NCBI GenBank assembly: GCA_020847735.1 | Contig: JADLBL010000008.1 | Coordinates: forward strand, 1 to 64,000 | Source of the DNA: Candidatus Eisenbacteria bacterium | GTDB taxonomy: Bacteria > Eisenbacteria > RBG-16-71-46 | DNA: 64,000 nucleotides | Direction of reading: 5' to 3' | In this document: piece by piece, positions 1 to 64,000 of the stretch | Position numbering within the stretch: the first letter of the stretch is position 1 | How the letters are laid out: every line of letters begins with the position of its first letter | The notes under the pieces: model-generated | Databases searched by the model: none | What the model saw: only the letters and a program-made list of their open reading frames with translations | Told to the model about the DNA's origin: nothing | Position numbers and translations under genes: made by a program

Positions 1-1652
1 ACCGTGATCGAGAGCGCCTGCGTCGCCGTGTCGCTGGCCGCGTCCACCACCCGGACCGTGAACGCCTGCGTCTCCGCCGTCGCCGGCGTCCCGCTGATGA
101 GCCCGCTGCCGCTGTCCAGGCTCAGGCCGGCGGGCAGGCTCCCGACCGTCACCGCCCAACTCCCGTAGGGCGCGGTGCCGCCCGTGGCGGCCAGCGTCTG
201 CGAATACGCCGAGCCCACCGTGCCATTGGGAAGCGTCGTCGTCGTGATCGAGAGCGGGGCAAGGACGACGAGTCCGGCACGGCTTCCAGTCTTCGAGTTT
301 CCATCGCTCGCGATGAGCGTGACCGTTTCCGCGGTCAAGTCTCTCGTCGAGATGCTGACCGCGCCGCCGGTCAGTGACTTGGCGTTGTCGCCGAAGGTCC
401 CATTCCCGTCCGCGTCGAACTCGGCGGCGCCACTGCTCGTCATGGTCACCGACGTGGTGTTGTCGTCGGGGACTGTCTCGTTCAGCAGGTCGCGCGCGGT
501 CACGGTGGTCGTGAAGGGGGTGCCCGTCGTCTGCGGGGAAGCGGCGCTCACATCGTAGTGATCGATCGCCTGTTCTCCCGCGGCGAAGTCGCCGAAAGCA
601 GCAAGGCCGGTTGCGCCGGTGCTGGTGCCCGTCCGCACGCCGGTGGTCGTCGCCACCCACGCCGAACCCGAGTAGCGACGCGCCACGAATCGCGACGGGG
701 TCGCGCCCGCATCCAGGTCCGCGGCGTCGAAATTACAGGTAAGCCCGAAGGTGCCGCCCGTGTATCCCGTCGCGGCGAGGGTCCAGGTGCGATTGGCGGA
801 GTGGTCCGCGCGCAGGCCCGAGGTCGAGATCGCGGCGTGATCGCCCTCGGAAGTCGAGGCCACGAGGTCGAACGCCGTGGCGAAACCGCCTCCCTCACCG
901 GCAACGCTCAGCGGCGTGTAGTGCGAGGCGTCACCGATCTCGAAGGTCGCGCTGGACGCGCCGGCCGCGAGCGACTTGCGCAGCTGCCCGACGACATGGC
1001 CGCTCGTGCGGCTGACCGAACCCGTCGCGGCCAGCACGAGCGTGTTCGAACCCGTGGCGACGTTTCCGCCCGAGAGGGTCAGCGTGCCGTTCACCGTCGC
1101 ATCGGCGGTGAGCACGACCTGCCCCGAAGCCTTGGAGATCTCGAGGCCGCCGAAGGCGTCGCCGCCGCTCGCCAGGTCCTGATCGGCGGTGCCGTTCAAC
1201 CGCACCGTGCGTCCATTGGGCGTGAACGTTCCGCCGGCATCCACGGACCAGTCGCCGCCCACTTCGAGGTCGCCCGTTCCGGACGCGAGTTCGAGCGTCC
1301 CCGCGACGGAGAGCGGCCCCGCCAGCGAGAGTGTGACGCCGGAGGAGACGAGCAGCGATCCGCCGGTCTCGATCTGAAGCTGCGCTCCTGCACCCGAGAG
1401 CGTCCAGGACGCCGACTGCGTCATCGCGTGCGCGTTCTGCACGACGAATACGTCGCCCGAAGCGAAGTCCGCGGGCTGGGTTCCTCCGCCAGCACGCACG
1501 GAGTTCCAGCTCGTGAGCGCCGTGGCATCGAGGCTGCCCTGCGAGTAGAAAGTGCCCGCGTACGCGCTCGCCGCGAGGAGGACCGGCAGCGCGGCGAGTA
1601 AGGCGACACGCCCGATCCGCTCGAGGATGCAGCGCGAGGTGCGGGGACTCAT
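1..1652 (-). CDS. Secreted multi-domain surface protein, C-terminus beyond the window
   Basis: The frame reads without a stop from the ATG at 1652 to the window edge, giving the first 550 residues. A GGAGGG ribosome site lies about 6 bases upstream. Residues 1-32 form a signal peptide (basic start, then VALLAALPVLLAASAYA). Residues 33-230 are Gly/Ser/Thr-rich short beta repeats of the kind seen in secreted filamentous or beta-helix proteins. From about residue 465 there are putative Ig (He_PIG type) domains, recognised by LPNGTVGSAYSQTLAATGG and LPAGLSLDSGSGLISGTP; at least one is complete and the next is beginning at the edge. Role is probably cell-surface adhesion or structure, which is inference. 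The C-terminal end, and any sorting domain there, is outside the window. Confidence 0.85.
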   Translation of the reverse strand, partial: MSPRTSRCILERIGRVALLAALPVLLAASAYAGTFYSQGSLDATALTSWNSVRAGGGTQPADFASGDVFVVQNAHAMTQSASWTLSGAGAQLQIETGGSLLVSSGVTLSLAGPLSVAGTLELASGTGDLEVGGDWSVDAGGTFTPNGRTVRLNGTADQDLASGGDAFGGLEISKASGQVVLTADATVNGTLTLSGGNVATGSNTLVLAATGSVSRTSGHVVGQLRKSLAAGASSATFEIGDASHYTPLSVAGEGGGFATAFDLVASTSEGDHAAISTSGLRADHSANRTWTLAATGYTGGTFGLTCNFDAADLDAGATPSRFVARRYSGSAWVATTTGVRTGTSTGATGLAAFGDFAAGEQAIDHYDVSAASPQTTGTPFTTTVTARDLLNETVPDDNTTSVTMTSSGAAEFDADGNGTFGDNAKSLTGGAVSISTRDLTAETVTLIASDGNSKTGSRAGLVVLAPLSITTTTLPNGTVGSAYSQTLAATGGTAPYGSWAVTVGSLPAGLSLDSGSGLISGTPATAETQAFTVRVVDAASDTATQALSIT

Positions 1653-1780
1653 GTTCCCTCCGGGCAACGCGAAGTCGCTCGACGAGCCTGGATGCGGCCG
1701 GCGCGAGCACGCAGGGTGACGCGAGGCTTCAGGGAAAGTGTAACAGCCCGGTGCCCGGCGCCGATGCAATTTCTAAAGAA

Positions 1781-1813
1781 GAGCCCCCGCGCGAACGGGT
1801 CACGCGGGGGCTC
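1781..1813 (-). terminator. Rho-independent terminator
   Basis: Perfect 11-bp inverted repeat (GAGCCCCCGCG / CGCGGGGGCTC) with an 11-base loop, 20 bases past the stop of the 1834-2553 gene. Read on the minus strand it is followed by TTCTTTAGAAATT, the T-rich tail expected of an intrinsic terminator. Confidence 0.85.
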
Positions 1814-1833
1814 TCGATTCGACCGGGGTGCGG

Positions 1834-2553
1834 CTAGTAGAGGCTCTTGATCCGGCCCCAGGAGCTCTGCGCCGCGGGCACCGGATTGATGGACTCGACG
1901 AACACGATCGCGTCGTTGAAGTCCCAATCCGTGGTGTTGTTCGGCAGGTCCTCGAAGCACTGCCACCAGCTGCCGAAGTTCACGCCAGTGCCGGCGAACG
2001 TCAGCACGTGCGCGAAGCCGGAGTTGCGGGCGTCCTGCGAGTAATAGGTGCCCGTGCCGTTCTGGATGTAGAAGCCGAAGTTGTCCTTATCCACGCCGGC
2101 ATAGGCGGTCTGGCCCTGATAGACCGCGTTCTGGTCGAACAGGCTCACGACCAGACTGCCACCGAGACCGAAGTGCGCCGTCGCGTACCAGCCCTGCGTG
2201 GCCGCACCGGGGAACACCTGGTAGAGCGTCGGCGAGCCGACCGCATTGCCGTTGTAAACGCCGATCGAGTTGCTGTTGGCGAGCCCCGCGATCTCGAGCA
2301 TCAGCGTCAGCGTCGAGTTGCCCGACACCGTCGTGCTCCACGTCTGAGCGTCGAGCTGGTCGGTGGCGACGTTGATGCTCTCGCCGACCCCGTTGAAGTA
2401 GCTCTGGATGGCGCCGTCACCCGGATTCACCGTGACCTGCGGCGAACGAAGCGGGAACGCTGCCTGGGCCGGCGACACCGCGAAGGCGGCGGCGGAAGCG
2501 AGCAGGCTGAGGGCGACCAGTGAACGAAGAGTGTGGACGCGAACCAACTTCAT
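1834..2553 (-). CDS. Secreted DUF4114-like protein
   Basis: 239 residues. The start is ATG 2553, preceded by a strong GGAGGT 5 bases away; longer readings upstream lose coding character. A signal peptide covers about residues 1-31 (hydrophobic LVALSLLASAAAFAVSPAQA). The C-terminal part contains TTDWDFNDAIVFVE, the D-x-D-[FY]-N-D signature of DUF4114-type secreted domains, which may bind calcium. The protein ends in SWGRIKSLY, a W-G-x-[IL]-K-x-L-Y tail I associate with secreted proteins of Eisenbacteria-like genomes (inference). It is a single transcription unit with its own terminator. The exact function is unknown. Confidence 0.85.
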   Translation of the reverse strand: MKLVRVHTLRSLVALSLLASAAAFAVSPAQAAFPLRSPQVTVNPGDGAIQSYFNGVGESINVATDQLDAQTWSTTVSGNSTLTLMLEIAGLANSNSIGVYNGNAVGSPTLYQVFPGAATQGWYATAHFGLGGSLVVSLFDQNAVYQGQTAYAGVDKDNFGFYIQNGTGTYYSQDARNSGFAHVLTFAGTGVNFGSWWQCFEDLPNNTTDWDFNDAIVFVESINPVPAAQSSWGRIKSLY

Positions 2554-2725
2554 GGGTGACCTCCGTTTCACGTCGCTGCTGTGAATGCCACCGCTCTCGC
2601 GCTGTTCGCGCGAAGGGCCGTGGCCGTGAGCAAGATGGGGCGCCGGGGGGTGGCGCTTTCTGAAGCCCGCCGTGCCTCCGGCGCGCTTCAGACGCGCTCT
2701 ACGCGTCCATGAACGAGATTGAAGC

Positions 2726-2745
2726 CTTGACCTTCCGAGGTCAAG
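2726..2745. repeat. 8-4-8 inverted repeat, possible operator
   Basis: CTTGACCT-TCCG-AGGTCAAG is a perfect 8-bp dyad about 175 bases upstream of the DUF4114-like gene. It is not followed by a T-run on either strand, so an operator is as likely as a hairpin. Confidence 0.4.
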
Positions 2746-3006
2746 CTCGCTTTGTCCTTCGCGCGATGAATCTGGGATCCACCCGATCTTCGCGCGTTTG
2801 ACACCGCAAAACATGGGCTCGGCGCACTCATCACGCCCGTTCGCGGAGCGCACCGCGACGAGCCCGGCCATCGCCCGCCTGAGGCCCCGACGAGGCGTCC
2901 GTCGGGCCGCGATCGGACCACCCGGCGCCGGCCAGTTCCCTCCCCGGGGCGGCGGAAAAGTGGACGCCCCCGACCCGGCTTCCTCTCCGGTCGCACATGG
3001 TGCTCT

Positions 3007-3025
3007 CTCGGGGCCAGGCCCCGAG
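3007..3025. repeat. 9-bp inverted repeat in leader
   Basis: CTCGGGGCC-A-GGCCCCGAG is a perfect dyad with a one-base centre. As RNA it would form a 7-bp hairpin with a 5-base loop in the leader of the coiled-coil gene. Confidence 0.4.
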
Positions 3026-3382
3026 GCGAATCCCGCATCCCCCGGGCGCGTGCTGTCGTCCGGCTGGCCCGGCGGCCGCGGGCAAGGCGGGTGGCGGCTA
3101 ACTCCAAGCCCCCGAAGGCAAAGACGGAGGAACTTCACTCTGAACCGCATGTCCGAGCCGCCGGGCGGGCTTCGGCCTCGATTCTCTTGGCCCGACCGCG
3201 GGTCCGGTGGGTCCGAGCCAACACCGCCCAGGCGGGAAGGCCTGCGTCTTGCAAGGGCGGCCGGCTGCGCGACCTCAAGTCCGCCGTCCTCCTGCCCGGG
3301 AGGCGGCCCTGCACCGACCCTGCGAGCGGCCCGACGGCGATTCCGCCGGCCAACCACTCGCCCACCCTGCAAGGAGCGAACG

Positions 3383-6073
3383 ATGGCCCCGCTGCTCAAG
3401 AGCCTGCTCGGAAACGGCTCGAAGGACCGCGAACTCACCGACGAGATGCGAGCCATCCTGCAGGAGATGCAGCAGGAACGCGTGCGCTACGAGGCCCTCC
3501 TGACGAGCATTCGCACCTCCTCGGACCATCTTCAGACGCTCGGCGAGCCGGTCGCGAAGGTCGGGGCCGACGTGGAATCCGCGGCCGCCCGGATCGCGGA
3601 CCTCGAGCAGCGCTTCGGCGCCATGGTGCAGCTGGTTCCCAAGTTCGAATCCATGCACGAGCGCGCCGAGAGCCTCGTCGAGGGCACGCTGCGCGCCGAG
3701 ACCCAGATCGTGCAGGCGCTCGGGGACGCGCAGAAGATCCGCGAGAGCTTCGACGAGATGAGCGCGAAGATCGAGAAGGCCGACTCGCTCAAGGACCAGC
3801 TGGTCGGCTTCCTCGAGATCGAGAAGCCCTTCCAGCAGGTCCGCGACGAAGTGGGCTCGCTGCGCAACCAGGTCGAGGGCACGGGCGACCATCTCTCCAA
3901 GCTTCGCGAGCAGCACGACCGGCTGCTCGACGCTCACAAGCTCGCGACGACCAAGATGGAAGCGCTCGACCGCCGTCGCGAGGAGCTGAGCCGCGACATG
4001 CAGGACAAGGAGCGACGCGTCGCCAGCGTATCGCAGGCCGTGCGCGGGCTCGACGGCGTTCAGCACACCGTGGACGACCTCAAGCGCCAGATGGGCACGC
4101 TCAAGGCGCTGGGCGACTTCGTGGCGCAGAAGGGCGCGGCGCTCGAGACGCAGCGCGAAGCGGTCGAAGCGGCCCTCGCCCGCGCCGAGAACCTCGATCG
4201 CGCCATGCGCCAGGTGGACGCGGGCATCCGCCAGCTCCAGTCGAACGAGTCGGCGCTCGCCGGGCTGCAGGACCAGGTGGCTTCGCTGCAGAACCTGCAC
4301 GAGTCGGTCATCGAGCGCTCGCACGAGATCACGCAGCTGCAGCGGGACACGGACGAGCAGGCGCGCGAGATGCGCATTGACCTGGCGGCCGCGCAGGACG
4401 AGCTCAAGAAGGCCGTCGAGCAGTTCGAGTTCGAGAGCCGCGGCCTCGAATCGGTGAGCCAGCGGGTCACGGACGTGCGCGGCTCCCTGACGGACTTCGA
4501 GAACCGCTTCAAGGGCCTCACCGAGTCGAGCGAAACCGTCGCGAGCCTGGTCGCGAAGTCCGAGGGCATCGCCGGCCAGCTTCGTTCGCTGTCGGCCGAG
4601 GTCGAGGTGGTGAACACCGAGGCCGCGAAGCTGGAGTCCATCCGTCGCGGGATCGAGGAGCTCTCCCGCGTCGCCAGCGACTCCGGCGCCCGCGTGGCGC
4701 GCATCGAGGAAGCCCGGCCGGCGGTCGAGGCCGCCCTGCGTGACTTCGAGCAGCTTCGCGGAGCGCACGCGCTGGTCCGGGATTCGCTCGAGCAGACGCA
4801 GCTCGCGCACGCCGAACTCACGCGCACGCGTGACGCGCAGCACGAGACGAAGGACTGGCTCGCCACCGTCGAGCGGTCGGTCGCCGCGGTGCGCGCGCAG
4901 GTGGACGAGCTGCAGGCGCTGCGGCCGGTCGTGGACCAGGCGCAGACTCAGACGCGCCACATCGCCGATGCGCTCGACATGATCGAGTCGCGCCGCGAGT
5001 CCGTCGAGGACGTGCAACGCCGCCTCACCAATCTCGGCACTCAGGCGGGCAACATGGACGAGCGTGGCCGGCAGCTGCTCGAGCGCATGCAGGCGGCGGA
5101 GCAGCGATTCGCCGGCCTGTCGGAGAAGGCCGACGAGGCGGCGCGCATCGCGGAGGTGGTCGCGGCGACGTCCGCCAACCTCTCGGCGGCCGAGCGCAAC
5201 GCCGACGAGGCGCGCAGGCAGGTCGCGGCCGTCGAGGCACGCGTGCAGTCGGTCGAGGCGCTCGCCGAACGCACGCAGACGCTCAAGAAGGAGCTGGAGC
5301 AGCGCCACCAGGCGCTCGACGCGGCGAAGAAGGACCTGCAGAAGGCCTCCGGCCTGCGCCAGCAGGCTGCCGAGTCGGCGCAGCACCTCGACGAACTCGC
5401 CGGCAGCCTCGGCGCGGCGCTTTCGGCGGCCGAGGAGCGGGCGGCCCGGCTGGCCGAACTGGCGTCCGGGCTCGAGCACCGCGCGAGCGACCTGCAGCCG
5501 GTCGAACGCCGGCTCGACCGGTTCGAGGAGCGCATGGCGAAGTGGGACCTCGTCGAGCAGAGCGTCGCGCGCTCGCTGGAGCAGCTGTCGGCCCGGCAGG
5601 GCACGGTGGATGCCCTGCAGGCGGACCTGGACCGCATGTTCGCGATGGTCGAGAAAACCGCCTCGGAGGTGCGCGCCATTTCCTCGTCGCAGCGCGAGGC
5701 CGAGGACGGCCGCAAGCTGCTCGAGGACGTGATGTCGCGCCTGCGGGACGTGCGCGACATGTCGAGCGCGATCGACGAACGCAAGCGCCAGATGACCAAG
5801 GCCGAGGAACGGCTCGCCCGCGCCGAAGCCCTGCTGGTGGACGTGCACTCGAGTCTCGAGGCCCTGCAGGGTCAGAAGGTCATCGTGGATCAGGCCGTCG
5901 AGAAGGCGGGCTCGCTCAAGATGCTCGTCAAGCAGGCCGAGAGCATCGTCGAGAACCTGCGCGAGGAGCGCGAGGTGGTCAGCCGGATGCGGGTCGCCGT
6001 CGGCACCGCCCGCGAGGAGGACGACGACCTCGACGAGGAGGACGACGAGGAGCCGTACGCGAAGGCCGCCTGA
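3383..6073 (+). CDS. Large coiled-coil protein, unknown function
   Basis: 896 residues starting at ATG 3383 with AAGGAG 6 bases upstream. Nearly the whole chain is predicted coiled coil by eye: heptad-like L/A/V spacing, many E, Q, R, K, very few Pro or aromatic residues. There is no signal peptide, no membrane segment and no Walker motif, so it is not an SMC ATPase. The first 20 residues (LLKSLLGNGSKDRELTDEMR) could be a short anchoring helix. The C-terminus is strongly acidic (EEDDDLDEEDDEEPYAKAA). It could be a cytoskeletal scaffold or filament of the crescentin kind, or a chromosome-associated protein; neither is shown. It stands alone and shares a terminator with the convergent speA. Confidence 0.85.
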   Translation: MAPLLKSLLGNGSKDRELTDEMRAILQEMQQERVRYEALLTSIRTSSDHLQTLGEPVAKVGADVESAAARIADLEQRFGAMVQLVPKFESMHERAESLVEGTLRAETQIVQALGDAQKIRESFDEMSAKIEKADSLKDQLVGFLEIEKPFQQVRDEVGSLRNQVEGTGDHLSKLREQHDRLLDAHKLATTKMEALDRRREELSRDMQDKERRVASVSQAVRGLDGVQHTVDDLKRQMGTLKALGDFVAQKGAALETQREAVEAALARAENLDRAMRQVDAGIRQLQSNESALAGLQDQVASLQNLHESVIERSHEITQLQRDTDEQAREMRIDLAAAQDELKKAVEQFEFESRGLESVSQRVTDVRGSLTDFENRFKGLTESSETVASLVAKSEGIAGQLRSLSAEVEVVNTEAAKLESIRRGIEELSRVASDSGARVARIEEARPAVEAALRDFEQLRGAHALVRDSLEQTQLAHAELTRTRDAQHETKDWLATVERSVAAVRAQVDELQALRPVVDQAQTQTRHIADALDMIESRRESVEDVQRRLTNLGTQAGNMDERGRQLLERMQAAEQRFAGLSEKADEAARIAEVVAATSANLSAAERNADEARRQVAAVEARVQSVEALAERTQTLKKELEQRHQALDAAKKDLQKASGLRQQAAESAQHLDELAGSLGAALSAAEERAARLAELASGLEHRASDLQPVERRLDRFEERMAKWDLVEQSVARSLEQLSARQGTVDALQADLDRMFAMVEKTASEVRAISSSQREAEDGRKLLEDVMSRLRDVRDMSSAIDERKRQMTKAEERLARAEALLVDVHSSLEALQGQKVIVDQAVEKAGSLKMLVKQAESIVENLREEREVVSRMRVAVGTAREEDDDLDEEDDEEPYAKAA

Positions 6074-6097
6074 CGGAGCGGGCGGGCCGCAAGCACG

Positions 6098-6129
6098 ACG
6101 GCGCGGAACCCTTCGGGGTTCCGCGCCGT
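6098..6129. terminator. Bidirectional terminator, 14-bp stem with TTCG loop
   Basis: ACGGCGCGGAACCC-TTCG-GGGTTCCGCGCCGT is a perfect 14-bp stem closed by a very stable TTCG tetraloop. It sits between the convergent coiled-coil and speA genes and can serve both. The plus-strand side is followed by TCCCGTTT. Confidence 0.85.
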
Positions 6130-6151
6130 TCCCGTTTCACCTCCGGCCCGA

Positions 6152-8182
<2,031 letters not shown>

Positions 8183-8420
8183 GTCCTTCGACCTCCGGTT
8201 CGTGTGCGATGGCCGTGCGGCGGGCGGGTCCGACTCCGACCTTTCGTCGCGCAGGTTATCGGACGAACGGCTCGCAATGCGAGCCCGCAGTTGCCCGCGG
8301 AGCGGATTCTCCGGCGCCGCCGGCTTCCGCCGGGCCCGGTGACGACCGGAGAGCGGACGTGGCATCATGGCAGCGTTCCTTCGCTCGCGTTCGCCACCGC
8401 CGCGCACATCGGAGATTCGC

Positions 8421-9923
8421 ATGACCGAGAAGGCCGAAGCCGCCGCCCCCGATCCCGCCCGGAACACGCCCGAACCCGCGGATCGCCTGGTCGTGACGCA
8501 GCACACGGCGCGCGTCGGCGGACGCGAGCTCGCCTACACCGCGACCGCCGGCACGATCGTGCTGCGCGAGGAGAGCGAAAAGAAGGGCGAGCAGGAAGGC
8601 GTCTCCGAGGGCGAGAAGGCCCGCGCGAGCGTGTTCTTCGTCGCCTACACGCTGCGCGACGCGCCCGAGCCCGGGAAGCGGCCGGTGACCTTCGCCTTCA
8701 ACGGCGGGCCCGGCTCCTCCTCGGTCTGGCTGCACCTGGGCGCGCTCGGTCCCCGGCGGGTGGTCATGGAGGACGCCGGACGCTCGACCCGGCCCCCCTA
8801 CCGGCTCACCGACAACGAGCACTCGCTGCTCGCCGAGTCCGACCTCGTGTTCGTGGACCCGGTCAGCACCGGCTTCAGCCGGCCGGTCGCGGGCGAGAAG
8901 GCGAAGGCCTTCCACAACTTCAAGAAGGACATCGAGTCGGTCGGCGATTTCATCCGCCTGTGGTGCACGCGCTATCGCCGCTGGCCGAGCCCCAAGTTCC
9001 TGATCGGCGAGAGCTACGGAACGACGCGCGCGGCGGGACTCGCGGGCTACCTGCAGGAGCGCCATGGCATGTTCCTCAACGGCATCATGCTCGTCTCCTC
9101 GGTGCTCGACTTCCAGACGCTCGAGTTCCTGCCGACCAACGACCTGCCGAGCATCGTCTACCTGCCGGCCTACGCGGCGACCGCCTGGTACCACCGGCGG
9201 CTCGCGCCGGAGCTGCAGAAGGACCTCGCGGCGACGCTGCGACAGGCCGAGGCGTTCGCCACCGGCGAGTACGCGACGGCGCTGCTGCGCGGCTCGGCGC
9301 TGCCGGCCGCCGAGCGGGCGGCGGTCGCCGCCCGCGTGGCGAACTTCACGGGCCTGTCGCCGGACTACGTCGAGCGCGCCAACCTGCGCCCCGAGATCCT
9401 GCGCTTCTGCAAGGAGCTGCTCCGCGACGAACGCCGCACGGTGGGACGGCTCGACAGCCGCTTCACCGGCGTGGAACGCGACGCGACCGGCGCCGAGATC
9501 GCCACCGATCCGAGCTTCGCGCCCATCCTCGGACCCTACACCGCGACGCTCAACGACTACGTTCGCGGCGAGCTGGAGTTCGAGTGCGACCTGCCGTACG
9601 AGATCCTCAGCTTCCGCACGAACGAGGCGTGGCGATTCCACGAGCACGAGAACCGGTTCGTCGAGGTGGTCGAGACCCTGCGCGCGGCGATGGTCTCGAA
9701 TCCGCACCTCAGGATCTACGTCGCCAACGGCTACTTCGACCTCGCCACGCCCTACTTCGCGACCGAGCACACGTTCCACCACCTCGGCCTGCCGGCGGAG
9801 CTGGAGGGCAACGTCACGATGGGCTACTACGAAGCCGGGCACATGATGTACGTGCACCCGGCCTCGCTCGAGAAGCTCGGGAAGGAGCTGACGGCGTTCG
9901 TCAGGGCCTCGCGGCCGGCCTGA
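8421..9923 (+). CDS. Peptidase S10 (serine carboxypeptidase-like)
   Basis: 500 residues from ATG 8421, with CGGAG 7 bases upstream. The serine carboxypeptidase triad is visible: Ser198 in IGESYGTTRA, Asp440 in NGYFDLATPY and His474 in YYEAGHMMYVH. The oxyanion/substrate loop FNGGPGSSSVWLHLGALGP is also present. The family removes C-terminal residues from peptides. No signal peptide is seen: the N-terminus is polar and acidic (MTEKAEAAAPDPARNTPEP), so it may act in the cytoplasm, unlike the lysosomal and vacuolar eukaryotic relatives. The next gene, an oligopeptide transporter, starts 70 bases downstream, and together they suggest import and trimming of peptides (inference). Confidence 0.92.
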   Translation: MTEKAEAAAPDPARNTPEPADRLVVTQHTARVGGRELAYTATAGTIVLREESEKKGEQEGVSEGEKARASVFFVAYTLRDAPEPGKRPVTFAFNGGPGSSSVWLHLGALGPRRVVMEDAGRSTRPPYRLTDNEHSLLAESDLVFVDPVSTGFSRPVAGEKAKAFHNFKKDIESVGDFIRLWCTRYRRWPSPKFLIGESYGTTRAAGLAGYLQERHGMFLNGIMLVSSVLDFQTLEFLPTNDLPSIVYLPAYAATAWYHRRLAPELQKDLAATLRQAEAFATGEYATALLRGSALPAAERAAVAARVANFTGLSPDYVERANLRPEILRFCKELLRDERRTVGRLDSRFTGVERDATGAEIATDPSFAPILGPYTATLNDYVRGELEFECDLPYEILSFRTNEAWRFHEHENRFVEVVETLRAAMVSNPHLRIYVANGYFDLATPYFATEHTFHHLGLPAELEGNVTMGYYEAGHMMYVHPASLEKLGKELTAFVRASRPA

Positions 9924-9993
9924 CGCCGGTGCGGCGCGCCCGCCGCAGAATCCCGTGGGCCGGTCGCGACGGCGCTGCTATCTTCCCGCGACC

Positions 9994-11796
9994 ATGAGCC
10001 CAAAACGAAGCTTCCTCCCGCCCATCGACACGCCGGCCTACTACATCCTGCTCGGCTGCGTCGCGATCTTCATTCTCGGCCCGCTCGGCGGCATCACGGC
10101 CGCGTACATGAACTTCTCGCTCGGCTTCTTCGTGGGCGGGCAGGTGCTGGCCGGCATCCTCGGCAGCGTCGTCACCTACGGCTACGGCGCCGAGGGCAAG
10201 CACGGCGCGAACTACATGCAGACGATGGCCGCGTCGGTCGCCGGCCTGTCCGGCATGGCGGTGCTGATCCAGGCCATGACGTGGCTCGGGCTTCCCGAGC
10301 CGCCCGTCTGGCAGATGGTCGCCTACTTCATGTGCATCGGCATGTTCGGGGTCGGCGTCGGCATGCTGTACACCCCGATTCTCGTGGACCGGATGCGGCT
10401 GTCGTTCCCCTCCGGCTTCGCGGTCGCGAACATCCTGCGGGCGCTCACCGACATCCGCCTGCTCAAGGAGTCCATCGCCAAGCTCGGCGGCGGCACGCTC
10501 GCCGGGCTCGCCAGCGGCCTTGCGGTCAGCATCCCGTTCAAGGGCGCGCTGGGCGCGGCGATGACCCGCTTCGCCGGCACGGGCTACTCGGCCGCGACCT
10601 TCGGCGCCGGCATGATCGTCGGCGCCCGCATCGGCGTGCCGGCGATCGTCGTCGGCGCCATCGGCGTCTGGCTCACGCCGTGGCTGCGCGCCAACGGCTG
10701 GATCGGCGAGCACGACCCGTTCCGCAAGATCGCCTTCATCGCCGCCCTCGGCATGATCATGGGCGCCGCGGCGGTGGACATGTCCGTCCTCGCGTTCTCG
10801 GCGCTGAAGCAATGGGGCCGGAGCAAGGCGCCGACGGAGCCGACCCCGGACTGGAAGAAGACCGACAGCCGCTTCCTGTGGATGTGGGTCGTGTTCTGGG
10901 CACTGGCGATTGTCGCCATGGGCGTCGGCGTGCTGCACCTTCCGCTGCTGTTCGTCGGCGTGGCGATCGCGCTGGCGTTCGTCTTCCTGATGGTCAACGG
11001 CATCTCGCTCGGCATCTCGGACAGCAACCCCATCTCGAGCGCGTTCGTGATGACCGTGTTCATCCTCGCGACCGTCGGCCTCAAGGACCCGATCACCGGC
11101 CTGATGTGCGCGGCGATCCTGCTCATCTCGACCAGCGTCGGCGGCGACATGCAGCAGGACCGCTCGACCGGCTGGCGCCTGGGCACGAACCGCACGATCC
11201 AGTTCCGCTACCAGGTCATCGGCATCGCCATGGGCGCGGTCATGAGCGTCGTGCTGGCGCGGCTGTTCATGAAGGCGTACCCGGTGCTCAACATCAACCA
11301 GCTCGTGCACCCGGGCGGCGCCGAGACCGAGAAGTGGCAGTCGGCGATGACCTACAAGTTCGTCGGCGCGCTCGACAGCCTCACGCACCCGAACCCCAAG
11401 GTGATGATCGCGCTCGTCTTCGGCATCGGGCTCGGACTGCTCACCGAGGTGCTGCGCAAGGTCATCAAGCACCATCCCGGCTGGAAGGCGTGGGTGGCGA
11501 AGGGTGGAGCCGGCTACTACACCGACCTGGCGCTCGACTGCGTCCTGCTGCCCAGTCCCTACGCCTCGTCCTTCGGCGGCTTCGTCGAGTTCGGAACCTC
11601 GATGTGGTTCGGAGTCGGCGGCATCTTCAGCTCGCTGATCCAGACCGCCCAGTCGAAGCGGGCGCCCAGACCCGGGCAGGAAGGCCTGCCCGAGGACATG
11701 AGCACCATGTCGCTCGTGGGAGGCGGCCTGATCGCCGGCGATTCGCTCGCCGCGCTCGGTGTCGGCATTTACGGACTGATGCGGACGCTGATGTGA
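9994..11796 (+). CDS. OPT family oligopeptide transporter
   Basis: 600 residues and about 14 hydrophobic segments, the usual size and topology of bacterial OPT proteins, which import oligopeptides or metal-peptide complexes with protons. Recognisable family stretches are MNFSLGFFVGGQVLAG, KHGANYMQTMAASVAGLSG, LSFPSGFAVANILRAL and STSVGGDMQQDRSTGWRLG. The start is ATG 9994; it has no ribosome site, but a TATCTT element lies 9 bases before it, so a leaderless or nearly leaderless message is possible. It follows the S10 carboxypeptidase and precedes the DUF6165 gene at 11846. Confidence 0.93.
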   Translation: MSPKRSFLPPIDTPAYYILLGCVAIFILGPLGGITAAYMNFSLGFFVGGQVLAGILGSVVTYGYGAEGKHGANYMQTMAASVAGLSGMAVLIQAMTWLGLPEPPVWQMVAYFMCIGMFGVGVGMLYTPILVDRMRLSFPSGFAVANILRALTDIRLLKESIAKLGGGTLAGLASGLAVSIPFKGALGAAMTRFAGTGYSAATFGAGMIVGARIGVPAIVVGAIGVWLTPWLRANGWIGEHDPFRKIAFIAALGMIMGAAAVDMSVLAFSALKQWGRSKAPTEPTPDWKKTDSRFLWMWVVFWALAIVAMGVGVLHLPLLFVGVAIALAFVFLMVNGISLGISDSNPISSAFVMTVFILATVGLKDPITGLMCAAILLISTSVGGDMQQDRSTGWRLGTNRTIQFRYQVIGIAMGAVMSVVLARLFMKAYPVLNINQLVHPGGAETEKWQSAMTYKFVGALDSLTHPNPKVMIALVFGIGLGLLTEVLRKVIKHHPGWKAWVAKGGAGYYTDLALDCVLLPSPYASSFGGFVEFGTSMWFGVGGIFSSLIQTAQSKRAPRPGQEGLPEDMSTMSLVGGGLIAGDSLAALGVGIYGLMRTLM

Positions 11797-11845
11797 CGCC
11801 CCACACCTCACCCGCCGTCCGGCCCGGCGCCGGAGCGGGCCGGCC

Positions 11846-12229
11846 ATGCTGAGCGTCCAGACGTCGCCCGGCGAGTTCCTCGACAAGCTCACGATCCTCG
11901 AGATCAAGGCCGAGCGGATCTCCGACGCGTCCAAGCTCGTGAACGTCCGCCGCGAGCTCGAACTGCTGCGCGCCACCTGGGCCGCCTCGCCGCTCGCCGC
12001 GCGCGACGTCACGGCGCTCACCGCCGAGCTCAAGGCGGTCAACGAGCGATTGTGGGAGATCGAGGATGAGATCCGCGCCTGCGAGGCCGCACGGGACTTC
12101 GGCGCCGGCTTCGTCGAACTGGCGCGCGCGGTCTACCGCACGAACGACCGGCGGGCGGAGATCAAGCGCGAGCTCAACCTCGCGCTCGGCTCGGAGCTGA
12201 TCGAGGAGAAGAGCTACCGCCCGTACTGA
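11846..12229 (+). CDS. DUF6165 family protein
   Basis: 127 residues. The N-terminus matches DUF6165 by VSIGE-type V-Q-T-S-P-G-E-F followed by LDKLTILEIKAERI and the K-L-V-N-V-R-R-E-L segment. The chain is mostly alpha-helical and charged, with no signal or membrane segment. The biochemical role of the family is not known; relatives in other bacteria occur near polysaccharide and glycosyltransferase genes. Here it follows the OPT gene by 49 bases and is probably co-transcribed. Ribosome site is weak (GGAGCGGGCC). Confidence 0.85.
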   Translation: MLSVQTSPGEFLDKLTILEIKAERISDASKLVNVRRELELLRATWAASPLAARDVTALTAELKAVNERLWEIEDEIRACEAARDFGAGFVELARAVYRTNDRRAEIKRELNLALGSELIEEKSYRPY

Positions 12230-12311
12230 GTGGACCCGCGCCCGCACGGACGCGCGTGCGCGGCCCGCGCCACGGGCCGCCCCGGCCGACTTCGACACGA
12301 GCGCGGCAATT

Positions 12312-12338
12312 GCGACCGCCGTACGCGCCGGCGGTCGC
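12312..12338 (+). terminator. Terminator-like hairpin
   Basis: GCGACCGCCG-TACGCGC-CGGCGGTCGC is a perfect 10-bp stem with a 7-base loop, 83 bases past the DUF6165 stop and upstream of the receptor gene. No T-run follows, so termination strength is uncertain. Confidence 0.5.
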
Positions 12339-12424
12339 GGGCGCGCCGGGGAACCAGCGGGTAGTCTCGTGCGTCCATCCCACGAACCGTCGTGAGCCGA
12401 CGAGCCCCCCGACCGAGGACCCTG

Positions 12425-15274
12425 ATGCGCCGGATCGCCGCTTCGTTCGCCTTCGCATTGCTGCTCGCCCCCGCCCTCGTCCTCGCCCAATCGCCGCCGC
12501 AGCAGGTCAGCGTCCACGGCCGCGTGCTGGATTCCACGACCGGCGCCCCGGTGCCCGCCGTGACCGTCCGCCTCATCGCGGCGGCGGACTCCTCCGACGT
12601 CCGCCAGTCGGCGGCGAAGGACGACGGAACGTTCACCCTCTCCGGGCTCGGAATCCGCAGCTACCGGCTCGAGGCCACGCGCGTCGGCTACGCGCCGCTC
12701 AAGACCGTCGTGCGGATCACGAAGGCCGACCAGGACCTCGGCGCGCTCGCGCTCACGCCCGAGTCCGTCCCGGTCGCCGGCATCACGGTCAGCGAGTCGC
12801 CCGCTCCGGCGGTCGTGCGCGCCGACACGACCGAGTTTCGCGCCAGCGCGGTCAAGATCAACCGCGACGCGACCGCCGAGGACCTCGTGCAGAAGCTCCC
12901 GGGCGTGACGCTGGAGAACGGCCAGGTCAAGTCCAACGGCGAGCAGGTGCAGAACGTGCTGGTCAACGGCCGTCCGTTCTTCGGCAGCGACCCGGCGGCC
13001 GCGATGCGCAACCTGCCCGCCGAAGTCGTGGACCGCATCCAGGTCTACGACAGGATGAGCGACCAGGCCGAGTTCAGCGGCTTCGACGACGGCCAGTCGC
13101 AGAAGACCATGAACTTCATCCTGCGCGACCGGAAGGCGGGCTTCGGCAAGGTTTACGCCGGCGGAGGCGATCAGAACCTCTACCAGTCCGGCGGCAACTG
13201 GACGCGCATCCGCGGCGCGTCGCGACTGACGCTGATCGGCATGGCGAACAACATCAACCAGCAGAACTTCTCGCACCAGGACCTGTTCGGCGCGATGAGC
13301 GACCCGCAGGGCGGCGGCGGACCGCGCATGCGCATGATGATGCACGGCGGCGGCGGACATTCCCCGGGCGGCGGGCAGCGCGTCGTCCGCATGGGCGGCG
13401 GCTTCGGCGGCGGCGCGTTCGACCCCGGCAGCTTCCTCGTCGGCCAGAGCCCGGGCATCTCGACCACCAGCGCCGGCGGCACGAACTACGTCGGGCAGTG
13501 GGGCCCCCGGCTCCAGGTGAGCGCCAGCCTGTTCGCCAATCGCACCGACACCGACAACCGCCAGTCGCTCGCCCGCCAGTACCTGCCCGCCCAGGACTCG
13601 CTGGCGTTCTACGACCAGCGCAACGTCTCGAACGACCGCAACGACAATCAGCGCTTCGACGCCCGCTTCGAATGGACGCCGGATTCGCTCAACTCGGTGA
13701 TCTTCCAGCCGCGGCTCTACTTTCAGCAGAGCGACGTGGGCAACGCGGCGGACGCCGCCAACATCGGAGTGCTCGGCGCGGCGCTCGGCCGCTCGACCAG
13801 CGACTCGCGCCAGAACACCGACGGCGACAACCTGTCGGGCCGCCTGACGCTGCGCCACCGCTTCGCGAAGCGCGGCCGCAACGTGTCGGCCGATCTCAAC
13901 CTCGGCAGCACGCTGCGGGACGGCGACGACGCCCAGCGTTCGCTCACCGATTACTACGACGGCATGACCACGAGCAGCGACACGCTCGACCAGCGGGGCG
14001 ACTCGCGCTCCGTGACGCGCTCGTACTCGTCCCGTGTCGCCTTCACCGAGCCGCTCGCGCCGTGGCTGCAGGGCCAGATCATCTGGAACCCCTCGCTCAC
14101 CTCGAGTTCGGCCGATGCGCGCGCCTGGAGCCTCGATCCCGTGAGCGGCACGTACAGCCTGCCCGAGAGCACGCTGTCCAACTCGTACGAGAGCCGCACC
14201 ACGGCGCAGAACGGCGGCGTCGCCCTGCTCGCGACCCGCGGCTCCTGGCGGCTGCTCGGCAACGCCTCGTACCAGAGCACCCGGCTTCTCTCGGAGCAGA
14301 CCTTCCCGGACTCGCGCGTGATCGATCGCACGTTCGGCGACTTCCTGCCCTCGGCGCAGCTCACCGGCAACTTCGCGAACCGCCGCAGCCTGCGCGTCTC
14401 GTGGAACACCTCGACCGACGCGCCGTCCATCCGGCAGCTGCAGAACGTGGTGGACAACTCGAATCCGCTGGCGCTCTCGAGCGGAAATCCCGACCTGCGC
14501 CCGAGCCACCGCAACTCGGTCTCGGTTCGCTGGTCCGAGGCCGACCCCGCACGTTCGCGCAGCCGCTTCGTGTTCGCGAGCGTGACCCGCACGTCGAGCC
14601 CGATCGGCAACTCGATCTTCGTCGCCCCGGCCGACACGGTGGTGGACGGCATCGCGCTGGCGGGCGGCACGCAGCTCACGAGGCCCGTGAATCTCGATCA
14701 GCCCTCGTGGAACGCCAGCCTGTTCGGCGTCTACAGCATGCCCGCGCCGTGGCTCAAGAGCGTGTTCAGCGTGAACGGCGGCGGCACGTACACCCGCACG
14801 CCCACGCTCGTCGGAAGCGAAACGAACCTCGGCGACACCTACGCCCTGCGCGGGGGCACGGTGCTGGCCAGCAACATCAGCCCGAACCTCGACTTCACGC
14901 TCTCCTACCGGGGCACCTACAACTTCTCGCGCAGCAACCTGACGACCACGAGCGGCGGCGACTACTACTCGCACGTCGTCGGCATCCGCTTCAACGCCGT
15001 CGCGCCGCGCGGCATCGTCGTGCGCCAGGAGCTCAACCACAACCTGCAGAGCGGCGTGCCGTCGGCGTACGGCCAGGACGTCGTGCTGTGGAACACGACG
15101 CTCGGCAAGAAGTTCCTCAAGGACGGCCGCGGCGAGATCCGCGTGACCGCCACCGACGTGCTCGGGCAGAACCGCAGCGTCAGCCGCAGCGTCACCGAGA
15201 CCTACGTCGAGGACCAGCGCGACGACACGCTAGGACGCTACGTGCAGGCGGTGTTCACCTACAGCTTCCGCTGA
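12425..15274 (+). CDS. TonB-dependent receptor-like outer membrane barrel protein
   Basis: 949 residues from ATG 12425 with GAGGA upstream. Signal peptide at residues 1-22 (FAFALLLAPALVLAQ). Residues 27-110 form a carboxypeptidase-regulatory-like beta domain (VHGRVLDSTTGAPVPAVTVRL). A plug domain follows (DLVQKLPGVTLENGQ, NVLVNGRPFFGSDPAAAMRNLPAEVVDRIQVYD). The remainder is a beta-barrel of the OMP_b-brl_3 kind with alternating strands and a C-terminal aromatic end (AVFTYSFR). Around residues 297-335 an extracellular-looking loop is Gly/Met/His-rich (RMRMMMHGGGG). The family takes up large ligands or metal complexes; the substrate here is unknown. The gene stands alone, converging on the LEA-type lipoprotein gene 16 bases away. 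Confidence 0.9.
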   Translation: MRRIAASFAFALLLAPALVLAQSPPQQVSVHGRVLDSTTGAPVPAVTVRLIAAADSSDVRQSAAKDDGTFTLSGLGIRSYRLEATRVGYAPLKTVVRITKADQDLGALALTPESVPVAGITVSESPAPAVVRADTTEFRASAVKINRDATAEDLVQKLPGVTLENGQVKSNGEQVQNVLVNGRPFFGSDPAAAMRNLPAEVVDRIQVYDRMSDQAEFSGFDDGQSQKTMNFILRDRKAGFGKVYAGGGDQNLYQSGGNWTRIRGASRLTLIGMANNINQQNFSHQDLFGAMSDPQGGGGPRMRMMMHGGGGHSPGGGQRVVRMGGGFGGGAFDPGSFLVGQSPGISTTSAGGTNYVGQWGPRLQVSASLFANRTDTDNRQSLARQYLPAQDSLAFYDQRNVSNDRNDNQRFDARFEWTPDSLNSVIFQPRLYFQQSDVGNAADAANIGVLGAALGRSTSDSRQNTDGDNLSGRLTLRHRFAKRGRNVSADLNLGSTLRDGDDAQRSLTDYYDGMTTSSDTLDQRGDSRSVTRSYSSRVAFTEPLAPWLQGQIIWNPSLTSSSADARAWSLDPVSGTYSLPESTLSNSYESRTTAQNGGVALLATRGSWRLLGNASYQSTRLLSEQTFPDSRVIDRTFGDFLPSAQLTGNFANRRSLRVSWNTSTDAPSIRQLQNVVDNSNPLALSSGNPDLRPSHRNSVSVRWSEADPARSRSRFVFASVTRTSSPIGNSIFVAPADTVVDGIALAGGTQLTRPVNLDQPSWNASLFGVYSMPAPWLKSVFSVNGGGTYTRTPTLVGSETNLGDTYALRGGTVLASNISPNLDFTLSYRGTYNFSRSNLTTTSGGDYYSHVVGIRFNAVAPRGIVVRQELNHNLQSGVPSAYGQDVVLWNTTLGKKFLKDGRGEIRVTATDVLGQNRSVSRSVTETYVEDQRDDTLGRYVQAVFTYSFR

Positions 15275-15290
15275 CGCCGCGGCGCGCGGT

Positions 15291-15890
15291 CTATCGGTCG
15301 GCGCCGGTCCTGCGGATCACGATCGGCGACGGGTAGGTCAGCGGACCGAGGCGGGTCTCGATCGTCGGCACCAGCTCGAGGCGCAGGTCCTTCGTGATCG
15401 CGCCCTGTCCCGCGATCGCCACCGCCAGATCGAACAGGTCCCGCGCGCCGCCCGAGCCGAGCTGCGCGAGATCGAAGCGCACGGCCACCGGCACGTCCAC
15501 CGTCCGCCCGCTCGGAATCTCGACGGGCGTGTCCAGGTTGCCCGCGATCGCCTGCCGGTCCTCGACGAACAGCTTCCAGCCCAGCCCGACGAGCCGCGCG
15601 CTCACCTTGTTCTCGGGCGGGTTGGTGGCGCTGACGTGCGCGACCAGTTCGAGCGGCGCCTGCCGGGCGACGAGCGCGGCCGCGAGGCGCGCCACGTCCG
15701 CCAGCCCGAGCTTCGAGTAGTCCGCGCCCGGTCCGATCGGAATGCCCACCAACTTCACGTCCGAGACGTTCGACAGTCCGAACGAGACGAGCCGCAGCGC
15801 GGCCAGCTCCTGCACGGCGGTGCAGCCGGGGAGCGCGACGAGCGCGGCGAGCGCGAGCGGCGCGGCGAAACGCATCCTGCGAAGGCGCAT
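15291..15890 (-). CDS. LEA-type-2 family lipoprotein
   Basis: 199 residues, ATG 15890 with GAGG 6 bases upstream. A lipoprotein signal ends in LVALPGC at about residue 23. The mature part has the LEA_2 / WHy beta-sandwich character: FGLSNVSDVKLVGIPIG, LVAHVSATNPPENKVSARLVGLGWKLFVEDRQ and RTVDVPVAVRFDLAQL. Bacterial relatives are envelope lipoproteins of unknown task. Likely anchored in the outer membrane or facing the periplasm. It converges with the receptor gene (16-base gap). Confidence 0.85.
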   Translation of the reverse strand: MRLRRMRFAAPLALAALVALPGCTAVQELAALRLVSFGLSNVSDVKLVGIPIGPGADYSKLGLADVARLAAALVARQAPLELVAHVSATNPPENKVSARLVGLGWKLFVEDRQAIAGNLDTPVEIPSGRTVDVPVAVRFDLAQLGSGGARDLFDLAVAIAGQGAITKDLRLELVPTIETRLGPLTYPSPIVIRRTGADR

Positions 15891-16060
15891 GGCAACCTCG
15901 GGGAAGTGAGCAGCCGGGAAGCGGAACGCGGCGCATCGTACCCGACGGCTCCGGGCGGCGACAGGTGCGCGCTCGCGATCGGGCGGGGCCGCCGGCGGGC
16001 GGCCCGTGGTCCGTAAGCGCCCGCCGCGAGGTCGGAACCGCCCGGGCCGGGCCACGGCCC

Positions 16061-16876
16061 TCACGGCACCCGCGCGCTCACCACCGGCACGTGCCAGACC
16101 GCGTAGCCGTCCGGGTCGCGGATGTTCGCGATCATCGCCTCGAAGTAGCCGCGCGCCCGCCCGGTCGGCCAGCCCATGAGCTCGGCGGCCAGCTTCGCGT
16201 AACCGTCCCGCCACGCTTCGAGGATCGCGGCGAACGTCTCGCGCGGCACCCGCAGCGTGTCCACCGTCACGTAGTCCACGCGCACGTCGAGCAGCCCGAG
16301 GCGCGCGAGCATCGGCGGCGTGTCGCGGCCGATGAAGGCGTTGGTCGCTTCGCTTGCGCTCATGCGCGCCGGCACCTCGTGCCAGAAGTCGCGCGGGTCC
16401 GGCTCGCCCCTGCGGAAATGCAGCATGTCGTAGTCCTCGGCGATCAGGTGCAGCCGGCCGCCGGACCGGGTCACGCGCGCGAGCTCGGCGAAGACGCGTT
16501 CCGGATGCGGAATGGCCTGCACCACGTGCCGGCAGACGGTCAGGTCGAACGACGCCGCCGGCAGGCCGAGGTCGAAGACGCTGCGGTGCTCGAACGAAAG
16601 CCGCGGCGCGTACCGCGCGTAGCGCTCGCGCGCGAGCTCGAGGTGGTGATCGAGAATGTCCACGCCCAGCACGCTCGATCCGGGGAAGAACTCCGCCAGC
16701 CGGCGCGAGATCTCGCCCGTGCCGCAGCCCGCGTCGAGGATGCGGATGTCGTCCGCGAGGCCGTAGCGCCGCAGCAGCTCGGATTCCTGCGGCCAGATCG
16801 CCAGCGCCTGGGCGGCCAGGTTGCGGACCATGGATTCGTCGGCCATCTGTTCACGCTGAGGATTGAGTTCGCTCAC
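16061..16876 (-). CDS. Class I SAM-dependent methyltransferase
   Basis: 271 residues. The SAM-binding motif I is ILDAGCGTGE at residues 46-55, with the acidic motif in LGVDILDHHLELA and motif IV in SFDLTVCRHVVQAIPHPE, typical of the UbiE/Methyltransf_11 group. I chose GTG 16876 because AAAGGAGAAC lies 7 to 11 bases upstream and upstream residues are low complexity. The substrate cannot be deduced. The gene is 22 bases downstream of the DUF2723 gene and probably in its operon, which hints at modification of a surface glycan or lipid (inference). Confidence 0.88.
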   Translation of the reverse strand: MSELNPQREQMADESMVRNLAAQALAIWPQESELLRRYGLADDIRILDAGCGTGEISRRLAEFFPGSSVLGVDILDHHLELARERYARYAPRLSFEHRSVFDLGLPAASFDLTVCRHVVQAIPHPERVFAELARVTRSGGRLHLIAEDYDMLHFRRGEPDPRDFWHEVPARMSASEATNAFIGRDTPPMLARLGLLDVRVDYVTVDTLRVPRETFAAILEAWRDGYAKLAAELMGWPTGRARGYFEAMIANIRDPDGYAVWHVPVVSARVP

Positions 16877-16898
16877 GTCCGCAGGTTCTCCTTTCGGG

Positions 16899-18530
16899 TC
16901 AGTTTTCGCCCGGCCGGGGCTCGGGACGCGGGAGATCGCCCGCCGCGTCGCGCGCGCCCGCCACCGATCCGCCCTCGCGCAACAGCCGCACCGACGGCAC
17001 CTGCGGCAGGAAGACCAGCACCGGCTCACCCGTCCGCGCGAGACGATCCACGACCGCCTCACGCAGCGGGTCGAGCTCCGGACCTTCGCCCTCGGTGTAG
17101 GCGGCCGCCGGCGGCAGGTCTCCGGCGGGGTCGAAGCCGTGCCGGGCCGCGAACGTCCGTCGCGCGAGCGGATTCTTGAACGTCACCGGATTCACGACCA
17201 CGAGGCCGGGCTTGAGGCCGTCGAGGAGCTGGTAGGCCACCAGCCGGTAGGACATGTCGTCCTCCCAGATCACGAAGCCGCGCTCGCGCGGGATCCCGGT
17301 CCACATGGACCGCGTGAGCGCGTCGAACTTCGCGAACACCGACACGCGTTCGGCCGCCACCCGCGGCCACGTCCGGCCCGCGACCGCCACGACCAGCGCG
17401 GCCGCGATCGCGAGCGGCGCGCCGAAGCGCCGCGCGCGCGGCAGCGCCGCGAGCGTCGCCGGCACGAGCGAGAGCCCGAGCGCGAGCGGGACGAGAAAAT
17501 AGCTCGAGGGGTCCGGCACGCCGTAGAAGAACGCGTAGGCCGTCTGCACGAGCACCGCGGCCGCCAGCGCCAGGCGCAGGACCCGCGCGCCGCCGCGCAG
17601 GAATGGCCAGACGCACGCCGCGAGCAGCGCGGGCGCGAGCCACGGGAAGACGCCCTCGACCAGCAGCCTGCGCTGGACGTCGGACGGCGCGAAGTGGCCA
17701 AGGTAGTGCGCGTAGCCCGCGCCGCTCAGGTGCAGGCCGATCGCGCCCGGAACGAGCGAGGGCCACTGCACCGCCGCCGGGTGCGAGGCCCGCCAGAAGA
17801 TGTACCCGTACGACAGCAGCGGCGCGAGCGCGCCCGCGCACGCCGCGAGCCACGGCGCGGCGTTGCGCGGGCGGGCATGCGCCAGCAGCGCCAGCGTGAA
17901 CGGCCCCGAAATCCAGACGCTGGTGCGGTGATGCGCGAGCCCCACGCCGACGAGCAGGCCCCAGAGCGCGGCCCGCCAGAGCAGCGCACGGCCACGAGGC
18001 GCTGGCGCCTGGAGCAGCGCCGCCGCGCACAGCGCCGCGCCCGCCGCCCAGGCGAGGTGCCAGCTGTTGACCTCGGCCAGCGTCGCTTCGTAGGTCCAGA
18101 CGGGATCGACCGCGAACACCGCCACCGCGGGCAGCACGAGGAGCGCCGAGAAGCGCGGGCGAACCCCGGCGCCCGCGAGCAGCCGCGTCGCCAGCGCGTG
18201 CAGCAGCCCGACCGCGAGCGCCCCGCCGAGCGCGCTCCAGGCGTTGGCGGCGTACGCCCAGCTCGCGCCCCATGCGTGCAGCACGCTCACGAACAGGTGG
18301 CCGAGCAGCGTGTAGAGCGGATAGCCGGTCGGATGGGCGACGCCCAGCGACGCCAGGACGAGCGTGAACTCGGGACTGTCCTTGTCGCCGGTGACACGCG
18401 GGCACCATGCGAGGTAGCACGCCAGCGCCGCCGCCCCCACGACCAGCGACGGCCATGCGGCGACGTGAGCGACGGGTGGAACGCGTGCGGCGGGCTCGGA
18501 CGCGCGAGGGCGCGGTATCGGACGGACCAC
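16899..18530 (-). CDS. DUF2723 family membrane protein (glycosyltransferase-like)
   Basis: 543 residues with about 11 hydrophobic segments. The DUF2723 hallmark is GDKDSPEFTLVLASLGVAHPTGYPLYTLLGHLF near the N-terminus (residues 48-80), which has the acidic residues that GT-C type glycosyltransferases carry in their first periplasmic loop. Further family features are EVNSWHLAW and GLAHHRTSVW. The C-terminal 130 residues are soluble (ERGFVIWEDDMSYRLVAYQ). DUF2723 proteins are thought to act as protein O-mannosyltransferase-like enzymes using lipid-linked sugars, although few have been tested. The start is GTG 18530; other starts within 15 codons are possible. Operon with the methyltransferase. 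Confidence 0.88.
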   Translation of the reverse strand: MVRPIPRPRASEPAARVPPVAHVAAWPSLVVGAAALACYLAWCPRVTGDKDSPEFTLVLASLGVAHPTGYPLYTLLGHLFVSVLHAWGASWAYAANAWSALGGALAVGLLHALATRLLAGAGVRPRFSALLVLPAVAVFAVDPVWTYEATLAEVNSWHLAWAAGAALCAAALLQAPAPRGRALLWRAALWGLLVGVGLAHHRTSVWISGPFTLALLAHARPRNAAPWLAACAGALAPLLSYGYIFWRASHPAAVQWPSLVPGAIGLHLSGAGYAHYLGHFAPSDVQRRLLVEGVFPWLAPALLAACVWPFLRGGARVLRLALAAAVLVQTAYAFFYGVPDPSSYFLVPLALGLSLVPATLAALPRARRFGAPLAIAAALVVAVAGRTWPRVAAERVSVFAKFDALTRSMWTGIPRERGFVIWEDDMSYRLVAYQLLDGLKPGLVVVNPVTFKNPLARRTFAARHGFDPAGDLPPAAAYTEGEGPELDPLREAVVDRLARTGEPVLVFLPQVPSVRLLREGGSVAGARDAAGDLPRPEPRPGEN

Positions 18531-18605
18531 GCCGCGAAGATGTCACGCGGGCGCGAGCGCCCGCAATCCGACGGTCCAGGGACGCGCGGCGCCCCGCCGT
18601 ACCGC

Positions 18606-18872
18606 TCAGGCCTTCGCGCCCCGCTTCATGAACACCAGCTTGCCCGCCAGGACCGAGCCCGCGAACAGGAAGCTGACGCTGTTCGCGAGGATGAGCGGCA
18701 GCGAGTGGATCAGCGTTCCGTACACGACCCAGGCGACGACACCGCTCACCAGGATCACGTACATGGACAGCGAGACGTCCCCCACCGAACGCTTTCGCCA
18801 GACGTGAACGGCCTGGGGCAGCAGGGCGAAGGTCGTGCACGCGGCCGCGAGGTAGCCGATGGCTTCGGTCAA
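18606..18872 (-). CDS. SemiSWEET-family sugar transporter
   Basis: 88 residues with three membrane helices, the size of a bacterial SemiSWEET (half of a eukaryotic SWEET), which dimerises to carry sugars. The family signature is ALLPQAVHVWRKRSVGDVSLSMY, close to the usual P-Q-x-x-k-x-x-k-t-k-S-s-x-d-l-S-x; the third helix is ANSVSFLFAGSVLAGKLVF. The likely start is TTG 18872: CGGAG is 6 bases upstream and the protein then begins MTEAIGYLAAACT, matching the family. Upstream in-frame codons run into the promoter of the divergent aminotransferase. A TATAGT element at 18914-18919 (minus strand) may be its -10. Confidence 0.87.
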   Translation of the reverse strand: MTEAIGYLAAACTTFALLPQAVHVWRKRSVGDVSLSMYVILVSGVVAWVVYGTLIHSLPLILANSVSFLFAGSVLAGKLVFMKRGAKA

Positions 18873-19008
18873 CGGGTTCTCCGGATGGCTGGAACCAGGG
18901 TGGTGCGGACGGCGCACTATAGCCGTTCCTTCGGTGCTCGAGCGGCCCCCGTCCCCCCTGACGACGGGCGGGTTGTCGAGCGGCGCCGCACGGCTTAGCC
19001 TTCCGGCC

Positions 19009-20373
19009 ATGACCCAACTCGACACGAACACCTCGCCCTATCTGGCCGACGCCTACGCCAACGACCGCGCGCACGTCTTTCACTCCTGGTCCGCCCAGGG
19101 TCTGCTCCAGCCCACCGTCATCGCCGGCGCGAAGGGTTCGCGCATGTGGGACGAAAAGGGGCGCACCTGGCTCGACTTCGCGAGCCAGCTCGTCAACGTC
19201 AACATCGGACACCAGCACCCCAGGCTCGTCGCCGCCATCCAGGAGCAGGCCGGGCGCCTGTGCACGATCGCTCCCGGCTTCGCGAACGACATGCGCAGCG
19301 AGGCCGCGCGGCTGATCGCCGAGCTCGCGCCCGGCGACCTCGACATGGTGTTCTTCACCAACGGCGGCACCGACGCGGTCGAGAACGCCGTCCGCCTCGC
19401 CCGCGGTCACACCGGCCGTTACAAGGTGCTCTCGGCCTACCGCAGCTATCACGGCGCCACCGGCACCTCGATCGCGCTGACCGGCGACCCGCGCCGATGG
19501 GGCAACGAACCCGGCGTGCCCGGCATGGTGAAGTTCTGGGGCCCGTACCCGTACCGCTCGGCGTTTCACTCGACCAGCGAAGCCGAGGAGTGCGAGCGCG
19601 CGCTCCAGCACCTTTCCGACGTGCTCATGGTCGAAGGGCCGCACACGGTCGCGGCCATCCTGCTCGAGACCGTCGTCGGCACCAACGGCATCCTCGTGCC
19701 GCCCGACGGCTACCTCGCCGGCGTGCGGGCGCTGTGCGACCGGCACGGCATCATGATGATCAGCGACGAGGTCATGGCCGGTTTCGGCCGCTGCGGCGAA
19801 TGGTTCGGGGTCAACAAGTGGAATGTGACGCCCGACCTGATCACCTTCGCCAAGGGCTCCAACTCGGGCTACATCCCGGTGGGCGGCGTGATCATCAGCC
19901 GCAAGGTCGCCGAGACCTACCGCGAGCGGGTCTTCCCCGGCGGCCTCACCTATTCGGGGCATCCGCTGGCCTGCGCGTCCATCGTCGCCAGCATCGGCAT
20001 CTTCAAGGACGAGCGCATCGTCGAGCACGCCCGGCACCTGGGCACCGACGTGATCGGCCCCGAACTGCGCAGGATCGCCGCGAAACACCCCAGCGTCGGC
20101 GAGGTGCGCGGGCTCGGCGTCTTCTGGTGCATCGAGCTCGTCAGGGACCGCAAGACCCGCGAGCCGCTGGTTCCGTTCAACGCTTCGGGCGCGGACGCGA
20201 AGCCGATGGCCGAGCTGATGGCCGCGTGCAAGGCCAACGGCGTGTGGCCCTTCGTGCACTTCAACCGACTGCAGGTCGCGCCCCCGTGCACGATCCCGGA
20301 CGACGACGCCCGCGAGGGCCTCGCCGCGATCGACAAGGCGCTCGAAGTGGCGGACCGCTTCTGCAAGGGCTGA
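19009..20373 (+). CDS. Class III PLP-dependent aminotransferase
   Basis: 454 residues. The PLP-lysine is Lys282 in ITFAKGSNSGYIPVGG; other family motifs are FFTNGGTDAVENAVRLAR, YRSYHGATG and ISDEVMAGFGRCGEWF. Best resemblance is to the taurine:pyruvate / omega-amino acid:pyruvate branch, but substrate cannot be fixed from sequence. The start ATG 19009 has no ribosome site; a TAGCCT element lies 7 bases before it, suggesting a leaderless mRNA. Divergent from SemiSWEET; followed after 22 bases by a small GlsB-type gene. Confidence 0.93.
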   Translation: MTQLDTNTSPYLADAYANDRAHVFHSWSAQGLLQPTVIAGAKGSRMWDEKGRTWLDFASQLVNVNIGHQHPRLVAAIQEQAGRLCTIAPGFANDMRSEAARLIAELAPGDLDMVFFTNGGTDAVENAVRLARGHTGRYKVLSAYRSYHGATGTSIALTGDPRRWGNEPGVPGMVKFWGPYPYRSAFHSTSEAEECERALQHLSDVLMVEGPHTVAAILLETVVGTNGILVPPDGYLAGVRALCDRHGIMMISDEVMAGFGRCGEWFGVNKWNVTPDLITFAKGSNSGYIPVGGVIISRKVAETYRERVFPGGLTYSGHPLACASIVASIGIFKDERIVEHARHLGTDVIGPELRRIAAKHPSVGEVRGLGVFWCIELVRDRKTREPLVPFNASGADAKPMAELMAACKANGVWPFVHFNRLQVAPPCTIPDDDAREGLAAIDKALEVADRFCKG

Positions 20374-20395
20374 TCGGAAATCCGGGAGGGCCGCC

Positions 20396-20698
20396 ATGAA
20401 GGCAACGCTCGCAGTGCTCGCCACCATCGTCGGCGGCTGGATCGTGTTCAACCTGATCGGGGCGTTCCTCGTCGGGCTGATCGCCCGGGCGCTGTTTCCG
20501 GGCAGGGACAAGGTCGGCTGGTTCATGACGCTGGCGATCGGCTTCGTGGGCGGGCTGCTCGGCAAGCTGGTCTTCTGGCTGCTGCGCTGGCCGACGAAGT
20601 TCCCGATGGGTTTCGTCGCGTCGGTGGCCGGAGCGTTCGTGCTGCTGCTGTTCTGGCACCTGCGCGTGGCCGGCAGGAAGCAGCCGGCGGCGAGCTAG
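20396..20698 (+). CDS. Small membrane protein, GlsB/YeaQ-like
   Basis: 100 residues with three hydrophobic segments (AVLATIVGGWIVFNLIGAFL, WFMTLAIGFVGGLLGKLVFW and GFVASVAGAFVLLLFW). The Gly-patterned layout and the L-I-A-R-x-L-F-P-G-R-D loop resemble transglycosylase-associated GlsB/YeaQ/YmgE proteins, whose function is poorly known and often stress related. GGGAGGG lies 6 bases before the ATG. Its TAG stop overlaps the TAG stop of the convergent HExxH gene inside a shared CTAG. Confidence 0.8.
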   Translation: MKATLAVLATIVGGWIVFNLIGAFLVGLIARALFPGRDKVGWFMTLAIGFVGGLLGKLVFWLLRWPTKFPMGFVASVAGAFVLLLFWHLRVAGRKQPAAS

Positions 20699-21147
20699 CG
20701 AAGGTTCGGGCGCCGGCGGTTCGACATGCGCCGCGGACGCCCCCGGCGCGGGCGCGGCTCCCGATCGCCCCAGGCCTCGCGCTCGAAGCGGTTCCCGCGG
20801 TACGGATCGCGGCCGCGCAGCCACGCCCACAGCGACGCCGCGAGGTACGCGAACGGAAACAGCGGGCCCCAGCGCTCCCACTGCCGGACGTGGACGCGCT
20901 CGTGCTCGCGGAACTCCTCGAGGCTCGCCTCGTCGCGCGCGAGGATCACGTGCCCGAAGGTCACCGCGCGCAGGCTGCGCCCGGGGCCGCCCGTGCGCGC
21001 CATGAACCGCCCGAGCCAGCCGCCACAGGCCTCGAGCGTGCCCGCGTGCCGTCGTGCCGGCCCGCCGCCCGCTCGGGCCATCAGGCACAGCGCCAGCCCG
21101 ACGAGCGAGCCCGGGCCCGCCCAGGCGAATGCGAGCAGTCGGATCAC
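20695..21147 (-). CDS. Small membrane protein with HExxH motif
   Basis: 150 residues from GTG 21147; a TAGGCT element 7 bases upstream would make the transcript leaderless. An N-terminal hydrophobic stretch (LLAFAWAGPGSLVGLALCLM) is followed by a conserved-looking core FGHVILARD. The core also holds HERVHVRQWERWGPLFPFAY, where residues 82-86 are HExxH, the zinc site of metallopeptidases. A possible third ligand is Glu122 or Glu124 in NRFEREAWGD, the N-x-[FY]-E-x-E-A arrangement seen in some gluzincin-like small proteins. The C-terminus is very Arg-rich. I know similar short HERxHxRQ proteins in cyanobacteria and others only as uncharacterised. Activity is not shown. Lies between two GlsB-type genes. 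Confidence 0.72.
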   Translation of the reverse strand: MIRLLAFAWAGPGSLVGLALCLMARAGGGPARRHAGTLEACGGWLGRFMARTGGPGRSLRAVTFGHVILARDEASLEEFREHERVHVRQWERWGPLFPFAYLAASLWAWLRGRDPYRGNRFEREAWGDREPRPRRGRPRRMSNRRRPNLR

Positions 21148-21265
21148 GCCGCGCAGCCTACACGAACGATGCCGGACGAAGTGGTGACGCGGTTCGAACC
21201 GGCGTAGTCTCCCCGCGCGGCCGGCTTCACCACGCGAACCCACGCACGACCTGGAGGAACGGAAC

Positions 21266-21862
21266 ATGCCCGGAGTCCTGGATCTTCTCGGCGCCACGCT
21301 CGGCGGCGACCTGCAGCGCCAGCTCGGCCAGCAGCTCGGCGCCGGCCCGCAGGCCACGGGCAACGCGATCGAGGCCGCCCTGCCGATGCTGCTCTCGGGC
21401 CTGGCGCGCAACGTCGCGCAGCCGGGCGGCGCGGACGCGCTCCATCAGGCGCTGCAGAACGACCATGACGGCAGCCTGCTCGACAACCTCGGCGAACTGC
21501 TCGGCGGCACGCTCGGCGGACGGGCCGCGAACGGCGCCGGCATCCTCGGCCACGTGCTGGGCGACCGGCAGGACGCGGCGCAGCGTGCGGTCGCCCAGTC
21601 GAGCGGACTCGACGGCGCGCAGGCCGCGCAGCTGCTCGCGACGCTCGCCCCGATCGTCATGGGCGTGCTCGGGCGTACGCAGCACTCCCAGGGCCTGAAC
21701 TCCGCCGGACTGGCTTCGATGCTGCAGAACGAGCACGCCACCGCCACGCAGTCACGACCCGACCTGATGGGAGTCGCCACGCAGCTGCTCGACCGCAACC
21801 ACGACGGCTCGATGCTCGACGACCTGATGAACGGCCTTGGCGGGATGCTCGGCCGCCGCTGA
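21266..21862 (+). CDS. DUF937 family protein
   Basis: 198 residues, ATG 21266 with GGAGGAACGGAAC upstream. DUF937 proteins resemble YidB and are small helical proteins with repeated short acidic loops. Here LHQALQNDHDGSLLDNLGELLGG and LLDRNHDGSMLDDLMNGLGGMLG are two similar D-x-D-G loops, about 95 residues apart, each followed by a Gly-rich helix. No signal peptide or membrane segment. Function is unknown; E. coli YidB affects quorum or stress traits at most by association. It is followed after 72 bases by a second GlsB-type gene. Confidence 0.87.
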   Translation: MPGVLDLLGATLGGDLQRQLGQQLGAGPQATGNAIEAALPMLLSGLARNVAQPGGADALHQALQNDHDGSLLDNLGELLGGTLGGRAANGAGILGHVLGDRQDAAQRAVAQSSGLDGAQAAQLLATLAPIVMGVLGRTQHSQGLNSAGLASMLQNEHATATQSRPDLMGVATQLLDRNHDGSMLDDLMNGLGGMLGRR

Positions 21863-21934
21863 TCCGATGCCGGACCTCGTAACGCCGGAAGCGAACCCCG
21901 GGAACCCCGGGCCACCCGTTCTCAGGAGGGCTTC

Positions 21935-22198
21935 GTGAGCCTCATCTGGACCGCCATCGTCGGACTCATCGCCGGTGCGCTCGCCAAGTTCGTCATGCCG
22001 GGCAAGGACCCCGGCGGCATCTGGATCACGATGGCGCTCGGCGTCGCCGGGGCGTTCGTCGCCAACTTCCTCGGCGGCGCGATGGGCTGGTACGGGCAGG
22101 GGCACAACGCCGGCATCATCGGCTCGACGATCGGCGCGATCGTGATCCTGTTCGTCTATCGGCTCGTCAAGGGAAAGCAGGACAAGGGCGCGAGCTAG
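21935..22198 (+). CDS. GlsB/YeaQ/YmgE family stress-response membrane protein
   Basis: 87 residues, three hydrophobic segments with the family pattern IVGLIAGALAKFVMPGKDPGG, ITMALGVAGAFVANFLG and GIIGSTIGAIVILFVYRLV. The start is GTG 21935, 5 bases after a strong AGGAGG. These proteins sit in the inner membrane and are induced under stress; biochemical role is unclear. Second family member within 1.3 kb (the other is at 20396). The stretch just before the ribosome site has a short tandem (GAACCCCGG twice). Confidence 0.92.
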   Translation: MSLIWTAIVGLIAGALAKFVMPGKDPGGIWITMALGVAGAFVANFLGGAMGWYGQGHNAGIIGSTIGAIVILFVYRLVKGKQDKGAS

Positions 22199-22313
22199 AA
22201 AAGCTCCGGCGAGCCGTCGCCCGGGGCTCGGCGGCGGCGGTCGCACGGCGTTCGGCACGGCCACCCTGTGCCGGCCGCGCCGAGCGCCGCCCCGTGCCGC
22301 CGATCCGCCTGGT

Positions 22314-23765
22314 TCACGCGAAGCGCGCGAGCAGCGCGAGGAGGTACTCCCAGTACTTCGCGACGGCCGCGATCTCGACCCGCTCCTGCGGCGAGTGCGC
22401 GCCCTTGATCGTCGGGCCGAGCGAGACCATGTCCATGCCCGGCACCTTCTCGCCGATGATGCCGCACTCGAGCCCCGCGTGGATCGCCTCGACCTTCGGC
22501 TCGCGGCCATACAGGTCGCGATAGGTTTCCACGGCGAGCCCGAGGATTCGCGAGTCCATGTCCGGTTTCCAGCCCGGATAGGGATCCGCGCCCGTCACCT
22601 CGGCGCCGCCCATCCCGAGGATGGTGCGGACGGTCGTCACCATCTCCGTCATGCACGACGCCGCCAGACTGCGCTGACTCGTCGCCAGGGTCAGGGCGCG
22701 CGGGCCCTGCGTGAGCACGGCGACGTTGGTTGAGGTCTCGACCAGGCCGGGAATCGCGTCGCTCATCCGCTGCACGCCGTGCGGCAGCGCGGTCAGCGTG
22801 GCGAGAACTTTTCGCTGCAGCGCGCGCTTCCAGACGCGCGCCGGGCGCTTCGCCGCCGGCGAGACGACCACATCGAGCGACGGCTCGATGGCGGCCAGCT
22901 CGGCGCGGAACGTCTCGCGCAGGTTCGCGGCGACCGCCCGGGCCTGCGATTCGCCCGCCTTCGGCAGGCAGACGAGCGCCACCGCCCCGGCGGGAATCGC
23001 GTTGCGCTTGGAACCGCCCTCGAAGCGCGACACCCGCGCGCCCAGCGCCGTCCACTCGCGCAGCAGCCGCGCCATCAGCTTGAGCGCGTTGCCGCGCTGC
23101 GTGTGGATCTCGACGCCCGAGTGTCCGCCGCGCAGTCCGGTCACGCGCACTTCGAGCGCGAGCGCGCCCTTGGGCGCGGGATCGGCGTCGAGCTTCCACG
23201 CCCCGAGCGAATCCGCGCCGCCCGCGCAGCCCACCGTCAGCACGCCCTCGTCCTCGGAGTCGAGGTTGATGAGCGTGCGACTGGCGAGCATCGCGCCGTT
23301 CAGGTCGCGCGCACCGGTGAGGCCGGTTTCCTCGTCGGTCGTGAACAGCAGCTCGAGCGGGCCGTGTTCGAGCGCGCCGTCGGCCATGATCGCGAGCATC
23401 GTCGCCACCGCGATGCCGTTGTCGGCGCCGAGCGTGGTGCCGTCCGCGCCCAGCCACCCGCCATCGCGCACCAGCGTGATCGGGTCCTTGCGGAAGTCGT
23501 GCACCTTGCCGGGCGAGGCGACGCAGACCATGTCGAGGTGGCCCTGCAGGCACAGCGAAGGGCGGCCCTCGCGCCCCGGCGACGCGGGCTTTCGGACGCG
23601 GAGGTTCCCCGCGCCGTCCTGCTCGAACGCGAGCCCGAGTTGCTTCGCGATCCCCGCCACGTGGCGGCCTGCCGCGGCCTCGTTCTTCGACTCGCGCGGG
23701 ATGCGGGAAAGCCCGGCGAAATATTTCCACAGGGCGGCGGGTTCGAGGCCTTCGATCGCGCTCAC
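22314..23765 (-). CDS. pepD: Aminoacyl-histidine dipeptidase (M20C)
   Basis: 483 residues, nearly the length of E. coli PepD (485). It hydrolyses X-His and other dipeptides with two zinc ions. Metal and catalytic motifs: LCLQGHLDMVC (His and Asp), TLGADNGIAVAT (bridging Asp), FTTDEETGLTGA (general base Glu-Glu), NLDSED, and IHAGLECGIIGEK near the C-terminus. GGHSGVEIHTQRGNALKLM is the lid-domain segment. The start is GTG 23765 with TGGAG 8 bases upstream, giving the usual N-terminus SAIEGLEPAALWKYF. Divergent from the lipase gene. With S10 and OPT it adds to a peptide-recycling capacity. Confidence 0.95.
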   Translation of the reverse strand: MSAIEGLEPAALWKYFAGLSRIPRESKNEAAAGRHVAGIAKQLGLAFEQDGAGNLRVRKPASPGREGRPSLCLQGHLDMVCVASPGKVHDFRKDPITLVRDGGWLGADGTTLGADNGIAVATMLAIMADGALEHGPLELLFTTDEETGLTGARDLNGAMLASRTLINLDSEDEGVLTVGCAGGADSLGAWKLDADPAPKGALALEVRVTGLRGGHSGVEIHTQRGNALKLMARLLREWTALGARVSRFEGGSKRNAIPAGAVALVCLPKAGESQARAVAANLRETFRAELAAIEPSLDVVVSPAAKRPARVWKRALQRKVLATLTALPHGVQRMSDAIPGLVETSTNVAVLTQGPRALTLATSQRSLAASCMTEMVTTVRTILGMGGAEVTGADPYPGWKPDMDSRILGLAVETYRDLYGREPKVEAIHAGLECGIIGEKVPGMDMVSLGPTIKGAHSPQERVEIAAVAKYWEYLLALLARFA

Positions 23766-24007
23766 GGTCCGGCTCCAGGCATGGGGGTTGAAGGCCGGCC
23801 GCGGCTCTCCGTGCCGGCGCGGGCAGGATAGCCGAAGTCCCGCGCCCGATCCGCGCTCCCGTTCCCGCGCGGCGCAACACGCGACGAGCGCCCGCTCCGC
23901 GGGCCGCAGGTACGCGCAACGCGCCCTCCCGGCGCGGCGGCGAGTGATAGCATTCCGCGCCGGGCCCGACCGAAATCCGGCCATCCTCTTTACATGGAGG
24001 CGGCTGC

Positions 24008-26230
24008 ATGCTCCGCTCCCCTGCTTCGTTGCCTGCCCTTCCTCCGGCGCACCGGCCGCGCGCCATCGTACTCGGCACGCTGCTCGCGCTGACGCTCGCG
24101 GGCGCGGTGGCTTCGCCGGCGCAGGCCCGGGAAGTGACCGAAGGCCCCCTCGCGCAGGAGGCGGCGCTCGAGCGCCTCGCCGGGAGCGGCGTTCTCTACG
24201 ACCGCGTCCTGCCGCTGGCCCGCCTCGAGGAGTTGAGCGGCGCCGCCGACGCGCCAGCGGTGGACCGCACGCGCTGGCGGCAGGCGTGGGACGAACTGCG
24301 GCGCGCGTCGTTCGCCGCGCCGGCCGGGCCTGGCCTGCCGGCGCTCGATGCCGCCGCGCGCGCGGCGCACGAGCGTGGCGTTCTGCCCATCGCGCTCTTC
24401 GATCGCACCTACGACCGGCTCGTGCCCGGCTCGCTCGAGCGCGGCGAACCGCGGGCACTGCCCGCGCGCGCCGTCGCCGCCGCCGTGCTCGCGCGGCCCA
24501 CGCATCGTGGCGGCGACCTGTCGTTCGAGCTCGACCCCGCGCTGCTGCGCGTGGACGGCGGGCCGCCCCGGTCGATCGCCGTGGACTTCGCCGACGGCCT
24601 GGGCGAGCGCGCCGTCACCCCCGGCGTCCCCGTGCCCGTTCACTACGCGCGGACCGGCACGCACGTGCTGAGCGCGCGGCTGACCCGCGCCGATGGCTCG
24701 GTGGCGCTAGCCCGCTTCACGTTTCCCGTCGCGGCGCTCGCCGCGCCGCTGCCCGACGACACGCTGCAGGTGACCGCGGGCGTTCCCTGGCAGGGCGTCT
24801 ACGGCACCGGCCGGGCGTACGTCGCGCTCGCGCCCGGTCACGCGGCGATCCTCAACCCGGTCGTCGTGATCGAGGGCTTCGACATCGACAACAGCATGTA
24901 CTGGGACGAGCTCTACGCCCTGCTCGACCAGCAGGACCTGCTCGAGACGCTGCGCGCCGACGGTTTCGACGCCGTCGTGCTGGACTTCACCGACGCCACC
25001 GCGCCCATCCAGCAGAACGCCTTCGTCGTCGAGGCGTTGCTCTCGCAGGTGCAGTCGCTGATCGCCCCGTCCGCCACGATCGCGCTGGTCGGCGCCAGCA
25101 TGGGCGGTCTGTGCTCGCGTTACGCCCTCGCCGACATGGAGTCGCGCGCGCTGCCGCACCGCGTGCGGACATGGATCTCGTTCGACGCTCCACAGCTCGG
25201 CGCGAACATCCCGCTGGGTCTGCAGTACTGGATCCAGTTCTTCGCCGGCCAGTCGGCGAGCGCCGCCGACTTCCTCGCTTCGCTCAACAGTCCCGCCGCG
25301 CGGCAGATGCTGCTGTGCCACGTGACGAACCCGCCGACGAACTCCGCCGCCGCGGACCCCTTGCGGAGCGGACTGCTCTCGGACCTCGCGGCGATCGGCG
25401 ACTGGCCCGCGCTGCCGCGCCGGGTGGCGGTCGCCAACGGCAGCGGCCGGGCGCAGGATCAGGGCTTCGCGCCCGGCGCGCAGCTCGTCGCCTACGACTA
25501 CAGCTCGCTCCTCACGTCGCTCACCGGCAACGTCTGGGCGCTGCCCGACATGGCGAGCGGCACCATCTTCGACGGCAGGCTTCGCATTCTGTTCTCGACC
25601 ACCACGCAGACCGTGGTGGTGAGCGGCGCGCTGCCGTGGGACGGCGCACCCGGCGGCTCGCGCGCCTCGATGGCGCAGCTCGATTCGACCGAGGCGCCCT
25701 ACGGCGACATCGTCGCCCTCCATCCCTCGCACTGCTTCGTTCCGACCGTGTCGTCGCTCGCGCTCTCTCCCGCCGGTCCGTTCTTCGACGTCTCGGCCGC
25801 CGGCCCGCTCGCGGGGCTCACACCCTTCGACGCGGTCTTCTGGCCCGACACCAACGAGGCGCACGTCTCGCTCACCGCGGCCAGCGCGGCGTTCGTGCGC
25901 GGCGAGATCGAAGCGGGGGTGCTGGCGGTCGGACCCCCGGACGGCCGCGATGCCGGCCGGCTGGCGCTCAGCGTCTGGCCGAGCCCGTTCGCCGCGTCCA
26001 CCCGCGTTCGATTCACGCTGCCGCGCGCCGCGCGGGCCACGGTGTGCGTCTATGGCGTGGATGGAAGACAGGTGCGGGCGCTCGCGGCGGGCGAGTTCGC
26101 CGCGGGCGCGCACGACCTCGTGTGGGACGGAACCACGGACGCGGGCGCGCGGGCGAGCAGCGGCGTCTACTGGATACGGGTGACGGACCCGGCCGGCACG
26201 GCCACGCGTCGCGCGGCGCTGCTTCGCTGA
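24008..26230 (+). CDS. Secreted lipase-like hydrolase with FlgD-type C-terminal domain
   Basis: 740 residues, ATG 24008 with TGGAGG 7 bases upstream. Signal peptide to about residue 40 (GTLLALTLAGAVASPAQA). The central part is an alpha/beta hydrolase: VVVIEGFDIDNS, the nucleophile elbow LVGASMGGLCSRYAL (G-x-S-M-G-G) and WISFDAPQLGANIPLGLQYW, as in PGAP1/lipase-like enzymes. A candidate catalytic His is in LHPSHCFVP. The last 85 residues are a FlgD-Ig-like domain (VRFTLPRAARATVCVYGVDG, SSGVYWIRVTDPAG, RRAALLR), which in FCB-group bacteria serves secretion or surface attachment. Substrate unknown. Lies divergent from pepD. Confidence 0.9.
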   Translation: MLRSPASLPALPPAHRPRAIVLGTLLALTLAGAVASPAQAREVTEGPLAQEAALERLAGSGVLYDRVLPLARLEELSGAADAPAVDRTRWRQAWDELRRASFAAPAGPGLPALDAAARAAHERGVLPIALFDRTYDRLVPGSLERGEPRALPARAVAAAVLARPTHRGGDLSFELDPALLRVDGGPPRSIAVDFADGLGERAVTPGVPVPVHYARTGTHVLSARLTRADGSVALARFTFPVAALAAPLPDDTLQVTAGVPWQGVYGTGRAYVALAPGHAAILNPVVVIEGFDIDNSMYWDELYALLDQQDLLETLRADGFDAVVLDFTDATAPIQQNAFVVEALLSQVQSLIAPSATIALVGASMGGLCSRYALADMESRALPHRVRTWISFDAPQLGANIPLGLQYWIQFFAGQSASAADFLASLNSPAARQMLLCHVTNPPTNSAAADPLRSGLLSDLAAIGDWPALPRRVAVANGSGRAQDQGFAPGAQLVAYDYSSLLTSLTGNVWALPDMASGTIFDGRLRILFSTTTQTVVVSGALPWDGAPGGSRASMAQLDSTEAPYGDIVALHPSHCFVPTVSSLALSPAGPFFDVSAAGPLAGLTPFDAVFWPDTNEAHVSLTAASAAFVRGEIEAGVLAVGPPDGRDAGRLALSVWPSPFAASTRVRFTLPRAARATVCVYGVDGRQVRALAAGEFAAGAHDLVWDGTTDAGARASSGVYWIRVTDPAGTATRRAALLR

Positions 26231-26305
26231 CTCCCCGCCGGACCGCGGCGCGAGCGGCGCGCAGGGCTCCGCACGCTCACCGCCGGCTCCGCGCTCGCAG
26301 GACCC

Positions 26306-26461
26306 TCAGTGCGGCGTCGAGGCTGCCCGGCGCGCCGGCCGGCGGAACACTTCGAGGGCGACCGCGCCCGCGCACAACAGATGCGTGAGGCCGAAGAACG
26401 TGAAGCCGAGCAGCACGCACACCATCCATGAAGTCATGAGCGCGACACTGACGATCCACAT
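26306..26461 (-). CDS. 51-residue membrane peptide, lmo0937-like
   Basis: 51 residues: ATG 26461, TGA 26306-26308. A near-perfect GGGAGGT lies 5 bases before the ATG, and the reading frame is hydrophobic where a membrane peptide should be. Two helices, MWIVSVALMTSWMVCVLLGF and TFFGLTHLLCAGAVALEVF, are joined by a Gly-Phe-Thr turn and followed by a basic tail RRPARR. Layout matches the small lmo0937/DUF5670-type membrane proteins (W-I-h-A-x-h-L-h-x-W-h-h-G), which occur in many bacteria and often respond to envelope stress. Function unknown. Confidence 0.75.
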   Translation of the reverse strand: MWIVSVALMTSWMVCVLLGFTFFGLTHLLCAGAVALEVFRRPARRAASTPH

Positions 26462-26798
26462 GGCGGACCTCCCTGCTCGCCCGGTGCGCGGCGCGCGCTT
26501 GCTGCGCGCGCGGGCACGGACCGGGGCGGGGACAAGGCATCAGGCGTGCCGCGGCGGGCCGCGGGCCGGGCAGGTCGGCCCGCCGCAGCCGGATAGAGCG
26601 GGTCGTGGAGTCCTGGCTGCGATCCGGCCGGGCCAGCCGGGGCGGCAAGCCGCTGGCCGGCCGTGGCGGATCCCTGACCTCTGCAGCGCTGTCCCGCCCT
26701 ACGATGCGGTGCCGCCCGATCGGGCCGCCGGACCGCTTCCGGCGTCCCTGTACACGTCACGTCCGCGGGCTGCGCACCCATCCACAAGGAGGACTCAC
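26462..26798. other. Divergent intergenic region with Z-DNA-prone repeat
   Basis: 337 bases between the membrane peptide and the NIPSNAP-like gene. No gene found. The only structure I see is GCGCGCGC-TTGCT-GCGCGCGC at 26491-26511, an 8-5-8 dyad made of alternating purine/pyrimidine. It should hold both promoters. Confidence 0.5.
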
Positions 26799-27110
26799 AT
26801 GATGCTCGTTCGCGAAGTCATGCACTGCAAACCCGGCAAGGTGCGTCCGCTGGTCGAGAAGTTCCTCGCCATGAACAAGCTCGGCGTGAAGATGGGCATG
26901 CCGAACATGCGGGTGATGACCGACTTCAGCGCCGAGCGCTACTGGACGGTCGTCGCCGAGATGGAAGTGGCGAGCCTGGAAGCCTTCGAGAAGATGATGC
27001 CCGGCGCCGGCGCGAGCGAGCAGGACATGAAGCAGTTTGAAGAGATCATGAAGGGCTACCACGACCTCGTGGACGAGGGCCGCCGCGAGATCTACAAGAT
27101 CGAGGGCTGA
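26799..27110 (+). CDS. NIPSNAP-like dimeric alpha/beta barrel protein
   Basis: 103 residues, ATG 26799 with AAGGAGG 6 bases upstream. The sequence opens with a beta strand MMLVREVMHCKPGKVRPLVEKF and continues MPNMRVMTDFSAERYWTVVAEMEV. It then runs EAFEKMMPGAGASEQDMKQFEEIMKGYHDLVDEGRREIYKI, the beta-alpha-beta-beta-alpha-beta order of the NIPSNAP/ABM ferredoxin-like fold. Such proteins dimerise; many are small oxygenases or ligand binders, others have no known role. Monocistronic, converging on the ATPase gene. Confidence 0.8.
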   Translation: MMLVREVMHCKPGKVRPLVEKFLAMNKLGVKMGMPNMRVMTDFSAERYWTVVAEMEVASLEAFEKMMPGAGASEQDMKQFEEIMKGYHDLVDEGRREIYKIEG

Positions 27111-27151
27111 TCGGCCGGGCGCGGCGCGTGGAGCGGCGGAGGGCGAAGCGA

Positions 27152-28900
27152 TCAGCGACGGTCGCCGCGCCTGGGCAACGGCACGACGCGCACGGCCGGC
27201 AGAGTCTTCGACGTGAGCAACATCCTCGCCGCGGCGTTCGCGCGATCGTACGAACGGAAGATGCCGAGCACGATCCGGTGGGGCGCGCCCGAGCCTTCGG
27301 GAGCGGGCACGACCCAGCCCTCGATGCCGGCGAGTTGCTCCGCCCGGTCACGCTCCTCGAAGGCGCGATCCAGACTCTCGTCCGCCGAGACTTCAAGCGT
27401 CCAGCGGCCTGTCGGGCTCCTGGGCCGCTCGGGCGCCGCGTCGGTACGGGTCGCCGGCGCGCGGTCGGGCTCGAGGGTCGTGACGCCGGGCGCCGCCGAC
27501 TTCGTGCGCACCCCGGACCCCGGCGCCTGCACCGCCGGCGTGCTCGCCGCGCGCTCGACCGCCGCGGCCGGCTTCGGGCCGCGGGGCGTGCCCTGCGCGC
27601 GAACGATCCAGATCACCAGCGCGACGACCGCGAAACCCGCGAGCGCCGCGTAGCTCGCCAGGCGCAGCGCGCCGCCGCGGCGGCGGCGCGCCCGCGCGGA
27701 CGACGAGGGCAGCGCAGGCGCCGGAGCGCCGGGGAGTTCGTCCGGAAAATCCGCCGACGTGCGCGAAGCCGCGAAGGAGCCCGCCGCCTGCGATCCGATC
27801 CGGATCGGACCTTTGTCGCCGACGAAGCGCGCGACCCACTCGTTCGCGTCCTGGCGCGCGGGCGGCGCCGCGGAAGTCGCGGCGTGCCGGTCGGCGGAAG
27901 CCGGCGGGGCGGGCGCGGCCTTGGCGGCCGGCGAAACCGTGCGTGCCGCGGGCGGCGCTGCGGGAGCGGGCACCTCGGGCGCGACCTTCGCTGCCGGCGA
28001 AGCCGCGCGTGCCGCGGGCGGCGCCGCGGGAGCGGGCACCTCGGGCGTCACCATCGCGGGCGACGGGCCGGCGGGCCGGCTCTCCGCGGGCGCCTCGCCA
28101 TCGCTCTTCAGCGGCCCCCACAGCGTCCCGGCGGCGGTGCGCACGTGCGCCGCCTGCACCGAGGCCGCGCCGGCCGAACGCGCGAGGCGCATCGCTTCGG
28201 AAGCGATCGCGTTCAGCCGCCGCGGCACACCGCCCGCGTGCACGGCGATTTCGTTGCAGGTCGCGCGCGGGAAGAGCGCGGGGCCGTCCCCGCCGGCGAC
28301 CGCGACGCGATGCCGCAGGTAGCGGCGAATCTCGCCATCCGCCATCGGCGCGAGCCGCGCGCGCACGGAGAAGCGCTGGTGCAGCGGCGCGAGAGTCGCC
28401 GCTTCGAGTGTCGATTCGATCGAAGGCAGTCCGACCAGCAGCACCTCGAACGGCCAGCCGCCCTGCTGCGCGGCGTTGACCAGCAGCCGCAGCTCTTCCA
28501 GCAGCTCGGCCGGCAGACGGTGCGCGTCGTCCACGATCAGCATCGCGACCCTGCCCTGCGAGGCGCTCCCGGCGAGCGCGCGCTCGCAGCATGCGACCAG
28601 TGCGGACCGGCTCGCACCCGCGGGCGGATCGCCCCCCAGTCGCCGTGCCGCCTCCTCGAGCAGCTCGGCGCCGGACAGCGCCGTGTACGCGAGGCAGGCC
28701 GGGGCGACGCGGGCGCCCCAGCGGGCGATGGCTTCCCGCACGAGCGTCGTCTTGCCCATGCCGGCTTCGCCGGTCAGGAGCAGAAATGGCTCGCGCACGC
28801 CGAGCCCGTCGTCGAGGCGGCCCAGCGCGGCGGAGCCGGCAGCGGTCTCGACGAAGGACTCGCGCGGGCCGGCCGGGGCAAATGCGTTTTCGGGGATCAC
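27152..28900 (-). CDS. ExeA/GspA-type AAA ATPase with C-terminal SPOR domain
   Basis: 582 residues. Residues 1-265 are an AAA ATPase of the ExeA/DamX-like group: Walker A GEAGMGKTT at 44-52, Walker B LIVDDAHRL and sensor region VLLVGLPSIESTL, then HAGGVPRRLNAIASEAMRLA. Next comes a Pro/Ala-rich linker with two near-identical copies of PEVPAPAAPPAAR. A single membrane helix (LASYAALAGFAVVALVIWIV, about residue 405) is followed by a periplasmic SPOR-like domain at the end (RWTLEVSADESLDRAFEERD, FRSYDRANAAARMLL). The layout implies an inner-membrane ATPase whose outer end binds peptidoglycan at the septum or a secretion site. The usual partner gspB/exeB is absent nearby. Start GTG 28900 lacks a good ribosome site, so the first codons are uncertain. 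Confidence 0.88.
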   Translation of the reverse strand: MIPENAFAPAGPRESFVETAAGSAALGRLDDGLGVREPFLLLTGEAGMGKTTLVREAIARWGARVAPACLAYTALSGAELLEEAARRLGGDPPAGASRSALVACCERALAGSASQGRVAMLIVDDAHRLPAELLEELRLLVNAAQQGGWPFEVLLVGLPSIESTLEAATLAPLHQRFSVRARLAPMADGEIRRYLRHRVAVAGGDGPALFPRATCNEIAVHAGGVPRRLNAIASEAMRLARSAGAASVQAAHVRTAAGTLWGPLKSDGEAPAESRPAGPSPAMVTPEVPAPAAPPAARAASPAAKVAPEVPAPAAPPAARTVSPAAKAAPAPPASADRHAATSAAPPARQDANEWVARFVGDKGPIRIGSQAAGSFAASRTSADFPDELPGAPAPALPSSSARARRRRGGALRLASYAALAGFAVVALVIWIVRAQGTPRGPKPAAAVERAASTPAVQAPGSGVRTKSAAPGVTTLEPDRAPATRTDAAPERPRSPTGRWTLEVSADESLDRAFEERDRAEQLAGIEGWVVPAPEGSGAPHRIVLGIFRSYDRANAAARMLLTSKTLPAVRVVPLPRRGDRR

Positions 28901-29044
28901 GGCAGGATCACGTCTCGGGCCGATCGGAGTCCTCGGGTCCGCCCGCGTGGCGGGCCCGGGGAGTTTTCGGCACGAGGACGGCCCGACCTGAGGGCCGGGA
29001 TCCGCGCCCCGGAGCGGTGGCCGGGAGGCGCCGGCCGCGGGGCG

Positions 29045-29437
29045 TCAGGCCTTCGGCGTGCGCCTGCCGCGGATCAGGTCGTCCACGCTGAACCCGCCGG
29101 CGCCGTTGGCGGCGAGGAACAGGAAGACGAAAGCGTAGAGCGCGGTCGGCTCGCCGTGGTTGGCCAGCGGGAGCAGGCCGTTCGGGAAGTGGGCCATGAA
29201 GTAGGCGACCGCCATCTCGCCCGAGAGCAGGAATGCGACGGGCCGGGTGAAGAGCCCGAACAGGATCAGCAGCCCGCCGATCAGCTCCAGTCCGCCCGCC
29301 ACGTGCATGAGCGGAGGGATGGGCTGCGCTCCCATTCCGCCGTACCAGCCCAGCCACTTCTGCCCGCCGTGCTGCATGAACAGGAATCCCGCCACGATTC
29401 GCAACAGGACGTGCGTGACCTGCGCTGCCTTCTGCAT
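29045..29437 (-). CDS. DoxX family membrane protein
   Basis: 130 residues and four membrane helices with family stretches LLRIVAGFLFMQHGGQKWLGW, LELIGGLLILFGLFTRPVAFLL and AYFMAHFPNGLLPLANHGEPTALYAFVFL. DoxX-like proteins are membrane components linked to quinol or thiosulphate oxidation and to thiol-stress resistance; the exact role varies. ATG 29437 has GGAGGGAG 6 bases upstream. It lies 104 bases downstream of the marR gene on the same strand, so MarR may regulate it as well. Confidence 0.92.
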   Translation of the reverse strand: MQKAAQVTHVLLRIVAGFLFMQHGGQKWLGWYGGMGAQPIPPLMHVAGGLELIGGLLILFGLFTRPVAFLLSGEMAVAYFMAHFPNGLLPLANHGEPTALYAFVFLFLAANGAGGFSVDDLIRGRRTPKA

Positions 29438-29541
29438 CGCCACTCCCTCCGGTCCGGTGACCTGCGCGCCAGCGACCTGCGCGAGGCGCTCATCTTCGCC
29501 CGCGCCGTTCGCGTCCGCAAGAGTCCGCCGCGGCGGGTCGC

Positions 29542-30054
29542 TCAGCCGGTGCGCGCGACGCGCCGGCCGTTCCGGGCCCGCGCTCGATCGCGCGCGCGCG
29601 CGCCCCGCTCCCGAGACGCCTCCTGCGAAGGCGACAGCCCCAGCAGCGCGGGGTCGAGTGCCCTGCGAAGGCCGAGCAGCTCGCGCCGGTTGCGCTGCGT
29701 CAGCCGCTCCAGGCTCCGCGCACCCTTCGCCGTCAGCAGGACGCGTACGCGCCGCCGGTCCACCGGCGACGCCGAGCGGCGCACGAGCCCGAGCGCGGCG
29801 CAGCGGTCCACCAGCCCGACCGCCGTGTGATGGCGCACCTGGAGCGCGGCTGCCAGCTCGCCGATGCCCGCCCACTCGCGGCCCGGGCGGCCGCGAATCG
29901 CGAGCAGCAGCTGATGCTGCTGCGGCGTCAGTCCGGCGGCTCGGGCGCCGGCGTCGGCCGAGCGCAGGAACGCGCGCAGCACGGCGCGGAAGCGCGCGAG
30001 CGCGACGTAGTCCCGCGGAGCGAGCACGGGCGGACGGCGGGTGGAAACGGGCAT
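29542..30054 (-). CDS. MarR family transcriptional regulator
   Basis: 170 residues. Winged-helix core: LTPQQHQLLLAIRGRPGREW, IGELAAALQVRHHTAVGLVD (recognition helix), RCAALGLVRRSASPVDRRRV (wing with the conserved D-R-R) and VLLTAKGARSLERL. The C-terminal 40 residues are strongly basic (ERGARARDRARARNGRRV). ATG 30054 has no ribosome site; TACAAT 7 bases before it indicates a leaderless transcript that starts at or next to the ATG. The gene faces the ClC channel gene, with a palindromic operator overlapping both promoters, so it probably represses itself and the channel. Confidence 0.92.
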   Translation of the reverse strand: MPVSTRRPPVLAPRDYVALARFRAVLRAFLRSADAGARAAGLTPQQHQLLLAIRGRPGREWAGIGELAAALQVRHHTAVGLVDRCAALGLVRRSASPVDRRRVRVLLTAKGARSLERLTQRNRRELLGLRRALDPALLGLSPSQEASRERGARARDRARARNGRRVARTG

Positions 30055-30082
30055 TGGCGCGATTGTATCGGAATACGATACT
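30054..30082. promoter_or_regulatory. MarR operator overlapping divergent promoters
   Basis: GTATCG-GAATA-CGATAC (30065-30081) is a perfect 6-5-6 dyad, the size bound by a MarR dimer. On the plus strand it lies between TTGGCG (30054-30059) and GATACT (30077-30082), 17 bases apart, a plausible promoter for the ClC gene. On the minus strand TACAAT (30067-30062) is a good -10 seven bases before the marR ATG. Binding would block both. Confidence 0.72.
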
Positions 30083-30114
30083 TTCGGCCGCTGATCCCCC
30101 CTGGAGGAGCGCCT

Positions 30115-31896
30115 GTGTCCCAACCTGCCGATTTCACCGCCGACCGAAGACTGATCACCCTCAGCGCCCTGGCGGTGCCGATCGGCGCGCTCTGCGCGTT
30201 CGTGGCGGTGGGCCTGCTCGACCTGATCGCCCTGTTCACGAACCTCTTTTACTTCCACCGTTTCTCGCTGCACGGCGTGGGCCCGGCCGCGAACACGCTC
30301 GGCGGCTGGGCGGTCGCGGCTCCGGTCGCCGGCGGGCTGATCGTCGGCCTGATGGCGCGCTTCGGCTCGGACCGCATCCGCGGCCACGGCATCCCCGAGG
30401 CGCTCGAGTCCATCCTGATCGGCCGCGCGCGCATGGAGCCCAAGATCGCGGTCCTCAAGCCGCTGTCCTCGGCGGTCGCCATCGGCTCGGGCGGGCCGTT
30501 CGGCGCCGAAGGTCCGATCATCATGACGGGCGGCGCCTGCGGCTCGATCATCGGGCAGTTCTTCCACCTGACGACCGCCGAACGCAAGACGCTGCTCGTC
30601 GCCGGCGCGGCCGGCGGCATGTCGGCCACGTTCGGAACGCCGGTCGCCGCCGTGTTGCTCGCCGTCGAGCTGCTGCTCTTCGAGTGGAAGCCGCGCAGCT
30701 TCATCCCCGTCGCGCGCGCGAGCGCGACCGCGGCCGCGCTGCGGCCGATGCTGCTCGGGGGCGGCGCGCTGTTTCCCGTCTCGGGCATCGTCCACTTCGG
30801 CCCGCTGGCGCTCGCGGGCTGCCTCGTGGTCGGGCTTGCCGCGGGCCTGATGTCCAGCTTCCTGACGTGGGCCGTGTACGGGGCCGAAGACCTGTTCCAC
30901 CGCCTGCCGTTTCACTGGATGTGGTGGCCGGCGCTCGGCGGGCTCGCGGTCGGCATCGGCGGGCTGATCGAGCCGCGCGCGCTCGGCGTCGGCTACGACG
31001 TGATCGCCGACGTGCTCCGCGGCGGACCGGCCACGGGACCGCTCGTGAGGCTGCTGCTGGTGAAGGGCCTCATCTGGAGTCTCGCGCTCGGCTCCGGCAC
31101 CTCGGGCGGCGTGCTCGCGCCGCTGCTCATGATGGGCGCCTCGGTGGGCCTGATCCTCTCGCCGATCCTGCCGGCCGGCGGACACGCGCTGTGGCCGCTC
31201 ATCGGCCTTTCGGCGATCCTCGCCGGCACCATGCGCTCGCCGCTCACCGGCATCATCTTCGCGCTCGAGCTCACCCGCCGCGTGGACGCGCTCCTGCCGC
31301 TGCTCATCGCCTGCTCGGCCGCCTTCGCGCTGACGGTGCTGATCCTGCCCCGCTCGATCCTGACCGAGAAGGTCGCGCGGCGCGGACACCACCTGTCGCG
31401 CGAGTACACGGTGGATCCGCTCGAGACGCTCATGGTCGGGCAGGTGGCGACCAAGCCCGCGGTCACGGTGCCCGCGACGCTCCCGATCCGCGAGCTGGAG
31501 TCGCTGTTCTTCGACATGCGCACGGGCAACGCCCACCAGGGCTATCCCGTGGTGGACGAGAAGGGCCGGCTGGTCGGCGTCGTCACGCGCTCGGACCTGC
31601 TCGGGCTGCCGAGCGCCGAGGATCTCGGCAACATTCCCGTCGCCTCGGCCATCGGCCGCATGGCGGTGATCGCGCATCCGGACGAAACCTGCCGCGCCGC
31701 CGCCGACCGCATGGCGGCCGAGGGTGTCGGCCGGCTGCCGGTCGTGCGGCGCGAGGCGCCGCAGGAAGTCATCGGCATCCTGACCCGCAGCGACATCTTC
31801 AAGGCGCGCGAGCGCGACCTCGACGTCGAGCAGCGCCGCGAGAGCATCATCAAGTTGCCGGGCGGCGAGAAGTGGCCGCCCTTCGGCCGCGGCTGA
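30115..31896 (+). CDS. ClC chloride channel/transporter with CBS pair
   Basis: 593 residues, GTG 30115 with GGAGGAG 7 bases upstream. ClC selectivity motifs are present: GHGIPEALES at 90-99 (normally GxGIPE), GPFGAEGPIIMTGG with the gating Glu132, and SGTSGGVLAPLLMMGA. About ten further hydrophobic segments follow the family pattern. The last 150 residues are two CBS domains (ATKPAVTVPATLPIRELESL, GYPVVDEKGRLVGVVTRSDL, GRLPVVRREAPQEVIGILTR), which usually bind adenine nucleotides. It moves chloride or another small anion across the inner membrane; a fluoride role is unlikely because this is not the CLC-F motif. Probably controlled by the divergent MarR. Confidence 0.95.
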   Translation: MSQPADFTADRRLITLSALAVPIGALCAFVAVGLLDLIALFTNLFYFHRFSLHGVGPAANTLGGWAVAAPVAGGLIVGLMARFGSDRIRGHGIPEALESILIGRARMEPKIAVLKPLSSAVAIGSGGPFGAEGPIIMTGGACGSIIGQFFHLTTAERKTLLVAGAAGGMSATFGTPVAAVLLAVELLLFEWKPRSFIPVARASATAAALRPMLLGGGALFPVSGIVHFGPLALAGCLVVGLAAGLMSSFLTWAVYGAEDLFHRLPFHWMWWPALGGLAVGIGGLIEPRALGVGYDVIADVLRGGPATGPLVRLLLVKGLIWSLALGSGTSGGVLAPLLMMGASVGLILSPILPAGGHALWPLIGLSAILAGTMRSPLTGIIFALELTRRVDALLPLLIACSAAFALTVLILPRSILTEKVARRGHHLSREYTVDPLETLMVGQVATKPAVTVPATLPIRELESLFFDMRTGNAHQGYPVVDEKGRLVGVVTRSDLLGLPSAEDLGNIPVASAIGRMAVIAHPDETCRAAADRMAAEGVGRLPVVRREAPQEVIGILTRSDIFKARERDLDVEQRRESIIKLPGGEKWPPFGRG

Positions 31897-31905
31897 CCCC
31901 CGCCG

Positions 31906-31948
31906 CGCGACCGGGACCGGCGCCCTGCCGCGCGCCGTCCCGGTCGCG
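31906..31948. terminator. Bidirectional terminator between convergent genes
   Basis: CGCGACCGGGAC / GTCCCGGTCGCG is a perfect 12-bp stem, extended inside by GGCGC / GCGCC past a single bulged base, with an 8-base loop. It lies 10 bases after the ClC stop and 25 before the propeller-protein stop. The plus-strand side runs into TTCTCGG. Confidence 0.8.
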
Positions 31949-31972
31949 TTCTCGGCCCGCGACCGCATCAGC

Positions 31973-34435
31973 TCACGGAATCACCATCACCTTGCGCGTC
32001 GCCCGCTCGAGCCCGACGTCGAGCCGCGCCATGTAGACGCCCGGCCGCAGCGCCGCCGTGCCGAACGCCAGCTCGTGCGGACCTTCGGGCAGCGTCCGGC
32101 GATCGAGCAGCATCGCCACGCGGCGGCCCGCGACGTCGTAGAGCGCCAGGCTCACGAGCCCGGCGCGCGGCAGGGTGAAGCGAATGGACGTGCGCGCGCG
32201 CGCCGGGTTGGGCGCGTTCGACAGCGCGAAGCGCGTCGGCGCGGAGCCCACGGGCACGTCGAGCACGCTGCCGGCGATGGACAGGCCGGCGAAGTAGTAG
32301 TTCGGGTTGAGCGCGCCGATCGCCGTGAACGCCCCGCCCGTGTACAGCGTCGTGCCGCCGAGGCCGAGGGCGTACAGGCTGCTGTTGGAGTTCGCGTCCC
32401 AGGGCGAGGCCGCGCCGGTCGTGAGGCTGAGCTCGGCGACGCGGTTGCGCGTCTGGCCACCCGCGAACGTGAACACGCCGCCCGCGAACAGCGAGTTGCC
32501 CGCCTGCGCCAGCGCGTACACGACGTTGTTGGCGTTGGCGTCCCACGCCAGGCTGGCGCTGCCGTCCACCGGATCCAGCGAAGCGAGGCGGTTGCGCGGC
32601 TGCCCGCCGATGATGGTGAAGGCTCCGCCCGCGAAGACGGCCGAGGGCGTCAGGGCGAGCGCGTAGACGATGTTGTTCGCGTCGGGATGGAAGCCGTCGG
32701 CGAGCCCCGTGGTCACGTCGAGGGCGGCCATGCCGCTGCGCGTCTGCCCGCCGATGGTGGTGAAGCCGCCGCCCGCGAACAGCCGCGAGCCGTCGAGACC
32801 GAGCGCGTAGACCGTGTTGTTGGCGTTCGGGTTCCAGCTCAGGCTCGCGCTGCCGCTGGTCGCGTCGAGCGCGGCGATGCGGTTGCGCGTCTGCCCGCCG
32901 ATGTTCGTGAACGAGCCGCCGGCATAGACCGTCGAGCCGCTCACGAGCAGCGCCTGCACCGCGCCGTTGGAGTTCGGGTTCCAGGTGAAGTCCGCGTTGC
33001 CGGTCGCGGCGTCGAGCGCCGCGATGCGGTTGCGGGTCTGTCCGCCGATGGTGGTGAAGGTGCCGCCCGCGAACACCTTCGAACCGCCCACCGCCAGCGC
33101 GTTGACCACGTTGTTCGAGTTCGGGTTCCAGTCCGTCGGGGCGCCGGTCGCGGCGTCGAGCGCGGCGATGCGGTTGCGTGTCGTCGTGCCGATGGTGACG
33201 AACCCGCCGCCCGCATAGACGGCGTCTCCTTCGCGCGCGATCGCGTACACGAAGTCGCTCGCGTTCGGATTCCAGCCGGTCGCCGTCGCCAGCGCCGTCG
33301 TCGTGTCGAGCTCGGCGATGCGGTTGCGGGGCTGCGTGCCGATGTTGGTGAACTCCCCTCCCGCGTACAGCGTCGCGCCGTTCGTGCGGAGCACGTAGAC
33401 GACGTTGTTCGCGTTCGGGTTCCAGGCGGTCGCCGCGCCGGTGTCCAGGTCGAGCGCCGCGATGCGCGCGCGGGACTGCCCGCCGATCAGCGCGAAGGTT
33501 CCGCCCGCGTACACGGTGGTCGCCGTGACCGCCAGCGAGTAGACGACGTTGTTCGAGTTCGGATTCCAGGCCGTGGCCGCGCCGGTGGTCGCGTCCACCG
33601 CGCCGATGCGGTTGCGCGCCTGTCCGCCGAGCGTGGTGAAGAAGCCGCCCGCGTAAACCAGGTTGCCCGAGACCGCCAGCGCGCGCACGACGTTGTTCGC
33701 GCCCGGATTCCAGCCGCTCGGGGTTCCGCTCCCGGCATCGAGCGCCGCGATGCCCACGCGCGCCTGACCGCCGATGGTCGAGAACGCGCCGCCCGCGTAG
33801 AGGGTGCCGCCGTCCAGCGCGAGGGCGTAGACGGAGCTGCCCGCGCCGGGATTCCAGCCGAACTCGGCCGCGCCGGTCGAGGCGTCGAGCGCCGCGATGT
33901 AGTTGCGGGTCTGTCCGCCGGCGAACGTGAACGCCCCGCCCGCGTAGACCGTCGAGCCGCTCACGACCAGCGTGTAGACCTCGTTGTTCGCGCCGGGATT
34001 CCAGTCCGAGATCGTTCCGTCGGCCAGGATGTGCGCCAGGCGCGCGCGAGGCAGCGAGCCGACGGCCGAGAACGTGCCACCGATGAACCAGCCTCCCGCG
34101 CCGTCCGGCGCGGCCGCATAGACGATTCCCGTCACCCGCGGAAACGGCCGCGTCGGCATCCCGGTGGGCGCATCCAGGATCGCGCCGCCGCCGGTCACCC
34201 GCTGCACGGCCGTGAACGAGCCGCCGAGGTAGATCGTATTGCCCGAGCGCACGATCGCGCTGACCGCCCCGTTGGCGGACCAGAGCGTCGTGTCGGCGTC
34301 CTGCGCCTCCGCGTGCGATGGCCAGAGCAGCGCCGCCGTACCACACAACACGAGCGCGAGCAGCGGCACCAGTGCGAGCCGCGCGGTGGAGCCGGGACGG
34401 AGCGGCGAAGGAGTCGTGGATGGGGTTCGTTGCAT
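31973..34435 (-). CDS. Secreted 14-repeat beta-propeller protein with FlgD-type C-terminus
   Basis: 820 residues, ATG 34435 with AGGAGGT 4 bases upstream. Signal peptide to about residue 45 (LALVPLLALVLCGTAALLWPSHAEA). From residue 50 to about 730 there are 14 tandem repeats of about 47 residues with the consensus VYAGGxFTTIGGQTRNRIAA and LDAATGxxxxWNPNxNNVVY, like DUF5122/delta-60 propeller repeats. Fourteen equals two seven-bladed propellers. The C-terminal 85 residues are a FlgD-Ig-like domain (IRFTLPRAGLVSLALYDVAG, LRPGVYMARLD) ending KVMVIP. A surface or secreted binding protein; ligand unknown. Single gene with a shared terminator. Confidence 0.9.
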   Translation of the reverse strand: MQRTPSTTPSPLRPGSTARLALVPLLALVLCGTAALLWPSHAEAQDADTTLWSANGAVSAIVRSGNTIYLGGSFTAVQRVTGGGAILDAPTGMPTRPFPRVTGIVYAAAPDGAGGWFIGGTFSAVGSLPRARLAHILADGTISDWNPGANNEVYTLVVSGSTVYAGGAFTFAGGQTRNYIAALDASTGAAEFGWNPGAGSSVYALALDGGTLYAGGAFSTIGGQARVGIAALDAGSGTPSGWNPGANNVVRALAVSGNLVYAGGFFTTLGGQARNRIGAVDATTGAATAWNPNSNNVVYSLAVTATTVYAGGTFALIGGQSRARIAALDLDTGAATAWNPNANNVVYVLRTNGATLYAGGEFTNIGTQPRNRIAELDTTTALATATGWNPNASDFVYAIAREGDAVYAGGGFVTIGTTTRNRIAALDAATGAPTDWNPNSNNVVNALAVGGSKVFAGGTFTTIGGQTRNRIAALDAATGNADFTWNPNSNGAVQALLVSGSTVYAGGSFTNIGGQTRNRIAALDATSGSASLSWNPNANNTVYALGLDGSRLFAGGGFTTIGGQTRSGMAALDVTTGLADGFHPDANNIVYALALTPSAVFAGGAFTIIGGQPRNRLASLDPVDGSASLAWDANANNVVYALAQAGNSLFAGGVFTFAGGQTRNRVAELSLTTGAASPWDANSNSSLYALGLGGTTLYTGGAFTAIGALNPNYYFAGLSIAGSVLDVPVGSAPTRFALSNAPNPARARTSIRFTLPRAGLVSLALYDVAGRRVAMLLDRRTLPEGPHELAFGTAALRPGVYMARLDVGLERATRKVMVIP

Positions 34436-34672
34436 GGTGACCTCCTGCAAGACGTGGGGCGTGCGGCGCCGAGGTAGCCTGGCGCCGGAGACCCGGGATG
34501 GCCCGGGGCGGTCACTCGGCAATGCGCGGAACCGGGCGCGAAACCGTCATGCGAAATCAGGCCGGGGAGGCGGGTGCGCGACGATCGGCGCGCTCTTCGG
34601 GCACCGCGCGCGGTGCGCTCGGGCGCGCAGGGGCGCGCGGCGAGCGCCGGGATCGCCGCGGCGTGCCGGTGG

Positions 34673-35587
34673 CTAGCCGCGGCCCCGCACGGCCGCGGCG
34701 CTCGCGCACACCTCGCGCAGGCAATCCCGCAGCCAGCGGTGCGCGGGGTCGGCCTCGTTCCTCGGGTGCCAGAGCAGCGAGACGGTGACCTCCGGTGTGG
34801 CGAACGGCAGCCCGAAGCCGTGCATGCCGCCTCGCAGGTTCTCGGTGTGCCGCCGCGGAACGCTCGCGACCAGGTCGGTCGCGCGAGCCAGCGCGATGGC
34901 CGAGGCGAAACCGCCGACGAATGTCGTGATCTCACGCCGCGCCCCGACGGCTTCAAGGGCCTCGTCGATCGGCCCCTGCGTGACGCCCCGCCGAGCGACC
35001 GCGACGTGCCGGGCCGCGGCGTAGCGGGCGAGCGTCATCCTGCCGCGCGCGAGCGGGTGGCCGCTCCGCACCACGCCGACGAAGTCGTCGCGGAACAGCG
35101 CCTGTGCGCGGACCTCGGGGCCGGTGGCGGGTCCGATGACGCCCGTCTCCAGGTCCACGCTGCCGTCGCGAAGCGGCCCGCTGTCCTTGTCGAGTTTCTG
35201 CAGGAAGCGCAGGCGCACGCCGGGCGCCTGCGAGCCGAGGCGCGCGACCAGGGCGGGACCGAAGTTCTCGACGAAGCCGTCGCTCGTGCGCAGCGTGAAC
35301 GTGCGGACGAGGCTTCCCGGATCGAGCGCCACCGACGGGCGAAGCACCGAATAGGTGTCCTGCAGCAGCGGGCCGATGCGCTCGCGCAACTCGAGCGCTC
35401 GCGGGGTCGGCACGAGTCCCCGGCCCGCCCGCACGAGCAGCGGATCGCCGGTCGCCTCGCGCAGGCGCGCGAGCGCCCGGCTCATCGCCGAGGGGCTCAG
35501 GTGCAGCCGGCGCGCGGCTCTGGCCACGCTGCCCTCATCCAGCAGCGCATCGAGCGTGACGAGCAGGTTGAGATCGGGCGTGGACAC
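34673..35587 (-). CDS. LysR family transcriptional regulator
   Basis: 304 residues. N-terminal winged helix: PDLNLLVTLDALLDEGSVARAARRLHLSPSAMSRALARLREATGDPLLVR, the NodD/LinR-like version of LysR. The substrate-binding part follows from residue 90. The start is GTG 35587, with TAGGGT 6 bases before it and no ribosome site, so it looks leaderless. It faces the MFS exporter gene across 96 bases, the classic arrangement for a LysR protein that controls its neighbour. The effector is unknown. Confidence 0.93.
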   Translation of the reverse strand: MSTPDLNLLVTLDALLDEGSVARAARRLHLSPSAMSRALARLREATGDPLLVRAGRGLVPTPRALELRERIGPLLQDTYSVLRPSVALDPGSLVRTFTLRTSDGFVENFGPALVARLGSQAPGVRLRFLQKLDKDSGPLRDGSVDLETGVIGPATGPEVRAQALFRDDFVGVVRSGHPLARGRMTLARYAAARHVAVARRGVTQGPIDEALEAVGARREITTFVGGFASAIALARATDLVASVPRRHTENLRGGMHGFGLPFATPEVTVSLLWHPRNEADPAHRWLRDCLREVCASAAAVRGRG

Positions 35588-35683
35588 GCGCGGACCCTAG
35601 CACAGACACATGGCGTTTCGTGCATGTATTCAGTGCAAACCGTGCGTCTTCCGCCATGCCTGCCGAGCCCCTAGCTTGAAGGC
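35588..35683. promoter_or_regulatory. Divergent LysR / MFS promoter region
   Basis: Two -10-like elements point outward: TAGGGT (35599-35594, minus) and TAGCTT (35672-35677, plus), each 6 bases from a start codon. Between them GTGCA-TGTATTCA-GTGCA (35620-35637) contains two TGCA half-sites and fits the loose T-N11-A pattern of LysR sites. Confidence 0.5.
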
Positions 35684-37186
35684 ATGACGACCGATTCGAA
35701 TCGCCCATCCGCTTCCGCCGCGCTCGCCGCCCTCGCGCTTCCCACGTTCATGGCGTCGCTCGACACCGGGATCGCGAACGCCGCGTTGCCGACCCTCGCC
35801 CGCGCGTTCTCGGCCTCCTTCCCCGCCGTCCAGTGGATCGTCCTCGCCTACCTGCTCGCGATCACGACCACGGTCGCCGGCGCCGGACGCCTGGGCGACC
35901 GGCTCGGCCGGCGGCGGATGCTGATCGTCGGCGTCGCGCTCTTCACGCTCGCCTCGCTCGCCTGCGGCCTTGCGCCCGATCTCGGCTGGCTGCTCGTCGC
36001 GCGCGCCGGACAGGGAGTCGCCGCCGCGGTCATGATGGCGCTGAGCCTGGCGTTCGTGGGGGAGATCGTTCCGCCGGAACGGACCGGCCGCGCCATGGGC
36101 GTGCTCGGGACCCTGTCCGCGATCGGCACCGCGACCGGCCCATCGCTGGGCGGGCTGCTCATCGCCGGCTTCGGATGGCGGCCGATCTTCCTCGTCAACA
36201 TCCCCATGGGGTTGCTGACGCTCGGCCTCGTCCTGCGCCAACTGCCCGCCGATCGCACGCGGCCCGCGCGCGGCGGACTCGACCCGCTGGGCACGCTGCT
36301 GCTGGCCGCATCGCTCGGCGCCTACGCGCTCGCGATGACGCGGGAACGCGGAGCGATTGGCGTGCTGGCGCTGCTTCTCGTCGCGCTCGTCGGCGCCGCC
36401 GCGTTCGCGCTCGTGGAGAAGAAGGCCGCTTCGCCGCTCGTTCCACTCGAGCTGGCCCGTGACCGGGATCGCGTGACCGGACTGGCCACGAGCGCGGTCG
36501 TCTCGGCCGTACTTATGTCCACGCTCGTCGTGGGGCCTTTCTACCTCGCGCGAGCCCTCGGACTGCCGCCCGCGCTGGTCGGAGTCGTGCTCTCGGTCGG
36601 ACCGCTGGTGGCGGCCGCGAGCGGGCTTCCCGCGGGCCGGCTCGCCGACCTTCTCGGGGCCGCGCGCACGACCCGCATCGGGCTCGCGGGCATCGCGCTC
36701 GGCGCGGCCGCGCTGGCCGTGCTGCCCGCGCGGCTCGGCGTTCCCGGCTATCTCGCGCCGATCGCGCTCCTCACGGCCAGCTATGCGCTCTTTCAGACGT
36801 CGAACAACTCGCTCGTGCTCTCGGGCGTCGAGAAGGACCGGCGGGGCGTCGTCGCGGGGCTGCTGAGCCTCGCCCGAAATCTCGGACTCATCACCGGAGC
36901 TTCCGTGATGGGCTCGGTGTTCGCCCTGGGCGTCGGTCACGAAGGCGTCGCCACGGCGCCCCCCGAGGCCATCGCCGCCGGGATGCGGCTGACGTTCGCG
37001 ACGTCGGCGGCACTCGTCATCGCGGCTCTCGTGGCGGCGACCTCGTTCGGGCCGCGGCTGCGCTCACGCCACGGCCGCCCGGCACCCGCCCTCGCCCCCC
37101 GGCCTCAGGCCTGGGGCGAGGGGCTCGCGGCCCGGGAGGTCCGTCCAGCACGGCAAATCGCCCGCTCCAACCGGGAGGAAGGCTAG
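35684..37186 (+). CDS. MFS multidrug exporter, 14-helix DHA2-like
   Basis: 500 residues with 13-14 hydrophobic segments. Family marks: LPTFMASLDTGIANAALPTLA (motif D1, helix 1), GRLGDRLGRRRMLIVGVALF (motif A) and ARAGQGVAAAVMMALSLAF. The antiporter motif C is seen in GTLSAIGTATGPSLGGLLIAGFGWR. These proteins expel drugs or dyes in exchange for protons. The C-terminal 45 residues are a polar extension. ATG 35684 is preceded by TAGCTT six bases away and no ribosome site. LysR gene faces it; the small ORF and DUF2306 gene follow with 1-base and 4-base-overlap spacing, so all are likely one operon. Confidence 0.92.
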   Translation: MTTDSNRPSASAALAALALPTFMASLDTGIANAALPTLARAFSASFPAVQWIVLAYLLAITTTVAGAGRLGDRLGRRRMLIVGVALFTLASLACGLAPDLGWLLVARAGQGVAAAVMMALSLAFVGEIVPPERTGRAMGVLGTLSAIGTATGPSLGGLLIAGFGWRPIFLVNIPMGLLTLGLVLRQLPADRTRPARGGLDPLGTLLLAASLGAYALAMTRERGAIGVLALLLVALVGAAAFALVEKKAASPLVPLELARDRDRVTGLATSAVVSAVLMSTLVVGPFYLARALGLPPALVGVVLSVGPLVAAASGLPAGRLADLLGAARTTRIGLAGIALGAAALAVLPARLGVPGYLAPIALLTASYALFQTSNNSLVLSGVEKDRRGVVAGLLSLARNLGLITGASVMGSVFALGVGHEGVATAPPEAIAAGMRLTFATSAALVIAALVAATSFGPRLRSRHGRPAPALAPRPQAWGEGLAAREVRPARQIARSNREEG

Positions 37187-37187
37187 A

Positions 37188-37352
37188 ATGCTCCGCATGT
37201 TCGACGCACCGACCGCCGCTTCGTCCACTCCGTTCGTCCCCGTTTCGCGGGCGCTCGCGTTCGCGTTCGCCTGCTCACGGCGCTCCCTCGTCGCTGCGTC
37301 CCGCTCCGCGCGGGCCGACGCGCCAGCCGGGTTGCGACGGGTGTCGCGGTGA
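37188..37352 (+). CDS. Small ORF coupled to the DUF2306 gene
   Basis: 54 codons, starting one base after the MFS stop. GGAGG lies 9 bases before ATG 37188, a better ribosome site than the following gene has. Its TGA overlaps the GTG of the DUF2306 gene as GTGA, the classic form of translational coupling. The predicted peptide is Ala/Arg/Ser-rich (SRALAFAFACSRRSLVAASR) and matches no family I know. A TAGAAT element at 37184-37189 seven bases before an internal ATG (37197) could also start a separate leaderless message. Could be only a coupling leader rather than a functional peptide. Confidence 0.4.
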   Translation: MLRMFDAPTAASSTPFVPVSRALAFAFACSRRSLVAASRSARADAPAGLRRVSR

Positions 37353-38041
37353 GTGTGCGAGCCCTGGGCGTCGCCCGCCGCCCCGAGTGGACCATTCCCG
37401 CGGCGCTGATCCTGCTGAGCCTGGTGCCCGCGGTCGCCGGAACCAGCCGGCTCGTCGAGCTGGCGGGCGGCGCGCGGATCACCGAGGCCAACGCGCGATT
37501 CTTCGCGGCTCCGCTGCCGGTCGTGCTGCACGTGCTCTCGGTGATTCCGTACAGCCTCCTGGGCGCGTTCCAGTTCGCGCCCGGGCTGAGGCGGCGCCAT
37601 CGAGCCTGGCATCGCCGGGCCGGTGCGGTGCTCTTCGCTCTGGGCCTGACCGCCGCGCTTTCGGGGTTGTGGATGGCGCACTTCTACCCGTGGCCCGCTG
37701 GCGATGGCGTGGCCGTGTACGTCGAGCGGCTCGTGTTCGGCGTCGCGATGCTCGCGTCGCTGGTCCTTGCCGGGATCGCGATCGTGCGCCGCGATTTCGA
37801 GGCGCACGGCGCGTGGATGACGCGGGCGTACGCCATCGGCCTTGGCGCCGGCACGCAGGTTCTGACGCACCTGCCGTGGCTCCTGCTGGCGGGAAAGCCC
37901 GGCGAGGACGCGCGCGGCGTCCTGATGGGTGCCGGCTGGGTGATCAACGTGATCGTCGCCGAGTGGATCATTCACCGGCGTAGTCGCCGCTCAGGGCGGG
38001 CCGGCGGGCTCGCCGGAGGCAGGGTGGAACGATCGGGCTGA
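37349..38041 (+). CDS. DUF2306 family membrane protein
   Basis: 230 residues with about six to seven helices. DUF2306 features: VLHVLSVIPYSLLGAFQFAP, RRRHRAWHRRAGAVLFALGL (the H-R-x-x-G-R/H-x-x-G segment) and GAWMTRAYAIGLGAGTQVLTH. Function of the family is unknown; it is an integral membrane protein with conserved His. GTG 37349 has no ribosome site of its own and overlaps the stop of the small ORF upstream. It is downstream of an MFS exporter and may be co-regulated by LysR. Confidence 0.85.
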   Translation: MSVRALGVARRPEWTIPAALILLSLVPAVAGTSRLVELAGGARITEANARFFAAPLPVVLHVLSVIPYSLLGAFQFAPGLRRRHRAWHRRAGAVLFALGLTAALSGLWMAHFYPWPAGDGVAVYVERLVFGVAMLASLVLAGIAIVRRDFEAHGAWMTRAYAIGLGAGTQVLTHLPWLLLAGKPGEDARGVLMGAGWVINVIVAEWIIHRRSRRSGRAGGLAGGRVERSG

Positions 38042-38051
38042 CGGCGCGTCG

Positions 38052-38080
38052 CGCGGCGCGGCCTTCGCCGCCGCGCCGCG
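38052..38080. terminator. Bidirectional terminator
   Basis: CGCGGCGCGGC-CTTCGCC-GCCGCGCCGCG is a perfect 11-bp GC stem with a 7-base loop in the 43-base gap between the convergent DUF2306 and CphA-like genes. There is no T-run. Confidence 0.65.
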
Positions 38081-38084
38081 GCGA

Positions 38085-39830
38085 TCAGGCGACCACGGGC
38101 CCGGGAATCTCGCGCCCGGGCGCCCAGCCGGCGGCGGCGAGCCGGTCCATCAGCGCGATCACCTCGCCGCGCTGCGCGTGGGTCGTCAGCACGAGCAGAT
38201 CGCCCGCGCGCGCCCAGGCGAGCGCCGCGCGCACCGCCTCGATCTCGCCGGGCCAGTGCGAGAGGGCGGCCGCGGGCGCGCCGCAGCGCCGCAGTTCGGC
38301 CTCCAGCACGCTCGTGACCGCGCCGGGCTCGCGGCCGCGCAGGAAGCTCTCCATCTCCTTGAGGAAGACGTGCTGCGGTCCCATCGCCCACGCCGCGCGC
38401 GCGAGTTCGCGGATCGCCTCGTCGTCCCGGTCGCCCGCCTGCCCGATCACCAGTCCGCGCCGGGTGGCCGGCAGCGCGGCCGCGGTCTGCGCCAGCGCGG
38501 TCAGGCCGTGCGGGTTGTGCGCGAAGTCCACGATCACCGTGACGCCCGAAAGCCTCCAGACGTTCGCGCGCCCGGGATTGGAGCCCGCATCGCCGCCGAA
38601 GCCCTCGAGCCCCGCCCGGATCGCGGCCTCGGGCAGTCCGAGCGCCGCGGCCACGCCGATCACGCCGAGCGCGTTGGCCACGTTGTAGCGCGCCGCGCCG
38701 CCGAGCGCGATGGGCAGCGCGGCGACGGTGGTGATCGTGCGCCGCTCCCCGCCTGCCGCGTACACCAGCCGCTCGCCCGCGAGCAGGCACGCCCGGCCCC
38801 GGTTCGCGAGGTGTTCGCGCAGCAGCGGGTGGTCGTCGTTCAGGCTGAACCAGATCACGGGCGTGGCGAGGCGCCGGCCCCGCTCGGCCAGGCGCGGATC
38901 GTCGGCGTTGAGCACCACGGCGCCGCCGCGGGCGACCGCCTTCGCGACCACCAGTTTCACGTCCGCGAGCGCATCGAGGTCGAAGATCCCGTACTCGCCC
39001 AGGTGGTCGTTCGCCACGTTGGTGACCAGCGCCGCCCGCGCGTGCGGCAGCGCCAGGCCGCGCCGCAGGATGCCGCCGCGGGCGACCTCGAGCAGCGCGA
39101 GCTGCACGCGGCGGTCGCGCAGCACGGTGCGCGCGCCGTTGGGCCCAGAATAATCGCCGGTCGCGACCACCTCGTCGCCCACCGTCACCCGGTCGGTGCT
39201 CGTCACTCCGGCCACGAGGCCCGCGGCGCCCGCGATCGCGCCCAGCAGCCGCACGCTCGTCGTCTTGCCGTTGGTGCCGGTCACGAGCGCGGCCGGCACG
39301 TCCGAGACCTCCGCCCACGGGATGCGGTCGAGCAGTCCCTCCGACTCCTCGAGCGGCCAGGCGCGCGAGCCGCGGCCCAGCCCGACCGAGACGCGCTTGT
39401 CGTCCGAGAGCAGCGTGATCCCGCGCCGGGCGGCCTCGCGCCCGAGCGCCAGCAGCCAGGGTTTCCGTTCGGTCTCGACCGCCGCGCGCAGCCGCGTGAG
39501 CACCTCCTCCGGCGACTCGTCTCCTTCCTCCGGCGCCGGTCCTCCGAGCGCGCGCGAAGCCGCGTGCCACGCGGCTTCGTTCACCTCGGTCGCGGCGTAG
39601 AGCGTGTCGGCCGGGGCGGAGAACGCGAGGCTGAGTCCGCCCGCGTGCGCGCGAGCGGCGACCGCGGCGTCCGCCCATCCCAGCGCCCCGAGCAGCGCCG
39701 CGAGCCGGGAGCGCCATTCCCGGATCGCCCGTTCGGGGTCGGCGCCGTCGAGCGCGATCTCGAGGATCGCGCCGGGCGCGTCGAGGAGCAGGCTGGGACC
39801 GGTCAGGCGCCGGGAGTCGAGGATGCGCAT
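38085..39830 (-). CDS. CphA-like Mur-ligase protein lacking ATP-grasp
   Basis: 581 residues. Residues 1-30 (MRILDSRRLTGPSLLLDAPG) resemble the start of cyanophycin synthetase (M-[KR]-[IL]-L-[DE]-S-x-x-x-x-G-P-S). The Mur-ligase module begins at Walker-type GTNGKTTS (185-192) and includes YSGPNGARTVLRD, LEVARGGILRRGL, VTNVANDHLG, VVLNADDPRL, ARYNVANALG and VDFAHNPHGL. The roughly 220-residue ATP-grasp domain that in CphA adds aspartate is missing. It is too different from MurC-F or FolC to be either. Starts at ATG 39830; 27 bases separate it from the cphA stop upstream, so it is in the cphB-cphA operon. Probable role: assistance in, or primer modification for, cyanophycin synthesis (inference). 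Confidence 0.88.
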   Translation of the reverse strand: MRILDSRRLTGPSLLLDAPGAILEIALDGADPERAIREWRSRLAALLGALGWADAAVAARAHAGGLSLAFSAPADTLYAATEVNEAAWHAASRALGGPAPEEGDESPEEVLTRLRAAVETERKPWLLALGREAARRGITLLSDDKRVSVGLGRGSRAWPLEESEGLLDRIPWAEVSDVPAALVTGTNGKTTSVRLLGAIAGAAGLVAGVTSTDRVTVGDEVVATGDYSGPNGARTVLRDRRVQLALLEVARGGILRRGLALPHARAALVTNVANDHLGEYGIFDLDALADVKLVVAKAVARGGAVVLNADDPRLAERGRRLATPVIWFSLNDDHPLLREHLANRGRACLLAGERLVYAAGGERRTITTVAALPIALGGAARYNVANALGVIGVAAALGLPEAAIRAGLEGFGGDAGSNPGRANVWRLSGVTVIVDFAHNPHGLTALAQTAAALPATRRGLVIGQAGDRDDEAIRELARAAWAMGPQHVFLKEMESFLRGREPGAVTSVLEAELRRCGAPAAALSHWPGEIEAVRAALAWARAGDLLVLTTHAQRGEVIALMDRLAAAGWAPGREIPGPVVA

Positions 39831-39857
39831 GGAGTGCGGGCGGGCGCGACCGAAGCG

Positions 39858-42638
39858 TCAGTCCGTCGTCTCGGTCTCGCGCGCCAGGCGGACGCCGCGC
39901 TCGTCGCGGATCACCATGCCCTCGTCGAGATCGAGGTTGACCGCCGCCGGCGTCGCCGCCGCCGCAGGCGGGCCGTGGCCGTCGCTCCCGTCCGCGACGT
40001 GGAAGTGGACGACCTGTCCCCATGTCCGGGCGAGCTCGTCGGCGAAGATCAGCAGCAGGTCGCCCGGCCGCGCCATGCGCAGGCCCACGAGCACCGCCTG
40101 CTGCTCGTCGGGGATCGTCTCGATCTTCTGCGCCGGCACGCCCTCCTCGAGCAGCGCGGCGCGCAGCAGGCGCGGCACCTCGTCGGGCTTGCGGCCGCGC
40201 AGCCCGTCGTCGCGGCGGCAGATGTAGTGATCGAAGTGGCCCGCGGCCATGCGGCCGATCTCGGCGATGTCCTCGTCGCGCCGGTCGCCCGGGGCCGCGA
40301 GCACGCACAGGCGGCGTCCCCGCACCTCCATGCGATCCGTGAGATCGCACATGGCCCGGATCGCGGCGGCGTTGTGGCCGTAGTCCATGATGACCCGGAA
40401 CGGATGCCGGTCGTAGACGTTCGTGCGGCCGGGCGCCAGCTCGAAGGTGGTGTCGAAGGTGCGCAGGCCCTGGCGGATGTCCTCGACCTTGACCCCCATC
40501 GCGTAGGCGATCGCCGCCGCGAACATCGCGTTCTGCACGTTGTGGCGCGCGCGCCCGTCGAGCGTCGAGGGGATCTCGTGCGTCCACAGCACCGGCAGAT
40601 GCAGGCCGCGATCGAACAGCGTGATCATGTGGCCGTTGATGCCCTCCGCCAGCGCGCACGCGCGGCCGCCCGCCCGGATGTGCTCCTTCACGAGCGGGTA
40701 GTGGATCTGCTGGGTCACGTAGCACAGGTGCTTCGCCTGCGTGTGGTCCGCCATGCGCAGGCAGCGCTCATCGTCGGCGTTCAGCACCGCGGTCTCCTGC
40801 GCGACCTCGACGACGACCCGCTTGACCTCGGCGAGCTGGTCGAGCGTGTCCACGCCCTTGAGCCCCAGGTGGTCGCTCTGGATGTTGAGCACCGCGCCGA
40901 CCGTGCACTTCCGGTAGCCCAGGCCGCGCCGCAGGATGCCCCCGCGCGCGCTCTCGAGCACCGCGACGTCCACGCTCGGATCGCGCAGCACCATTCGCGC
41001 CGACAGCGGCCCGGTCATGTCGCCCTTCACGGTGAGCTGGCCGTTGATGTAAACGCCGTCCGTGGTCGTCAGGCCGACCGTGCGCCCGGCGAGCTTGAGG
41101 ACGTGCGCGACCATGCGCGCGGTCGTGGTCTTGCCGTTCGTCCCGGTGATGGTGGCGATCGGAATGCGCGCCGGCGTGCCGGGCGGAAAGAGCATGTCCA
41201 TCACCGGCCCCGCGACGTCCCGCGGCGTGCCCTCGCTGGGGGCGACGTGCATGCGGAAGCCCGGCGCCGCGTTCACCTCGCAGATCGCGCCGCCCACGTC
41301 CTTGTAGGACTGGCTGATGTCGGGCGAGATGAAATCCACTCCGCCGACGTCGAGCCCGATCGCCCGGATCGTGCGCACGGCCATCTCGACGTTGTCGGGG
41401 TGCACGATGTCGGTCACGTCCGTCGCGGTGCCGCCCGTGGACAGGTTGCCCGTGAGCCGCAGCGGGACCGCCTCGTCGCGCGGCGGAACGGTGTCGCGCG
41501 TGTAGCCGCGATCGGCGAGGCAGCGCTCGGCCTGCGCGTCGAGTTCGAGCCGGGTCAGCACCTTTTCGTGGCCGATGCCGCGGCGCGGGTCCTGGTTCGT
41601 GATCTCGACCAGCTGCGCGACCGTGTGAACGCCGTCGCCCACCACGCGTCCCGGGACGCGCTCGGCGACGGCGATGAGCTGGCCGTTCACGACCAGCATG
41701 CGGTAGTCGCGGCCGGCGACGAACGACTCGACGATCACCGCGCGGCTGATCTCGCGCGCCTGATGGAACGCCGCCCGCACGTGCGCGCCGTCGCGCAGGT
41801 CGAGCGCCACGCCGCGGCCGTGGTTGCCGTTGTAGGGCTTCACGACCACCGGGAAGCCCAGCTTCTGCGCCGCCGTCGCCGCCTCCTCCTCGCTGTAGAC
41901 GAGGCGCTGCTGCGGCACCGGCAGACCGAGCGTGGTGAGGATGCGGTTCGTCTCCTCCTTGTCGGAGGCGATCTCCACGGCGATGTGGCGCGTCTCGCTG
42001 GTGATGGTGGCCTGGATGCGGCGCTGGTAGCGCGCGTGGCCGAACTGGACCAGGCTCTGATTGTTGAGCCGGATGACCGGAATGTCGCGCTCCTCGGCGG
42101 CGCGCACGAGCGCCGCCGTGCTCGGCCCGAGCGCGCGACGCTGCGTGAAGCGGATGAACTCGTCGCGGGCGGCCGGGAACGCGAAGCCTTCCGGCAGCGC
42201 GCCTTCGGGCCGCAGCCCGGCCGGCACCAGCGAGTGGAGCAGCCGCATCGCGAGCTGGCCGGCCTCGAGCCCGACCTCGGCCTGCTCGTACTGATAGACC
42301 ACGTCGTAGGTGCCCGGGGCGCCGGCGTCGCGCGTCTTGCCGAAGGTGACCTTCGCGCCGGCCTCGTTCTGCAGCTCGATGGCGACGTGCTCGAGCACGT
42401 GCCCGAGCCACGTGCCCTCGTCCTCGGTCAGCCGCCGCACGAACCCGCCCGGCTCGCCGTACGAGCAGCCGTGCTCGCGCAGCCCCGGCAGGGCCGCGAG
42501 CAGCGCGTCAATGAAAGCCGGTCCGAGTCGCCGGGTGGGCCACTGCTCGAGCGCCCCCAGGTCGAGCGTCAGGCGGATGACCGGGAAGTGGGCGTAGATG
42601 CTCGGCCCGAGGTAGACGGACGAATCGAGGAGCTTCAT
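39858..42638 (-). CDS. cphA: Cyanophycin synthetase
   Basis: 926 residues. CphA makes multi-L-arginyl-poly-L-aspartate from Asp, Arg and ATP. The N-domain (1-160) starts MKLLDSSVYLGPSIYAHFPV. The ATP-grasp domain that adds Asp spans about 215-480 (LGFPVVVKPYNGNHGRGVAL, GRDYRMLVVNGQLIAVAER, ICEVNAAPGFRMHVAPSEG). The Mur-ligase-like domain that adds Arg starts at TITGTNGKTTTARM (about 496-509), with SARGGILRRGLGYRKC and VLNADDERCLRM, and ends with VIMDYGHNAAAIRAMCDL. Length is slightly above the usual 870-900 because of a Pro/Ala linker near the end. Start is ATG 42638, 11 bases after the cphB stop, so the genes are coupled. Confidence 0.97.
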   Translation of the reverse strand: MKLLDSSVYLGPSIYAHFPVIRLTLDLGALEQWPTRRLGPAFIDALLAALPGLREHGCSYGEPGGFVRRLTEDEGTWLGHVLEHVAIELQNEAGAKVTFGKTRDAGAPGTYDVVYQYEQAEVGLEAGQLAMRLLHSLVPAGLRPEGALPEGFAFPAARDEFIRFTQRRALGPSTAALVRAAEERDIPVIRLNNQSLVQFGHARYQRRIQATITSETRHIAVEIASDKEETNRILTTLGLPVPQQRLVYSEEEAATAAQKLGFPVVVKPYNGNHGRGVALDLRDGAHVRAAFHQAREISRAVIVESFVAGRDYRMLVVNGQLIAVAERVPGRVVGDGVHTVAQLVEITNQDPRRGIGHEKVLTRLELDAQAERCLADRGYTRDTVPPRDEAVPLRLTGNLSTGGTATDVTDIVHPDNVEMAVRTIRAIGLDVGGVDFISPDISQSYKDVGGAICEVNAAPGFRMHVAPSEGTPRDVAGPVMDMLFPPGTPARIPIATITGTNGKTTTARMVAHVLKLAGRTVGLTTTDGVYINGQLTVKGDMTGPLSARMVLRDPSVDVAVLESARGGILRRGLGYRKCTVGAVLNIQSDHLGLKGVDTLDQLAEVKRVVVEVAQETAVLNADDERCLRMADHTQAKHLCYVTQQIHYPLVKEHIRAGGRACALAEGINGHMITLFDRGLHLPVLWTHEIPSTLDGRARHNVQNAMFAAAIAYAMGVKVEDIRQGLRTFDTTFELAPGRTNVYDRHPFRVIMDYGHNAAAIRAMCDLTDRMEVRGRRLCVLAAPGDRRDEDIAEIGRMAAGHFDHYICRRDDGLRGRKPDEVPRLLRAALLEEGVPAQKIETIPDEQQAVLVGLRMARPGDLLLIFADELARTWGQVVHFHVADGSDGHGPPAAAATPAAVNLDLDEGMVIRDERGVRLARETETTD

Positions 42639-42649
42639 GGCCGCGAAGC

Positions 42650-43492
42650 TTACTCCTCCTCGACCTCGGAACGAATGGCCGTCGCCTTGCGCAGGTGAAG
42701 GTCGTACCGGGCACCGCTCAGCAGCACGTGGAGCTTGATCCCGACCATGCTGACCGGATCGCCCTGCTTGGCCTGGTCCATGGAGGAGTACTCCATGTCG
42801 GCCGGGTCCACGATCGTGACCGCGCCGCTGCCCACGACCTCGAGCGTGTCGTCCGGGCCGATGAACGCCGCCGTGTCCTCGTCGAGGCCCAGACCGTGAG
42901 CGAACGGGTTGTACGCCAGCGCCGTGAGCAGCCGCCCCAGCCGATCGCGCTGGCGGAAGTGCTGGTCCACCACCACCCGGTTCGTGAGCCCGAGCCCTGG
43001 CGCGAGCGACACCATGCCGGCGCGCGGCGTCGCGCCTTCCTCGCCGAAGGCGATCATGTGCTCGGAGAGGAACGCGGCGCCGGCGGATGTCCCCGCGACG
43101 TGCACGCCGCGCGCGTTCATCAGGCGCAGCGACTTCGCCACCGGCGTGCCCCCGAGCGTGGTGCCGAGCCGGAGCTGGCTGCCGCCGGTGAGGAAGACGC
43201 CGTTGGCCTTCTCGAGCACGGCCAGCTCCTCGGGATCCTCGCACTGTTTGCGGCTCTCGAACGGCAGCACCCAGACCTTCGCGGCCCTGAGCTCGCGGAA
43301 GAGCTCCTCGTAGCGGCGGCCGGTCGAGCGCAGCTCCGAGGCGGTCGGCAGGACGGCGATGTGCGCGTCGCGGCGGCCGCAGAGGCGGACGAAGCGCTTG
43401 AGGATCGCCTCGTCTCCGAGCTTGTCCTCGGCGCCGCCGATCGGAATGATGAAGCCACGCTGCTGGCCTTCGGGCACGCGGGAAGGGCTCAC
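42650..43492 (-). CDS. cphB: Cyanophycinase
   Basis: 280 residues. A serine peptidase of family S51 that cuts cyanophycin to beta-Asp-Arg dipeptides. The nucleophile is Ser136 in VAGTSAGAAFLSE, with IIPIGGAEDKLGDEAIL at the start, LTGGSQLRLG, and VVVDQHFRQRDRLGRLLTAL carrying the conserved Asp-Gln-His-Phe. GTG 43492 has AAGGAGGACGCGAC directly upstream and begins just before the conserved region. First gene of the cphB-cphA-CphA-like operon. Degradation products need an isoaspartyl dipeptidase, which I do not see in this window. Confidence 0.96.
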   Translation of the reverse strand: MSPSRVPEGQQRGFIIPIGGAEDKLGDEAILKRFVRLCGRRDAHIAVLPTASELRSTGRRYEELFRELRAAKVWVLPFESRKQCEDPEELAVLEKANGVFLTGGSQLRLGTTLGGTPVAKSLRLMNARGVHVAGTSAGAAFLSEHMIAFGEEGATPRAGMVSLAPGLGLTNRVVVDQHFRQRDRLGRLLTALAYNPFAHGLGLDEDTAAFIGPDDTLEVVGSGAVTIVDPADMEYSSMDQAKQGDPVSMVGIKLHVLLSGARYDLHLRKATAIRSEVEEE

Positions 43493-43798
43493 GTCGCGTC
43501 CTCCTTGACGCGGTTGTCGGTCGGGAAACGGGGGAAGTCGGGCACGGTGCTCCGCCGGTGCGAGGGATCGCCCCGCACGTCCTGGCGGGTCTGGCTGCGC
43601 GGGTGGTCCGCCTGCGGCGCGCCCGCGCGGCAGGAAGCCTAGCATGGCCCGACGGCGCGTTCGAACGCGACCGAGGTGCCTGGATGGCCGCGCGTGAGGC
43701 GGTCCGGAACGCAGCCCACACCGGGTCCGGAAGGCCCGCCCGATGCGCGCACCGCCTCGCCCACCGCGAGTGCGGTCCATCGGATAGGATGAAGCGAT
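43493..43798. other. Divergent intergenic region of the cph operon
   Basis: 306 bases between cphB and the DHFR-like gene. No gene seen. It must hold the cphB promoter. TAGGAT at 43785-43790 is a likely -10 for the DHFR-like gene, 8 bases from its ATG. No clear arginine-repressor box was found. Confidence 0.5.
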
Positions 43799-44329
43799 AT
43801 GGCCCGAATCGTGTTCGGAATGAACCAGTCCCTCGACGGCTATGTGGACCACACGGCGTTCGCGCCGGGCCCCGTGCTTTTCCGCCATTTCATCGGTGAG
43901 GCTCAGGCGCAGTCGGGATCCCTCTACGGCCGCCGGATGTACGAGATCATGCGCTACTGGGACGAGGATCACCCGGAGTGGAATGCCGACGAGCGCGCCT
44001 TCGCGGCCGCCTGGCGGAAACAGCCGAAGTGGGTCGTCTCGCGCACGCTCCAGTCGGTCGGTCCCAACGCCAGGCTCGTCGCCGACCCGCTCGAGCGGGC
44101 GGTCCGGGAGCTGAAGACCGGGCTCGAGGGCGAGATCGAAGTCGCCGGTCCATCCCTGGCGAACAGCCTCACCGATCTGGGCCTGATCGACGAGTACCGA
44201 ATCTACCTGCATCCCGTCGTGCTCGGTCACGGAAAGCCCTACTTCGCCGGACCACGCCCGCCGCTTCGCCTCGAGGCGCACGAACGCATGGACGAGTCGG
44301 TGATCCGCCTGACCTACGTTCCTGCCTGA
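43799..44329 (+). CDS. Dihydrofolate reductase family protein (RibD C-terminal type)
   Basis: 176 residues. Matches the bifunctional deaminase-reductase C-terminal family: MARIVFGMNQSLDGYVD, LYGRRMYEIMRYWDEDHPEW, WRKQPKWVVSRTLQSVGPNARLV, EIEVAGPSLANSLTDLGLIDEYRIYLHPVVLGHGKPYF. Such proteins bind NADPH and reduce pterin, flavin precursors or other small molecules; most of this YyaP/YwjB-like branch is uncharacterised. Begins ATG 43799; TAGGAT is 8 bases before it. Confidence 0.93.
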   Translation: MARIVFGMNQSLDGYVDHTAFAPGPVLFRHFIGEAQAQSGSLYGRRMYEIMRYWDEDHPEWNADERAFAAAWRKQPKWVVSRTLQSVGPNARLVADPLERAVRELKTGLEGEIEVAGPSLANSLTDLGLIDEYRIYLHPVVLGHGKPYFAGPRPPLRLEAHERMDESVIRLTYVPA

Positions 44330-44338
44330 GCGGGGCCC

Positions 44339-45070
44339 TCAGCCGACGAGCGCCGTGAAGTCCTCGAACGGCGTGACGCACGGCCGGCCCTGCGCGTGCC
44401 GGTAGGAGATCTCTCCGGCCGCGAGCCACAGCGTCGCGGCCGAGACCGTCGGCGCGCGGCCTTCGTGCAGGCAGAAAGCCGGTGCGGATCCGCCGCCGTG
44501 GGACGAAAGGATCGCCGCGAGGCGCTTCTCGGCCTCGGCGCGTGACGGCGAGCGCAGGTCCGCCAGCCGCTTCAGCGCCCAGGTCGCGCGCGGATCGGCG
44601 GCGTCGTCCAGCTCGAAGTGCGTGATCGCGTGCCAGCCCGCCGGGATGGACGCGAGCGCCGGCTTCTGTCCCGCGCGGATCGACAGGTGCCAGGACTCCG
44701 AGGGCGAGAGCCAGACCAGCGAACACGGCGCGTAGTGCCCGATCGCCGCCTCGGCGAGCGCCCGCTCGCGGGGATCCGGCGCGCTCGCCACGTCCAGCGT
44801 CAGCAACCCGCGCGAGCGCCGGCCCGGCTTGCCAGGCGTCGGGTCGCGGCGATTGAGCAGCATCGCGACGCCCGGCTCGCCGTGACCCGTGCGCGCGCGA
44901 ACGGCCAGCCAGGTGCCGCCCGCTATGGCGTCGCGACCACCCGCCACGAGCGGTTCGCGCGCGAGCACCCGCGGGGGTTCGCTCGGGCGAGCGGGATCCT
45001 CGTCCCGGTTGGTCGCGAGGACGACAGTCCCTGGCCCGCAGACGTGGAGCCCGAAGACGAGCGTGCACAT
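44339..45070 (-). CDS. NRDE (TANGO2-like) family protein
   Basis: 243 residues. N-terminus MCTLVFGLHVCGPGTVVLATNRDED has the Cys2 and the N-R-D-E box that name the family; GGTWLAVRARTGHGEPGVAMLLN is the next conserved block. Cys2 as first residue after Met resembles an N-terminal nucleophile hydrolase, but no reaction is established; TANGO2 homologues have been tied to haem or lipid handling. ATG 45070 is preceded by TACCGT eight bases away with no ribosome site. Divergent from the FG-GAP gene and convergent to the DHFR-like gene 9 bases away. Confidence 0.9.
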   Translation of the reverse strand: MCTLVFGLHVCGPGTVVLATNRDEDPARPSEPPRVLAREPLVAGGRDAIAGGTWLAVRARTGHGEPGVAMLLNRRDPTPGKPGRRSRGLLTLDVASAPDPRERALAEAAIGHYAPCSLVWLSPSESWHLSIRAGQKPALASIPAGWHAITHFELDDAADPRATWALKRLADLRSPSRAEAEKRLAAILSSHGGGSAPAFCLHEGRAPTVSAATLWLAAGEISYRHAQGRPCVTPFEDFTALVG

Positions 45071-45279
45071 GGCGCGTGACGGTAGCGCGCGGCGGGCGCG
45101 GGCGCGAACCGATGGCGGCGCGGCGAGAGCCGCGGGGGGGCGTGGCGGGCCGCGGGAACCGCGGTGCGGGGGCGCTCCCGGCGAAGTTGGGGCTTTCGCT
45201 CCGTCCACGGCGCCGCGTACGCTCTCCGGGCGCGGCACTCCGCCCGCGATCGAGCCCCTGCATCCTCCGGAGCCGACCC

Positions 45280-47025
45280 ATGCGCCGCACGGCCGCACTC
45301 GCCGCTCTCCTGACCGCGCTCGCGGGCCCCGCCAGCGAGCCGGCGCACGCCGCCCGCGACGAAGCGCCAGTCGCGCGGCCGGCGCGGCCGGCCAGCCCGG
45401 ACTCGCTCGGGCAGGTCCCCGTGATCCTCCACGGCGAGACGCTCGGCGACCGCTTCGGGGACCCGGTCGTGCGCGCGGGCGACGTGAACGGCGACGGCTT
45501 CGACGACCTGCTCATCGGCGCGTGGAACTACAGCGTGGTCGGCGCCGAGGCCGGGCGTGTGTATGTCTACCTGGGCGGGCCGGCCGGCGTGGACTCGACG
45601 CCGGACTGGGTGAAGACCTACCCGACCCCGGGCGCCAAGTTCGGAATGTCGCTCGCGTGCGTCGGCGATCTCGACGCCGACGGCTTCGACGATATTCTGG
45701 TCGGTGCGGGCCGGGACATGGCGTCGCAGCAGGGGAGCGCGCACCTGTTCCGCGGCGGGCCCTCGGGACCCGACACCACGGCCGCGTGGAGCGCGATCGG
45801 CGCGAGCACCTACTCCTGGTTCGGCACCGCGGTCGCCGGCGCGGGCGATTTGAACGACGACGGACACCCCGACATCGCGATCGGCGCGCCGAACGCGCCG
45901 GGCGTGCTCCCCCACCCCGGTGCGGTGTTCGTCTACTACGGCACGGGCACGGGGCTCGCGCCGACGCCCACCGTGCTCCAGGGCGACCTGGACGCCGGCT
46001 GGTTCGGCTACAGCGTCGCGGGCGCCGGCGACGTGAACGGCGACGGTGTGGACGACCTGATCGTGGGCGCGCCCTACACGACGGACCCGCTTCACTGGGA
46101 GGGCCGGGCTCAGCTCTTCCTGGGCTCGCCTTCAGGGGTCTCGACGACGCCGGCGTGGAGCGTCAACTCGGGCAACCTGGGCGCCGGGTTCGGTTATTCG
46201 GTCGGCGGCGCGGGCGACGTGAACGCGGACGGGTTCGGCGACGTGCTCGTCGGCGCCCATCACTTCGATACGACCGGCGTGGCGCCACAGGAAGGGCAGG
46301 GCCGGGCGTTCCTCTTCTTCGGCTCGCCCACCGGGCTCTCGCCGACGGCGCCGTGGTGGATCACCGGACACAGCGTGCAGGCGCACCTGGGTCGCACCGT
46401 CGGCTTCGCGGGCGACGTGAACCACGACGGAATAGACGACCTTTACCTTTCCTCCCTTCGCGAAGCGATCACGCAGTTCAGCGAGGGGCGGCTGGAGATC
46501 TTCTACGGCCGCGCCGGCGTCGGGCCCTCGACCATCGAGAGCTGGGGCTACTCGCCTGGCGAGCGGACCATGGCACTCGGGCAGTCCATGGCGGCCAACA
46601 TGGACTTGAATGGTGACGGCGCCGTGGACGTGGCCGGCGGCAGCTCCGGGCCCTCCGAGGGCCCTACGGCGACCTACGGCTACGTTTACCTGCTCTACGG
46701 CATCCCCGGCGCGCTCGACGCGCCGCCGCCGGCTCCGGCGGACGGGCTCGCGCTGTCGCCGCCCTCGCCGAACCCGCTGGTCTCCGGCGGCAGCGCGACC
46801 GCGCGCTTCACGCTGCCCCGGGCCGCGCGCGTACGACTGGCGATGTTCGACGCGCACGGCCGCGAGGTGGCCGCCGTGCTCGATCGCGCCCTCGAGGCGG
46901 GCACGCACCGCGTGACCTTCCGCGGACTCGATCGCGCGGGCGCGCCGCTGGCGCCGGGGCTCTACTTCCTGGGCCTCGACGTCGAGGGCAGCCGGCGGGC
47001 GAGCAGGCTGGCGATCGTGCGCTGA
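45280..47025 (+). CDS. Secreted FG-GAP (integrin-like) propeller protein with FlgD-type C-terminus
   Basis: 581 residues, ATG 45280 with CGGAG 8 bases upstream. Signal peptide to about residue 25 (AALAALLTALAGPASEPAHA). Seven FG-GAP repeats with Ca-binding D-x-[ND]-x-D-G loops are visible: GDVNGDGFDDLLIGAWN, GDLDADGFDDILVGAG, GDLNDDGHPDIAIGAPN, GDVNGDGVDDLIVGAPY, GDVNADGFGDVLVGA, GDVNHDGIDDLYLSS and MDLNGDGAVDVAGGS. Seven repeats make one closed propeller. The last 85 residues are the FlgD-Ig-like domain (ARFTLPRAARVRLAMFDAHG, LAPGLYFLGLDVEG) ending LAIVR. Likely surface adhesin or binding protein. The stop codon sits inside a terminator stem. Confidence 0.92.
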   Translation: MRRTAALAALLTALAGPASEPAHAARDEAPVARPARPASPDSLGQVPVILHGETLGDRFGDPVVRAGDVNGDGFDDLLIGAWNYSVVGAEAGRVYVYLGGPAGVDSTPDWVKTYPTPGAKFGMSLACVGDLDADGFDDILVGAGRDMASQQGSAHLFRGGPSGPDTTAAWSAIGASTYSWFGTAVAGAGDLNDDGHPDIAIGAPNAPGVLPHPGAVFVYYGTGTGLAPTPTVLQGDLDAGWFGYSVAGAGDVNGDGVDDLIVGAPYTTDPLHWEGRAQLFLGSPSGVSTTPAWSVNSGNLGAGFGYSVGGAGDVNADGFGDVLVGAHHFDTTGVAPQEGQGRAFLFFGSPTGLSPTAPWWITGHSVQAHLGRTVGFAGDVNHDGIDDLYLSSLREAITQFSEGRLEIFYGRAGVGPSTIESWGYSPGERTMALGQSMAANMDLNGDGAVDVAGGSSGPSEGPTATYGYVYLLYGIPGALDAPPPAPADGLALSPPSPNPLVSGGSATARFTLPRAARVRLAMFDAHGREVAAVLDRALEAGTHRVTFRGLDRAGAPLAPGLYFLGLDVEGSRRASRLAIVR

Positions 47026-47059
47026 AGCCCGGCCGCGTTCAGCGCGGCTGGGCTTCAGC
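47021..47059 (+). terminator. Terminator hairpin containing the stop codon
   Basis: GCTGAAGCCCGGCCGCG-TTCAG-CGCGGCTGGGCTTCAGC: 17-bp stem with one G-U pair and a 5-base loop. The TGA of the FG-GAP gene (47023-47025) is in the left arm. No T-run follows. Confidence 0.7.
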
Positions 47060-47220
47060 GCTTCGGCGCCCCCGCCGCGGCCGCGGCCGCACCGCGAACC
47101 AGCCGGCCGGGGCCGGAGAAGCGAATTCGGCGATCGTCGGCCCTCGGCGGAGCCGGCGATCGTCACGGCGAGCCGCTTCGCCGGCGAGCCTCCGTGGGAA
47201 TGCACGGTGTACACTGCGCG

Positions 47221-48819
47221 GTGCGCAATCCCGTCATGCTCCACGACAACCCCGAGGATCTCCCGAGCCCGCGCCGGTTCCCGCGCAAGTGGCTGGTCAG
47301 CGTGTCGGTCCTCACCGGCACGATCATGGCGGTGCTCGATTCGAGCATCGTGAACGTCGCGCTGCCCGACATGTCCGGCACGCTCGGCGCGACGCTCGAA
47401 GAAATCACCTGGGCGGTGACCGCCTACATCCTCGCCCAGGTGATCATCATGCCGATCACCGGACTGCTCTCGTCGCGCTTCGGGCGCAAGCGTTTCTACA
47501 TGGCGAGCGTGCTGACCTTCACGCTCGCGTCCATGGCGTGCGGGCTCGCTCGGGACATGGGCTTCATGGTCGCGTTCCGGATCGCGCAGGGCTTCGGCGG
47601 CGGCGTCCTGCTGACCGTCTCGCAGGCGATCCTGCGCGAGACCTTTCCGCCCGAGGAGCAGGGCCTCGCCATGGGCCTCTACGGCTTCGGCGTCGTGCTC
47701 GCGCCCGCATTCGGCCCGACGCTCGGCGGCTGGATCACCGACCAGTACTCGTGGCCGTGGATCTTCTACATCAACGTCCCGATCGGGGCGCTCAACCTTC
47801 TGCTCGTTTCACGCTTCATCGAGGATCCTCCGTACCTGAAGCGCGACCGCGGCGCGATCGACTGGGCGGGGCTCACGCTGCTGGTGGTGGGACTCGGCGC
47901 GTTCCAGCTGATGATCGCCGAAGGCGAACGCGAGGACTGGTTCCAGTCCGCGTTCATCGTCCGGCTCGCCGTGATCGCCGCGGTCGGGCTCGTGCTGTTC
48001 GTCTGGCGCGAGCTGACCGCCGAGCGGCCGGCCGTGAACCTGCGCATCCTGGCCAACGTTTCGTTCAGCTCGGCGACCGCGATCGGCGGAGTGCTCGGCT
48101 TCGCCCTGTTCGGCAGCCTGTTCCTGCTGCCGATCATGCTGCAGCGCCTGCTCGGCTTCGACGCGATGCAGTCCGGGCTCATCATGATGCCGCGCAGCCT
48201 GGCCATGGCGGTGGTGATGCCCCTCTCCGGCCGCTTCTACAACCGTCTCGGGCCGCGGGTGCTGGTCGGGCTGGGGTTGCTGACGGCGTGTTACGGATTC
48301 TTCGACATGTCGCGGCTCTCGGTGGACATCGGCTACTGGGATCTGTTCTGGCCGCAGGTCTGGCAGGGCGTCGGCTTCAGCCTGATCTTCGTGGCGCTCA
48401 GCACCGCCGCGCTCTCGACGATCTCGCGACCGCGCATGACGGAGGCCACCGGGCTCTACAACGTCGTGCGCCAGGTCACGGGCAGCATCGGAGTCGCCGT
48501 AGCCGCGACGATGCTCAGCGCGAGCACGGTGCGTTACCACGCCATGCTGACCGAAAAGGTCGGGCCCGGCAGCGTCGGCGCGCAATGGCTGCGGCAAATG
48601 ATCGCGCACTTCGTCGGCCAGGGCCGCGATCCCGTTTTGGCGCGTTCTCTCGCCGCGCGCCTGCTCGACGGCGAGATCCTCCGCCAGGCCGCGATGCTGG
48701 CCTACAACCACGTGTTCGCCTTGATCTCGCTCCTGTTCCTTCTGAGCGTGCCGCTCGTGCTGCTGCTCCGTCACGGCAAGCAGGAGGGCGACGGGGAAGT
48801 TCTCATCGAAGGCGGATAG
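47221..48819 (+). CDS. DHA2 family MFS exporter (EmrB/QacA type)
   Basis: 532 residues from GTG 47221 (ATG 47236 is also possible). Fourteen helices; motif D1 LTGTIMAVLDSSIVNVALPDM, motif A GLLSSRFGRKRFYMASVLTF, and QGFGGGVLLTVSQAILRETFPPEEQGLAMGLYGFGVVLAPAFGPTLGGWI with motif C. It also carries LMPRS-type IMMPRSLAMAVVMPLSGRFYNRLG, as in EmrB. EmrB exports hydrophobic compounds across both membranes together with an EmrA adaptor and TolC; no adaptor gene is adjacent here. I chose 47221 because TACACT lies 5 bases before it and no ribosome site is seen for any candidate. Confidence 0.92.
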   Translation: MRNPVMLHDNPEDLPSPRRFPRKWLVSVSVLTGTIMAVLDSSIVNVALPDMSGTLGATLEEITWAVTAYILAQVIIMPITGLLSSRFGRKRFYMASVLTFTLASMACGLARDMGFMVAFRIAQGFGGGVLLTVSQAILRETFPPEEQGLAMGLYGFGVVLAPAFGPTLGGWITDQYSWPWIFYINVPIGALNLLLVSRFIEDPPYLKRDRGAIDWAGLTLLVVGLGAFQLMIAEGEREDWFQSAFIVRLAVIAAVGLVLFVWRELTAERPAVNLRILANVSFSSATAIGGVLGFALFGSLFLLPIMLQRLLGFDAMQSGLIMMPRSLAMAVVMPLSGRFYNRLGPRVLVGLGLLTACYGFFDMSRLSVDIGYWDLFWPQVWQGVGFSLIFVALSTAALSTISRPRMTEATGLYNVVRQVTGSIGVAVAATMLSASTVRYHAMLTEKVGPGSVGAQWLRQMIAHFVGQGRDPVLARSLAARLLDGEILRQAAMLAYNHVFALISLLFLLSVPLVLLLRHGKQEGDGEVLIEGG

Positions 48820-49361
48820 CCGGCCCGGCGGGTCCGCGCGGGTTCGCGCGCCCCGCTCCGAACCGCACGCGAAGCCCCGGGGGCTCCTCTTGCCGCGCGG
48901 ATCGAGCGCTGACGAGATTCGGCGGATCCTCCCAGGAGCTCCGCAATCGGGCCGTGCGAATCATCCGCTGACGCGAGCCACCACCGCTCCTATCAACCCT
49001 GTCGCGCCACACGCCTCAGCGCGATCCACCCTCGCCGCACCTTCCCGCCGCCCGCCCGGCCACGGTCCCGCTCGACCACGCCCACTGGAAGTTGAATGCC
49101 AAGACGCCCAAAGCGCCACACGTCGACCGATCCAGCAAGTTGTTGTCCATCGGGACTATATGCGTCAATCATGCTACCGGACGGAACCTGTACCGACCCG
49201 TGGCCGCCGACAGAACTAGCACAAAAGTGACACAGCACTGCGGCACCCGGAGACAGCTACCAACCCCCGCGCCTGCGCATGTGAGCGACGCTCCTCGGTG
49301 TCACGACGTGGCGCGACGAACCGTTGCTCAGGCTCGCGGTGTCACTCGCGGTGGGTTCTCC
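48820..49361. other. Intergenic region at the left edge of the copper island
   Basis: 542 bases between the convergent DHA2 exporter and the first minus-strand island gene. No supported gene. At about 48970-49100 the base composition visibly drops in GC and stays lower to the right. A short dyad AGCCCC-G-GGGGCT (48873-48885) may help terminate the exporter gene. No tRNA, attachment repeat or integrase remnant recognised. Confidence 0.5.
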
Positions 49362-50123
49362 TCACCACGGGACTTCAGCGTCGGACCGGAACGCCCATGT
49401 TGCGACCCATTCGAGCGAAGCGTACTTCAGGTGCAGCCTGAGCCAGCGGGTCGACCGTGTGATCGTGGCGTCCATGGAGCGGACGTCCCTCTTTGCAAAG
49501 CGAGCCCGATGCTCGGCGATGGTGATCGGGCGGCCACCGTACGGCTCGTAGCGAGAGGGATGACGAAACCGAGCGTCGCGTACCCAGGGTGGGGCGTAGT
49601 AGTCGTTCACACGCCTCAACCGCTCGCCGCGAACCACGTCCACGACCGGGCCACGCAGCATTTCGATCGGGTACCACACGCGCCCACGATCGTCCTCAAG
49701 CCAGACGGATGCGCTCGGACCAAGCCGCGTGAGGTCAGATACCCCTGGGAAGTCGATCACGCGAAGGTCGATCCGGAAGAGCAGGGACGTATCCTGGCCG
49801 GCACGGATCGCCGCCATGCGGTGCTCGCACTCCTCCGAACTCAGGTGCCGGGCGAGGCGGTCGCGCTCGAGGTCGGCACTCTCACACTCCAGCACCATGA
49901 GGGTCGCACTCGAGGCCGGAGCAAGCGCATGAGTGCTCCCCAACACTTGGACCCAGGGGACGGACCACTGGTCGTATGACCACTGCATCAGCCCGGCACC
50001 GCTGGTGTCCGAGGACGCTGAAGCATTGACCGAGGTGCTACGCATCTGCCCCTCAGCAGCTGCGCAGGGAGCCACTACGGCGACCGCGGCGACAACCGTC
50101 CACAACCTGAACTGCGTTCCCAT
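49362..50123 (-). CDS. Secreted protein of unknown function
   Basis: 253 residues. The start is ATG 50123 because a signal peptide begins there (MGTQFRLWTVVAAVAVVAPCAAAEGQ); ribosome site is weak (GGCGGA). Mature part contains MQWSYDQWSVPWVQVLGSTHALA, a segment ECESADLERDRLARHLSSEECEHRMAAIRAGQ with two Cys in a charged helix, and VWLEDDRGRVWYPIEML. It is rich in Trp, Tyr and Arg at the end. I do not recognise the family. It is the last gene of the minus-strand copper-island series, 208 bases after the Met-rich lipoprotein gene; a 6-bp hairpin (50263-50281) lies in the gap. Confidence 0.75.
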   Translation of the reverse strand: MGTQFRLWTVVAAVAVVAPCAAAEGQMRSTSVNASASSDTSGAGLMQWSYDQWSVPWVQVLGSTHALAPASSATLMVLECESADLERDRLARHLSSEECEHRMAAIRAGQDTSLLFRIDLRVIDFPGVSDLTRLGPSASVWLEDDRGRVWYPIEMLRGPVVDVVRGERLRRVNDYYAPPWVRDARFRHPSRYEPYGGRPITIAEHRARFAKRDVRSMDATITRSTRWLRLHLKYASLEWVATWAFRSDAEVPW

Positions 50124-50331
50124 GGATTCCGCCCACTCGAAGTCCTTTGGGCAGTTGTTCGCCCGCAGGGCTGCACGGACTACCCAGCAGGGCCAGGACG
50201 ACGAGGCCATCGCTCGGGGGAAGGCTGACGTCCGCCGTCGCCTGTCCCTGCTGGTAACGGGAGCGCCTCGGGGGCAGGCGCCCCACCTAGCGTGTGATGA
50301 GCATCTACCTCATCCCCCGACGCGGGTTGCG

Positions 50332-50883
50332 CTAGTGATGCCCGGAGTGGCCGTCATCAGTGACAGTCTGGAAGTGAGCGACCATGTCCCCAGACGCGGT
50401 CATCGTCCCTCCGGACATCATCCCGCCCATGCTGCTCATCATCTCGAGCATCGAGCGGTCCATTTGCATCATGTAGCGGGTCTGGACCCGCATGAGGGTG
50501 TCAGGCATGAAGGTGCAGAGCGTGCCCGCTTCGTTCCATGAAAACGTCCCCGCCGTCGCATGGTAGGTATCCATGTGCCCGAGCATGGTCGGATCGTTCA
50601 TGACGGCGTCCATCGACCCGTGGGCCGGCATGGAAGCATCTGGGCATGCACCGCTCATGTCGGCCTCACTCACGAGGTGGAAGCCGCTCTCAACCGCACT
50701 CCGGTCCACGGCGACCCCAAAGTCGAGCGACACGCCGGCATCGAGCCGCACGGCCGTCGCGCCATCCGCTGGGATCACCTTCAGTACGGCTGCGGGCGCT
50801 GGCTGCATCATGCTGGTGCTGGGCTTCGAACATCCCGTGAGCGCACCAAGGAGCAGTGTGAAGACAACGAGTCGAGTGAGCAT
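50332..50883 (-). CDS. Met/His-rich lipoprotein with Ig-like (Big_5) domain
   Basis: 183 residues, ATG 50883 with AGGAGG 4-5 bases upstream. Lipobox: VVFTLLLGALTGCSK, with the lipid Cys at about 18. Residues 34-75 (VLKVIPADGATAVRLDAGVSLDFGVAVDRS) fit a bacterial Ig-like Big_5/SwmB fold. The rest is crowded with Met and His: 22 Met in the protein, in clusters such as YMMQMDRSMLEMMSSMGGMM, and a C-terminal DDGHSGHH. Met motifs bind Cu(I) and Ag(I), and His tails bind Cu(II). With CusCBA and CopA next to it, a periplasmic copper-binding role is likely (inference). I know no named family with this layout. Confidence 0.85.
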   Translation of the reverse strand: MLTRLVVFTLLLGALTGCSKPSTSMMQPAPAAVLKVIPADGATAVRLDAGVSLDFGVAVDRSAVESGFHLVSEADMSGACPDASMPAHGSMDAVMNDPTMLGHMDTYHATAGTFSWNEAGTLCTFMPDTLMRVQTRYMMQMDRSMLEMMSSMGGMMSGGTMTASGDMVAHFQTVTDDGHSGHH

Positions 50884-51023
50884 TGATCCTCCTGAAATCC
50901 GGCCGTGGCACGGCGTGTTGGGCGTTGGGCTGAGTCCTTGAAGGGCCGGCGGAGAACCCGGAGCGACGAACCACCCGGTGCACCAGGCAAGTGTTCGTTC
51001 CACGGTCCCCCGATGGCCTCGCA

Positions 51024-51509
51024 TCACTTTGCTACCGAGTACTTCCCGTCGTCCCACCGAACGACCTCCCGAATCCCTCCAAAGGTGTTGAAGTAGACGA
51101 GGCGCAGCCCGGATTCCCCGGGGCAGATCTCCTGGGCGGAAGCTGCGCGGATCTTCAGGAGTGGAAACAGCCTCGTCCGGAAATACTCCAGGGCGGCCTC
51201 CGCCCTTTCGAGCGGTCGAAGCGCCCCGAAATACCTGGTGCTCTGATCGCCGTAGATGGAGACCACGACCTTCCCGGCCAAGCGGTCATACGAACACGTG
51301 ATCACAGCGTCGATGCCCTGGGCCTCGACTCTGGCGGCAGGCAGATTCGACATCATCACGATCGCGGCCATCTCCCCGGCAACGATCGGGTACTCGCTCG
51401 AGAGCCGTACCGGCTGCCGGCCGACTGAGTCGGGGGGTGATTGGGCGCCGCTGCTTGTCGCGATGCACACCAACGCGACGACTGCGATCCAAGTGCTCGG
51501 GCGTTTCAT
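51024..51509 (-). CDS. Secreted protein of unknown function
   Basis: 161 residues, ATG 51509 with AAGGAG 6 bases upstream. Signal peptide MKRPSTWIAVVALVCIATSS followed by Ala-Gln cleavage region. Mature part: EYPIVAGEMAAIVMMSNLPAARVEA, ITCSYDRLAGKVVVSIYGDQ, ALEYFRTRLFPLLKIRAASAQEI and LRLVYFNTFGGIREVVRWDDGKYSV. It looks like a small alpha+beta periplasmic domain. Family not recognised. It lies between galT (88 bases upstream in the transcription order) and the Met-rich lipoprotein. Confidence 0.78.
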   Translation of the reverse strand: MKRPSTWIAVVALVCIATSSGAQSPPDSVGRQPVRLSSEYPIVAGEMAAIVMMSNLPAARVEAQGIDAVITCSYDRLAGKVVVSIYGDQSTRYFGALRPLERAEAALEYFRTRLFPLLKIRAASAQEICPGESGLRLVYFNTFGGIREVVRWDDGKYSVAK

Positions 51510-51597
51510 GACCAACTCCTTCGGAAACTCGCAAGAGGAGGCCGGGGATGGCCCACGCCACTCGAGGTGGCGTCGGTCGCCCATGGCACTCGTGCGC

Positions 51598-52620
51598 TCA
51601 TGATCCGGCGCCTCCTTCGACCATCGCTTCCAGGCTGGTTCTCAGTTCGGCCGTGGCCGCTTCGGGAGACACAGGGTTCGAGTAGAACCCGGTGCCCACC
51701 TCGAAGCCGGCCACCTGTGCCGGGCGTGGCAGGACGGCGATGTGCCAGTGGAAGTCCTGGTCGAGCGTGGTCCAGTAGCCCGGCCGACTGTCTCGATTGG
51801 GACCGCTGTAGAGGAAGAGGTTGAATGCAGGTTCGGGCAGCGTCGCCTCCAACGATCGCAGGAGCATCTTGAGCAGGCCCGCCAGATCCAGCAGGACGTT
51901 GGAATCCGCGGTTTCAAAATCCGGCGAATGCTCTCTCGGCAGGATCCAGCACTCGAACGGATGGCGGGAGGCAAACGGCGCGATCGCGACGAAGTACTCG
52001 GATGTCGCAATGACGCGCCGCCCGTCTTCGAGCTCCTCCCGCAGGATGTCGCAGAACACGCAGCGCTCCTTGAGACGGAAGTGCGACCGCGCGCCGTCGA
52101 GGATTTCCTTTAAAGCCTTGGGGGTAACCGGGAGCCCGATGATCTGGGAGTGGGAGTGGCTCGGAAGGGTCGCCCCAGCCATGACGCCCTGGTTCTTGAA
52201 GACGAACACCGCGCGGATGCGGAGATCCCGCTTCAGGTCCGCGATGCGCGCCGCCCACGCGGCAAGAACGAGCGCGATGCGGCCCCGAGACAACTCGGAG
52301 AGCCGGTCTTCGTGCTCGGGAGTCTCGATCACGATTTCGTGGGCGCCCGTACCGGAGGCGGCGTCGTACATGCGCTCCGCCCTGCGCGTGAGCGGTTCCT
52401 CGATACGAAGCGCGGGACGCAAGTTGGCGACTACCCGGACCTCCCAGCCGGGCAGGTTTGGACTTCGTCCCGACGGGCCCCACACGGCAATCTCGGGCGG
52501 GGTCAGCGACTCATTCCCAGCGCAGAACGGACACGCCCCCGTTTCCACGGGACGCACCTGCCAGGGGTCCTCGAGCACGACCCACCGGCCTGTACACGGA
52601 TCCTTGCGAAGAGCACTCAT
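51598..52620 (-). CDS. galT: Galactose-1-phosphate uridylyltransferase
   Basis: 340 residues. GalT swaps UMP between UDP-glucose and galactose-1-phosphate in the Leloir pathway. The active-site motif is LPSHSHSQIIG (normally H-P-H-x-Q, here H-S-H-S-Q, with the second His the nucleophile). Zinc-site cysteines are in ACPFCAG and RCVFCDILREE; also VRVVANLRPAL and WHIAVLPR. This is the DUF4931-like/prokaryotic branch that is common next to glycogen genes. ATG 52620 has GGAGGGGCGGG upstream. No galK or galE adjacent; finding it among copper genes is odd. Could instead be an ADP-glucose phosphorylase-type enzyme of the same superfamily. Confidence 0.88.
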   Translation of the reverse strand: MSALRKDPCTGRWVVLEDPWQVRPVETGACPFCAGNESLTPPEIAVWGPSGRSPNLPGWEVRVVANLRPALRIEEPLTRRAERMYDAASGTGAHEIVIETPEHEDRLSELSRGRIALVLAAWAARIADLKRDLRIRAVFVFKNQGVMAGATLPSHSHSQIIGLPVTPKALKEILDGARSHFRLKERCVFCDILREELEDGRRVIATSEYFVAIAPFASRHPFECWILPREHSPDFETADSNVLLDLAGLLKMLLRSLEATLPEPAFNLFLYSGPNRDSRPGYWTTLDQDFHWHIAVLPRPAQVAGFEVGTGFYSNPVSPEAATAELRTSLEAMVEGGAGS

Positions 52621-52674
52621 CCCGCCCCTCCTTCCGCCCCCACACGCTTCAACTCACGCCTCCGAGCGCTTTGC

Positions 52675-53292
52675 CTATTTCCGGACTGCCAAGCCGACGC
52701 CGGCCCTTTCCATCGAGGCCACGAGCTGCTTCACCATCGGGTCGATCTGTCTCTCCGGCGTATCGGACTTGGGGAAACTCGAGCGCGTTAGACCGGACCA
52801 GAGCAGCTTGCCGTCCGAGACGCGGTAGAGACGGGTCTCCATGTCGATGACGCGGGTTTCGATCAACTGGGTCTGATTGCGCGAATAGCGGGACCAGCTC
52901 TGGCCGCGGGAGGAGGCAAACTGTCCAGCCGGCCGGTAGTAGCTCCGCACGGTCTCGTCATCCATCACCTTGGTGACGAGGATTCCGTCGCAGTGCCCCT
53001 TGTGGACCTCCATGTCTACCCTCGCGCTATCGAGCAGGTTGTCGCCAACCATGGCGTAGCTGGCCTCTCCCTCGACCCCGCGGTCTCTAAGGGCGTCGGC
53101 GAAACGATCCTCAAAGACACGCCTCGGGTCGCCCGTACGCGTCGCGTGAATGACCATCACGTGGCGGATGGGCTCCGTCCCGGCCCCGGGCTCGTGCCAC
53201 GTTCCGCGGAGCTTGGTCCCCGCGGCACAGCCGGTGACCGCCATCAGCCCGACGACAAGAAGACTCCCGACCACCAATGCCGGACCCTTCAC
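52675..53292 (-). CDS. Lipoprotein encoded by the 3' part of the fused frame
   Basis: Read alone from GTG 53292 this gives 205 residues with its own ribosome site (AAGGAGAGGCAC). Lipobox: LVVGLMAVTGCAAG, lipid Cys at about 22. The mature part (KLRGTWHEPGAGTEPIRHVM, VFEDRFADALRDRGVEGEAS, RVIDMETRLYRVSDGKLLWS) resembles DUF4136-type envelope lipoproteins. The good ribosome site and complete signal suggest that it is translated separately, at least part of the time; otherwise its signal would be an internal membrane helix of the kinase-like protein. Function unknown; position inside the copper island suggests metal stress. Confidence 0.78.
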   Translation of the reverse strand: MKGPALVVGSLLVVGLMAVTGCAAGTKLRGTWHEPGAGTEPIRHVMVIHATRTGDPRRVFEDRFADALRDRGVEGEASYAMVGDNLLDSARVDMEVHKGHCDGILVTKVMDDETVRSYYRPAGQFASSRGQSWSRYSRNQTQLIETRVIDMETRLYRVSDGKLLWSGLTRSSFPKSDTPERQIDPMVKQLVASMERAGVGLAVRK

Positions 53293-54411
53293 GTGCCTCT
53301 CCTTCTGGCTTCCACCGGGGTTGGCGCCGTTTTCGACGGGCAGCCTCGCCGGCGCTGCGCTGAATCCGATCATGATCCGGCTGTGACAGGGTGAAACGCG
53401 CTGAAAACGAACGGATGCACCGAGCAAGGCAAGTAATCGGATGCAGAGCACCTGACGGAACCGGTACTCGCCCGTGCCGGCACCAAACACGCGCGTGAGG
53501 CTCTCCTCGAGATCGGGCAACGCCTCTCCCAGCGAGAAGACCCCAAGTTCGACAGTCGGCGCGGTACCGGCCGCCGCAGCGATTCTCACCTCCAGCCAGC
53601 CCGGTGGTGGCACGCTGTCGAGCAATCCAAAGATCAGCGCGCGCACGCTGAACGCGACCGCGCGCCGGTCCGCTTCGACGGCGCAGGATTTCGGGTGATC
53701 GATCAGGATGGCCCTTTGCCCGTCCTGCCGGGCGCCGGCGACATCCCGGATGATTCGCTCCAGCAGCGGAGTCAGATCGACGCGCTCATGCCGCGGCTCC
53801 GAAATGCGCGCGATCTCGGCGAGATCGTTGAGCAGATGCCGGGCCCGGGCGGCCTCCTCCCGGATCACCTGACCAGCGAACACGACGCCGCTCCTGCCAC
53901 CGGTCCCGAACGCTGCAATCAGGGACTCCGCCTGCCCCTCGATCGCAGCCAGCGGCCCCTCCGTCTGCGCCATCAGCGCAAGGCCGGTCTCGCCCAGGGC
54001 GGCGAGCCTGCCCTGCTCCGCCGCCTGCGCCCGCGCCCGTCGGCTCGCGTCGGCATAGCCGCCGACGAGCCCGCCGATCAGGAGCAGAAGGACGAGTTCG
54101 ACGGCGGAATCCATCACCCGCGAATCCGCTCGCGCGAGCTGCCGAAGGTGCGGGAGGTAGCCGATCACGGCGAATGCCGCGATCCCGATCCCTCCCCTGC
54201 TACCCGCCGCCATCGCGGCCAGGATGACGGGCAGATAGAAGAGCCGCCGCAGCGCGTCATGCACGCCGAGCTGGTGCAGCGCAGCCGTGTAGTGCATCAC
54301 CAGGATCAACGCGACTGCGGCTGCACAGAGCGCCACGATCTCGACTTTGCGATGTTCGAGTGGAGCGGAAGGAGAGACCCGCTCCGCCAGATTCGCCATG
54401 TCGTGCTTCAT
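52675..54411 (-). CDS. Degenerate histidine kinase fused in frame to a lipoprotein
   Basis: A single open frame of 578 codons. Start ATG 54411 has GGAGGG 8 bases upstream. Residues 24-120 hold four or five membrane helices. A HisKA-like dimerisation helix follows (RLAALGETGLALMAQTEGPL, 135-154), but the H-box H-E-x-x-N-P-L reads A-Q-T-E-G-P-L: the phospho-acceptor His is Ala148. The ATPase region (about 235-350) lacks the N-box Asn (AFSVRALIFGLLDSVPPPG) and has no D-x-G-x-G box. It therefore cannot act as a normal kinase. With no stop, the frame continues at residue 374 into a complete lipoprotein (next entry). No response regulator gene is adjacent. Possible role: membrane sensor or scaffold without kinase activity (inference). 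Confidence 0.8.
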   Translation of the reverse strand: MKHDMANLAERVSPSAPLEHRKVEIVALCAAAVALILVMHYTAALHQLGVHDALRRLFYLPVILAAMAAGSRGGIGIAAFAVIGYLPHLRQLARADSRVMDSAVELVLLLLIGGLVGGYADASRRARAQAAEQGRLAALGETGLALMAQTEGPLAAIEGQAESLIAAFGTGGRSGVVFAGQVIREEAARARHLLNDLAEIARISEPRHERVDLTPLLERIIRDVAGARQDGQRAILIDHPKSCAVEADRRAVAFSVRALIFGLLDSVPPPGWLEVRIAAAAGTAPTVELGVFSLGEALPDLEESLTRVFGAGTGEYRFRQVLCIRLLALLGASVRFQRVSPCHSRIMIGFSAAPARLPVENGANPGGSQKERHVKGPALVVGSLLVVGLMAVTGCAAGTKLRGTWHEPGAGTEPIRHVMVIHATRTGDPRRVFEDRFADALRDRGVEGEASYAMVGDNLLDSARVDMEVHKGHCDGILVTKVMDDETVRSYYRPAGQFASSRGQSWSRYSRNQTQLIETRVIDMETRLYRVSDGKLLWSGLTRSSFPKSDTPERQIDPMVKQLVASMERAGVGLAVRK

Positions 54412-54482
54412 TGGGTAGCCCTCCTCCTGACGGACTCGAACCGAAGAATCGCCAAGGACTAGATGGCTCGACGCTGCCGGCC

Positions 54483-54986
54483 TCAGTCGCGCCGGGCGTC
54501 CCTTCGCACGAGGGCCATGCCGCATTTGGGACAGTCTCCGGGCGTGGAAGCCGTGACGTCGGCGTGCATCGGACAGACGTAGGTGGCCAATGGGGCACTG
54601 GGAACAGCGGGCGAACCGTTCCCACCCGTCACGGCGGGAGCCGGAGCCGCGAGCTGCCCCGACGCCATCGCACGCCATTCCGGAATCGCCGCCATCCGCT
54701 TGATCAGGCTCTCCATGAAGGCCTGGTCTTCGAGCAGCGCGTCGGCGAGAAGCGCTCGACCGGTCTCGTCGGCGAGCACTTGATCGATGCTCTTGCGCAG
54801 CTTCTTCTCGGAGGCTGTCGGCTTCGGGGCACGGGACGTCTGCATCGCGCCGTGATTGTGACCCCCGCCGCCCCCACCTCCCATCATTCCGCACTGCGCG
54901 CGAGCCGGAGACGGCCCCACCACCACGACCACCAGCCAGGCACCCAGGATCCCTGCCGCCACTGAACGAAGATTCGGTACTCGCAT
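54483..54986 (-). CDS. Secreted protein with heavy-metal-binding domain
   Basis: 167 residues, ATG 54986 with GGAGGGAG 9 bases upstream. Signal peptide to about residue 31 (GILGAWLVVVVVGPSPARAQ). The mature start is CGMMGGGGGGGHNHGAM, a Met/Gly/His-rich patch that could hold copper. A helical middle (KKLRKSIDQVLADETGRALL, AFMESLIKRMAAIPEWRAM) follows. The end is a heavy-metal-binding domain of the YHS-like HMBD type: TYVCPMHADVTASTPGDCPKCGM, with Cys-Pro-Met-His and C-P-K-C-G-M. The same module starts CusB in this cluster. Likely a periplasmic copper chaperone. Immediately downstream of cusA (106-base gap). Confidence 0.87.
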   Translation of the reverse strand: MRVPNLRSVAAGILGAWLVVVVVGPSPARAQCGMMGGGGGGGHNHGAMQTSRAPKPTASEKKLRKSIDQVLADETGRALLADALLEDQAFMESLIKRMAAIPEWRAMASGQLAAPAPAVTGGNGSPAVPSAPLATYVCPMHADVTASTPGDCPKCGMALVRRDARRD

Positions 54987-55092
54987 CGGTACTCTCCCTC
55001 CTTCGCGTGGGCGCGCCCTCCGGCGGCCCGCGACACATGAGAACCATGTTGAGTCAGCTACCCGATTCGAACCCTTCAACTCTTCAGACTGC

Positions 55093-58000
55093 TCAGACCG
55101 TCGTCGCGGGCGCCGCAGGGCCCGTCACCGCGGCCGTGCCCTTCGCGTGCGCGTCCAGCAGCGCCCACCCCGGCGATGCGGGACCGTCGCTCACTTCCTT
55201 TCGCCGCCACAGGTAGTAGATCGCCGGATAGACGAGCAGTTCGAGCAGGAACGAGGTAACGAGGCCCCCGACCATCGGCGCGGCGATACGCTTCATGAGG
55301 TCCGAGCCGGTCTCCGTGGACCACATGATCGGCAGCAGGCCCATGAACGCAGCCGCCACGGTCATGGCCTTCGGGCGGACGCGCTTCACGGCACCGTGGA
55401 TGATCGCCTCGACGAGATCGCCTGCGGTGTGCAGGTGACCGCGCGCCTTGGCTTCGTCGTGAGACAGGTCGAGGAACAACAGCATGAACACGCCCGTCTC
55501 CGCATCGAGACCCGCCAGCGCGATCATGCCGACCCAGACCGCGATGGAGATGTTGTAGTGCAGCAGGTACAACAGCCAGATAGCGCCAATCAGAGAGAAC
55601 GGCACGGCGAGCATGACGATGCTCGACTTGAACGTCGATTTGGTGTTCATGTAGAGCAGACCGAAGATCAGCAGGAGCGTGAGGGGAATGACGAGCTTCA
55701 TGCGTTCCTTCACGCGCAGCATGTTCTCGTACTGCCCGCTCCACGAGACCGCATAGCCGGTCGGCAGCTTCACGTTCGCCGCAACGGCCTGCTTGGCGCG
55801 CTCGACGTAGCGTCCGACGTCGGTCTTGGACACGTCGAAGTCGACATAGACGTAGCCTGTGAGCAGCCCGTTCTCGTCGCGGATCATCGACGGGCCTTCG
55901 ACCAGGCGCACGTCCGCGATTTCGGACATGGGAATCTGCCCGCGTCCGCTTGGGAGCGGCAGGAGCACCCGCTTCAGGGCTTCCTGATCCTCGCGATAGT
56001 CTCTCGCGTAACGAACGTTCACGCCGTAGCGCTCACGCCCTTCGACGGTGGTCGTCTGATTGTCCCCGCCCACCGCGGTCATGACCATCATGTTCGCGTC
56101 GTCCACGGAGAGGCCGTATCGCGAGAGATGATCGCGATCGAGCACGAAGTCGACGAAGTAGCCGCCTGCGACGCGCTCGGCGTAGACGCTGCGGGTTCCC
56201 GGAACCTTTTGCAGGGCGGACTCGATCTCGATTGCAGTCTTCTGGATGACCTGCAGATCCGCCCCACTCACTTTGATCCCGACCGGCGTGCGAATGCCGG
56301 TCGACAACATGTCGAGCCGCGCCTTGATGGGCATCGTCCACGCGTTGCTGATGCCGGGGAGCTGGAGTGCCGAGTTCATCTCGTCGACCAGTTGCTCCTC
56401 GGTGATGCGGTCCCGCCAGAAGGGCCGAAGGCCCTTCTTGAGCCATTCCGGCGCCCAGCTCGAATACCAGCGGGGCTGTTCGCGCCATTCGGATTCCGGC
56501 TTGAGCAGGATCGTCGTCTCCATCATCGAGAAGGGGGCCGGATCCGTGGGCGTATCCGCGCGACCCGCCTTGCCGAAGATGGTCGCGACCTCCGGGAACG
56601 TGAGCAGGAGCTTGTCCTGAACCTGCAGCGCCTTCTGCGCCTCGGCGACCGACATGCCCGGCTGGACAGCCGAGGGCATGTAGAGCAGCGAGCCCTCGCG
56701 CAACGGCGGCATGAACTCGGAGCCGAGCGATAGGTAGATGGGTACGGTCGAGACGACGAGCAACAGGCTGGCGATCACCGTCGCCTTCGCATGGCGGACG
56801 ACGAACCGGCACGGTCGCTCGTAGATCCGGTGCAGGAGCCGGCTGATGGGATGCCGCTCCTCCGAGTAGTAGCGGCCAACCAGGAGCTGCGTGGCGAGCC
56901 ACGACAGCCACCGCGGCCGGAACGTGTACGGCTCGATGCGCGCGAAGAGCATCCGTGTGGCGGGATTGAAGGTGATCGCCAACACCGCCGCGATCGCCAT
57001 CGCGAGGTTCTTCGAGTATGCCAGCGGCTTGAACAGGCGGCCTTCCTGGTCCACCAGCGTGAAGACCGGCATGAACGCAACCGCGATGACGAGCAGCGAG
57101 AAGAAGACCGACGGACCCACCTCGAGTAACGCCGAGAGCCGGACTTCGTGGAAGTCGCCCTTCATCCCGTCGGCTTGCCAGTGATGGATCTTGTTGTAGG
57201 CGTTCTCAACCTCGATGATCGCGCCGTCCACCAGCACGCCGATCGAGATGGCGATGCCCGCCATGGACAACAGGTTCGCGTTGAGTCCCATCATGTACAT
57301 GGGGATGAACGCCAGGGCGACGCTGATGGGAATGGTGAGGATGGGGACCGTGGCCGAAGGGATGTGCCAGAGGAAGAGCAGGATGACCAGGGAGACGATG
57401 ACCACTTCCTCGATGATCTTGTTCTTCACCGTGTGGATCGCACGCCCGATGAGCTCGGAGCGGTCGTAGGTGGTCACAACCTCCACGCCGGGTGGAAGCG
57501 ATGGCTTGAGCTCCTGGAGCTTCGCCTTGACGCGTTTGATGACGTTCAGGGCGTTCTCGCCCTGCCGCATCACAACGATGCCGCCGACCACGTCGCCTTC
57601 GCCGTTGTAGTCGGCGATGCCGCGCCGCATCTCGGGCCCGAGCGCCACCGTGGCGACGTCCTTCACCTGGATGGGCGTGCCCTTCTCGGTCTTGAGCACG
57701 AGCTTCTCGAGGTCGCTCACCGACTTCACGTAGCCGCGGCCGCGAACCATGTACTCGCGGCCCGAGATCTCGACGAGACGCCCGCCCACGTCGTTGTTGC
57801 CCTTGCGTACGGCCGTGACTACCGCGTCGAGTGGCAGCCCGTACGCCGCGAGGCTCGCGGGGTTCACGGTGATCTGGTACTGGCGTACCTGACCGCCGAC
57901 CGTCGCCACCTCGGAGACGCCGGGCACGCTCTGCACCGCGTAGCGCATGAACCAGTCCTGGTAACTACGGAGCTCGTCGGTCGAGTGCCGCCCGGAACGG

Positions 58001-58434
58001 TCGACGAGCGCGTACTGGAAGACCCATCCGACGCTCGTCGCGTCGGGTCCGAGTTCGGTCGTCACGCCCGCGGGGAGGCGCGACGAGATCTTGGAGAGGT
58101 ACTCGAGCACGCGCGTGCGGGCCCAGTAGATGTCCGTCCCGTCCTGGAACACGACGTAGACGAAGCTGTAGCCGAAGTCCGAGAAGCCTCGGATGGCCTT
58201 GACCTTCGGCGCACCGAGCAGCGAGGTGATGATCGGATAGGTGACCTGGTCCTCGATGATGTCCGGGCTGCGGTCCCAGCGTGAGTAGACGATCACCTGG
58301 GTGTCGGAGAGGTCCGGCAACGCGTCGAGCGGGATGTTCTTCATCGTCCACACCGAGATCACCAGCGCCACCAGCGTCGCGGCGATGACCAGGTAGCGGT
58401 TCTCGGCGGAGAATCGGATGATCTTCTGGATCAT
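55093..58434 (-). CDS. cusA: Cu(I)/Ag(I) efflux RND pump CusA
   Basis: 1113 residues, longer than E. coli CusA (1047) mostly by extra loops. RND inner-membrane proton antiporter of the HME type. Family signature: IPLDALPDLSDTQVIVYSRW at the N-terminus, GVLVDGAIIEVENAYNKIHHW in helix 4. The copper-binding methionine triad of CusA seems kept: LLYMPSAVQPGMS, APFSMMETTILLKPES and IKARLDMLSTGIRTPVGIKV, pointing to Cu(I)/Ag(I) rather than Zn/Co. The ATG overlaps the cusB stop as ATGA, so translation is coupled. Works with CusB and CusC to move copper from periplasm to outside. Confidence 0.96.
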   Translation of the reverse strand: MIQKIIRFSAENRYLVIAATLVALVISVWTMKNIPLDALPDLSDTQVIVYSRWDRSPDIIEDQVTYPIITSLLGAPKVKAIRGFSDFGYSFVYVVFQDGTDIYWARTRVLEYLSKISSRLPAGVTTELGPDATSVGWVFQYALVDRSGRHSTDELRSYQDWFMRYAVQSVPGVSEVATVGGQVRQYQITVNPASLAAYGLPLDAVVTAVRKGNNDVGGRLVEISGREYMVRGRGYVKSVSDLEKLVLKTEKGTPIQVKDVATVALGPEMRRGIADYNGEGDVVGGIVVMRQGENALNVIKRVKAKLQELKPSLPPGVEVVTTYDRSELIGRAIHTVKNKIIEEVVIVSLVILLFLWHIPSATVPILTIPISVALAFIPMYMMGLNANLLSMAGIAISIGVLVDGAIIEVENAYNKIHHWQADGMKGDFHEVRLSALLEVGPSVFFSLLVIAVAFMPVFTLVDQEGRLFKPLAYSKNLAMAIAAVLAITFNPATRMLFARIEPYTFRPRWLSWLATQLLVGRYYSEERHPISRLLHRIYERPCRFVVRHAKATVIASLLLVVSTVPIYLSLGSEFMPPLREGSLLYMPSAVQPGMSVAEAQKALQVQDKLLLTFPEVATIFGKAGRADTPTDPAPFSMMETTILLKPESEWREQPRWYSSWAPEWLKKGLRPFWRDRITEEQLVDEMNSALQLPGISNAWTMPIKARLDMLSTGIRTPVGIKVSGADLQVIQKTAIEIESALQKVPGTRSVYAERVAGGYFVDFVLDRDHLSRYGLSVDDANMMVMTAVGGDNQTTTVEGRERYGVNVRYARDYREDQEALKRVLLPLPSGRGQIPMSEIADVRLVEGPSMIRDENGLLTGYVYVDFDVSKTDVGRYVERAKQAVAANVKLPTGYAVSWSGQYENMLRVKERMKLVIPLTLLLIFGLLYMNTKSTFKSSIVMLAVPFSLIGAIWLLYLLHYNISIAVWVGMIALAGLDAETGVFMLLFLDLSHDEAKARGHLHTAGDLVEAIIHGAVKRVRPKAMTVAAAFMGLLPIMWSTETGSDLMKRIAAPMVGGLVTSFLLELLVYPAIYYLWRRKEVSDGPASPGWALLDAHAKGTAAVTGPAAPATTV

Positions 58435-59903
58435 GGCTTCTTCTCCGTCATGGCCGCGAGGGAGGCACGCAGCTGTGACTCGGAATCCACGAGGAAGTTG
58501 GCTCGCGTCACCACCTGCTCCCCTGCCTTCAGCCCGCTCTTCACCTCCACCTCGCTGCCGTTGCGCGCGCCGAGCTGTACTTCGCGGGGCGAGAACTTGC
58601 CCTCGCCCAGCGCGATGAAGACAACGTCCTTCGTTCCGGAGCGGATCACGGCATCCGCAGGGACGCGCAGGCCCGTGCGGTCGCGGCCCTCGAGCACGAC
58701 GTCGCCATACATCTCCGGCTTCAACTCCAGCCCGCGATTCGCGAAGTGCATGTGGACCTTTGCCGTTCGCGTTGCCGGGTCGAGCAGCGGATCGATGAAG
58801 GCGACGTTTCCACGGAAGCTGCGGCCCGGGTAGGTCTTGACGGTCAGGACGGCAGGCATGCCGACATGAACCGATCCGAGATCGCTCTCGTAGGCGTCGG
58901 CCATGACCCAGACTTCGCTGAGGTCGGTGATCTCGTAGGGCGTGTCACCCACGTTGACGCTGGCCCCCTGCACCACATTCTTGGCCGTGACGACACCGCT
59001 GATCGGCGATACGAACGTCAGCGCCCGCGACGGAGTGCGCGTCTGTTCGAGCCGGTGAATCTCCTCGGCCGGCACGTCCCACAACTCGAGCTTGCGCCGC
59101 GCCCCCTCCACGAGCGCCGCGCCGCTGTTATCTGTCGAGCCTGCCTTGTTCAACGCGTCCCGCGTCTGCAGGGCGAGGACATACTCGTTCTCGGCGGCGA
59201 GCAACGAAGGGCTGTAGAGTGAGAAGAGCGGCTGGCCGCGGCGCACCGGCCTTCCCACGAAATCGACGAACATCTTCTCGATGTAGCCCTCCACCTTGAT
59301 GTTCGTCTTGCGGACCCGAGTCGGGTCGACTTCGACCCTCCCGACGGTGCCCCAACTGCCCGAGACCGACCCGCGCGTCACGGGAGCAACGTGCAGTCCG
59401 ATCAGTTGCTGCCGCGCCGGATCGATTGTCACGGTGGCCAGCCCGTCCACCGACGGCCCCCCGCCCTGCGCGTCGTCCTGGTAGACCGGGACGTAGTCCA
59501 TTCCCATCTCGTCCTTGCGGGGTGTGGGCGACGTTTGGCTGGGATTCATGGGCGAGCGATAGAAGAGGATCTTGCGCTCGGCTTTGCCCGCGACGGCCGC
59601 CTCTTTGGCCTGTCCTTTCACTTCGACCAGCTTCATCCCGCAGATGGGACAATCGCCCGGATGGTCCGACGTGATCGTGGGGTGCATCGGGCACTGGTAG
59701 AGCGGTTTCTCCACGGAAGCCGACGTGCCGACGGGTGCCGCTCCGTGCTTTTGCATCGCCATCCAGGTCACGCCCACACCCAGAATCACTCCGGCGACGA
59801 GCAGCACGATCGCAACGGCCACGAGCTTCACCATCGGCTGCGACGACGCCGGCCTCGCCGTCCTGGTTTCCTTGGCCTCGAATGCGTTGTTCCAGTCGTT
59901 CAC
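58431..59903 (-). CDS. cusB: Efflux RND periplasmic adaptor CusB with HMBD
   Basis: 490 residues. Starts GTG 59903 with GGAGGACATC just upstream. A membrane anchor (VKLVAVAIVLLVAGVILGVG, about 28-47) is followed by a heavy-metal-binding module LYQCPMHPTITSDHPGDCPI with C-G-M, then ILFYRSPMNPSQTSPTPRKD with E-M-G-M-D-Y-V-P-V-Y, the Met-bearing region that in E. coli CusB takes Cu from CusF. Adaptor barrel and hairpin domains follow (VTIDPARQQLIGLHVAPV, SPISGVVTAKNVVQGASVNV, GMPAVLTVKTYPGRSFRG). Links CusA to CusC. 13 bases from the cusC stop... it lies just downstream of cusC and overlaps cusA. Confidence 0.95.
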   Translation of the reverse strand: MNDWNNAFEAKETRTARPASSQPMVKLVAVAIVLLVAGVILGVGVTWMAMQKHGAAPVGTSASVEKPLYQCPMHPTITSDHPGDCPICGMKLVEVKGQAKEAAVAGKAERKILFYRSPMNPSQTSPTPRKDEMGMDYVPVYQDDAQGGGPSVDGLATVTIDPARQQLIGLHVAPVTRGSVSGSWGTVGRVEVDPTRVRKTNIKVEGYIEKMFVDFVGRPVRRGQPLFSLYSPSLLAAENEYVLALQTRDALNKAGSTDNSGAALVEGARRKLELWDVPAEEIHRLEQTRTPSRALTFVSPISGVVTAKNVVQGASVNVGDTPYEITDLSEVWVMADAYESDLGSVHVGMPAVLTVKTYPGRSFRGNVAFIDPLLDPATRTAKVHMHFANRGLELKPEMYGDVVLEGRDRTGLRVPADAVIRSGTKDVVFIALGEGKFSPREVQLGARNGSEVEVKSGLKAGEQVVTRANFLVDSESQLRASLAAMTEKKP

Positions 59904-59916
59904 GATGTCCTCCGGG

Positions 59917-61371
59917 CTACATCTTCGGCATGGCCGACGAGGTGGATCCCGCGGCAGCCGCGGGGGGTGCGCTGCCGGCACGCGTGGGAGCCGAACCCAT
60001 GCCACTGCTGCCGGACATGGACGCGCCTCCTATGCCACCGAGCGCCGGACCCGAGACCGGGTCGAGGCTGACTTCGTGCTGGGCGATGTCGATACGTTGG
60101 GCCGCGGCGACAGACTCGTAGAAGCCGACGAGGTCGGTCAGGTAACCGCTCAGTGCTTCGAGCACAGAGGCGAACGGAACTTTGCCGACTGTGTACTGCG
60201 CCATGGCGCTCGACACGGTGGCGTCCGACTGGATCAACAAGCCCGAGCGGTAAAGGCGGTTCGTCTCGAGCAACGCGGTGAGCATTGCTCGACGTTCCTC
60301 CAGCCGCTGCCGCACGAGCCGGCGGATGGTCTCCGCGCTACTCTCGGCCGCCTGACCACGCAGCCGATACTCGCGCACGGCATTGGACTGCTTGCTGCCC
60401 GCCCAGAGTGGCAGCGGCACCGACACGCCCGCCTGCCACATCGGCTCGAACTCACCGCCGCGCGGCATCACGCCACCGCTCACGGTCAGGTCCGGGTAGT
60501 ACTCCTTCCTTGCGAGCGACACGAGTGCGCCCGACTGCTCGACCGCGAGCAGCGCCCTGTGCAACTCCGGGCTGCGGGCCTCGGCGTCGGCCGTTGCGCT
60601 CAACGAATCAGGCAGCGGAGGATCTGCGACTTCCCCAAGGGAAACGGCCGTGGGAATCACCTGATCCAGCGGGTGCCCCACCGAGCGGTTCAATACAGCA
60701 AGGCGACGCCTCTCCTCCGCCACGAGCGCCCAGCGCTGCTGCTGAAGCCGGGTTCGCTCGAGCTGGGCGCGCAGGACATCCGACTGCGCCCCTTCCCCGG
60801 TCTCGTAGCGTGATCTGGAGAGCCCTTCTGCTTGAATCCAGAGAGCTTCGAGCGTACCCAGGATCCGGATCTGGTCGCGCACGAGAAGCAGGTCCACGTA
60901 ACCCCGCTCAACCTCTGCCTGCACCGAGAGACGAGCCCGCTCGAGGTCGGATTCGGACTGCTTCGCTCCCAATGACTGCGTCTTCGCACGGAGCGAGCGC
61001 TTGCCATACCAGGGGAATGTCTGCGCTCCGACGATGGACCAGTAGCTCGTCTCCATGGTCCCGATCTGCAGGCCCTGGAATCCGTCGTTCTGGACACCGA
61101 GCGAAAGTACCGGGTCGGGAAGTGCACGCGCCTGCGGAACCCGGGCCTGATCCGCCTGCACCGTCGCCTGCGCCTGCGCCAGTTCGGGCCGGTTCGCGAG
61201 GGCGTCACGCAGCAGCCCCGCAAGCACGGAGTCCCGTCCGAGTTCCGCACCGCCCGAGGCCGCGCTCACGGAGTGCACGAGCACGACTTGGAGGGAGAGA
61301 GCGAAACCGAGGGCGATCGTAAGCAGGCGCCGGAACGCCGGCTTCCGCCCGATACGTGGAATGCCCGCCAT
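59917..61371 (-). CDS. cusC: TolC-family outer membrane factor CusC
   Basis: 484 residues. Signal peptide at about 1-37 (LLTIALGFALSLQVVLVHSVSA). Two TolC-family halves: LRDALANRPELAQAQATVQAD and QARALPDPVLSLGVQNDGF, then PELHRALLAVEQSGALVSLA, KEYYPDLTVSGGVMPRGG and WQAGVSVPLPLWAGSKQSNA, all typical of OEP repeats. Forms the outer-membrane channel of the efflux pump. The last 50 residues are an unusual Gly/Ser/Ala/Met-rich tail (ALGGIGGASMSGSSGMGSAP) ending SAMPKM, maybe a metal-binding or surface extension. First of the cusCBA operon; the cupredoxin-like gene ends 10 bases before its start. Confidence 0.94.
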   Translation of the reverse strand: MAGIPRIGRKPAFRRLLTIALGFALSLQVVLVHSVSAASGGAELGRDSVLAGLLRDALANRPELAQAQATVQADQARVPQARALPDPVLSLGVQNDGFQGLQIGTMETSYWSIVGAQTFPWYGKRSLRAKTQSLGAKQSESDLERARLSVQAEVERGYVDLLLVRDQIRILGTLEALWIQAEGLSRSRYETGEGAQSDVLRAQLERTRLQQQRWALVAEERRRLAVLNRSVGHPLDQVIPTAVSLGEVADPPLPDSLSATADAEARSPELHRALLAVEQSGALVSLARKEYYPDLTVSGGVMPRGGEFEPMWQAGVSVPLPLWAGSKQSNAVREYRLRGQAAESSAETIRRLVRQRLEERRAMLTALLETNRLYRSGLLIQSDATVSSAMAQYTVGKVPFASVLEALSGYLTDLVGFYESVAAAQRIDIAQHEVSLDPVSGPALGGIGGASMSGSSGMGSAPTRAGSAPPAAAAGSTSSAMPKM

Positions 61372-61381
61372 GGCCCCCTCG

Positions 61382-61732
61382 CTACTCGACGATCAGGCTG
61401 CCGGCGACCATGTCCATCGCGCAGGCGTAGCGGATGGCGCCGGGCTTGCGCGGCGTGAAGCGGACTTCGACCGGCTTGTTGAGGGGCAGCGGCTGCTTGA
61501 TCCCGAACTCGCTGACGACGATGTCGGTCGCACAAGTGCGCTCGACGGTGCGGGTGACCACGAGACGCACAGGCTGGCCCGCTTTCAGGTGCACGGAGGC
61601 CGGCTCGAAGCCGTTCTTCGTCACTGTGACCACGATCCGCCGCTCCTGCCGCGTCGTGGTCGCAGCGCCCGCAGAAGTGGTGAGGGCAGCGAGGGTCGTC
61701 ATGACCGCCAAGACGCCAAAAAGGATCTTCAT
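61382..61732 (-). CDS. Cupredoxin-like periplasmic copper protein
   Basis: 116 residues, ATG 61732 with AGGAGAAGTCC upstream. Signal peptide to about residue 24 (VLAVMTTLAALTTSAGAA). The mature chain is a Cupredoxin_1-like beta barrel: RIVVTVTKNGFEPASVHLKAG, VRLVVTRTVERTCATDIVVS, LNKPVEVRFTPRKPGAIRYA, ending CAMDMVAGSLIVE. The Cys-x-Met-x-Met (C-A-M-D-M) near the end and Thr-Cys-Ala in the middle may be copper ligands. It looks like the small cupredoxins often found beside CopA and Cus genes. Ten bases separate it from cusC, so it heads the cus operon. Confidence 0.9.
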   Translation of the reverse strand: MKILFGVLAVMTTLAALTTSAGAATTTRQERRIVVTVTKNGFEPASVHLKAGQPVRLVVTRTVERTCATDIVVSEFGIKQPLPLNKPVEVRFTPRKPGAIRYACAMDMVAGSLIVE

Positions 61733-61915
61733 GGACTTCTCCTGTCTGGTCGCAATGGACCAAAGGGTCGAACGAACGATCACAACAGGGATGGGGGGCG
61801 CTGCTCGAGCCGCAGGCTTGCCGGGACGCACCACGGGCCGAGGATCCGGCGCGACTGGAACGTTGAGCCGTCACACGCAGGGCATGCGTGTGCTCAACAC
61901 GGCGGTCTGGGCGAG

Positions 61916-62335
61916 CTAGGCGGTGGCGGGCGGCGCGCGCAGGCCGTGCGCGCCGGGGTCATCCGGAAGTGGAGAACTCCCGACATCGAGCGCAGGGATC
62001 GTCTCCGAGACGATCAAGACCGGCGCGATGACCGCGGGGACGGCGAGCACCGCGAGGGGCGCCACCGTCGAAGCGTCAAGGACAACCACACCCGCAGCGG
62101 GCACCAGGATCGGAGCCATCTCGGGGCACACGCAGCCGTGCGGTGTCTGCTGATCATGCGACTGGTGATCAGCCGGGGTGGACGACTGCGAATCGCAGCA
62201 CCCGTGCTCTTCGTGCGAAGCGACGGGCGCCGAACGCGTCTCCGATCCCAGGCACGCACAGTGCAACTGCTCGAGCGGCAGCAGCAGCGCCAGCGCGGCG
62301 GCAAGCACCAGATTTGGAATCGACAGACGCTTCAT
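61916..62335 (-). CDS. Small secreted Cys/His-rich protein
   Basis: 139 residues. ATG 62335 (spacing 6 from GGAG) is preferred over ATG 62341. Signal region: IPNLVLAAALALLLPLEQLH. Then a Cys/His cluster: CACLGSETRS, HEEHGCCDSQSS, HQSHDQQTPHGCVC, about six Cys and seven His within 50 residues. After that a hydrophobic stretch (LDASTVAPLAVLAVPAVIAP) that may be a membrane helix. Layout recalls DUF2946-type small proteins found in copper-resistance clusters, but I cannot be sure. Possible periplasmic or membrane metal-binding protein. A palindrome lies about 120 bases upstream. Confidence 0.75.
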   Translation of the reverse strand: MKRLSIPNLVLAAALALLLPLEQLHCACLGSETRSAPVASHEEHGCCDSQSSTPADHQSHDQQTPHGCVCPEMAPILVPAAGVVVLDASTVAPLAVLAVPAVIAPVLIVSETIPALDVGSSPLPDDPGAHGLRAPPATA

Positions 62336-62450
62336 CGGCATCTCCGTCCGGGGGAGCCCGCAACGGCCGGCAACTCTGCCGACACGCATGGTAGCTCAAC
62401 CCCGCCGATTGCAAGGGCAAGATTCGGGCCGCTGCCCGATTCGCCCCTCA

Positions 62451-62469
62451 CCACCAGACAATCTGGTGG
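62451..62469. repeat. 8-3-8 palindrome, candidate metal-responsive operator
   Basis: CCACCAGA-CAA-TCTGGTGG is a perfect dyad in the 282-base gap between copA and the Cys/His-rich gene. No T-run follows on either strand. It could be an operator for the gene at 62335 and the cus genes beyond it, or a weak terminator for copA, whose stop is about 150 bases away. Confidence 0.5.
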
Positions 62470-62617
62470 GGATAGTGCGCTAACCTCAAACGCGTTGCGC
62501 CACATCCCGGATGACGATTGCCGGCCTCTCAACTCTGAACCCAACCTGACACACTGACGGGCACTCCACCACAACTGGCAGGTATCGTTCGGCAACACGA
62601 ACCCGCGAGCTCCCATG

Positions 62618-64000
62618 TCAGAGCCCCTTCGTTCGCAGCCGGAGTGCATTGCCGATCACCGAGACCGAACTGAGGCTCATGGCGGCCGCTGCGATGATCG
62701 GACTGAGCAGCCAGCCGAACGTCGGATAGAGCACGCCGGCCGCGATGGGCACGCCGAGGACGTTGTACACGAACGCGAAGAACAGGTTCTGGCGGATGTT
62801 GCCCATCGTCGCCCGACTCAGGCGCCGCGCACGCACGATGCCCCGCAGGTCACCCTTGACCAGGGTGACGCCCGCGCTCTCCATCGCGATATCCGCCCCG
62901 GTCCCCATCGCGATGCCGACCTGTGCCTGCGAGAGCGCGGGGGCATCGTTGATCCCGTCGCCGGCCATGGCTACGACCCGGCCGTCAGCCTGCAGTTCCT
63001 TGATCTTCGACGCCTTCTGGTCGGGCAGGACACCGGCGAGGACGTCGTCGATACCGAGTTGCCTTGCGACCGCCCTCGCCGTGGTCTCGCTGTCTCCGGT
63101 CAGCATCACGAGGCGCAACCCCTCCCCATGCAACTGACGGATGGCATCCGCCGTGGTGGACTTGATGGGGTCGGCGACACCGATCAACCCCGCGAGCGCC
63201 CCGTCCACGACGGCGTACATCACGGTCTGCCCCGATAGGCGGAGTTCCTCGGCCCGCGTGCCCGTCGCGCCGGGCTCGACTTGGGCTTCGCTCAGCAGCG
63301 CGGCGTTCCCCAGTTGCACGGCATGTCCCTCGACCTCGCCCGACACGCCCATCCCGGTCCGTGACGCGAAACCGGTGGCGTTGGCGAGTGCGATGGCCCG
63401 TTCCTCGGCGCCGGCGACGATCGCGGCGGCGAGGGGGTGCTCGCTGGCCCGCTCCAGGCTCGCGGCGAGCCGCAGCACGTCGGTCTCGGCCCAGGGAGCG
63501 ATCGGGACCACGCTGACAAGCCGCGGCTTGCCCTCGGTGAGCGTGCCGGTCTTGTCCACGACGAGTGTATCGACGGTACGCAACACCTCGATCGCTTCGG
63601 CGTTCCTGAACAGCACGCCCATCGTGGCCCCGCGGCCGGTGGCCACCATGATGGACACGGGCGTGGCCAGCCCCAGGGCGCACGGGCAGGCGATGATCAG
63701 CACGCCGATGGCGTTGAGCGTGGCGTAGGCCATGCGCGGCTCGGGGCCCACGATGGCCCAGACGATGAACGTGATCGCCGCGACAATCACCACGGCGGGC
63801 ACGAAGACCGCGGACACACGGTCGGCCAGCTTCTGGATCGGGGCGCGGCTGCGCTGCGCCTGCGCGACCATCTGGACGATGCGGGCGAGCAGCGTTTCGG
63901 CTCCGACGCGCTCCGCCTGCATGACCAGTGAGCCGGTTCCGTTGACCGTCGCACCGATGACGCGAGAGCCGCGGACCTTCTCGGACGGGATCGGCTCGCC
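62618..64000 (-). CDS. copA: Copper-transporting P1B-type ATPase, N-terminus beyond the window
   Basis: 461 codons of the C-terminal part. Open to the window edge with in-frame [20 protein letters not shown], the actuator domain T-G-E-x-x-P region (here G-E-P-I-P). Next [20 protein letters not shown] has the Cys-Pro-Cys metal site of P1B-1 ATPases; the phosphorylation site is [12 protein letters not shown]; the ATP-binding motif is [17 protein letters not shown]; and MLTGDSETT and [20 protein letters not shown] end the ATPase core. The end [15 protein letters not shown] shows the M-S-x-S-S signature of Cu(I) pumps. It exports Cu(I) from the cytoplasm to the periplasm, feeding CusCBA. Gene symbol follows family resemblance. 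Confidence 0.95.

Follow-up and report, generated by a model that had tools for sequence, protein, structure and literature searches.

Histidine-kinase homologues without catalysis are an already known kind of protein. DivL of Caulobacter is a pseudo-histidine-kinase that has no phosphorylatable His and plays a non-catalytic role, and one of its homologues has Ala at the H-box His site (PMC4211667); in Corynebacterium glutamicum, a pseudokinase variant of ChrS, itself inactive, works by forming heterodimers with an active kinase (PMC9491836). A lipoprotein and a membrane sensor kinase come together in the NlpE-CpxA system of E. coli, which is linked to the sensing of copper and of lipoprotein trafficking (PMC6538781). 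The protein described here also resembles the sensor histidine kinases with four transmembrane (TM) helices of the same class and of other phyla (HisKA/HATPase_c, with a DUF4118-like membrane part): the likeness covers the membrane part, the DHp helices, the domain order and the length, at about 26-33% identity. In a limited search of the literature, we found no pseudo-kinase fused to a lipoprotein and no internal lipoprotein start of relevance.

We analysed a stretch of 64,000 nucleotides from a Candidatus Eisenbacteria bacterium (the window; contig JADLBL010000008.1, assembly GCA_020847735.1), in which a single reading frame joins a degenerate homologue of these kinases to a complete lipoprotein. 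We propose, with a probability of about 0.6, that two co-transcribed genes were fused by the loss of a stop codon before two species of the genus split, that the locus makes two products, and that the fusion is tolerated.

The joined frame in its copper cluster

Translation of the minus strand from the ATG at 54411 to the TAG at 52675-52677 gives 578 codons with zero internal stops, in agreement with the initial annotation, in which the kinase frame ran into the lipoprotein without a stop. The parts of the locus and its two neighbours are as follows (all coordinates are those of the window).

54483-54989, minus strand: upstream neighbour, secreted protein with a heavy-metal binding domain (HMBD; PF19335, E 1e-13)
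54412-54433, minus strand: region upstream of the kinase ATG with the ribosome-binding site AGGAGGAGG, seen in the sequence and kept in the sister species
52675-54411, minus strand: joined frame, pseudo-histidine-kinase plus lipoprotein, 578 codons by translation, open also in the sister species
54037-54411, minus strand: N-terminal membrane sensor, residues 1-125, probably four TM helices
53782-54036, minus strand: DHp-like dimerisation domain, residues 126-210, with the H-box AQTEGP (by alignment; PF00512 match below the cut-off)
53362-53781, minus strand: degenerate CA (ATPase) domain, residues 211-350, in which no N, G1, F or G2 box is left (by alignment)
53293-53361, minus strand: linker, residues 351-373, without coding constraint by its substitution pattern; carries the ribosome-binding site of the lipoprotein
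53299-53304 (approximate), minus strand: AAGGAG Shine-Dalgarno sequence of the internal start, kept in the sister species by sequence comparison
52675-53292, minus strand: lipoprotein, residues 374-578, 205 aa, GTG start, lipobox LMAVTGC, of a distant DUF4136-like family
51598-52620, minus strand: downstream neighbour, galactose-1-phosphate uridylyltransferase-like (GalT-like; PF01087, E 1e-11)

The same frame stays open beyond the ATG, upstream to 55047, but this extra stretch overlaps the HMBD gene in a different frame and lacks coding support. Residues 1-125 were assigned to the membrane on the basis of hydropathy, the helices of a low-confidence model, the alignment with membrane histidine kinases and a dN/dS of 0.08. 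The predicted structure of the fusion (two sequences as input) had a mean pLDDT of 38 and was used for secondary structure only.

The frame lies in a minus-strand run that goes from 61 kb to 50 kb and encodes an outer-membrane efflux protein, CusB-like and CusA-like pump parts, the heavy-metal-binding protein, the fusion, the GalT-like enzyme and a small Ig-like protein; upstream of this run are a cupredoxin and a P-type ATPase (the ATPase named from its sequence). The copper cluster of the initial annotation is thus borne out by copper/silver efflux neighbours, and a link of the fusion itself to copper is plausible from gene position. The cupredoxin-like gene of the cluster is at 61382-61834. 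Next to the cluster, the gene at 50332-50883, which is also found in the sister species, encodes a small Met-rich lipoprotein with an Ig-like domain and a C-terminal HSGHH, and from these features it looks metal-binding. In at least three genera of the family (that of the window, G005 and G014), a GalT-like gene adjoins the copper cluster, and a second GalT-like copy is found in the window's genome on another contig (C20:118505). Small proteins resembling cupredoxins adjoin galT, at the place of the window's kinase, in two other genera (loci L018 and L072).

Catalytic boxes lost from a conserved protein

The H-box of the window protein reads M-A-Q-T-E-G-P-L (residues 147-154). Alignment with homologous histidine kinases places Ala148 at the His site; all the aligned homologues that span the box have His at this position, in the pattern HE(I/V)(R/K)NP, with one HEVRTP. 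The N-box Asn, D-x-G-x-G (G1), the F box and GxGLG (G2) are all degraded in the same alignment, which upholds the reading of the initial annotation (a pseudo-histidine-kinase with Ala148 and neither the N-box Asn nor D-x-G-x-G). Profile searches agree: the Pfam HisKA match (PF00512) has an E-value of 0.02, below the family cut-off, and matches to the NCBIfam models for normal kinases are weak (best E 1.8e-5), whereas E-values against histidine kinases of other genomes go down to 1e-18, through homology of the membrane and DHp parts. Both the phosphorylatable His and the N, G1 and G2 ATP-binding boxes of a functional sensor histidine kinase are missing, and the protein combines kinase homology with catalytic residues lost under purifying selection, as a pseudo-histidine-kinase does. 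Judged from its sequence, it is a catalytically dead homologue of the four-TM histidine kinases.

A same-genus MAG, Candidatus Eisenbacteria bacterium GL140_6_metabat_35 (the sister species), encodes the entire 578-residue frame at 88% identity, with AQTEGP in the identical H-box, no stop, and the identical internal start. Between the two, synonymous divergence is 0.54 and dN/dS for the whole frame is 0.11; by part, the ratio is 0.08 (membrane), 0.10 (DHp), 0.11 (CA) and 0.08 (lipoprotein). Strong purifying selection acts on both modules, which are maintained as proteins, the kinase part despite its lost catalytic residues.

These data bear on whether the stop and the His codon are missing through an error of sequencing or assembly, or through recent decay into a pseudogene. 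Distant relatives do have normal boxes and stops, and the gene can decay, as a 3′ remnant in another genus illustrates (see below), but two separate MAGs share the H-box and the absence of a stop, and dN/dS is about 0.1 across the whole kinase, so that we consider error or recent decay very improbable. A normal H-box and a stop in close relatives had been named in the initial annotation as the signs of such an error or decay; the sole close relative, at 88% identity, has conserved both the lost His and the fusion.

The kinase-lipoprotein pair was found in two of the 47 genomes of the class, the window's genome and the sister, and no match to either the pair or the kinase membrane part was obtained in the remaining three genomes of the genus. 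Elsewhere in the class, members of the kinase family are stand-alone genes with normal H-boxes. In another genus of the family, a 3′ kinase remnant is found between a cupredoxin gene and galT (G005 contig C43:386-625, locus L018): it matches residues 304-358 (56% identity), the last part of the cupredoxin gene stands in place of the sequence ahead of it, and there is no in-frame stop before galT and no lipoprotein. A third genus has the cupredoxin gene and then galT, without a kinase. The remnant and the kinase-less genus together point to an old kinase slot in this family's copper cluster, which was lost on at least one occasion. Separately, a 112-residue open frame near a contig end (G061 contig C46:8983-9297, locus L030) matches the membrane part of the sensor only, and may be a gene cut off there or a sensor that stands alone.

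A profile search for HATPase_c (PF02518) found 31 places in the genome, none of them on the 166-kb contig of the window, and there is no response regulator on this contig. The partner of the pseudo-kinase, if any, would therefore be encoded elsewhere. By analogy with DivL and the ChrS variant, the protein most likely acts as a non-catalytic dimerising or docking module, which would modulate another kinase or a response regulator.

The linker and the internal start

Comparison of the window with the sister species places the end of the constrained kinase at about residue 350, the end of the CA domain. Residues 351-373 contain 17 differences, distributed 5/7/5 over codon positions 1/2/3; the corresponding counts are 28/15/114 for the kinase (Fisher p 6e-4 against the linker) and 11/10/56 for the lipoprotein (p 1.4e-3). 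The divergence of the linker (17/69, 25%) compares with that of the intergenic stretch before the kinase (15/71, 21%), and no clear coding signal was found in any of the linker's frames. The sequence past residue 350 behaves as a former intergenic region without a stop, in which the AAGGAG site and the surroundings of the GTG are the best-conserved stretch.

At the GC content of this genome (71%, 463 kb sampled), a 23-codon stretch is expected to be free of stops 57-66% of the time, so an open linker is by itself unremarkable. Neutral drift between the two species would keep it open with a probability of about 0.5-0.8, so that the comparison has no statistical power to detect selection for an open linker; a conserved open linker is equally expected of a functional linker that tolerates sequence change. 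A frameshift to a hidden stop was also considered: the +1 frame ends in a TGA that overlaps the GTG (GTGA), but in both species the same frame already meets a stop within the IMI codons 346-348, immediately ahead of the linker.

We also scanned 463 kb of this genome for start codons that combine a ribosome-binding site with a lipoprotein signal. Among the eleven lipoprotein-like starts found, that of the window stands first in the length of its upstream open frame (587 codons). By eye, the next two (437 and 203 codons) lie where the upstream gene is in a different frame and ends normally: this genome does contain long upstream open frames that are shadows, and of the three longest among the 11 starts, only the window case is a run-on in the upstream gene's own frame.

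The lipoprotein part has a signal sequence with a lipobox Cys (V-T-G-C395), which is invariant across 10 aligned family members, and its own start codon, GTG 53292, with AAGGAG ahead of it at normal spacing; start and site, both recognised in the initial annotation together with the lipobox, are kept in the sister species. Third-position changes around the internal start are lower (3/18), a non-significant difference (p 0.30). DUF4136 profile matches were obtained in five of the ten family members (best E 3e-6), and the window lipoprotein itself scores 15.5 bits against PF13590, short of the cut-off of 32.8; a profile of the lipoprotein gave no match to solved structures. Its relatives are stand-alone genes (23-33% identity), and no histidine-kinase H-box was found within about 1.5 kb of them in other genomes.

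The conserved internal AAGGAG/GTG start very probably yields free lipoprotein as well. The lipoprotein might instead come solely from the fusion, released by lipoprotein signal peptidase at the internal lipobox, with the internal start idle. The intact lipobox and Cys and the missing stop between the parts are consistent with this, but AAGGAG is conserved at normal spacing before the GTG while the rest of the linker drifts, and the relatives of the lipoprotein are stand-alone genes; we consider it improbable.

Fusion, free lipoprotein and known systems

The initial annotation had offered two products or a lost stop as alternatives, and the evidence favours both together. In the reading we prefer, the stop codon of the kinase was lost before the two species split, which turned adjacent co-oriented genes into a single frame. 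Translation from 54411 must give the 578-residue fusion, since there is no stop in frame, and ribosomes that start at the internal AAGGAG/GTG would give the free lipoprotein. The fusion would have four TM helices and a cytoplasmic pseudo-kinase, followed by the lipoprotein signal as a further membrane segment and a periplasmic lipoprotein domain. The unconstrained linker makes a tolerated loss of the stop seem to us likelier than a fusion kept by selection, on a comparison that covers two genomes. The functional "wiring" of the sensor to the lipoprotein that had been suggested at first is unsupported: the linker has no amino-acid constraint and the pair occurs in no further genome searched.

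We consider it unlikely that the fusion is a selected functional protein, in which the dead kinase would work in reverse, passing a cytoplasmic or membrane signal through the extra TM helix to the periplasmic domain, while the internal start sets the ratio of tethered to free forms. The frame is open in two species with both modules under purifying selection, the basic residues ahead of the signal segment suit an N-in/C-out helix, and the authors of the DivL study proposed that pseudo-kinases could carry cytosolic signals to the periplasm (PMC4211667). These basic residues, however, coincide with the ribosome-binding site, the linker drifts without amino-acid constraint and would be stop-free under neutrality with a probability of about 0.5-0.8, and the pair is found in two genomes and no third. 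It is likewise unlikely that a dead kinase has turned reverse signaller, with a fused lipoprotein domain in the periplasm as its target, while free lipoprotein is added from the internal start.

The stop-less junction with its internal start offers a clear test of whether losing a stop within an operon can produce one gene with two products, a membrane-tethered form and a free one; should the fusion prove idle, it would remain a good illustration of how genes fuse neutrally in high-GC DNA.

Compared with the known systems, the locus shares some features with each. The full-length four-TM sensor kinases that could be aligned keep HE(I/V)(R/K)NP or HEVRTP, normal ATPase boxes and their own stop, whereas the window protein has lost every catalytic box and has no stop after the kinase. 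DivL, unlike the window protein, retains the N, G1, F and G2 boxes, contains PAS domains and has no lipoprotein fused to it. The ChrS variant differs in that it arose in the laboratory, by a frameshift within the CA domain of a kinase that is normal in other respects, and in its connection with heme, not copper. NlpE and CpxA are encoded by separate genes, with an active kinase and an unrelated lipoprotein, so that the likeness is thematic only; for the lipoprotein part, the likeness to DUF4136-like lipoproteins is a weak profile likeness of the family, with the window member far under the family cut-off. Pseudo-histidine-kinases are known but few have been studied, and the one in the window has lost every catalytic box, not the His alone, and yet is conserved.
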